IMG/VR virus record: IMGVR_UViG_3300042534_000383 | Coordinates: 1 to 27,405 of that record | Origin: a virus | Direction: 5' to 3' (one strand) | Length of the DNA stretch: 27,405 nucleotides | Notes under the pieces: model-generated | What the model saw: only the letters and a program-made list of their open reading frames with translations | Told to the model about the DNA's origin: nothing | Database searches by the model: none | Translations under genes and position numbers: made by a program | Shown: positions 1 through 27,405 of the stretch, in pieces | How the letters are laid out: each line of letters begins with the position of its first letter | Numbering within the stretch: position 1 is the first letter of the stretch

Positions 1-1
1 G

Positions 2-787
2 GTGTACAATCTGGCCGCCCAAAGCCACGTAGGTGTCAGCTTTAAGTCGCCAGGGAGCACCTCATATACGAACGCAATTGGGGTGTTGAATATTTTGGAG
101 GCTTGCCGTAATGCCAATGCCAAACCAAAGTTTTACCAGGCCGCAACATCGGAGATGTTCGGTAAGGTGCAGCAGGTGCCCCAGGTGGAATCGACGCCTT
201 TCTATCCGCGTAGTCCGTATGGTGTCGCCAAGCTTTTTGGGTATTGGTTGACGATCAACTACCGGGAAAGCTACGACCTCTTCGGTTGTAATGGCATCCT
301 CTTTAACCACGAATCACCACTGCGTGGAGAGGAGTTCGTCACCCGTAAGATCACCAAAGCTGTCGGTCAGATCTGGAAGGGACGCCAGGAATATGTCGAG
401 CTAGGAAACCTGGATGCAAAACGGGACTGGGGTCATGCTCGCGATTACGTGGAAGCAATGTATCTCATGCTCCAGCAAGATGAGCCGGACGACTATGTGA
501 TCGCGACTGGTCAACAAACAAGTGTGCGTACCTTCTGTGAGATGGCCTTTGAGAAAGCTGGTCTTCCCATCGAATGGGATGGAGAAGGTGTCGATGAAGT
601 TGGGTACTGCCGCAAGCTTGATCACGTTGTCATCCGAATCAACCCTGAGTACTACCGTCCCGCAGAAGTTGATTCTCTGCTCGGTGACTCCAGCTATGCA
701 CAGAAGAAGCTGGGGTGGAAACTAAATTCCACCCTGGACAAACTGGTGGAAGAGATGGTGGCCTACGACATCAGTAAGGCTTCCTGA
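2..787 (+). CDS. gmd: GDP-mannose 4,6-dehydratase, 5'-truncated by the window edge
   Basis: This short-chain dehydratase converts GDP-mannose to GDP-4-keto-6-deoxymannose, the precursor of GDP-fucose, GDP-rhamnose and related sugars. The visible 261 residues begin inside the conserved YNLAAQSHV segment, so the NAD(P)-binding glycine motif lies upstream of the window. The first in-frame codon is GTG, which is almost certainly an internal valine and not the start. The catalytic set is visible: S50-E51 in AATSEMFG, and the YxxxK pair Y73/K77 in [23 protein letters not shown] and the downstream [13 protein letters not shown] region are typical of Gmd. The gene ends in a 25-bp tail-to-tail overlap with a glycosyltransferase gene, consistent with a phage sugar-modification cassette. 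Identification as Gmd is strong. The final sugar product cannot be read from this window. Confidence 0.93.
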
Positions 788-1611
788 AGACGGCCCTGGT
801 GAAACTTCACAATATCGGGGTGGGGAACCACCTCTTTTTTGTGGATGATCTTGGCATGCAAGGTGGGATCTGCAATCACCTCGTAACCATTGCTACGGAT
901 GCCAGCGCAAAACTCCCAGTGCTCAACACCATCAATCACTGCCCACTCAACGCCATCCTCACAGTCCATAGCCTCAGCTTTGACCATGGCAATCGAACCA
1001 AATGCACTGTTACAACTGACTGCTTCTCCCCTGTCCCAGAGCATGCGGTCCTCCGTATGTAAGAAGGGGTTAGCAGCAAACGTCAGGCACTGCTTGTCGT
1101 CTCGATCTTTGAGAGACCAGCTATCAAAATAAGAAGGACGGTCGGTATCCTCTACGTAATCACGTACGTTTTGAACGGTGTTGGGTGAGACCATACCCCA
1201 TGTAGGGTTGGCGTCCAGGACTTCGACCATGTCAAGAATTAAATCTGGCTCCCAGTGCACGTCACTGTCGGCAACCAACAGGTAATCAAAGTTGTAGTAA
1301 GTGTTAAGGGGTTGGAGTGCCAGGTTTCGGTAACGGGCTTGGTACTTGACGCGCTCTAGGGAAGAGACACTACCCCACTTGGGAGCCTCAATGTTTTCGG
1401 ACAATAAGATTCCTTTGCGCGTGGAAAGCCAATCCATCAGGATATGTGGCGTTTCATCCACGGAATCATTCTCGAAAAAGCTGTAGACGCAACGAATCTT
1501 GTGAGCATGGAGCAACGTTTCCATTGCTTCGAACTGAGCTAGGGACCTATCGATGTAGTCTTCACTGTCCCGCCAGAGGGACAGGATGGCCACAATCTTG
1601 GAGTCCGTCAT
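763..1611 (-). CDS. GT-A type glycosyltransferase (CAP59/CMT1 mannosyltransferase-like)
   Basis: A 282-aa predicted glycosyltransferase. The N-terminal strand [11 protein letters not shown], the [11 protein letters not shown] motif (about residues 45-55) and the DSD metal-binding triad in [10 protein letters not shown] (residues 115-117) fit a GT-A nucleotide-diphospho-sugar transferase. The FxENDSxDxT pattern recalls the cryptococcal alpha-1,3-mannosyltransferase (CMT1/CAP59) family. It has no signal peptide or membrane segment, so it should act in the cytoplasm. It is the last gene of a minus-strand operon. Its ATG overlaps the stop of the 52-aa gene upstream (ATGA), which suggests translational coupling. 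Its 3' end overlaps gmd tail to tail, so it could use a sugar derived from the Gmd product; the acceptor (virion protein, host surface or DNA) is unknown. The fold assignment is fairly sure, the donor sugar is inference. Confidence 0.78.
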
Positions 1612-1766
1612 AGATCAATGCGTGTGTACGCAATGTTTTGTTCCTGTAATTTAGCCTCAAATTCGTCTGCTTCTACGGTTTCGACATCCTCGTAGGCAAG
1701 GTTGTTGAAACAACCAGTGCGGCAGTCGTCATCAAAGTCGTAATAGAAACGGGTCAAGTTGCGCAT
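1608..1766 (-). CDS. Small acidic hypothetical protein, 52 aa
   Basis: A small ORF starting MRNLTRFYYDFDDDC and ending NIAYTRIDL. It is rich in Asp and Glu, with a C-terminal part that looks helical and no membrane segment. It overlaps the end of the hli gene by 13 nt, and its TGA stop overlaps the ATG of the glycosyltransferase (ATGA). It therefore sits as the third cistron of a four-gene operon with no untranslated space. That tight fit is the main reason to call it real. No strong Shine-Dalgarno is visible; GGGA lies about 10 nt upstream. I do not recognise the family. Two cysteines close together (DDDCRTGC) could bind metal, but this is only a guess. Confidence 0.6.
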   Translation of the reverse strand: MRNLTRFYYDFDDDCRTGCFNNLAYEDVETVEADEFEAKLQEQNIAYTRIDL

Positions 1767-2005
1767 AAAACTAAGTCCCAAATTGATTTGTGTGAGACTA
1801 ATTCTAAGATCAGCACTGTGGACAGAACAAGCATTGCCACGCGGCCGTTGACTCGTTCTGCGTACCAGATATGATCACCCATGTTGGTGTGCCACTTCCA
1901 GAACTTGAGGTCTGGACATTCCTCCCAGATGAATTGGAAGATTGCACCAAACATCCAGCTAAAGCAGGAGATGTATCCTTGCACTCCGTACCAGAACTTG
2001 TTCAT
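1754..2005 (-). CDS. hli: High-light-inducible-like protein (Hli, chlorophyll a/b-binding family)
   Basis: An 83-aa small membrane protein. Residues from about 49 onward (YAERVNGRVAML...LELVSHKSIWDL) carry the Hli/LHC helix signature ExxNGRxAM, followed by a hydrophobic helix and a second glutamate. In this family the E and N/R residues bind chlorophyll and salt-bridge dimers; the proteins protect photosystems and chlorophyll during stress. Cyanophages commonly carry hli genes to protect photosynthesis during infection. The N-terminal half is unusual: residues 6-27 (YGVQGYISCFSWMFG...) are hydrophobic and aromatic and may form an extra membrane or interfacial helix, whereas ordinary Hli proteins have a single helix. 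Its ATG overlaps the stop of the 34-aa membrane protein upstream, and its end overlaps the 52-aa gene, so it is an operon cistron. The Hli domain is well supported. Confidence 0.82.
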   Translation of the reverse strand: MNKFWYGVQGYISCFSWMFGAIFQFIWEECPDLKFWKWHTNMGDHIWYAERVNGRVAMLVLSTVLILELVSHKSIWDLVLCAT

Positions 2006-2106
2006 TGGCGGGAAGCAACCTCGGTAAAAAAGATGTAAGCATCCATGCTAACTACCACGAGCATGGCGCCAAGAATGGCGGCGATTGCGTAGTTAAAATC
2101 ATCCAT
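2002..2106 (-). CDS. Tiny single-helix membrane protein, 34 aa
   Basis: MDDFNYAIAA begins a 34-aa ORF whose residues 6-28 form one hydrophobic helix, followed by a short polar tail ending EVASRQ. The start has a good Shine-Dalgarno (GAGGA, 8 nt before the ATG), and the TGA stop overlaps the hli start (ATGA), so it is translated as the lead cistron of the hli operon. Size and topology match the low-molecular-mass subunits of photosystem II and cytochrome b6f complexes (PsbN, PsbM, Psb30, PetN and similar). However, I cannot align it convincingly to any of them. A photosynthesis-related membrane role is inferred from its neighbour hli. It could equally be an Hli partner or a small phage membrane protein. 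The coding call is fairly firm; the function is unknown. Confidence 0.6.
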   Translation of the reverse strand: MDDFNYAIAAILGAMLVVVSMDAYIFFTEVASRQ

Positions 2107-2141
2107 CTTCCAAATCCTCATTTATGTGTTAAGCTAGCAGC

Positions 2142-2149
2142 AATATACA
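2142..2149. promoter_or_regulatory. Divergent -10 elements between the hli operon and the exonuclease gene
   Basis: The 52-bp gap between the divergent starts holds one AT-rich core that reads as TATATT on the minus strand (2142-2147, preceded by TTTTG) and TATACA on the plus strand (2144-2149). Each lies 8-40 bp upstream of its gene. No clear -35 hexamer is seen for either. Two overlapping -10 elements would make the two promoters mutually exclusive. This is sequence inspection only. Confidence 0.35.
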
Positions 2150-2158
2150 AAACCATCA

Positions 2159-3013
2159 ATGGTTGCTAACATAAATCAAGGTGATCCTTGGATCGAGTCC
2201 AAGGAAAAGCAACCGGAGATGATGCGGGACCTTAACAGGACCGCAGCCAGAATTACGCTTAACGGACGTAGACATTACACCACGCCGTTACCTACTGGAC
2301 CTGCGCCGTCCGTAACTACAATTATCAGTGAGACAGCTTCCGAAGCAAACAAACGGAAGCTTGAAATGTGGTCGAAAGCAAATCCAGGTGTCAAAGAACA
2401 AGCAGCCGAGCGGGGCACTGCCATTCACTATGGTATGGAGCAATACCTCAAAGGGAATAAGAACCCGGAGATCAAGGAAGAATACGCGGACTTTTGGGCC
2501 GGAATGCCATCCATTCTTGACCAGTTCCAGGAAGTTCTCTGGGCTGAATCTCCCGTTCTGGATAAGTTTGATTTCACTATTGGTGCTGATGACGTTGCCC
2601 GTGTCTGGGGTTGTGATGACGAGGGTCGTGCTTGGGCTGGGGCTCCTGACATTATTGCTGTTGCCAACAACAAACTAACGCTGGCTGACTTAAAAACCAG
2701 CGTCAAACCATACAGTCGTAAGTGGCCGAAAGATCTGGAGAAGGGGTCCCAGGAGTGGAGGGATCTGCTGGGGGGTCACATGAAATTTAAGAAGACCTGC
2801 AAACAGCTTGCGGCCTATGACATTGCTATTGAACAGACCCTGGGTATGAAGGTGCAGCAGGCTGCCATCCTGGTATCAACACCAGCTCGCACCCAGGTCT
2901 TTAAGATCTCCCGGAACTTTTTAAATATGCTCCGGGAGGATTGGTTCAAGATTGTGGACGAATACTACAAGCAGATTGAAAACTGCAACGTATACGATCC
3001 AGATCTTATCTAG
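2159..3013 (+). CDS. PD-(D/E)XK phage exonuclease (RecB/Cas4-like nuclease fold)
   Basis: A 284-aa predicted DNA exonuclease. The motif order is that of RecB-type nucleases: RGTAIH (residues 85-90), an acidic helix around E127-E130, GAPDII with D164, LADLKT with D177-x-K179 as the D-x-K of the active site, then the Q-x3-Y motif (KQLAAYDIA, Q216/Y220). Such phage enzymes resect DNA ends for recombination-dependent replication or degrade host DNA. It is followed by small ORFs and then the primase-helicase on the same strand, fitting an early replication block. The ATG at 2159 follows a -10-like TATACA by only a few bases and has no Shine-Dalgarno, so translation may start from a very short leader. 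A downstream start would remove only the non-conserved N-terminus. Fold and activity are well supported by the motifs. Confidence 0.85.
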   Translation: MVANINQGDPWIESKEKQPEMMRDLNRTAARITLNGRRHYTTPLPTGPAPSVTTIISETASEANKRKLEMWSKANPGVKEQAAERGTAIHYGMEQYLKGNKNPEIKEEYADFWAGMPSILDQFQEVLWAESPVLDKFDFTIGADDVARVWGCDDEGRAWAGAPDIIAVANNKLTLADLKTSVKPYSRKWPKDLEKGSQEWRDLLGGHMKFKKTCKQLAAYDIAIEQTLGMKVQQAAILVSTPARTQVFKISRNFLNMLREDWFKIVDEYYKQIENCNVYDPDLI

Positions 3014-3014
3014 A

Positions 3015-3167
3015 TCACATCATGGTATTCATCATGCCCATTTTGTTTTCTCCACGGGCTTCGTTGAATGCCATTGCACGGTCGTCGCCTTCTTGCTGGC
3101 CTTCTTCCTTCTGATCCTTCAAGTTTTGAAGGAGCTGACCGAAGCGATCAAGAGAGAAATCTTCCAT
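3015..3167 (-). CDS. Hypothetical charged protein, 50 aa
   Basis: A minus-strand ORF starting MEDFSLDRFGQLL and ending GMMNTMM. The N-terminal half is helical and charged (Lys/Glu/Gln), and the tail is methionine rich. I chose the ATG at 3167 because a perfect TATAAT (3190-3195, minus strand) would start transcription just upstream of it. The longer forms from 3191 or 3209 would begin at or before that promoter. It converges on the exonuclease gene with one base between the two stops. No family recognised. It could be a regulatory or host-takeover peptide, but nothing in the sequence says so. Confidence 0.45.
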   Translation of the reverse strand: MEDFSLDRFGQLLQNLKDQKEEGQQEGDDRAMAFNEARGENKMGMMNTMM

Positions 3168-3189
3168 GTTTATAGTTGTATTTGAATTC

Positions 3190-3195
3190 ATTATA
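3190..3195 (-). promoter_or_regulatory. Consensus -10 (TATAAT) for the 50-aa minus gene
   Basis: On the minus strand the sequence reads TTTTGTTATAATG, with a perfect TATAAT about 22 bp before the ATG at 3167. A TTGAAT lies upstream at a 19-bp spacer, a weak -35. The element sits in the gap between divergent genes (minus start 3167, plus start 3201). Confidence 0.4.
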
Positions 3196-3200
3196 ACAAA

Positions 3201-3482
3201 ATGATTCAAACACTATTCAAAGACATCATTGATGCCGTAATCAAATGGTGGAAACGTGTCTGGTTTGAGGCAAAATTAAAGGCCAGACTTGATATGATTG
3301 AGCTGGAAAATCGGATTGAATCCGAGTTAGAGCGTGAAATTGAACAACGCCCTATCTACTCAGAGAAGCCGATTGACCCTGAGCTTCAAACCGGTGAGTC
3401 TCAAAAACTTGGCGGTGAGATGCGTTTGACTGCGCCTTGGTACGATGAGTTGGAATCCAAACGGAAAGATGGAGAGTCGTAA
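3201..3482 (+). CDS. Hypothetical amphipathic/coiled-coil protein, 93 aa
   Basis: MIQTLFKDIIDAVIKWWKRVWFEAKLK begins with an amphipathic, tryptophan-rich helix (residues 1-30). It continues as a charged helix (LDMIELENRIESELEREIEQR) with coiled-coil character, then a loose acidic tail. The N-terminal helix could associate with a membrane or a partner protein. It shares its last 14 bases with the next small ORF and belongs to the plus-strand block leading to the primase-helicase. I do not recognise the family; the composition and tight packing make it a probable real gene. Confidence 0.55.
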   Translation: MIQTLFKDIIDAVIKWWKRVWFEAKLKARLDMIELENRIESELEREIEQRPIYSEKPIDPELQTGESQKLGGEMRLTAPWYDELESKRKDGES

Positions 3483-3621
3483 GCGTCACGCATGGCAAGT
3501 CGCATGTGAGACAGCTGTTGTTACAAAGGAAGACGCTCTGCAGGTGTACCAAAGATTGATGCAGCAGTTCCAGGAATTGGATCCTGTTACTGAATTAAAT
3601 GAGTCCAATAAGACTCGCTGA
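3469..3621 (+). CDS. Hypothetical protein, 50 aa
   Basis: MESRKRHAWQVACETAV... through LNESNKTR. The ATG lies inside the end of the 93-aa gene (14-nt overlap) and is preceded by a purine stretch CGGAAAG that may act as a ribosome site. The protein is mostly predicted helix (KEDALQVYQRLMQQFQEL) without membrane segments. No family recognised. The overlap and the protein-like composition support it. Confidence 0.5.
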   Translation: MESRKRHAWQVACETAVVTKEDALQVYQRLMQQFQELDPVTELNESNKTR

Positions 3622-3694
3622 TCTACCAAAAGATGTAATGGTCCATCTGGATTGGTCGCCGTAGGATAAAGAGACACTCAAACCAGCCCCACCC

Positions 3695-3880
3695 ATGGAC
3701 ATCAATGTTCAGTCGGGTGAGTGGATAAATAGTCTCATGAGTCGCATGATGAGTGCGGCGGATGGGGACTGTTTTTATCTGCCCACTCTTATGCATCTGC
3801 ATGCATTTCAGCTGGTAAAAGATACCTCCTTCCCGGAGCGAAACTTTAAAGTAGAGGTTGAGGAAAAAAGTAAGGCATGA
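3695..3880 (+). CDS. Hypothetical protein, 61 aa, coupled to the primase-helicase
   Basis: MDINVQSGEWINSLMSRMMSAADGD... ending VEVEEKSKA. Its TGA stop overlaps the ATG of the primase-helicase gene (ATGA), which is the best evidence that it is translated and coupled to that gene. It has a helical N-terminus and a Lys/Glu C-terminus, with no membrane span and no motif I recognise. The 70 bp upstream contain no clear Shine-Dalgarno for this start. A role as a small replication accessory factor would be guesswork from position. Confidence 0.5.
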   Translation: MDINVQSGEWINSLMSRMMSAADGDCFYLPTLMHLHAFQLVKDTSFPERNFKVEVEEKSKA

Positions 3881-6537
3881 CGAATCGCAACGAGCAAGCA
3901 CTCAAGCCAGGCGAAATCAACCTGGCTTACATTTCTATCGACTGGCCCCTCACACCGTTGGGTGCCAAGAAGGATCCGTATATCCAGGGTTGGCAGAACA
4001 AACCGTTTGGCGTACGTGAAATAGAAGAGGAGCTGACGACAGGTGAATGCAAAGCAATCGGCCTACTTAGCGGCCCTACCTACAATCATCCTTATGGTTT
4101 GGTTTGGGTTGATGTTGACGGACCAAGCGTCTATCAACTCATCGAAGAAATTAGTGGACTCCCCCTACAAGACGCGCTGCCTCCCACCCTTACCATCCTC
4201 AGCGGTAAAATCGGCCGGGAACGCAAGCTCTACAAATTAACCAGGGATAAACACAAGCACTTTGCTCGTAACAAGTACACCTGGCACGCAGAAGCAGATA
4301 AAGAAAAACTCGAAATTCTGTGGAAAAAGCACCAGGGTGTGCTGATGGGTCTCCATCCAGATACCGATGGTTACTTCACAGCAGAAGGCCAAGGTTTTGA
4401 ATGGGCTGATGACCTGCCGGAATTCCCGGAATGGTTGCTGAATGCCATCATCAATAAAAACGTTCGGCACGGTACTCCGGCAAAGGAGCGCACCAGGGTG
4501 ATTGGTCCTGGTTTTGCAATCAACTCGGAGGTGTCGCTAGAGCGTGACATCCAGCTGGCGACAGAAGCAACGTGGGGTTTGTTGGAAAAAAACCCTGAGG
4601 CTGCAGATGATTACGACATCTGGATCACCGTTGGTCAAACCCTCCATCAACTGGACGAATCACTCCTTGATGTATGGGATGAATGGTCCAAGCACTCCTC
4701 CAAATACAAAGAAGGTGAGTGCCACAGGCGGTGGCGTTCCTTCTCAAAAGGTGGTGGACGGGGTCTTGGTTCCTTGATTCATATCGCTAAAGAGAATGGT
4801 TGGAATCCTCCTCCTGACAATTCTCGTGCGATGAATGTTGATGATGAGACACTTGAGCACGTTTCGAAATTACTGGCTGAATTAGAGCAGGATCTTGCCA
4901 TGCCCCTTGAAGTTGCTGAAGAAGTTTTAGAGTCCGCTCCTCTGTCGACTCCTTCGCAGCAACGGGAGTCCCGGCAAAGCAAGAAAGAAGGAAAAGACCA
5001 GCGTACGCGTAACCCTTCATCTGGTGAAATCACGGATGTGTTGTTGCAGGAGTATAGGGGGAACCTTCTGTACAGTCAGCCCCATGGCCAATTCTTTATG
5101 TATGCCAAAGAATCGCAAGGTCTTTGGTCTCCCCTCACCAAGGTCGAAGCATTAGGTGACATCCGCCATCGGTTGCAAGCATTGTCCCAAGGCAAGAATC
5201 CCTTCCTGCCAAGCGGCTTCACAAGCAATTTGATGAACGATGTATTCATGCAGTTGCAATCAGTGCTCGCCTTTGAGGAATGGTATGACGGCACAGATCT
5301 GCTGCTCTTTACCAATGGTGTGCTGAATATTGAGAGTAGGGAGCTACTTCCTTTTAACCGGGAACTGCACATGCTGCAGCAAATGCCGTACGCCTACAAC
5401 CCTGCCGCAACTTGTGAAGACATTGTTAAATGGCTGAAGCACACGCAACACGACAGCTGGGAACGTACTCAGGTGCTGCGTGCATGGCTACGGGCCACAC
5501 TCCTGGGGCGTTATGAGATCCAAAAGTTTGTGGAGATTGTGGGTCCTGGTAAGTCGGGTAAGTCCACCTACGCAAACCTGGCTGTAGCACTGGTCGGTAA
5601 AAGCAACACCTACTCCACGGACTTTGAAAACCTGGAGAAGAACCGTTTTGAAGCAGCTGCCTACATGGGTAAAAAGCTTCTGCTGTTCCAGGATGCTGAC
5701 CGTTGGGGTGGTTCCGTATCCCGTCTGAAAGCCATCACCGGTAATGACTGGATTCGTAGTGAACGCAAGTATCAAGGCGAAGCATTAGATCCATTCCAGT
5801 ACCACGGGGTGGTAATGATTACCGCCAACGAAGCTATTCAGTCCACTGACTACACCTCTGGTCTGGCCCGTCGTCGTCTCACCATTCCTTTCGACCGTCC
5901 GTTCACGGGCGGACCGAATGAACAGAAAGAGTTGATTAAATTCAATGCCAAGGGTGAACCGCAAGGTGTCTTCTCACCGCTGCTGCCGGGTCTGGTGAAC
6001 TGGCTGCTGGATATGACGGAAGATGAAATGCGTGAATACCTGATGGAAACTTCCAAGAAAGTGAAGTTCTTCCAAAAGTATGAGCGTACGCAAACACTGC
6101 GTTCTAACCCACTGCTGGATTGGCTGGACCATAAGGTGATCTATGACCCAGGTATCACGTCGGCTATTGGTTTCACGAAGAACGCACCAATGGGTGCATC
6201 CAACATCTATGCCAATAAAGACACCTGGCTGTACGCAAGCTATGCGGAGTTCTGTCGTCAGTGCAACGTTGGCATCATGTCGCGTAACCGCTTTGAACCT
6301 CTACTGATCGACATCTGTAAGCACCAGCTGAAGATTAACGCTTATCCCCTGCGTAATACCAAGGGTATGCGGATCGTTAACTTGGCGGTACGTGAGTCAA
6401 GCGAGAAGTATGAAGGTTGGCCGTCCGTCGTAGAGGTCGCGTCCGATAAGGAAAAGTACAAAGAATTTTATGGGATGTCACTAGATGTAAATGCTGATGC
6501 GAAAATGGAGGATGAACTAGAAATCCACGATGTCTAA
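3877..6537 (+). CDS. Primase-helicase: PrimPol domain, PriCT-2-like linker, D5/P4-type SF3 helicase
   Basis: An 886-aa multidomain replication protein. The N-terminal 220 residues look like an archaeo-eukaryotic PrimPol: LVWVDVDG carries the D79-x-D81 metal pair, and a later GLHPDTDGYF...W segment fits the third motif. The usual SxH of motif II appears as SGKIGRERKLYKL, with no histidine at the expected place. Residues about 240-305 (YDIWITVGQTLHQL... GLGSLIHIAKENGW) match the PriCT-2 domain. After an acidic linker comes the helicase: D5-like N-terminal region, Walker A GPGKSGKST (556-564), Walker B LLLFQDAD (601-608), sensor MITAN (647-651) and an arginine-rich SGLARRR. Such enzymes prime and unwind at phage origins, usually as hexamers. 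The C-terminus overlaps speD by 8 bp. Primase activity is inferred; the helicase part is secure. Confidence 0.9.
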   Translation: MTNRNEQALKPGEINLAYISIDWPLTPLGAKKDPYIQGWQNKPFGVREIEEELTTGECKAIGLLSGPTYNHPYGLVWVDVDGPSVYQLIEEISGLPLQDALPPTLTILSGKIGRERKLYKLTRDKHKHFARNKYTWHAEADKEKLEILWKKHQGVLMGLHPDTDGYFTAEGQGFEWADDLPEFPEWLLNAIINKNVRHGTPAKERTRVIGPGFAINSEVSLERDIQLATEATWGLLEKNPEAADDYDIWITVGQTLHQLDESLLDVWDEWSKHSSKYKEGECHRRWRSFSKGGGRGLGSLIHIAKENGWNPPPDNSRAMNVDDETLEHVSKLLAELEQDLAMPLEVAEEVLESAPLSTPSQQRESRQSKKEGKDQRTRNPSSGEITDVLLQEYRGNLLYSQPHGQFFMYAKESQGLWSPLTKVEALGDIRHRLQALSQGKNPFLPSGFTSNLMNDVFMQLQSVLAFEEWYDGTDLLLFTNGVLNIESRELLPFNRELHMLQQMPYAYNPAATCEDIVKWLKHTQHDSWERTQVLRAWLRATLLGRYEIQKFVEIVGPGKSGKSTYANLAVALVGKSNTYSTDFENLEKNRFEAAAYMGKKLLLFQDADRWGGSVSRLKAITGNDWIRSERKYQGEALDPFQYHGVVMITANEAIQSTDYTSGLARRRLTIPFDRPFTGGPNEQKELIKFNAKGEPQGVFSPLLPGLVNWLLDMTEDEMREYLMETSKKVKFFQKYERTQTLRSNPLLDWLDHKVIYDPGITSAIGFTKNAPMGASNIYANKDTWLYASYAEFCRQCNVGIMSRNRFEPLLIDICKHQLKINAYPLRNTKGMRIVNLAVRESSEKYEGWPSVVEVASDKEKYKEFYGMSLDVNADAKMEDELEIHDV

Positions 6538-6889
6538 TGGGCGGCACCTGATCCTGGATCTGTACGACTGCAGTGCAGAAGTCCTGGATGATTACGACTA
6601 TCTCTCCGAGATCCTTGAGACTGCATTGCAGATGTCAAACGCAACCATCCTTAGGATCTTTGGGGAGAAGTTCCAGCCCCAAGGCGTGACGCTACTGGCA
6701 TTACTGGCTGAATCCCACGCATCCGTTCACACGTGGCCCGAGATTGGGTATGCAGCTGTTGATCTGTATACCTGCGGGGACACAACAAATACACATAAGG
6801 CAGCTGAGTTTTTGAAGAATAAACTCAAAGCCAAGACATCAGAGGAACGGGAATTAACACGTTCAATTACCCCGACAGTTTGTGTATAG
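6530..6889 (+). CDS. speD: S-adenosylmethionine decarboxylase proenzyme
   Basis: A 119-aa SpeD. It decarboxylates S-adenosylmethionine to the aminopropyl donor for spermidine synthesis, using a pyruvoyl group made by self-cleavage. The diagnostic segment LLAESHASVHTWPE is present: cleavage is expected between E61 and S62, with H67 as the catalytic histidine and C82 (TCGD) as the acid. Length is normal for the short bacterial/archaeal class, so the enzyme looks intact. speD is a common auxiliary gene of marine cyanophages, where polyamines are thought to help DNA packaging or photosystem stability. Here it overlaps the primase-helicase gene by 8 bp, so it should be co-expressed with replication. 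Its last codons double as a promoter for the next gene. Confidence 0.93.
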   Translation: MSNGRHLILDLYDCSAEVLDDYDYLSEILETALQMSNATILRIFGEKFQPQGVTLLALLAESHASVHTWPEIGYAAVDLYTCGDTTNTHKAAEFLKNKLKAKTSEERELTRSITPTVCV

Positions 6890-6890
6890 T
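6862..6890 (+). promoter_or_regulatory. Candidate promoter inside the end of speD
   Basis: TGTGTATAGT (6881-6890) is an extended -10 (TATAGT, 6885-6890). TTCAAT at 6862-6867 is a weak -35 at 17-bp spacing. The element overlaps the speD stop (6887-6889), and transcription would start within the palindrome that precedes the GT4 gene. The TGTATAnT form is shared with the -10 before the dCTP deaminase gene. Confidence 0.45.
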
Positions 6891-6891
6891 T

Positions 6892-6910
6892 AATCGAGAA
6901 TATCTCGATT
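6892..6910. promoter_or_regulatory. Perfect 8-bp inverted repeat just before the GT4 start (operator or leader hairpin)
   Basis: AATCGAGA, a 3-base spacer ATA, then TCTCGATT form a perfect inverted repeat. It begins two bases after a -10 element and ends two bases before the ATG at 6913. As DNA it is placed like an operator at the start point. As RNA it would be a hairpin in a leader too short to hold a Shine-Dalgarno; none is seen. Confidence 0.5.
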
Positions 6911-6912
6911 TA

Positions 6913-8181
6913 ATGAGTAAGAAACCAAAGCTTTTGTGGGTTGGTGACATTGTTGCCATGACCGGCTTTGCTCGGGTCACACATAACGTCATCGAACGTC
7001 TGAAGGATCAGTACGAGATTGTGGTCTTGGGTTGTAACTGGTATGGGGACCCAGATCCCATGCAGGAACAATTCAAGATGTACCCCGCATCTAACCGGTT
7101 CCAGCAGGCGCCTTTCGGTGAGGAACGCATCCGTGAGATCGTTGAACGTGAACGGCCGGATGTGGTCTTCACAATCAATGACTGCTGGATTATCAACGCC
7201 CAGTACGCACAGATTGCTGATCTCCACAAGAGTTTGGGCTTCAAGTTTGTAGGGTATATGCCCATGGACTCCTACGGTTGGATCGGATCCCTTGCTGATA
7301 CCGCCAACAACTGGGACGCAGTGGTTTCCTATACGGAATTTGGTGCACACGAATTCATTAAAGGTGGAATCCAGAAGGCCATCCATGTTATTCCTCATGG
7401 TGTGACGGCTGGTCAATTCAAGCCTGATGACAAGATTGAAGCACGTAAGAAGCTGGGTCTGAAGGAGGATTCCTTTATCGTCTTCAATGGAAACCGCAAC
7501 CAGTTCCGCAAACGGATCGACATCACCATCGATGCCTTTGCTGAGTTTGCCAAGGACAAACCGGAAGCTCAGCTGTACCTACATATGGGTACTAAGGACC
7601 AGGGCTGGGATGTGATGGCAGTCTTCGCACGTGAGATGCAGAAGCGTGGCCTCGATCCCAACGGACGCATCATTATGACCTCTCCCACCGCTGGGCCGCC
7701 GTCCGTACCTGTTGAGATGCTCGAGACTATTTACCAAGCAGTCGATGTGGGCGTCAACACCTGCAAAGGTGAAGGCTGGGGACTGGTCAACTTTGAGCAC
7801 GCAGCCTGCCGTGTGGCACAGGTTGTGCCCGATCACACCTCTTGCAAGGAGATCTTTGAGGGGTATGGACGTCTGATTCGTTGTGACCACGTCGATGTGG
7901 ATACCAACTTTGCACGGGAAATGCCCTGCCCCTCGGCCCAGCACCTGGCTGAGATCCTCAACGAACTTTACGAAGATCGGGACAAGCTGGATGCCGTTGC
8001 TGAACTGTGCTACATCCGCGCAACGGACGAGCAGTTCAACTGGAATACGGTCGCAGCCCAATTCGATGGGGTGTTCCAGGAGGTGCTGAATCCACCGAAG
8101 CCGGAAGTAAGCCTGGAGCCAAAGGGTAAGAAAGGTAAAAAGAAAGGGAAGGTTAAGGACCAGGAGCTTGCTGCCGTCTAA
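6913..8181 (+). CDS. GT-B glycosyltransferase, GT4-like
   Basis: A 422-aa glycosyltransferase. N-terminal KPKLLWVGDIVAMTGFARVTHNVIERL has the Rossmann strand and glycine-containing loop of GT-B enzymes. HVIPHGVT..QF introduces the second Rossmann domain. KGEGWGLVNFEHAACRVAQVVP contains the E-x7-E motif that binds the sugar nucleotide in GT4 retaining enzymes. The tail is lysine rich (KGKKGKKKGKVK). I prefer the ATG at 6913 (MSKKPKLLW) over an in-frame TTG at 6880, because 6880 lies within speD and before the -10. A strong terminator follows. With Gmd and the GT-A enzyme at the left edge it suggests the phage makes and attaches a glycan; the acceptor is unknown. A role in host-surface or virion glycosylation is inference. 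Confidence 0.85.
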   Translation: MSKKPKLLWVGDIVAMTGFARVTHNVIERLKDQYEIVVLGCNWYGDPDPMQEQFKMYPASNRFQQAPFGEERIREIVERERPDVVFTINDCWIINAQYAQIADLHKSLGFKFVGYMPMDSYGWIGSLADTANNWDAVVSYTEFGAHEFIKGGIQKAIHVIPHGVTAGQFKPDDKIEARKKLGLKEDSFIVFNGNRNQFRKRIDITIDAFAEFAKDKPEAQLYLHMGTKDQGWDVMAVFAREMQKRGLDPNGRIIMTSPTAGPPSVPVEMLETIYQAVDVGVNTCKGEGWGLVNFEHAACRVAQVVPDHTSCKEIFEGYGRLIRCDHVDVDTNFAREMPCPSAQHLAEILNELYEDRDKLDAVAELCYIRATDEQFNWNTVAAQFDGVFQEVLNPPKPEVSLEPKGKKGKKKGKVKDQELAAV

Positions 8182-8213
8182 GATCTGACCGGACGATCCG
8201 CATGGGTGGATGA

Positions 8214-8242
8214 AGCCTCTCGTTGGCGCGAGGGGCTTTTTT
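8214..8242 (+). terminator. Rho-independent terminator after the GT4 gene
   Basis: AGCCTCTCG (8214-8222), a 6-base loop, and CGAGGGGCT (8229-8237) form a 9-bp stem with one G-U pair, followed by six T residues (8237-8242). It lies 33 bp after the stop and closes the plus-strand replication/auxiliary block. Confidence 0.9.
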
Positions 8243-8442
8243 ATGGGGAGGCAGTCTCATTGTGAGACCAAAAGCGTGAGTTTTAGAGTGGGACTTTAGA
8301 GGCATTCCAATCCTTACGTGACGTAAATAACAAGAGGAAGTAACGTGTCATAGTCCGTTTTAATGACAAGATGCTACGGATTGTTATTTAGCTCATAGAA
8401 AGATAGATAGTATTGTAAAGTCCGTAAAGTCGCCCTCCACTC
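8243..8442. promoter_or_regulatory. Non-coding segment rich in inverted and direct repeats
   Basis: No convincing gene lies in these 200 bp, which is long for this compact genome. The segment contains GTCTCA-TTG-TGAGAC (8254-8268), the perfect odd palindrome TTACGTGACGTAA (8314-8326), a tandem TAAAGTCCG/TAAAGTCGC (8416-8433) and GGACTTTA (8291-8298), which is the reverse complement of TAAAGTCC at 8416. AGTCCG occurs at 8352 and 8419. TATTGT (8411-8416) could be a -10 for the following gene. An operator region, a structured leader or a replication origin would all fit; nothing decides between them. Confidence 0.45.
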
Positions 8443-8805
8443 ATGGCTCGTCAGTACAGACCCATGCCACCCCTCTGGTACGTGAAGCAACGGTTGAGAC
8501 TGACCGACAGGTACCCCAGTGGCTTGGAGTGGGCAGAAACCAACCGCCGTCACAGAGACGGAGAAATGGCTGGGTACCTGGAGCACCACGGCAGGTACTA
8601 CGTGGTTTCTTTGGACAACGAAAAATTGCACGCACACCGCATCGTGTACTACTTACGAACTGGTGAGGATCCGGGGAATGCAGACGTGAAGCGTCCCGAA
8701 GATTGCCCCAGGCATGAGCTGCCAGCCGAGCTGTGGCTTGAGTCGCGGAAGGAGAAGCCGCAACGCACCCGCCGTAACCGTCGTCAAACCACTGTTCTGA
8801 ACTGA
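8443..8805 (+). CDS. HNH-endonuclease-derived protein without the HNH core, 120 aa
   Basis: The middle (GYLEHHGRYYVVSLDNEKLHAHRIVYYLRTGEDPG) matches the region that precedes the catalytic core in many phage HNH endonucleases, where a short beta hairpin is followed by AHRLxWxLxTGxxP. Those enzymes continue with DHxNGxxxDNR. Here the sequence goes on as NADVKRPEDCPRHELP and ends in a basic tail (KEKPQRTRRNRRQT), so the metal-binding His/Asn/His core is absent. It is probably a DNA-binding remnant or a domesticated protein and not an active nuclease. The next gene, also HNH-related, starts two bases after its stop. No Shine-Dalgarno is visible before the ATG. The homology assignment rests on motif memory only. 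Confidence 0.6.
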   Translation: MARQYRPMPPLWYVKQRLRLTDRYPSGLEWAETNRRHRDGEMAGYLEHHGRYYVVSLDNEKLHAHRIVYYLRTGEDPGNADVKRPEDCPRHELPAELWLESRKEKPQRTRRNRRQTTVLN

Positions 8806-8806
8806 G

Positions 8807-9490
8807 ATGGCAAGCTTCATCAAGAAACTCGAATCCACTCTGGGACTCGCAAGATTTAGGCACGTCAACGCCATCGAGTCCCTGGAGGAAGAACGGCTTA
8901 ATGAGCTGGGGTACTACACAGGGTTTGCTTGTCCTCACGGCCATCTCATCCGAGACTCATCTGAGCATTGGTGCTACGAGTGCGCCAAGAAGATCCTCAG
9001 TAACGTCTGCGGGTTTGATGTGAACTACTTGCAGTCCGACTACCGCATTAAGTACGCCAAGGTCTGGAGCCAAGTCAACGTCACCTTCCCTGACGAGTGC
9101 TGGGAGATCAACGGACCCTCTGGCACCACACCCAGGCGTGTGTGTCTTCCGTCCTACCGATCCTTCTATAGCAAACAAAAGTCCGAAAACGTCAATATCC
9201 ATAAGGCCATCTACCAATGCGCCTGGGGAGATGTGGGATCCCTTCTGGTCACACGCCTGTGCGGAAACAAACGATGCGGCAACCCACTGCACCTGGTTTC
9301 AAGCTTCAACCGCAACTTCCCACCTCAAACAATTGCCCCTTGTGTTACGGAATTTGAAGCCAAGAAGTTAATGATGTTCAACCAGGGGGAGCACAACGGG
9401 TTGGATGTGACCAAAGTGATTCTCAAAGATCACAAAAACCCTATTGCTAACCCGGAATATGTTAAGAATCGCCCCGAGTACAATGAATAA
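8807..9490 (+). CDS. HNH_3-like zinc-binding protein with probable loss of the catalytic His
   Basis: A 227-aa protein with two probable zinc sites. FACPHGHLIRDS..HWCYECAKK (about residues 41-64) gives a C/H/C/C finger. NIHKAIYQCAWGD...VTRLCGNKRCGNPLHLVSS (about 132-165) follows the HNH_3 pattern, where a histidine of the HxCxNxxCxNPxHL motif normally serves as general base. That first position reads VTRLCGN, so the histidine is replaced by Arg, while the CxxxxC and NPxHL parts remain. A structural DNA-binding role seems likelier than cutting. The gene is two bases downstream of another HNH-derived gene, as if the pair came from a homing endonuclease and diverged. Family placement is moderate; loss of activity is inference. 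Confidence 0.65.
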   Translation: MASFIKKLESTLGLARFRHVNAIESLEEERLNELGYYTGFACPHGHLIRDSSEHWCYECAKKILSNVCGFDVNYLQSDYRIKYAKVWSQVNVTFPDECWEINGPSGTTPRRVCLPSYRSFYSKQKSENVNIHKAIYQCAWGDVGSLLVTRLCGNKRCGNPLHLVSSFNRNFPPQTIAPCVTEFEAKKLMMFNQGEHNGLDVTKVILKDHKNPIANPEYVKNRPEYNE

Positions 9491-9510
9491 ATAAGGATTG
9501 TTGGGCAGAA

Positions 9511-10428
9511 GTGTCACGGGTATCCAATCAAACTAATCAACGTCAACGCTCAAAAGAAAACCCGCTAAACCTTGGTACGTTTGGCGAACTTTCTCTGCGT
9601 TATTTGACGGGAACACTTGGTCCTTTGAACCAGGTGGGTCTGAATGGTTACGGTGGTGGCACCTATAACCACTGGTTTCGAATTAATATTTCTCAACCTG
9701 CCTGGATCATTGTTGCCAAAGGTGGTCCAAGGCCTAATTACATCCAAACTTCTGTCTATGACTTGAATGTTAATCCAATTAATGGATTGCCAATCTTTGA
9801 TGCTGATTCAATTCGCCAAGGGTTAAACAACCTTGGCTCTGTATACATCCCGTATCTTGATACGGTGATGAGTCAGCAGTCAGATCTATACAACACATAC
9901 GACCGTATTCGCCTGGATCGTGGCGACGACCGTTATTACCCGTTGCCCCAGGGGAGTTATCTCCTCTGTGTATCTTCTACACGCAACGAAAGAATTGATT
10001 ATTCCGTTGGTCTCGTCGTTGAATTTGCTCAAAGCGAACTATTTCTAGCACTGGAAGACTTCAGTCTTTTCCTCCAGGAAACAACTGTTGATTCGGTTAC
10101 AACAGTTACTATTGATTCACCAGTAACTGTCAATACAATTATTTCAGCAGACCCTGAAAAACCAAACGGTTTCACCGATAATCTATGTGAGATTATTTCT
10201 GGTGTTGTCGTGACTGTTTTAGATGGATCAGAATGGTTAATTGGCCAAGCAACTGGCAGTGGTGGTGACGTTCTTAATGATCGTTTTCTTCTCGAGTTCG
10301 GAACTGAATCATTTCTTGATACCATTCACGATCACACACTGTCAGAATGGAGAGATGCCTGGAACGCACAACATCACCCTGATGACAAGTTCCCGGATCT
10401 CTTTATCCCTCTGACAAACAGACCATGA
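9511..10428 (+). CDS. Hypothetical protein, possibly virion/surface associated, 305 aa
   Basis: The first 180 residues contain a beta-rich segment that looks like a pre-peptidase C-terminal (PPC)-type sandwich: NHWFRINISQPAWIIVAKG, then strands around YLLCVSSTRNERIDYSVGL. The second half is rich in Thr/Val/Ser (VTTVTIDSPVTVNTIIS) and acidic residues. The start is GTG at 9511, with AAGGA 13 bases upstream; no in-frame ATG precedes the conserved part. Its stop overlaps the start of a 37-aa ORF (ATGA). Base composition here is more AT rich than in the replication genes by eye. I have no firm family. A structural or adhesion role is inferred from beta-rich composition only. Confidence 0.6.
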   Translation: MSRVSNQTNQRQRSKENPLNLGTFGELSLRYLTGTLGPLNQVGLNGYGGGTYNHWFRINISQPAWIIVAKGGPRPNYIQTSVYDLNVNPINGLPIFDADSIRQGLNNLGSVYIPYLDTVMSQQSDLYNTYDRIRLDRGDDRYYPLPQGSYLLCVSSTRNERIDYSVGLVVEFAQSELFLALEDFSLFLQETTVDSVTTVTIDSPVTVNTIISADPEKPNGFTDNLCEIISGVVVTVLDGSEWLIGQATGSGGDVLNDRFLLEFGTESFLDTIHDHTLSEWRDAWNAQHHPDDKFPDLFIPLTNRP

Positions 10429-10538
10429 TTACACGTCTTTTGTCTGTATTTAAACAGAAAAATTCACCTGAGATGGCTTGGAAGCGTTATTGTGAAAAGA
10501 ATCCAAGCGCTCCATGTTGCCGTATTTATGATGTCTGA
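10425..10538 (+). CDS. Tiny basic hypothetical protein, 37 aa
   Basis: MITRLLSVFKQKNSPEMAWKRYCEKNP...CCRIYDV. Its ATG overlaps the stop of the 305-aa gene (ATGA), so it is placed for coupled translation. It is basic, with three cysteines near the C-terminus (C23, C31, C32) and an N-terminal amphipathic helix. Its last bases overlap the next ORF. No family recognised; the chain of overlaps is the main support. Confidence 0.5.
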   Translation: MITRLLSVFKQKNSPEMAWKRYCEKNPSAPCCRIYDV

Positions 10539-10659
10539 AGACGAACAAAAAGTAAACAAAGAGGAAACTCAATACCGCAGTCTAAATATTACGGATGCAA
10601 CCGAAAAAGATTGGGAAGATTTCTTTGCCGTACAAGAAGAAAATATATTCGACCGTTAG
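10531..10659 (+). CDS. Tiny acidic hypothetical protein, 42 aa
   Basis: MSEDEQKVNKEETQYRSLNITD...NIFDR. Strongly acidic with no membrane segment. The start overlaps the stop of the previous ORF by 8 bp; an ATG one codon earlier (10528) is equally possible. No family recognised. The DWEDFFAVQEE segment resembles an amphipathic helix of a small adaptor, but nothing specific can be said. Confidence 0.5.
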   Translation: MSEDEQKVNKEETQYRSLNITDATEKDWEDFFAVQEENIFDR

Positions 10660-10683
10660 AATGTAAGAAACAGGAGATATCCT

Positions 10684-10848
10684 ATGGACCACATCAACAC
10701 GTACATTGAGTTAGCACTGGCTATCCATGCCGTTGCTTCCATTATCACTGCAATGACCCCGACCCCTGCCGATGACAAGATCGTTGGTAAAATCTACAAG
10801 CTGATTGAGACCCTGGCTTTAGTGGTCGGTAAAGCTAAACAACGCTGA
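10684..10848 (+). CDS. Small hydrophobic protein, holin-like, 54 aa
   Basis: MDHINTYIELALAIHAVASIITAMTPTPADD, then a helix KIVGKIYKLIETLALVVGKAKQR. A good ribosome site (CAGGAGAT) lies 5 bases before the ATG. The hydrophobic N-terminal helix, a TPTPxDD turn and an amphipathic basic second helix are a layout often seen in small phage proteins near lysis genes. A holin or holin-like role is plausible because the two-domain endolysin gene lies just beyond on the opposite strand. No sequence feature proves it, and many such proteins have no known function. Its TGA stop abuts the TGA of the convergent gene exactly. Confidence 0.6.
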   Translation: MDHINTYIELALAIHAVASIITAMTPTPADDKIVGKIYKLIETLALVVGKAKQR

Positions 10849-11010
10849 TCAATCAGGTAAAGCCTGGAACCAAAAGCAGGTTCCTCCTTGGCTTTCAACC
10901 CAATCACGAGTGGCAAGTGCGTTGTTCTTTTCAAGAGTGACGCACTTTCTTTCTTTGCCTAATTCCCAGCAGATATTGACGCGTATACGCGGATCTTTCT
11001 TGCACTTCAT
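10849..11010 (-). CDS. Small conserved-looking protein after the endolysin, 53 aa
   Basis: MKCKKDPRIRVNICWELGKERKCVTLEKNN... ending GTCFWFQALPD. I place the start at the ATG at 11010, one base after the endolysin stop. A longer in-frame version from 11082 would overlap endolysin coding by 71 bp and is unlikely. The fold looks alpha/beta: a strand around IRVNICWEL, then ATRDWVESQGG as a helix, then a strand. The stop abuts that of the convergent holin-like gene. I do not recognise a named family. It is probably co-transcribed with the endolysin and tail genes. Confidence 0.55.
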   Translation of the reverse strand: MKCKKDPRIRVNICWELGKERKCVTLEKNNALATRDWVESQGGTCFWFQALPD

Positions 11011-11011
11011 C

Positions 11012-12013
11012 TCAGTAGTCCCAGCGGACGCGAGGTTTTCCTTCCCTGATACCAAGATGGACAAAACCTTTTGGTGCGCCATAGCCTACTGAGTAAGGCC
11101 AGTTTTTATCGCACCAGACTTGCACTTTATAGACGTCGACTCCTTCTATGTAAAAGTCAACAGCTCCTTTAGATGGTGCATTGTAAGTATGTTCACTATT
11201 CTTGGCACCACCAACTTGCGTATTGATGGGTTCAGGACGAGAAGCGCTGGTAATAATTAACGGCTTGTTTCCAAATGCACTACGTACTTTTTCCAGGAAC
11301 TGACAGAGTTCTAATGCTGTGTTGCATTGATATTGCTTGGTGAACCGACGTGCTTCTTGATTAAGAGTCAGTTCTCCATATGTAATATTGGGCGTAATTT
11401 TATAGGTGAATGGGCTCCAAGGATTAAATTTAGGTTTCTCTGCACCACCAGGAGTTCCAGTCATGCGATCCATGATCTGGATTAATTTTGTACTGTATTC
11501 AGTATCAGTAGCGTAACCTTCTTCTTTTAATAGACGTGCACATTCATTTCGACTAGTGGCACGATTAACGCCTTTGTATCCTTTGTAGTCTTTGTACCAG
11601 CGTGTTACTAGGTAATCAACGCAGTCATACAACGTATCAAAAGCTTTGAACCAATCTTTGATGGTAACTTTCTGACCGCCGTAAACTTCCTGGGTCGAGA
11701 CGTAGCAACCTTCCCCATCTTTTGATTTGATGCCAAAGTAGTTATGGGTACAAGAAAGATGTTTGCCTTGTGCACTCTCTAAGTACCACTGTGCAGCAAC
11801 ACATTCTGGGAATTTGGCTCCGGCTTTTTTAGCAGCTGCAAGAACACCTTCCCACGTATTGGAAAATTCCAACTCTGGCTTTGGGTTATTACGGTACTTG
11901 ACCGCAAATTCCTCAAGTACAGAAGCCGAAATTTTTGTTTGCAACCACTCAAGGGCATCTCGCTGATGCGGAAGATTTTTAAAATGTTCAGCCGCATCAA
12001 CAAGTTTGATCAT
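11012..12013 (-). CDS. Two-domain endolysin: glucosaminidase-like plus M15 peptidase
   Basis: A 333-aa peptidoglycan hydrolase. Residues about 55-185 carry a FlgJ/LytG-type glucosaminidase signature: AAQWYLESAQGKHLSCTHNYFGIK, with E79 as likely acid, and YATDTEYSTKLIQIMDR near the domain end. Residues about 235-333 match M15 peptidases of the VanY/L-Ala-D-Glu class: SEHTYNAPSKGAVDFY supplies H275 and D286, and GFVHLGIRE supplies H319 of the zinc site. The two activities would cut glycan and stem peptide together. There is no signal peptide, so it would need a holin or act from the virion. It follows the tail-fibre-assembly-like gene by 5 bp and precedes a 53-aa gene. Domain calls are well supported. 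Whether it is the main endolysin is uncertain, because a separate lysozyme is encoded near 22.5 kb. Confidence 0.85.
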   Translation of the reverse strand: MIKLVDAAEHFKNLPHQRDALEWLQTKISASVLEEFAVKYRNNPKPELEFSNTWEGVLAAAKKAGAKFPECVAAQWYLESAQGKHLSCTHNYFGIKSKDGEGCYVSTQEVYGGQKVTIKDWFKAFDTLYDCVDYLVTRWYKDYKGYKGVNRATSRNECARLLKEEGYATDTEYSTKLIQIMDRMTGTPGGAEKPKFNPWSPFTYKITPNITYGELTLNQEARRFTKQYQCNTALELCQFLEKVRSAFGNKPLIITSASRPEPINTQVGGAKNSEHTYNAPSKGAVDFYIEGVDVYKVQVWCDKNWPYSVGYGAPKGFVHLGIREGKPRVRWDY

Positions 12014-12018
12014 TGTTC

Positions 12019-12627
12019 TTAGACCGTTTGATCAGTTGTTTCTACTTTTTCTACCCAAGAAAGGGTGTCTTCATCCCAGGTGTACTGAAGTCCGTCAATT
12101 GGGTAAAGTACAGGTGCCGACCATTTACCTGTATCAAGACTTTGAGTCCAGCTTGGGTATGGAGCAGTAATGTCGGTTTCCACCGGCCAAATGTTGTAGT
12201 CAGATCCAGTAATATACCCAGCTAATTCGTCTGTAGTAGTTGTTGCTTGAATAGTAGCAACTTTAGTTCCACAAGAAGTACGGATTAGTTCACGCCAGGC
12301 TTTTGTATTTGGTGGACACACCGTACCGTTATCTGATTCACGAACGATTAACCAGTCGGTTGGAAGTAAAAGTTTATTTGCCGTATCTTTGGTTTGACCA
12401 TCCCAAAGCGTCACAAGATCTGTATGGTCTTTGGGGATTAAGTTCCCATCTTGATCGTATCCCCAGTAGAAACGCTGATCCCAAGTCGGGGGATCCGGGA
12501 CTTCAGTAATACCAATTGCTTCTTTCTCTTCCAGTGTGCTTAATCGAAGCCAATTAGCAGGGTAGTTAATACCATTATGACTAAACGGCCGATCAGGGGA
12601 TAAGGGCTTACCGTCCAGGATAAACAT
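12019..12627 (-). CDS. Tail-fibre-associated/assembly-like protein, 202 aa
   Basis: MFILDGKPLSPDRPFSHNGINYPANWLRLST begins like cyanophage proteins encoded beside tail fibres. The middle holds TLWDGQTKDTANKLLLPTDWLIVRESDNGT and TKAWRELIRTSC, which recalls the helical (LLxxTDWxxxRxxE... xYRxxxR) C-terminus of tail-fibre-assembly proteins. Trp and Pro are frequent and there is no membrane segment. It sits directly downstream of the fibre genes and upstream of the endolysin, in one orientation. A Shine-Dalgarno (GGAG) lies about 10 bases before the start. A chaperone or fibre-tip role is likely. The family name is uncertain, so no gene symbol is given. Confidence 0.62.
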   Translation of the reverse strand: MFILDGKPLSPDRPFSHNGINYPANWLRLSTLEEKEAIGITEVPDPPTWDQRFYWGYDQDGNLIPKDHTDLVTLWDGQTKDTANKLLLPTDWLIVRESDNGTVCPPNTKAWRELIRTSCGTKVATIQATTTTDELAGYITGSDYNIWPVETDITAPYPSWTQSLDTGKWSAPVLYPIDGLQYTWDEDTLSWVEKVETTDQTV

Positions 12628-12646
12628 GTCTTTTACTCCAATCCTT

Positions 12647-12657
12647 TTATTTTAACG
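12647..12657 (-). promoter_or_regulatory. AT-rich CGTTAAAATAA element upstream of the tail-fibre-assembly-like gene
   Basis: On the minus strand CGTTAAAATAA ends 19 bases before the ATG at 12627. The same 11-mer lies upstream of the 246-aa fibre gene. It contains TAAAAT, a one-mismatch -10. No good -35 is seen, so it may be a phage-type late promoter or simply an AT-rich leader. Confidence 0.35.
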
Positions 12658-12693
12658 CAGTCTATTGACAACCCCAGAAGTCGCGTTCACTAC

Positions 12694-15129
12694 TCACCTG
12701 GCGCGGGCGTAGGCGAAGGGATTTTCAGCAAATGCAGCCCACACGAATGTGAAACCAGAGCCATTTGTGTTTCCATTGTCGGTCCTAATTTTGAAGCCAT
12801 TGCTCAGCATGTCCAAGCCATTACTCGTAAATTCGGCAATGTCAAGGTTTGCGTACAAACCTAAATCCGCAAGATTATAAGAACTACGGGCTGAGTCATA
12901 CATCCACCAGTTACCTGTATCTCCTGCTGAGACTTTAATGAGGATCCACCTCGGCCTAAACCCGGTATAAACAAAAGGCCCATCTGCGCTGCCATTGCCG
13001 GTGTAGCTGCCGAAAGAAGAGTACCCGTCTACTGGGGCGAAGCAGTAACTCACAATGTCTTCATTTTGAGTGTGTGCTCTTCCTGCTCCAACGGAAAACC
13101 CAAACACTGTGCTTGTAGGAAGTGCTGCTCCCCAAATACTGCCGCTACCTCCATTGTCAATTACCGCCGAAGTGGTACTAAGTTGCAGATACTTAGTGGT
13201 AGTATCTGTTGCGCTTAAATGATGCACCCACCAAGGACCGCCGCTACGAGTACGGGATTTCATAATGACCAAACGTGGCGCAACGCCTAGGCCGTGACCC
13301 ACGCTGAATTCACCGTCACTGTTACCACTATTAAACGTAACCACCGAGAACCCCGCACTAGCATTAGCCCTCACCTGAGAAGTGATGCTGCCTTCTGTGT
13401 TGGTGACTGTTGAGCTGCCGGCGTCCCAGCACCAGCTAGCAAAAGTAAATCCGTTGTCGTTGACAAGGCCTTGAGATCCAACGGTGTAGCCAGTCGATGT
13501 AAAAGCAGTTAAAACATTGCTGGCGCCGCTTTCTGCGTTTGTCGTGTTGCTTGACAAGTACAGCTCTGCACCACGAACCGTGTCGTTAATGCAGTGCCAT
13601 TCAATTCCGCTTCGCTTTTTAATCCACACCAAATCCGGCGAGAAGTTCAGCCCACTAATGGTCTGCGTGCTGCCGTTACCCGTATACAACACAGCATCCA
13701 TCACCGTGCTGCCGTCAGCAATCGTTGGCTCCGGCAGGTTGGTGGTGCAAAGTGCCTTGAAGCCGCTGGGGGCGGTGTAGGCGAAGGGGCGTTGGCCGAA
13801 GTTGCTTGCAGCAGAGAACGTCTGGGAGCTGGATTGATCTCCAATTGCAGGAAAATATGGACCTGAAGTCAAGCTGGTAAACGCAGTTCCTTGACTGCTT
13901 CCATTTTTGTAAAACGTCAGAGTTCCGTTATCGGCATCAAACGCAACGCCAACAACATCGCCGTTGGCATACGATGCCCCGTATGAACTGCCTGATGTAT
14001 TGGTCCACTTCTGACCGTCAGATCCCCTATACCCCCAACTGGTTGCGCTATATCCGGGGTATTCAGAGTCGCCAAACGGTTTAGTGGTAATACCAAGAAC
14101 TGCGTTCGTGGGCGAAGCGCTTGATGCAGTAATAGTTGTTTCCCAATACCACTTGCCACTGCTCATGCCGATTGTGGCGCTGCCTTGTGTCGTGCTTCCG
14201 GCGCTGCCCCACGCAACATCAAGGTTGCCGTTAGAAAGTGTACAGTCACTGCCCTTGGCAAGAGCGTTCCAAGTGCAATAATTCCCCCTCACCTCCCCAC
14301 CAGCGCCTGTATCTTCGCCGTAATTAGTGGGGGAGTCTACGAGGCTGTCGTTTCCTGCACCAGCAGTGACGCTGAGGTTGTTAACAGTCCAGGTATTCCC
14401 ATTGCCACTAGTGTCCGTCCCTAGTGCGGCGGCGGTGCTGTTATCGCTAAAGGGCAGGTGGAACCCGTTGGTGCCGTAGGTGCCAGCGTATGCGATGGGT
14501 TGCCACACACCGTTGGTGTCGAACTCACCGAAGCTGGTGGGGTCTAGGGCTTGACCGTCGATGAAGTGGATGTCGGCGAGGTAGCCGTCAAGGTAAGAAG
14601 TGCCAGCAGCGGTTATGTTAGTTGCTATCCCCTGTAAAGCAGCTTGATTCCAAAGCAAATCAGTGTTCTGGCTTGGATATGTTTCGGTGCTGAAGGTAGT
14701 TACTTGTGCTCCATTTACAAAGATTCTTGCCCTGTTAGCCGCTGTTGCTTGAGTCGTATCGACAGAAAACAGAAGATGATACCAAGCGGATGGGTCTCTG
14801 AATACCTGTGTCGTTATCAGCTCAAGCTGGAAGGCGCCACTATAAGAAAACCACCGAATATCACTGCCCGTCCGCAATGCAATCTGGGCAGCTGGACCAC
14901 TAACGACATTTGTTCCCGCTGTGAAGAGCTCGTTGTTTGTGCCAATAGCGGATCGCTTTACCCAAAGCGAAAGCGTCCACGTCTTCCTGTTGCCCGCCGA
15001 TGCCGGGGTGCGGGACAAGTAGGCACTGTCACTACTGTTGAACCGCAGCGACCTGCTGATCTGATAGCCACCCGCAGCACCTGCATCTGCAGCAAGTAAT
15101 AATACGGAAGAATTATTTAAAACAGACAT
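12694..15129 (-). CDS. Large tail fibre/adhesin with LamG-like, SPRY-like and DUF7483-like domains
   Basis: An 811-aa protein with a serial-domain adhesin layout. Residues about 25-215 (RSLRFNSSDSAYLSRTP... WTLSLWVKRS... YLADIHFIDGQ) form a LamG/concanavalin-like sandwich. About 315-455 (GKWYWETTI... GDVVGVAFDADNGTLTFYKNGSSQGTAF) match a SPRY/B30.2 domain. From about 475 on, PDLVWIKKRSG..WHCINDTVRG and PRWILIKVSAGDTGNWWMYDSAR repeat a motif of DUF7483-type domains, with FVWAAFAENPFAYARAR ending the protein as in many marine phages. These domains bind glycans or proteins, so host recognition is the likely job. The gene is six bases downstream of the 246-aa fibre gene. It is strongly Ser/Thr/Gly/Asn rich. 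Confidence 0.85.
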   Translation of the reverse strand: MSVLNNSSVLLLAADAGAAGGYQISRSLRFNSSDSAYLSRTPASAGNRKTWTLSLWVKRSAIGTNNELFTAGTNVVSGPAAQIALRTGSDIRWFSYSGAFQLELITTQVFRDPSAWYHLLFSVDTTQATAANRARIFVNGAQVTTFSTETYPSQNTDLLWNQAALQGIATNITAAGTSYLDGYLADIHFIDGQALDPTSFGEFDTNGVWQPIAYAGTYGTNGFHLPFSDNSTAAALGTDTSGNGNTWTVNNLSVTAGAGNDSLVDSPTNYGEDTGAGGEVRGNYCTWNALAKGSDCTLSNGNLDVAWGSAGSTTQGSATIGMSSGKWYWETTITASSASPTNAVLGITTKPFGDSEYPGYSATSWGYRGSDGQKWTNTSGSSYGASYANGDVVGVAFDADNGTLTFYKNGSSQGTAFTSLTSGPYFPAIGDQSSSQTFSAASNFGQRPFAYTAPSGFKALCTTNLPEPTIADGSTVMDAVLYTGNGSTQTISGLNFSPDLVWIKKRSGIEWHCINDTVRGAELYLSSNTTNAESGASNVLTAFTSTGYTVGSQGLVNDNGFTFASWCWDAGSSTVTNTEGSITSQVRANASAGFSVVTFNSGNSDGEFSVGHGLGVAPRLVIMKSRTRSGGPWWVHHLSATDTTTKYLQLSTTSAVIDNGGSGSIWGAALPTSTVFGFSVGAGRAHTQNEDIVSYCFAPVDGYSSFGSYTGNGSADGPFVYTGFRPRWILIKVSAGDTGNWWMYDSARSSYNLADLGLYANLDIAEFTSNGLDMLSNGFKIRTDNGNTNGSGFTFVWAAFAENPFAYARAR

Positions 15130-15135
15130 CTTAAA

Positions 15136-15876
15136 TCAAGCCTTAACATCTTGGACCAAACGGAAAGCAACACTTGAGCTATCCTTTGTGTAGTATACAA
15201 GCAAATCAACAGCACCACTTGTTGCAGTAACTGTTGGTGTACTTCCGGATCCCCCTGGATAGTGCCAACCAGTGGCAAATGCTACTGTATTGCTTGCAGT
15301 TCCTTGGATAATGGTCACAACCCCAGCTTGTCCAGAAACAATATTGGTTGGATTTTGAAGAGTTGTACTTCCAGTTAGCGTAATTTGGTAATTATTTCCA
15401 GAACTTAAATCAAGGCTAATGCCTGTTGCATAAGGAACAACTACTACAGCTCCTCTTTGAGCAGCAGTAAATGTTTGAATCCCTGTTGTTGTCGCTACAT
15501 TGCCAACTACAACTGCGGCAGTTGTTTGAACAGTTGCATCAGGAAACGTAATTCCACTGCCAACACCAATATTTTGACCTGTAACAGTAGTGCCTGTAAC
15601 GGTAGTAAAGCCTGCGGAAGTTCCCGTTAAATTTGTAAATTGAGCCGTATTACCTGTAACAGTAGTGCCACTAAGCGTCGTGGTAAAAATACCAGTGACC
15701 GCAGTAATTGTTGTGAAACTTCCACTATCACCTGTAATTGTTGCCCCAGAAATTGTTCCGGTTACAGAGATGTTTGTAAAACCTGCACCGTTTGCCAATC
15801 CACTGACAGTCGTCGTTGCATCAACACCGGCGTTCGTGTACGTGATGTTGTCAACCTTAATAGTTCCGTATGCCAT
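15136..15876 (-). CDS. Repeat-containing tail fibre protein, 246 aa
   Basis: MAYGTIKVDNITYTNAGVDATTTVSGL opens a fibre protein. Residues about 30-105 are tandem short repeats of the type GTTVTGNTAQFTNLTG, which would form an extended beta-solenoid or triple beta-helix shaft. The C-terminal half (TGIQTFTAAQRGAVVVVPY... GSTTLQNPTNIVSGQAGVVTIIQG... WHYPGGSGSTPTVTATSGAVDLLVYYT) resembles the tip domain of many marine phage fibres. The start ATG is preceded by a T/A-rich leader holding CGTTAAAATAA. It shares its repeat type with the 615-aa protein upstream, so duplication or exchange between the two is likely. Tail-fibre identity is strong; its place in the fibre is inferred. Confidence 0.83.
   Translation of the reverse strand: MAYGTIKVDNITYTNAGVDATTTVSGLANGAGFTNISVTGTISGATITGDSGSFTTITAVTGIFTTTLSGTTVTGNTAQFTNLTGTSAGFTTVTGTTVTGQNIGVGSGITFPDATVQTTAAVVVGNVATTTGIQTFTAAQRGAVVVVPYATGISLDLSSGNNYQITLTGSTTLQNPTNIVSGQAGVVTIIQGTASNTVAFATGWHYPGGSGSTPTVTATSGAVDLLVYYTKDSSSVAFRLVQDVKA
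15560..15790 (-). repeat. Tandem Thr/Gly/Val coding repeats in the 246-aa fibre
   Basis: Degenerate repeat units of roughly 12-20 codons with the core GxTVTGxxxxFTxLTG. At DNA level they read as variants of CCTGTAACAGTAGT on the plus strand. The same unit recurs in the neighbouring 615-aa gene. Confidence 0.8.
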
Positions 15877-15891
15877 TTTTTTGTGTTTTTC

Positions 15892-15902
15892 TTATTTTAA
15901 CG
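15892..15902 (-). promoter_or_regulatory. AT-rich CGTTAAAATAA element upstream of the 246-aa fibre gene
   Basis: Identical 11-mer to the one at 12647-12657, 15 bases before the ATG at 15876. It contains TAAAAT as a possible -10. The two copies stand before two separate genes of the same late-type cluster. Confidence 0.35.
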
Positions 15903-15916
15903 TACGGGTTTGGCAA

Positions 15917-17764
15917 TCAAGGAAGAATGGTCAAAGGTCCTTTGATAATAAAACCTTCTGTATTTCCGGAAACAACTCCAGAACAAACCAAAGCAGGATC
16001 TGAACCCGAAGGCGTCGTAATATACAAAGTGCTTCCTGTTATTGCATCAAACAATCCTGTGTTACCCGTAATAACTGTCCCGGAAAGTGTGCCACTAATA
16101 TTAATTCCAGAACTAAAATAACCAGAGCCTGAAACAATTAAATTACCGCTGTAAACAGTAAAGTCGCCTCCTGTGTATCCACCACCTCCTCCGCTCTGAG
16201 CCGTCCATTCGGTACTGCCATCTGCGTTTGTTTTTAATATGTAACCAGAAGTACCTACTGTTGTGGGGAAGGAAAACAATCCTCTCGGTCTTATGTCACC
16301 GGCACCTGTAACAAATGTCGTACCTCCGGCAACAAAAGTGGAGCCCGAGATGCTTGCAAAGTTAGCAGTAGTACCAGTAATAGTTGTTCCAGTAATAGTT
16401 GTAAAACCTGCTGTATTACCTGTAACAGTTCCAAAAATACCCGCATTACCTGAAACAGAAGCTCCAGAAACACTGGTCGTGCCGACAACTTTTCCACCAG
16501 TAATTACTGTTGCTTCTACGCTTAAGAAACGTGAATATTCGCCAGTAACGTTTAAACCAGAAACCTGGGTTGTGAATACACCACTAACAAAGTTTGCAAC
16601 AGAGCCAGTGACAGTAGTACCAGTGAGAGTCGTAAAGCCACCACCTGCACCGGTAATTGTGATACCGCTAACGCGACCGGTGACATTGATACCGGAACTA
16701 AAGAGACCAGAACCACGTACCAGTAGATCACTGTTAACGGTTGCCGTACCAGTGACCGTGATGTTCTCGCGGACAATGCCAGTTGTAAAGAATGCAGTAA
16801 TTGCATTCAGCGTTGTGAAGTTACCAGTCGTACCAGTGACGGTCTGACCAGTAACTGTCGTGAATCCTGCAGTATTACCTGTAAGCGTGGTGAACTGACC
16901 AAGGCCACCAGTGACAGTCGCACCAGAGACCTGGGTCGTACCGATTATGTTGACACCGGTTACGTTAGTGAACTGGGCGTTGCTTCCCGTGATGGTGGTA
17001 CCACTGATGGTTCCAGTGATCTGCACACCAGAACTAAAGAAGCCTGAACCACGGACGATTAGGTCGCCACTAATGGTCGAGTTACCAGTGATGGTATGGG
17101 AACCAGCGTTCAGTACGCGGAAGTTACCCGTCGTGAAGTTTGCAGTTGTACCAGTGACCGTAGCCCCTGACAGTAATGTCGTATAGATACCGGTAATTCC
17201 GGTTGCTGTACCAAAAGCGCCAAAGTCGCCAGTAACAGTACCACCTTTGAGGTAGTTACTAAAAACGCCAGATACTGCGGCCAGGTTTCCAAAGTTACCT
17301 GTGTTGCCGGTGACGGTTGCGCCAGAAACAATCGTTGTGAAAGTACCGGATACACCCGTCAGGGTGGTCACAGAAAAACTGTTAGTACTTAATGTATTTG
17401 CTGTTAAGTTTGTAGCGTTGACGTTGGTACCGGTAATGGTGGTACCGCTGAACGTACCGGTGACGTTTGTCGTACCAGAGACGTAAAGGATTCCAATATT
17501 TGTTGTATTGCTGACATTCAGACCAGAGATTGTCGCTTGGTCTTGAACCGTCAGGTTGTCTTCAATAAGAACAGAACCGCTAACCGTACCACCAGTGCGT
17601 GGCAGGTAGTAAACATTAAGGTATGCCTTGGTGCCAGATATGGTTAGCTTCTTGTTCTTAATCGCAGGGTCAACTTCACCAACATCCACAACTGTCAGCA
17701 GATCTCCATCCGCTAACTGGATGCCGGCAAGTTCTTGTAGCTCGGATATACGCCTGTTGGCCAC
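15917..17764 (-). CDS. Long repeat-built tail fibre protein, 615 aa
   Basis: The N-terminal ~70 residues (NRRISELQELAGIQLADGDLLTVVDVGEVDPAIKNKKLTI) match the conserved attachment region of marine phage fibre proteins, with RISEL and DLLTVVD as recognisable pieces. Residues about 75-490 are almost wholly short repeats of the pattern (S/G)GxTVTGxxxxFTTLTG, broken four times by DLxVxGSGxFSSGxxxTG units. These make a long beta-helical shaft. The C-terminal 120 residues contain a GGGGGYTGG spacer and a last DLxVxGSG unit. The start is GTG at 17764, as no ATG fits; a TATAAT -10 lies 31 bp upstream. The gene heads the fibre cluster and precedes the 246-aa fibre. The identification is strong. Which part touches the host is unknown. 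Confidence 0.87.
   Translation of the reverse strand: MANRRISELQELAGIQLADGDLLTVVDVGEVDPAIKNKKLTISGTKAYLNVYYLPRTGGTVSGSVLIEDNLTVQDQATISGLNVSNTTNIGILYVSGTTNVTGTFSGTTITGTNVNATNLTANTLSTNSFSVTTLTGVSGTFTTIVSGATVTGNTGNFGNLAAVSGVFSNYLKGGTVTGDFGAFGTATGITGIYTTLLSGATVTGTTANFTTGNFRVLNAGSHTITGNSTISGDLIVRGSGFFSSGVQITGTISGTTITGSNAQFTNVTGVNIIGTTQVSGATVTGGLGQFTTLTGNTAGFTTVTGQTVTGTTGNFTTLNAITAFFTTGIVRENITVTGTATVNSDLLVRGSGLFSSGINVTGRVSGITITGAGGGFTTLTGTTVTGSVANFVSGVFTTQVSGLNVTGEYSRFLSVEATVITGGKVVGTTSVSGASVSGNAGIFGTVTGNTAGFTTITGTTITGTTANFASISGSTFVAGGTTFVTGAGDIRPRGLFSFPTTVGTSGYILKTNADGSTEWTAQSGGGGGYTGGDFTVYSGNLIVSGSGYFSSGINISGTLSGTVITGNTGLFDAITGSTLYITTPSGSDPALVCSGVVSGNTEGFIIKGPLTILP
16290..17490 (-). repeat. Extended array of degenerate Thr/Val/Gly coding repeats
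   Basis: About 1.2 kb of coding repeats in the 615-aa fibre. On the plus strand, variants of ACCAGTAATAGTTGT and CCTGTAACAGT recur every 30-60 bp, and the longer unit encoding GSGxFSSGxxxTGxxSG recurs at intervals. Units vary in length and codon choice, so this is an old, diverged array and not a recent expansion. Confidence 0.85.
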
Positions 17765-17794
17765 CTATTAGATCACAAAAACCCCATAAAATGA

Positions 17795-17800
17795 ATTATA
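17795..17800 (-). promoter_or_regulatory. Consensus -10 (TATAAT) for the tail-fibre cluster
   Basis: Minus-strand GCGACTATAATTC carries a perfect TATAAT, 31 bp before the GTG start of the 615-aa fibre. The 54-bp gap between that gene and the upstream 126-aa gene is one of the larger ones in this block. No -35 hexamer is evident. Confidence 0.45.
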
Positions 17801-17818
17801 GTCGCAGTGTGTCTAACC

Positions 17819-18199
17819 TCACCGAGCCTTGATTTCAATGCGAGGTAGGTGGTTGGATGCAAAGTTCCAGGCTGTCTGAACACCTGTGACTAAGCCACAA
17901 GCAATCGCAAAGACAATAATGAGTTCAGCAACTGTCAAGTTGCGGCGCAGATAAATGACTTGCGGTTGGGGAGGCTGGATAACAGGAATAGAAGGCCGTG
18001 AAGCAACAGGAACTTCTTCTTGAGGAACCATCTGTTGCTGCTGTTGCAGAATCGTCATCCGAATCGCTTCTTCCCGTGCACGAGCCTTCATGGCTTCCAG
18101 TATTTCAGGAGTGATTCCTTGAAGAGCTGGTGGCATCTGCGGCATTTGAGGCTGCTCAACAGACTGAGTAGGAGTACTGGAAGGAATTTGTTCTTCCAT
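17819..18199 (-). CDS. Pro/Gln-rich protein with one C-terminal membrane helix, 126 aa
   Basis: MEEQIPSSTPTQSVEQPQMPQMPPAL opens a disordered Pro/Gln/Met-rich N-terminus. A charged helix with a QQQQQ run follows (ITPEILEAMKARAREEAIRM, residues 29-48). A single membrane helix (LTVAELIIVFAIACGLVTGVQ, about residues 88-108) comes next, then a short tail NHLPRIEIKAR. An upstream in-frame ATG at 18232 would add 11 residues; I prefer 18199 because the conserved-looking part starts there. Proteins with this layout and a similar terminal helix plus PxIEIxxR tail occur in other cyanophages. It may be a membrane-anchored structural, injection or holin-related protein; none of these is proven. It is divergent from the HTH gene at 18254. 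Confidence 0.65.
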   Translation of the reverse strand: MEEQIPSSTPTQSVEQPQMPQMPPALQGITPEILEAMKARAREEAIRMTILQQQQQMVPQEEVPVASRPSIPVIQPPQPQVIYLRRNLTVAELIIVFAIACGLVTGVQTAWNFASNHLPRIEIKAR

Positions 18200-18253
18200 C
18201 GTGGTGCAAAAGATTTGCCCATACACTAGCATCTAACCAAAACGTTTGTTGTT

Positions 18254-18676
18254 ATGAAATACGGTCTGCGCAAAAGCTTGGAAGATATTGCGTTTGAGCT
18301 GAAAGGAATCAAGAACATCCTTGGCTCCATGTGGCACAGCCGTTATTCAAACGGTGAGATTGATACGTTGAATCCAGAGGCTTATGCCGATGAGTACATA
18401 TCGACAGAAGAATGCGGCAAACGACTGGGAGTCTCCGATCAAACCATCCGTAATTGGATTGCCATCGGTCGGCGTGATCCAAATAAGGGATGGAAAGAAG
18501 GCATTCATTTCGTCAACGTCTCTCCTGATCCCAACCGTAAAGCTGTCCTTCGCGTGCCTTGGAACCAGCTGGTGCAATCCTTCTCCAAGAACAGGGATCT
18601 GGAATCAAGAGACCTGAGGGGTAAAGGTGATGCTGCAACACGTATGTACAACACAGATCGGGAATTTCTTGAATAA
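18254..18676 (+). CDS. Helix-turn-helix DNA-binding protein, 140 aa
   Basis: Residues 49-70 (ISTEECGKRLGVSDQTIRNWI) form a clear helix-turn-helix of the MerR/excisionase (HTH_17) kind. It is followed by a wing-like stretch (WKEGIHFVNVSPDPNRKAVLRVPW). The N-terminal 30 residues are helical and the C-terminus is basic and polar. Such phage proteins act as small regulators, excisionase-like architectural factors or replication-initiation helpers. The start ATG is 54 bp from the divergent gene, and AAACGTTT, a perfect 8-bp palindrome, lies in that gap and might be a binding site. Its TAA overlaps the next gene by one base (TAATG). DNA binding is likely; the target is unknown. Confidence 0.72.
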   Translation: MKYGLRKSLEDIAFELKGIKNILGSMWHSRYSNGEIDTLNPEAYADEYISTEECGKRLGVSDQTIRNWIAIGRRDPNKGWKEGIHFVNVSPDPNRKAVLRVPWNQLVQSFSKNRDLESRDLRGKGDAATRMYNTDREFLE

Positions 18677-19146
18677 TGGCCCATCGATTCCGTGGAGTTG
18701 AGATCTCCTCCGTAACCATTGAGAACCACGAGCAACTCCTTCCGGAATCACTCATCCGGCAAGTGGAAATGTTCTTGCCACCAGAGGGCTCTTTCGACGA
18801 TGGGTGCCTACAAAGGTACCTAGAAAACTTAAAAAACTATGAAGAAGAGGACGCTAACTCTGGTATGACTCTTGCCAATCGATTGCGTTTGGCGTTCCAG
18901 GATCTGGAGCCCGATACCATCTGCGGCAAGTTTCCACAGGCCGAGCTTCCCCTTAAGAGGAGACTCCGTTGCGTCGCTGAATACCTGATTCGTTCTGGTG
19001 AATTTGACAAGGTTCGTGACGACAATGGCAAACTGGTTAAAAAACGTGGTGTCCTTGGTAAGCTCGTTGTCTTGTATCAACCGACCGAAAAGCTTCTAGA
19101 ATCCTTAAATCGTCAAGGACTAATTGAAAATGGTAAGCAGGCGTGA
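18676..19146 (+). CDS. Hypothetical protein, 156 aa
   Basis: MAHRFRGVEISSVTIENHEQLLPESLIRQVEMFLPPEGSFDD... ending LIENGKQA. Alpha-helical, charged, soluble. The C-terminal half (RLRCVAEYLIRSGEFDKVRDDNGKLVKKRGVLGKLVVLYQPTEKLLESLNRQGLI) has the look of a winged-helix: helix, helix, beta hairpin. That would suit a DNA-binding partner of the HTH protein, whose stop overlaps its start. No family recognised. The gene overlaps the next by 17 bp. Confidence 0.62.
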   Translation: MAHRFRGVEISSVTIENHEQLLPESLIRQVEMFLPPEGSFDDGCLQRYLENLKNYEEEDANSGMTLANRLRLAFQDLEPDTICGKFPQAELPLKRRLRCVAEYLIRSGEFDKVRDDNGKLVKKRGVLGKLVVLYQPTEKLLESLNRQGLIENGKQA

Positions 19147-19519
19147 AAAGTTAATTGCTTCTGTCATTGGACCAGAGCTAGATCAAACCAAGGCCAGGAT
19201 GCTGGATGCCACCATCAAGTTAATCCTTGGTGATATGGGGGAACAGTATTGCAAGATGTGGGAACTGGAAGGGCCTGGTGTGATGGTCTTTCAACCAGAA
19301 AACAAGGAACGTTCCATGTTTTTCTGGACACTCAAGGAGATTCACTCGGCCCAGGAGGAGTGTGAGCGCGGTAACGATGGTGATATGGCTGAAACATTCC
19401 GCCGCATCCTTGGAGCTGCACAGAAGATTGATCCAATGGAAAAAGCTGGTTATGTCATCAATGATAAAGATGGCATCCGCTATTGCGAAATTGATTACAA
19501 CAAGGCGTCGAAAAAATGA
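19130..19519 (+). CDS. Hypothetical protein, 129 aa
   Basis: MVSRREKLIASVIGPELDQTKARMLDATIKLILGDMGEQY... ending NKASKK. I chose the ATG at 19130 over an in-frame TTG two codons earlier. The protein is soluble and mainly helical, with a beta strand VMVFQPENKERSMFFW in the middle. Its TGA overlaps the start of the Dam-like gene (ATGA). No motif points to a reaction; position suggests a nucleic-acid-related early function. Confidence 0.6.
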   Translation: MVSRREKLIASVIGPELDQTKARMLDATIKLILGDMGEQYCKMWELEGPGVMVFQPENKERSMFFWTLKEIHSAQEECERGNDGDMAETFRRILGAAQKIDPMEKAGYVINDKDGIRYCEIDYNKASKK

Positions 19520-20112
19520 AAGAAGCTGGGGTCCGTGGTGTTAAGTCACGGTCAGAAGACGCTGAGTTAATCACCAACTCAGATCTGATCGTTGCTGCAA
19601 ACGAAGTAATGGGTGGCATTGAATTGGATGTTGCTAGCAGCAAGGTTGCTAATGAATACGTCCAAGCTCCTGCCTACTTCACGCCATCAGATGATGGACT
19701 AAATGCACAGCAGTGGTACGGGAATGTTTATTTGTTTCCACCAGCGGGTGCATATTTTTGGGACATTAAGAACGAACGATGGAAGATGACACGTGCATCC
19801 TCTCCATCCCTTACGTCTTCTCACGCCGTCTGGTTCCGCAAGCTGTATCGGTCTTGGCTGGCAAAAGAAATTAAGCAAGCCGTTTATTTTACCAACTGTC
19901 CGGACATGATCCGGTACGAGCCGAAGATCTTTAGTTTTCCTTTATGCATTCTTCGCACAGCTCCTAGGTTGCTACGTCATAACAGTCAAGGACTTAAGCA
20001 ACACAGGACGTGCACTTCTATGGTTGTCTATCTTCCGCCCACGGATTCGTCAGATGTGGCAGTCGAACGTTTCATTGACATTTACTCAGAACGCGGACAT
20101 ATTCTCTCGTGA
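19516..20112 (+). CDS. Dam-family (DNA N6-adenine methyltransferase-like) protein lacking the NPPY motif
   Basis: Residues about 33-80 (IELDVASSKVANEYVQAPAYFTPSDDGLNAQQWYGNVYLFPPAG) follow the phage Dam family: the IxLDxAAS segment, then YFTxxDDGLxxxW, then strand GNVYLFPP. In active enzymes this last piece is NPPY (or DPPY), which flips and holds the adenine. Here it reads FPPA, so the base-binding Asn and Tyr are both gone. The rest (WKMTRASS... HAVWFRKLYRSWL... AVYFTNCPDMIRYEPKIFSFPLCILRTAPR) matches the length and order of the family. The protein may bind DNA or SAM without methylating, or use a different target. It lies between two unknowns and the dCTP deaminase gene. Family membership is moderately secure; loss of activity is inference. 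Confidence 0.65.
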   Translation: MKEAGVRGVKSRSEDAELITNSDLIVAANEVMGGIELDVASSKVANEYVQAPAYFTPSDDGLNAQQWYGNVYLFPPAGAYFWDIKNERWKMTRASSPSLTSSHAVWFRKLYRSWLAKEIKQAVYFTNCPDMIRYEPKIFSFPLCILRTAPRLLRHNSQGLKQHRTCTSMVVYLPPTDSSDVAVERFIDIYSERGHILS

Positions 20113-20118
20113 TTTCTG

Positions 20119-20124
20119 TATACT
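20119..20124 (+). promoter_or_regulatory. Candidate -10 (TATACT) before the dCTP deaminase gene
   Basis: TTTCTGTATACT lies in the 21-bp gap after the Dam-like gene, 10-15 bp before the ATG at 20134. No -35 at normal spacing is seen; a TTGACA occurs at 20075-20080 but 38 bp away. AAGGA (20125-20129) right after it would serve as Shine-Dalgarno, so the promoter might only partly drive this start. Confidence 0.35.
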
Positions 20125-20133
20125 AAGGATCGA

Positions 20134-20733
20134 ATGACAGGGACCATGAGCGTTCTGGCCGACTGGGAAATCAAGCAGCTTGCAGAAGAAGAGGAAATGA
20201 TTGCTCCTTTTGTTGACCATCTGGTCAATAAAGAAGGTGATCGCAAGCTTCTCAGTTATGGTCTTAGCTCTTATGGGTATGACATTCGTCTTTCCCCTGA
20301 GCAATGCCTTATTTTTGGTCGTATTTCAGAAGGTGATTGCGACCCAAAGAACTTTGATCCTGAAATTCTGAAACCTTCCGAGCTTCTGGAAGATGAGCGC
20401 GGCCAATATTTCCTGCTGCCGCCTTACGGATATTGTCTTGGTGTGGCCCAGGAGCGGCTCAAGCTTCCTCGTGACGTAACTGTGGTTGCTGTCGGTAAGT
20501 CCACGTATGCACGCTCTGGCATCCTGGTGAATATCACACCGGCAGAAAGTGGTTGGGAAGGTTACCTAACACTGGAAATCAGTAATTGCACTGGTCTCTT
20601 CAACAGGATTTACGCCAATGAAGGAATCACACAGCTTCTTTTCTATCGCGGCAATCCATGCCATGTGACTTACCAAGACCGCAAGGGTAAGTACCAAGAT
20701 CAACCAGATCGTGTTGTCTTTTCTCAAGTCTGA
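20134..20733 (+). CDS. dcd: dCTP deaminase
   Basis: A ~199-aa deoxynucleotide enzyme that deaminates dCTP to dUTP, feeding thymidylate synthesis; some relatives also hydrolyse the product to dUMP. The family signatures are clear: LLSYGLSSYGYDIRLSPE near the N-terminus, VGKSTYARSGI (substrate-binding S/R residues), ESGWEGYLTLEISNC (the glutamate of the active site) and NEGITQLLFY. Length is normal. The start may be ATG 20134 (with AAGGA four bases upstream) or ATG 20146, whose product MSVLADWEIKQLAEEEEMI aligns better with typical N-termini. Host DNA breakdown and phage synthesis would both benefit from it. Its TGA stop abuts exactly the TGA of the convergent gene. Confidence 0.92.
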   Translation: MTGTMSVLADWEIKQLAEEEEMIAPFVDHLVNKEGDRKLLSYGLSSYGYDIRLSPEQCLIFGRISEGDCDPKNFDPEILKPSELLEDERGQYFLLPPYGYCLGVAQERLKLPRDVTVVAVGKSTYARSGILVNITPAESGWEGYLTLEISNCTGLFNRIYANEGITQLLFYRGNPCHVTYQDRKGKYQDQPDRVVFSQV

Positions 20734-21159
20734 TCAAGAGAAAGCATCGAGATAGTTGTAAGCCCGACCAGACCTTGGCTTGGGCTTATCAGCGTATCCA
20801 ATTGATCCACTGCGTCCGCCTGAGTCACCTGTCGTGGGAAGCGATACCCCTTGGATCGATGCCGGAACCCTTGGAGTCCTACCACGAATCGTTGGTTCAT
20901 CAATACCAGAACGAAGCTTGTATGCGCCAGCAGACTTTGCTGCTCGCATGAATTTAGCAACACGTCCTTGCTGATCATTCAGTGACTCAGCTTGGAAACG
21001 TTCATCTTCTGGCAAGCGGCGTAGGTCGGTGTCATACGCCTGTTCTGGATTAAGGTCAGAAACCTCAGCTCCCGAAGTACCAGCATCAGGACGTGGGTCG
21101 TATCCGAAGTCAACCGGACGACGCTCCTGACCTTCCCGTGGGTTATAGAATCTTGCCAT
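20734..21159 (-). CDS. Hypothetical disordered protein, 141 aa
   Basis: MARFYNPREGQERRPVDFGYDPRPDAGTSG... ending SGRAYNYLDAFS. It is rich in Arg, Gly, Pro, Asp and Ser, with little hydrophobic core apart from a short helical stretch (RVAKFMRAAKSAGAYKL). I chose the ATG at 21159; an in-frame TTG at 21186 is less likely. Such polar, disordered minus-strand proteins may be virion scaffolding or connector tails, but no family is recognised. It is flanked on both sides by plus-strand genes and its stop abuts that of dcd. Confidence 0.6.
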   Translation of the reverse strand: MARFYNPREGQERRPVDFGYDPRPDAGTSGAEVSDLNPEQAYDTDLRRLPEDERFQAESLNDQQGRVAKFMRAAKSAGAYKLRSGIDEPTIRGRTPRVPASIQGVSLPTTGDSGGRSGSIGYADKPKPRSGRAYNYLDAFS

Positions 21160-21198
21160 AGTATCATTGTAGAAGGACTGAATCAACGATTAAATACA

Positions 21199-21543
21199 AT
21201 GAACCACGCAGCTTCTTTCCTTGATGCGTTTGTTCAAGACGAGGTTATGTGTCGGTGTCTTGACGAAGAAGACTTCGGTCAACCTCTCGCAAACGAAGAA
21301 AATGATGTACCCTTATATGACATGTACAACAGAGGTTTAGTTGCATGCGAACAAGGGCTGGAAAGGAATCCATTAAACATCGAGGGGATGAAGCGTCCCG
21401 GACTGACGGGCTTGATTCCCTCAATGGAGGAGGGACTAGCAATGGGAGCATCACCGAAGCCCCGCTCTTTAGTTTTGGAACTGGAAGAGCCGGACGAGAA
21501 GGAGAGGATGCTGTCAGCGAAAAGACTTGGTTTGAGCCGGTAA
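21199..21543 (+). CDS. Hypothetical acidic protein, 114 aa, overlapping the DUF3310 ORF out of frame
   Basis: MNHAASFLDAFVQDEVMCRCLDEEDFGQPLANEENDVPLYDMYNRGL... ending LSAKRLGLSR. The first 60 residues look like a normal acidic, helical protein. From residue 49 on its DNA is shared with the 181-aa ORF in another frame for 199 bp. A weak promoter (TTGTAG, 18 bp, TAAATA at 21191-21196) precedes the start; no Shine-Dalgarno is obvious. It may be a true overlapping gene, or its 3' part may be read in the other frame after a frameshift. No family recognised. Confidence 0.5.
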   Translation: MNHAASFLDAFVQDEVMCRCLDEEDFGQPLANEENDVPLYDMYNRGLVACEQGLERNPLNIEGMKRPGLTGLIPSMEEGLAMGASPKPRSLVLELEEPDEKERMLSAKRLGLSR

Positions 21544-21890
21544 GTACTGCGTCACCTGACGTACTTACTTTTGGTGAATGCAAGGATGGTGTTTGCCCAG
21601 TTCCCTGGGCCACCAAACCGTTAGAGAACTCAATCTTTACGTTTGATGGACCTCCTGTAATCAAGGAGGATGAAGTCAATCATCCGTCGCACTATGTCGA
21701 AACAGGCGGTATCGAGTGCATTGAAGCAATCGAAGCTCAGTTGACTCCAGAGGAATATCGCGGTTACCTCAAAGGCAATATCGCCAAATACCTGTGGCGT
21801 GAACGTCTTAAAGGCGGACTCACCTCATTAAAAAAGGCCCAGTGGTACCTGGACCGTTTAGTGCAACTTGACGATATTCAAAACGGCTGA
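21345..21890 (+). CDS. DUF3310 (T7 gp1.7-like nucleotide kinase) protein, 181 aa
   Basis: The C-terminal 75 residues (DEVNHPSHYVETGGIECIEAIEAQLTPEEYRGYLKGNIAKYLWRERLKGGLTSLKKAQWYLDRLV) match DUF3310, with the expected HPxHY, GxECIxxI, GNxxKYxWR and LxKAxWYLxRL blocks. T7 gp1.7, the studied member, phosphorylates dGMP/dTMP, so nucleotide supply is the likely role here next to dcd. Residues 1-70 (MRTRAGKESIKHRG... GGGTSNGSI) are Gly/Ser/Arg rich and unlike the family. They overlap the previous ORF in a second frame, so the true start may lie further in, or the protein may arise by frameshift from the 114-aa ORF. The domain call is firm; the start is not. Confidence 0.82.
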   Translation: MRTRAGKESIKHRGDEASRTDGLDSLNGGGTSNGSITEAPLFSFGTGRAGREGEDAVSEKTWFEPVSTASPDVLTFGECKDGVCPVPWATKPLENSIFTFDGPPVIKEDEVNHPSHYVETGGIECIEAIEAQLTPEEYRGYLKGNIAKYLWRERLKGGLTSLKKAQWYLDRLVQLDDIQNG

Positions 21891-22183
21891 AGATCGTCGT
21901 CTTCATCGTCCTCGTCGTCGCTGTACACACAAGCGGCGGCGAGTTCTGCTAGCTCTAAATCTGTGGGCCAGTCGACATCAATATCAATGTTTTCACCAGC
22001 CATGATGTCTTTGATGGCATGCCATTCCATCAAACGTTGATGGTAGAGATTCAGTAGGGCGGAATACAGTTCTTCCCATGTCATCTCTTGGGCCTGAAGC
22101 TCAGCTTTGCGCATTGCAAACTGCAGCTCCAAAGGTAGTTCAAACTCCCGTGGTTCTACCGAACGCTCCATGCCACTCTGCAT
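21878..22183 (-). CDS. NblA-like phycobilisome degradation adaptor with acidic tail, 101 aa
   Basis: Residues 14-61 (FELPLELQFAMRKAELQAQEMTWEELYSALLNLYHQRLMEWHAIKDI) align without gaps to the two-helix core of NblA as I remember it: ELxLExQF, an Arg two residues later, QxxxM(S/T), and LxxLYxQ. NblA dimers bind phycobilisomes and hand them to Clp protease, which bleaches the cell. Phage copies are known, for example in a Microcystis phage. This protein is longer than the usual ~60 aa because of a highly acidic C-terminus (DDEDDEDDDLQPF). TAGGA lies five bases before the ATG at 22183. It overlaps the DUF3310 gene tail to tail by 13 bp. A similar helical hairpin of unrelated function cannot be excluded without a search. 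Confidence 0.62.
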   Translation of the reverse strand: MQSGMERSVEPREFELPLELQFAMRKAELQAQEMTWEELYSALLNLYHQRLMEWHAIKDIMAGENIDIDVDWPTDLELAELAAACVYSDDEDDEDDDLQPF

Positions 22184-22189
22184 TAATTC

Positions 22190-22211
22190 CTAGCAATTAT
22201 TCTAATGCTAG
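22190..22211. promoter_or_regulatory. Inverted repeat and TAGAAT -10 element upstream of the NblA-like gene
   Basis: CTAGCA (22190-22195) and TGCTAG (22206-22211) flank an AT-rich core that on the minus strand contains ATTAGAATAA, with TAGAAT as a one-mismatch -10. The same 10-mer lies upstream of the HNH gene at 26660-26669. The hairpin also overlaps the lysozyme stop codon, so it could end or slow transcription coming from that gene. Confidence 0.4.
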
Positions 22212-22867
22212 CTGTTAAACAGCAGATCTAGCTCTTCTGACGCAAAGGTGCACCAAGGGTCTTCGTCGATATCAAAGTCGTTAGCAAACTTAGACAGGAC
22301 GTATGGATTGATGTGTTCTTCCAGGGATCTGATTGCCCTGACCTGGTGGGGAGCAGCGGTGTAATTACGGAAGGCAGCAAGCAAGATCTCTGTTGAGGAC
22401 CAGGGATTGGCGTCCACTTCCGCAAGGAACAAACCAATTTCTTCCCGGCGGCGATCAACGAGAGTGCCAACGACGGAATGATTTTGATCAAAGATCCACT
22501 GCCCCATTTCCTTGGTGGCCTCACAGAAGTCTTCCCGTTCAATGCAATCGATCACATTGCTGTAGAGGAAGGGCTCCCATCCGATGGAGTGAATGAAAGA
22601 GATAAGAGCCTGACGCATGCTGTCATCTAGTCCCAGGTTCAGCTTAATTAGCTGGGTGTCAATGATAGAAGCTTCGTGGAACAGATACTCCAGTGCTTTT
22701 TCTTTACTGCAGCACTGACCACGTTTAACAGGAGAACCATCGGGATAGAACTGAGTTCCAAACCCGATGGTGTAGGGCTCTTCTCCTGTAGCCGGATCTG
22801 GATACGCCTTTTCGTTAAACCCTTCGTGTTTACGAATAAGGTTAATCGCACGCGAAAGATCCGACAT
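22208..22867 (-). CDS. T4-type lysozyme (GH24 endolysin-like), 219 aa
   Basis: A muramidase-like protein that would cut the MurNAc-GlcNAc bond of peptidoglycan. LIRKHEGFNEKAYPDPATGEEPYTIGFGT has the GH24 catalytic set: E15 in HEGF, D24 nine residues later as in T4 lysozyme, and T33 before GFGT. ALISFIHSIGW and LVDRRREEIGLFL are the usual later blocks. The C-terminal 60 residues extend beyond a minimal lysozyme and end in acidic FASEELDLLFNS, possibly a localisation or virion-binding tail. I chose the ATG at 22867; an in-frame TTG at 22891 lies inside the leader hairpin. No signal peptide. It is a second cell-wall hydrolase in addition to the endolysin at 11-12 kb. The enzyme class is well supported. 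Confidence 0.85.
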   Translation of the reverse strand: MSDLSRAINLIRKHEGFNEKAYPDPATGEEPYTIGFGTQFYPDGSPVKRGQCCSKEKALEYLFHEASIIDTQLIKLNLGLDDSMRQALISFIHSIGWEPFLYSNVIDCIEREDFCEATKEMGQWIFDQNHSVVGTLVDRRREEIGLFLAEVDANPWSSTEILLAAFRNYTAAPHQVRAIRSLEEHINPYVLSKFANDFDIDEDPWCTFASEELDLLFNS

Positions 22868-22889
22868 GGAGGTAACTATTATTACCTCC
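22868..22889. promoter_or_regulatory. Perfect hairpin that includes the lysozyme Shine-Dalgarno
   Basis: In the mRNA sense (minus strand), GGAGGTAA, a 6-base loop TAATAG and TTACCTCC form a perfect 8-bp hairpin that ends directly before the ATG at 22867. GGAGGT is a near-perfect Shine-Dalgarno but is fully paired in the hairpin. Unpaired, it would lie 16 bases from the ATG, too far for good initiation. A translational brake on lysozyme is the natural reading. Confidence 0.6.
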
Positions 22890-22902
22890 AATCATACACA
22901 AA

Positions 22903-23025
22903 TTATTTACCTTGACCGCGACTGAGTTTACGGCCATGACTAGGTAAAGAATTGCGCCCGTTACCTTGACGTGTCTTCTTGGGTTTGGACTCAAGACGGA
23001 CTGTAGTTGACTTGGGTTTTGCCAT
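22903..23025 (-). CDS. Small very basic protein, 40 aa
   Basis: MAKPKSTTVRLESKPKKTRQG continues as a Lys/Arg/Gly/Asn-rich chain and ends RKLSRGQGK. Short proteins with VRxESKPKKTRQGNG followed by a RGQGK tail are common in marine phages, which supports a real gene. It is too basic and too short for an enzyme; nucleic-acid or capsid-protein binding is plausible. It sits between the lysozyme gene and the 88-aa gene on the same strand. No known function is recalled. Confidence 0.65.
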   Translation of the reverse strand: MAKPKSTTVRLESKPKKTRQGNGRNSLPSHGRKLSRGQGK

Positions 23026-23051
23026 GCTGGTAAGGAATCAGCCCACGCAGT

Positions 23052-23318
23052 TTAGCGGGATACCGCCTGTAAAACAACTTGTTTAATATCGTCTGAATAA
23101 CTTGATTGCATTAAATCCTCCGTTCTAAATGGATACTGGAAATCCAAAAGGGCACGCTGCAAGCTAGGGTTATTCGTACTCAAGGCCAATTGATGCATCT
23201 TTTGTTGATTGGGAAAATACTCAGGTGTATATCCTGGCTCCATAGAAAACTTTGGCTGCAAGGATGTGTGCAGCGGCAAACCGTCTATTGTTTGCATGTG
23301 TTTACCTGCTAATTGCAT
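23052..23318 (-). CDS. Hypothetical protein, 88 aa
   Basis: MQLAGKHMQTIDGLPLHTSLQPKFSMEPGYTPEYFPNQQKMHQ... ending VVLQAVSR. The ATG at 23318 overlaps the stop of the DUF6321-like gene (TGATG); the two GTG codons just before it are less likely starts. It is polar with Pro/Tyr/Gln, and helical in the C-terminal half. No family recognised. Position inside the minus-strand structural block suggests a virion or packaging-related role. Confidence 0.6.
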   Translation of the reverse strand: MQLAGKHMQTIDGLPLHTSLQPKFSMEPGYTPEYFPNQQKMHQLALSTNNPSLQRALLDFQYPFRTEDLMQSSYSDDIKQVVLQAVSR

Positions 23319-23617
23319 CACCACTTCACCTTGTGCGACCAGTACCGTGCTGACATTTTGTCAGGGTTGGGATCCTGAGCGTTATGTCGAGCGTAGTACG
23401 ATTTCTTGCGTGCCTTGTCCTTAGCTGTCGTTGGGTTCTTACCAGCGCCTTCTACCCCTTGTTGACCAAAGCGTACAATCTTTTCTTCGCCGCCTTCACA
23501 AGCCTTGACCACATGACTCTTGGTTGGGTGACCAGGGGTTTTCTGTGGCTTGTTGCAAGCCATCTTATCCTTGGCAATCTTGGCTGCCTTTGCAGCTTTG
23601 CGTTGTTTCTCAGCCAT
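23318..23617 (-). CDS. DUF6321-like basic protein, 99 aa
   Basis: After a lysine-rich helix (EKQRKAAKAAKIAKDKM), residues about 18-99 read CNKPQKTPGHPTKSHVVKACEGGEEKIVRFGQQGVEGAGKNP... KSYYARHNAQDPNPDKMSARYWSHKVKW. This fits the small conserved domain DUF6321 seen in many marine phages, with KSHVVKACEGGxEKxxRFGxQG and SAxYWxxKVKW as its hallmarks. Its function is not known to me; the basic charge suggests nucleic-acid binding. The start ATG overlaps the stop of the ~894-aa gene (TGATG). Family placement is from recognition of these blocks, not from a search. Confidence 0.75.
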   Translation of the reverse strand: MAEKQRKAAKAAKIAKDKMACNKPQKTPGHPTKSHVVKACEGGEEKIVRFGQQGVEGAGKNPTTAKDKARKKSYYARHNAQDPNPDKMSARYWSHKVKW

Positions 23618-26301
23618 CAAGTGAACCCTTTGAAGAAGGATGTAAATTCACCAAGGATCCTTTCGCCGGACTTGGATTTGTACTCTTCTTTATCTTCGTC
23701 ATCTAACAGTTTAAAATAACTAGACGTTGCTTTCTCTTTGTCCGTAGCACCTTCTTCTGTAGAACCAAAAAGACTGCTAATAGAACCAAGAGCAGTAAAT
23801 GGGTCTTCGCTTGTTAAACCTGCGTACTTGCCACCGAGTTGCAGACCCTTTTCTGACGCACCTTGCTCCATGAGCTGCATTTCTTCTTTACTGACATCAG
23901 TCATAAACTTCCCGTAAAAATCATCTTCGCTACCTTGGTAACCAGCGTTCTTAAATGCTTTGTAAAGGCTGGTGGCATAAGGAGAAGTTTCTGCTTTGGC
24001 GTCTTCGGGACGCTCAATGTAATCAACACCAACCTTTTTCTGTGTTGGTGTAATACCTTTTTCGTTTAGGTATTTGATTGCCTCTCGTATGTTGACGGCA
24101 TTATTGGTTCTGAACTGATCCGAAATATATTGCTTGACTTCATCAATACCCATTCCACTGCCTGCAAGACCAAGGGTGCCGAGCATTTTGTCCCATTCTT
24201 CCTTGTTGGTTTCAGGACTTACGCCTTCAATAACACTGTCTGCAAATTCTTCTGGCGTTACAAACTGCAAGAAATTAACATCAACTAAATCAATATCCTT
24301 TGCTGCGATTTCCGGAATAATTTTTGAGTTGATGTAATCAGTTGCGTCTTTGAGAGTAATTAAGTCTTTTGCAGGGTCGTATCCCTTACCTGCACCAACG
24401 ACTTGGTAATGCAATTTTGCGAACTGATTCTTGTCGTTTGGATCAAGACCATAGTGATAAGCCCACTGGTTCCAAGTCCAGTTTGTGCCTGGGGCAACAG
24501 CATCACCATTACGTCTTGCTGTCTCCCAATCACTGTTGACTTGACTTGTTTGGTCTTGATATCTGGCAACCTTGGGATCATCCTGCGTAAAGTTGCCGGT
24601 CGGATTCATATAGAAAGCAGCGTCAAAGTTTAATGGTGCAGTGTTATATACACCATCAAGATATGCTTCCGCCCGAAGAGCTGCTACGTCTTTTAACTTG
24701 TCCAAAGACTTTTGAACATCAAAGATATTCTTGTCTTGTTGTTGAAGCTCAATCGTACTGATAAACTCACTCATTGACTTGGAACTATCAAAACGAGGCT
24801 TCAGGTATTCATCGATATAACGCTTGGCAAAGTCTGCATTTAAGGTGTAGCTTTTCGTGGGATCTGTCGGATCTTGTACGGTGATTCCTTGTTCGTAGTT
24901 ACCAGCAAGCTGCTCGTCAAACCACTTTTGCCAGTTGTAGGTAACACCGTTAAAGTCTGGGACACCCGTCGCTTTAGACAGACTTCCCGTCAAACTTTCT
25001 TTGGCCTTCTCTGGGTTAGTGACAAAACCAAGAATGCCGCCAATACCACTGTCTCCAAGCAAGGAGTTGGCAATTGTTTCGTTAATGGTCAGGACTTCAT
25101 TAAACCCTTCTAGTCCTCGGTAGAAATCAAGGTCACGTTCTCTTGCTTTTGCTTTGACAAGTTCATCCGCTGCTTTCTTGAGCGAATCATTAGTTAAAGA
25201 ACCAAATTGTTGTTGGGCCTGTTTATCTTTTGCAGCAAGCTCAGTACCAACTGTTTTACCAAGGATGGTATCACCTTCGATGCCAAGGACCTTATCTCGA
25301 TACATTTGATATTCTGCATCGGTCATTTCCTCTTGGTAGTACTCAGGTAAATCAGCAAGTTGCGCCTCATTACCTCGGTATCCCGCAGCCTTACCTTGCG
25401 TTGTGTAGTGCCAGTGGAGATAACTATCAAATGAATAACGGCCTGTAATATCAAGGTCAGGGAGAAGGTAAGGGTTGCCGTCCTCGTCCCTGTAACTTGT
25501 ATCAACAGCTTCTTGTGCTGCATCCCACTGAGCTTCTGCGACTGATCCTCCAGGAGTAGAGCTGTAGTAGTAATCTGGATCAAAGCCTCCTGTTAGAGGT
25601 TGTGCCCCAGACGATCCGTCCCAAGGTGTAATCCTCTTTTGGTAAACGGCAGATAATGCTTCTTCTCCGTTGTTGTTAATAAGATCGTTAAATCCAATAT
25701 TCCCAAGCCTACCCCTAAGGCTTTGCATTAAGTTCTTATAAGTACCATCACTGGCGTTGTTAAAAGCATTGACTAATTCATCGTATTTTCTCTTGGCCCC
25801 TTCGCCAATTGCACCTGAGTTTGCAATATATGCTTTGCCTTCGTTGTTAATACCAATCTTGGCTCCAGGTAAAATGCGATCTTCTTTTACACCGCTGTTT
25901 TGCCAGTGTTGCTGACCCCATTGATCAGCGGACTGTTCATAATAACGAGGTAGTTCGCGACCTTCTTTTTGACCATAGTTTTGCCAATGGTCACGACCCC
26001 AGTTTTCAATGGGTTGAGTGGGTGTATCCCTTGGTAAATCACGGCCTTCGTTTCGGCCGTATTTTTGCCAATGATCACGACCCCAAGCCTCTTTGTCTTT
26101 TGAACCAGATTTTTGGAATGCGTCTAAAAGGTCGGCATAAGAATTAACGTACTTTCTAAAATTTTTTTCACCAGTATTGTTATATGCCTGTAGAAGATCG
26201 GGGTTGTCCTGTACATACGCCTCAAAATCTTTCTTACCTGTAGCTTCATATGCAGCTTCGAGGTCTGGGTGTGTATAAACGTAATCTTCAAAGACCCCCA
26301 T
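23617..26301 (-). CDS. Large repeat-bearing protein, probable virion/tail component, 894 aa
   Basis: I place the start at ATG 26301, which overlaps the HNH stop (TAATG); an in-frame GTG two codons earlier is possible. The N-terminal 146 residues hold two repeat types: three copies of a ~22-residue unit (NPDLLxAYxxTGxKxFxxYV), then three copies of WGRDHWQxYGxxEGRxLP. The second type resembles the WxxxHYxxxGxxEGR repeats of cyanobacterial and phage surface proteins. The remainder is long, acidic, helical and Asp/Lys/Gln rich, with no enzyme motif and no membrane span. Length and place in the late block suggest an internal virion, tail-tube or injection protein. I do not recognise the whole-protein family, so the structural role is inference. 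Confidence 0.72.
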   Translation of the reverse strand: MGVFEDYVYTHPDLEAAYEATGKKDFEAYVQDNPDLLQAYNNTGEKNFRKYVNSYADLLDAFQKSGSKDKEAWGRDHWQKYGRNEGRDLPRDTPTQPIENWGRDHWQNYGQKEGRELPRYYEQSADQWGQQHWQNSGVKEDRILPGAKIGINNEGKAYIANSGAIGEGAKRKYDELVNAFNNASDGTYKNLMQSLRGRLGNIGFNDLINNNGEEALSAVYQKRITPWDGSSGAQPLTGGFDPDYYYSSTPGGSVAEAQWDAAQEAVDTSYRDEDGNPYLLPDLDITGRYSFDSYLHWHYTTQGKAAGYRGNEAQLADLPEYYQEEMTDAEYQMYRDKVLGIEGDTILGKTVGTELAAKDKQAQQQFGSLTNDSLKKAADELVKAKARERDLDFYRGLEGFNEVLTINETIANSLLGDSGIGGILGFVTNPEKAKESLTGSLSKATGVPDFNGVTYNWQKWFDEQLAGNYEQGITVQDPTDPTKSYTLNADFAKRYIDEYLKPRFDSSKSMSEFISTIELQQQDKNIFDVQKSLDKLKDVAALRAEAYLDGVYNTAPLNFDAAFYMNPTGNFTQDDPKVARYQDQTSQVNSDWETARRNGDAVAPGTNWTWNQWAYHYGLDPNDKNQFAKLHYQVVGAGKGYDPAKDLITLKDATDYINSKIIPEIAAKDIDLVDVNFLQFVTPEEFADSVIEGVSPETNKEEWDKMLGTLGLAGSGMGIDEVKQYISDQFRTNNAVNIREAIKYLNEKGITPTQKKVGVDYIERPEDAKAETSPYATSLYKAFKNAGYQGSEDDFYGKFMTDVSKEEMQLMEQGASEKGLQLGGKYAGLTSEDPFTALGSISSLFGSTEEGATDKEKATSSYFKLLDDEDKEEYKSKSGERILGEFTSFFKGFT
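25864..26283 (-). repeat. Two sets of tandem protein repeats at the N-terminus of the 894-aa protein
   Basis: Set A (about 26100-26283) has three ~20-22-codon units, YTHPDLEAAYEATGKKDF, DNPDLLQAYNNTGEKNF and NSYADLLDAFQKSGSKD. Set B (about 25864-26088) has three 25-28-codon units, WGRDHWQKYGRNEGR, WGRDHWQNYGQKEGR and WGQQHWQNSGVKEDR. DNA copies of set B are similar (ATGRTCACGACCCCA on the plus strand), so this part duplicated more recently than set A. Confidence 0.85.
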
Positions 26302-26639
26302 TAGCACTCACCAAAAATAAAAACTGATTCTTGTTTGACCCAGGCTTCAATCTTACCAAGGGTTTCGGTGGAAAAGAAGGTTTGTTTCTCAAACCAACTC
26401 TTCATATCTTCTGATCCCTTGTGGGCGTTACAACGCCGGCAACAAGGAATGAGGTTATGACGATTAGAAGAACCAGACTTAAAGCGTGGAATGATGTGGT
26501 CCAGGCTTGTTGCATCGTCTCCGCAGTAACCGCACTTATGATTCCATGCTTCGTATATGCTTTGTCTAAATCGTTTTTTAGCAAGTTTTGGCGTTAATTC
26601 AACTAGCAGGGCGAGGGGCTCGTGCTCGTTGCAAAACAT
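26301..26639 (-). CDS. HNH endonuclease, 112 aa
   Basis: A compact HNH nuclease with an intact core: zinc-knuckle CGYCG (C36, C39), LDHIIP (D47-H48, the catalytic histidine), N62 in RHNLIPCC, and CCRRCNAHKG (C67, C70, H73). The N-terminal helix KKRFRQSIYEAWNHK is typical of the class. Phage HNH proteins are often packaging nucleases that work with terminase, or free-standing homing enzymes. Its TAA overlaps the start of the 894-aa gene (TAATG), so here it is coupled to a virion gene. Unlike the two HNH-derived proteins at 8.4-9.5 kb, this one keeps all the active residues. Function within the phage is open. Confidence 0.88.
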   Translation of the reverse strand: MFCNEHEPLALLVELTPKLAKKRFRQSIYEAWNHKCGYCGDDATSLDHIIPRFKSGSSNRHNLIPCCRRCNAHKGSEDMKSWFEKQTFFSTETLGKIEAWVKQESVFIFGEC

Positions 26640-26659
26640 GCTCTTCGGTTGCCGTTAAT

Positions 26660-26669
26660 TTATTCTAAT
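26660..26669 (-). promoter_or_regulatory. ATTAGAATAA element upstream of the HNH gene
   Basis: Minus-strand ATTAGAATAA lies 20 bases before the ATG at 26639 and contains TAGAAT as a one-mismatch -10. It is identical to the element upstream of the NblA-like gene. No -35 is clear. Confidence 0.4.
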
Positions 26670-26723
26670 TTCCCCACACAATTTCCCAAGCAGAACAAAG
26701 AGATAAAACTTTCATTAAGCCTA

Positions 26724-26751
26724 TTGACACCCTCTTGACTGGGCGTAAGGT
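26724..26751 (+). promoter_or_regulatory. Candidate promoter with tandem TTGAC boxes before the small HTH gene
   Basis: TTGACA (26724-26729) matches the -35 consensus exactly, and TAAGGT (26746-26751) is a weak -10 at 16-bp spacing. A second TTGACT (26735-26740) lies 11 bp on, one helical turn from the first, which could be a protein site. The start codon is at 26776. Confidence 0.4.
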
Positions 26752-26775
26752 ATGTGAGTAACGACTGCCACTCCA

Positions 26776-26994
26776 ATGGCTAAGCAACAAGGCTGGGTCT
26801 CCGCCCAGCAGGCGGAAGAACTCTTGGGCATTGACCGCAAGACCCTCTTCAAGTACCGCGATAACGGTACCCTGAAGCTCGGTCCGCACTTCGCGGCATT
26901 CCCTGGTTGTATGTCACGCGACAGCTACCGCTGGAACGTAACAGCTGTCAGGAAACACCTGCAAAAACAAGGGATGATGCCTGTTGCCGCTTGA
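26776..26994 (+). CDS. Small HTH protein, excisionase/MerR-like, 72 aa
   Basis: MAKQQGWVSAQQAEELLGIDRKTLFKYRDNGTLKLGPHF gives a helix-turn-helix (residues 8-30) of the MerR/Xis class, followed by a wing and a short second helix (NVTAVRKHLQKQG). It has the size of a phage excisionase or a small regulator. It converges on the recombinase-like gene and overlaps its end by 47 bp, which matches an int/xis-like pairing though in opposite orientation. A likely promoter with a perfect TTGACA precedes it. A short stem followed by TTTTT lies after the stop. DNA binding is likely; an excisionase role is inference. Confidence 0.68.
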   Translation: MAKQQGWVSAQQAEELLGIDRKTLFKYRDNGTLKLGPHFAAFPGCMSRDSYRWNVTAVRKHLQKQGMMPVAA

Positions 26995-27370
26995 GATCAC
27001 GGTAGTGATTTTTGCGGAGCTTATGGCCAAGGATTAAATCTGTGATGTTGAGTTCCACATCACGGAACGCCATGGCTTCGTAAAGGGAAGATGAGAGGAA
27101 AGACCAGCAGTCCTGCATATTGCGGGGCTGCTTTTCTTTTAAGCCAAACAACAAAGCCCACTGTGGATGGAGTGGGCGTACGAGTCGCTTCTTACCAGGG
27201 ACAGAAATGGATAGATCTGGTCCCCAATCAAGGTCACACAGCTCTTCTGGCTTTAGGCCATAAGTGGCGACCATACCATAAAGCCAAGCGATGTCTTTAG
27301 TTTTTCTGCTGGATGCAAGGCGGAAATACTCATCCACTATCCGCTGATCCAGGGGCGGTTGGTGAGTCAT
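26948..27370 (-). CDS. Tyrosine-recombinase-like protein, short and lacking catalytic residues, 140 aa
   Basis: The layout is that of a tyrosine-recombinase catalytic domain: IAWLYGMVATYGLKPEELCDLDW corresponds to the GLRxxEL box, KKRLVRPLHPQWALLF to the strand and K/P-rich segment after it, and NITDLILGHKLRKNHYRDL to the LGHxxxxxTxxYxH box. The first catalytic arginine is Lys here. The HxLR box is not seen between the second and last segments. The final Tyr may survive in HYRDL. At 140 aa it has no N-terminal core-binding domain. It could be a DNA-binding relic, a repressor-like derivative or an accessory factor. Cyanobacterial genomes carry similar but longer recombinases with the VxPLHPxW motif. 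The fold call is moderate; inactivity is inferred from the missing residues. Confidence 0.55.
   Translation of the reverse strand: MTHQPPLDQRIVDEYFRLASSRKTKDIAWLYGMVATYGLKPEELCDLDWGPDLSISVPGKKRLVRPLHPQWALLFGLKEKQPRNMQDCWSFLSSSLYEAMAFRDVELNITDLILGHKLRKNHYRDLKRQQASSLVFAGVS
26996..27013 (+). terminator. Weak terminator-like hairpin after the small HTH gene
   Basis: ATCAC, loop GGTA, GTGAT, then a run of five T. The 5-bp stem is short and contains A-T ends, and the site lies within the opposite-strand recombinase-like gene, so it may be coincidental. Confidence 0.3.
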
Positions 27371-27405
27371 GGATCGTATGAGCTAAGTAACCGCACCATA
27401 CAAAA

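Follow-up and report, generated by a model that had tools for sequence, protein, structure and literature searches.

A short reading frame directly behind the lysozyme gene of a viral DNA raises the question of whether its product is a phage-borne relative of NblA, the protein that delivers phycobilisome proteins to ClpC (PMC7966870), and, if so, what might be added by the acidic extension that follows its NblA-like core. The window, by which we mean the whole stretch of DNA analyzed here, is a virus record of 27405 bases, and the positions of the gene, its parts and its neighbors are collected in Table 1.

Table 1. Features of the window in and around the NblA-like gene.
Feature	Position	Strand	Evidence or remark
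NblA-like ORF, whole	21878..22183	(-)	101 aa, ATG start, C-terminal extension
Predicted NblA-like helix-loop-helix core, residues 13-63	21995..22147	(-)	Pfam/hhalign (residues 13-62), AlphaFold2 helices
Predicted extension helix, residues 75-87, part of conserved PTDxELxxLA	21923..21961	(-)	AlphaFold2 and conservation
Acidic run, residues 89-97, predicted disordered	21893..21919	(-)	pLDDT, D/E content
LQPF carboxy-terminal tip, residues 98-101	21881..21892	(-)	PF conservation in relatives
Phage lysozyme/endolysin, upstream, 24-nt gap	22208..22891	(-)	PF00959 E 4.9e-16, PHROG endolysin
Convergent DUF3310 gene	21345..21890	(+)	PF11753; overlaps 3' end of NblA-like gene by 13 bases
Terminator-like hairpin, just past NblA-like gene	21836..21855	(-)	3 sites in region vs 1.4 expected

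The NblA-like Gene and Its Place in S-EIV1-like Phages

The reading frame was taken to be a real gene because its dN/dS values lie between 0.02 and 0.07 among the computable pairs of relatives, which indicates that it is under purifying selection. M5 (codon 22169-22171) is invariant among the non-redundant relatives, and residues 1-4 are absent from about half of them, so that the true start may be M5, giving a protein of 97 aa.

The surroundings of the gene are nearly constant. Of the distinct relatives whose upstream sequence was long enough to judge, all 170 are immediately preceded by a lysozyme gene in the same orientation, and a convergent DUF3310 gene lies downstream in 150 of 151. So as not to select on the NblA-like gene, relatives of the lysozyme were also collected in its place; among the distinct lysozyme genes whose downstream sequence sufficed, 85 of 86 had the NblA-like gene directly behind them, and the one exception was a distant lysozyme (24% identity). 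The terminator-like hairpin is a weak candidate for the end of a transcript carrying the lysozyme and NblA-like genes. Elsewhere, the window encodes a second cell-wall enzyme with glucosaminidase and peptidase M15 domains, far from the lysozyme (11012-12013, - strand), a GDP-mannose 4,6-dehydratase truncated at the window start (2-787, + strand), and a small ORF with an ERVNGRVAML motif that resembles high-light-inducible proteins (1754-2005, - strand; PHROG 178 at an E value of only 0.06, and no match in Pfam).

Relatives of the NblA-like protein are encoded by at least 511 stretches in IMG/VR. The sole relative among annotated phage records, with 65% identity over 81 residues, is a 'hypothetical protein' of Synechococcus phage S-EIV1 (AHV82245.1). 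This direct orthologue likewise follows a lysozyme gene, and it carries the extension, with an acidic run longer than that of the window protein, and an ...ELAPF end. Gene order in S-EIV1 is as in the window (HNH, large ORF, lysozyme and NblA-like genes, with DUF3310-type and dCTP deaminase genes on the opposite strand), and both further encode a primase, a SAM decarboxylase and a glycosyltransferase. In each of twelve records 72-95 kb in length, S-EIV1 among them, the NblA-like gene occurs exactly once, and this single copy, together with the fixed place, indicates that it is a core gene of S-EIV1-like cyanophages. An earlier statement that phage nblA genes are few, made in the first-pass annotation of this DNA, does not hold in this lineage, given the IMG/VR and lysozyme counts.

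The group including S-EIV1 is among the five most abundant groups of marine cyanophages and makes up 3.3% of cyanophage content; where photosynthesis genes were displayed by cyanophage group, nblA was shown for other groups and none for the S-EIV1 group (PMC5332604). Passages of further papers that name both S-EIV1 and nblA draw no link between the two. It is possible that the S-EIV1 gene was noticed before, for example in the original S-EIV1 paper.

Relationship of the Core to NblA

The first-pass annotation had aligned the core with NblA without gaps, and this was confirmed by several kinds of search. PF04485 (NblA) was the sole convincing Pfam match of the protein, spanning residues 14-60 with 24.2 bits (E 4.5e-5; curated cut-off, 25 bits), and a six-frame search of the window gave 25.3 bits, above the cut-off. 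When the protein was compared with the PDB using phmmer, NblA 1OJH was the best match (residues 14-59), at an E value of only 0.057, and 1OJH was again best when a profile of 28 relatives was used (E 4.8e-4). A profile of 27 diverse relatives was then aligned by hhalign to a profile of eight NblA proteins, comprising four cyanobacterial proteins of the Anabaena/Nostoc, Kovacikia and Chroococcidiopsis type, two further PDB chains and two phage proteins, and 50 gap-free columns were obtained over residues 13-62 (probability 93.8, E 1.7e-7). The score of 40.3 compares with a maximum of 15.9 in 60 column-shuffled profiles and with 11.1 for the reversed profile, and these controls rule out a chance likeness of helical hairpins. 

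PF04485 matched every one of the 28 proteins in one alignment of relatives and 24 of the 27 in a more diverse one, and in each of eight S-EIV1-like records the NblA-like gene was its only match. NCBIfam and PHROGs, searched with the NblA-like protein, did not recognize it. The positions that the core has in common with NblA are strongly constrained among the relatives, and from these comparisons we consider homology of the core to NblA to be well supported. AlphaFold2 predicted a helix-loop-helix hairpin (helices 18-32 and 36-63, pLDDT ∼92), and a core-only model had the same form as the full-length model. Foldseek/VIA-align searches with the whole and core models returned no usable match, the hairpin being so short that the comparison is uninformative.

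Cyanobacterial NblA proteins (PF04485; 1OJH, 2Q8V, and 3CS5) have the ∼50-residue helix-loop-helix core in common with the NblA-like protein, with ∼28% identity. Known or predicted phage NblA proteins include those of Ma-LMM01, MaMV-DC, PaV-LD, cyanopodoviruses, S-TIM5, and S-SCSM1 (PMC9602691). Although also phage-borne, the Ma-LMM01 and PaV-LD proteins (PF04485 E values of 1.9e-14 and 1.2e-12) are much nearer to cyanobacterial NblA than is the window protein. S-SCSM1 ORF237 and the NblA-like proteins of cyanopodoviruses, assigned by HHpred (PMC9602691), are likewise distant NblA homologues from phages of picocyanobacteria. In the whole records of S-TIM5, S-RIP1, and Syn5, PF04485 found no match, so that the published NblA assignments were not reproduced by Pfam. 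An unannotated frame of S-RIP1 (HQ317388, L286, 34572-34949, + strand) contains a short NblA-like segment, IDLTIEQDLKMRQIKDALE..., with an E value of 0.0055 against the NblA profile; unlike the window protein, this frame stops soon past the hairpin.

A Conserved Acidic Extension

The protein had been described as ∼40 residues longer than NblA, with an Asp/Glu tail absent from NblA proteins, and each of these points was upheld for the proteins sampled. There are 38 aa beyond the NblA match, and 53% of the last 17 aa are Asp or Glu; among 22 window proteins checked, no other has a comparably acidic end. The extension is lacking from the NblA proteins sampled, which were the PDB chains (54-65 aa), plasmid-borne cyanobacterial proteins (Nostoc, Kovacikia, and Chroococcidiopsis; ∼65-70 aa), and the tailless proteins of phages Ma-LMM01 (∼65 aa), PaV-LD (∼54 aa), and S-SCSM1 (54 aa). 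In contrast to the canonical NblA size of ∼50-70 aa, the 133 distinct and complete relatives are 93-106 aa long, and all of them carry the extension, with 34-46 residues past the NblA-like core and a net charge of -10 to -19.

The earlier description of the tail as acidic is correct but incomplete, since the extension also has a conserved segment bearing PTDxELxxLA and predicted to be helical, and a Pro-Phe tip. AlphaFold2 gave residues 90-101 a pLDDT below 50. For the extension alone, dN/dS is 0.02-0.31 among the computable pairs, which indicates that it is kept by purifying selection.

One scan of genome contigs for a host-borne extended protein returned only a phage-like contig in an archaeal metagenome-assembled genome, and the plasmids searched contained none. 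Contig PAZU01000015.1 (L083/L184), binned as Euryarchaeota, carries an S-EIV1-like NblA-family gene and is likely to be a mis-binned cyanophage. The phage-like contigs C40 and C39 (L181 and L183, from a genome labeled Euryarchaeota) and their relatives L279-L283 encode NblA-like proteins of 113-115 aa whose acidic extension, with the end ELDMD[SA]IVLE.EE, is unrelated, and extended NblA-like proteins may thus have arisen more than once.

The Pro-Phe Tip Resembles the End of SSB

The window protein ends DDDLQPF. A Pro-Phe pair lies within the last six residues of 130 of the 133 relatives, and in 99 it is exactly terminal and follows an acidic run (acidic-x-Pro-Phe-COOH). Four relatives end TPFFG, and in a derived clade (17 of 55 sequences, support 0.98, in a tree of non-redundant sequences from which the tip was excluded) DPF is followed by three or four further residues. 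The possibility that this end is imposed by the overlapping DUF3310 gene was ruled out, since the pair persists in 54 of 55 relatives in which the overlap is only 1-5 bases, and in 10 of 11 with no overlap.

The carboxy terminus of SSB (SSB-Ct, DDDIPF) docks many proteins of DNA metabolism by means of the side chain of the terminal Phe, the terminal carboxylate, and the acidic residues (PMC5872125, PMC10164576). In most relatives the NblA-like protein has the same form, with acidic residues and then Pro-Phe at a free carboxy end, as does the window protein. The SSB of S-EIV1 (PF00436) ends in Pro-Phe, as do all 15 SSB orthologues in related phages, mostly after acidic residues. Mechanical gene calling, applied to the window, to three phage genomes, and to parts of S-EIV1, gave 497 products, of which only 10 ended in Pro-Phe (four SSB, four NblA-like, and two others). 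To our reading, the acidic-x-Pro-Phe end shared with the SSB of these phages and with SSB-Ct is new here. Because the NblA-like protein has no Pfam match to SSB and its AlphaFold2 model is all-helical with no OB-fold, it is not itself an SSB. A 127-aa protein of another S-EIV1-like phage (P0002; L428, 4550-4933, - strand) also has an acidic Pro-Phe tip, TLEEVPF; by eye it resembled an SSB, but Pfam, PHROG, and PDB searches found no match, and we assign it to no family.

These observations raise the possibility that the tip serves as a mimic of SSB-Ct, docking SSB-interacting proteins (primase, PriA, RecO, RecG, ExoI, and others) and either delivering them to Clp or competing with SSB for them. 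The terminal position of the motif, its survival where the genes do not overlap, and its rarity outside SSB and the NblA-like family would all fit. However, the derived clade does not have the terminal Phe carboxylate, yet the SSB of one genome from that clade still ends in Pro-Phe; moreover, Pro-Phe is a motif of two residues. We regard this explanation as rather unlikely. A combination, in which the NblA core and a mimic of the SSB tip would together take viral or host replication and repair proteins to Clp, or hold the breakdown of the antenna at the viral replication center, seems to us more doubtful still.

The Lys53 Position

Lys53 of Anabaena NblA is a residue that we take to have a role in phycobilisome binding. 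A basic residue occupies this position in all eight NblA proteins sampled, in contrast to just one of the 133 NblA-like relatives; the window protein is among those that have lost it. All 133 have Lys or Arg at position 58, one helical turn before the Lys53 position. Because the basic residue is missing, contacts with the antenna may differ from those of NblA, and for the same reason we do not class the protein as a proven canonical NblA.

Loss of this residue, and the addition of an acidic arm to the core, would also be expected of an NblA antagonist, whose core would bind host NblA or ClpC but deliver no antenna, so that phycobilisomes are protected during infection; the possible high-light-inducible ORF in the window would be weakly in line with this. 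On the other hand, the core positions shared with NblA are those under strong constraint, and activity has been reported for the characterized phage NblA proteins, with loss of phycobilin upon their expression (PMC9602691). An antagonist, as judged from these comparisons, is quite improbable. Equally hard to favor is a small helical protein of lysis or the virion, unrelated to NblA in function and resembling it through distant homology or convergence, since its invariant place behind the endolysin gene and the Pfam score right at the cut-off are set against NblA being the specific best match in Pfam and the PDB, a result reached in several ways and backed by shuffle controls that were clean, and against the isolation of its relative S-EIV1 on Synechococcus, a group with phycobilisomes.

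Proposed Function

We favor, with moderate confidence, the reading that the gene encodes a divergent, phage-borne proteolysis adaptor of the NblA type with an added docking arm, and that it belongs to the core genes of the S-EIV1-like lineage. The protein would be made together with the endolysin, and its core, probably dimeric like NblA, would bind phycobiliproteins of the host antenna and bring them to the host ClpC protease, so that breakdown of the antenna during infection would release amino acids and lower light absorption. That the core would grip the antenna and feed Clp follows from the established biology of NblA (PMC7966870, PMC9602691), and late expression with the endolysin from gene order only; such late timing would be a poor match for the feeding of replication, which counts against this reading. 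With lower confidence, the extension may act as a flexible arm that holds a second protein by its acidic tip with the final Phe, and the grip on the substrate would thus be separated from the docking of a partner. The first-pass annotation had suggested that the tail might retarget the adaptor or tune its stability; given the SSB-like tip, docking is a guess of a more specific kind.

If the adaptor reading is true, taking apart the host antenna would belong to the core functions of the lineage and would not be the work of a gene acquired only now and then, and the conserved tail would help to show how a second docking partner can be added to a minimal Clp adaptor.
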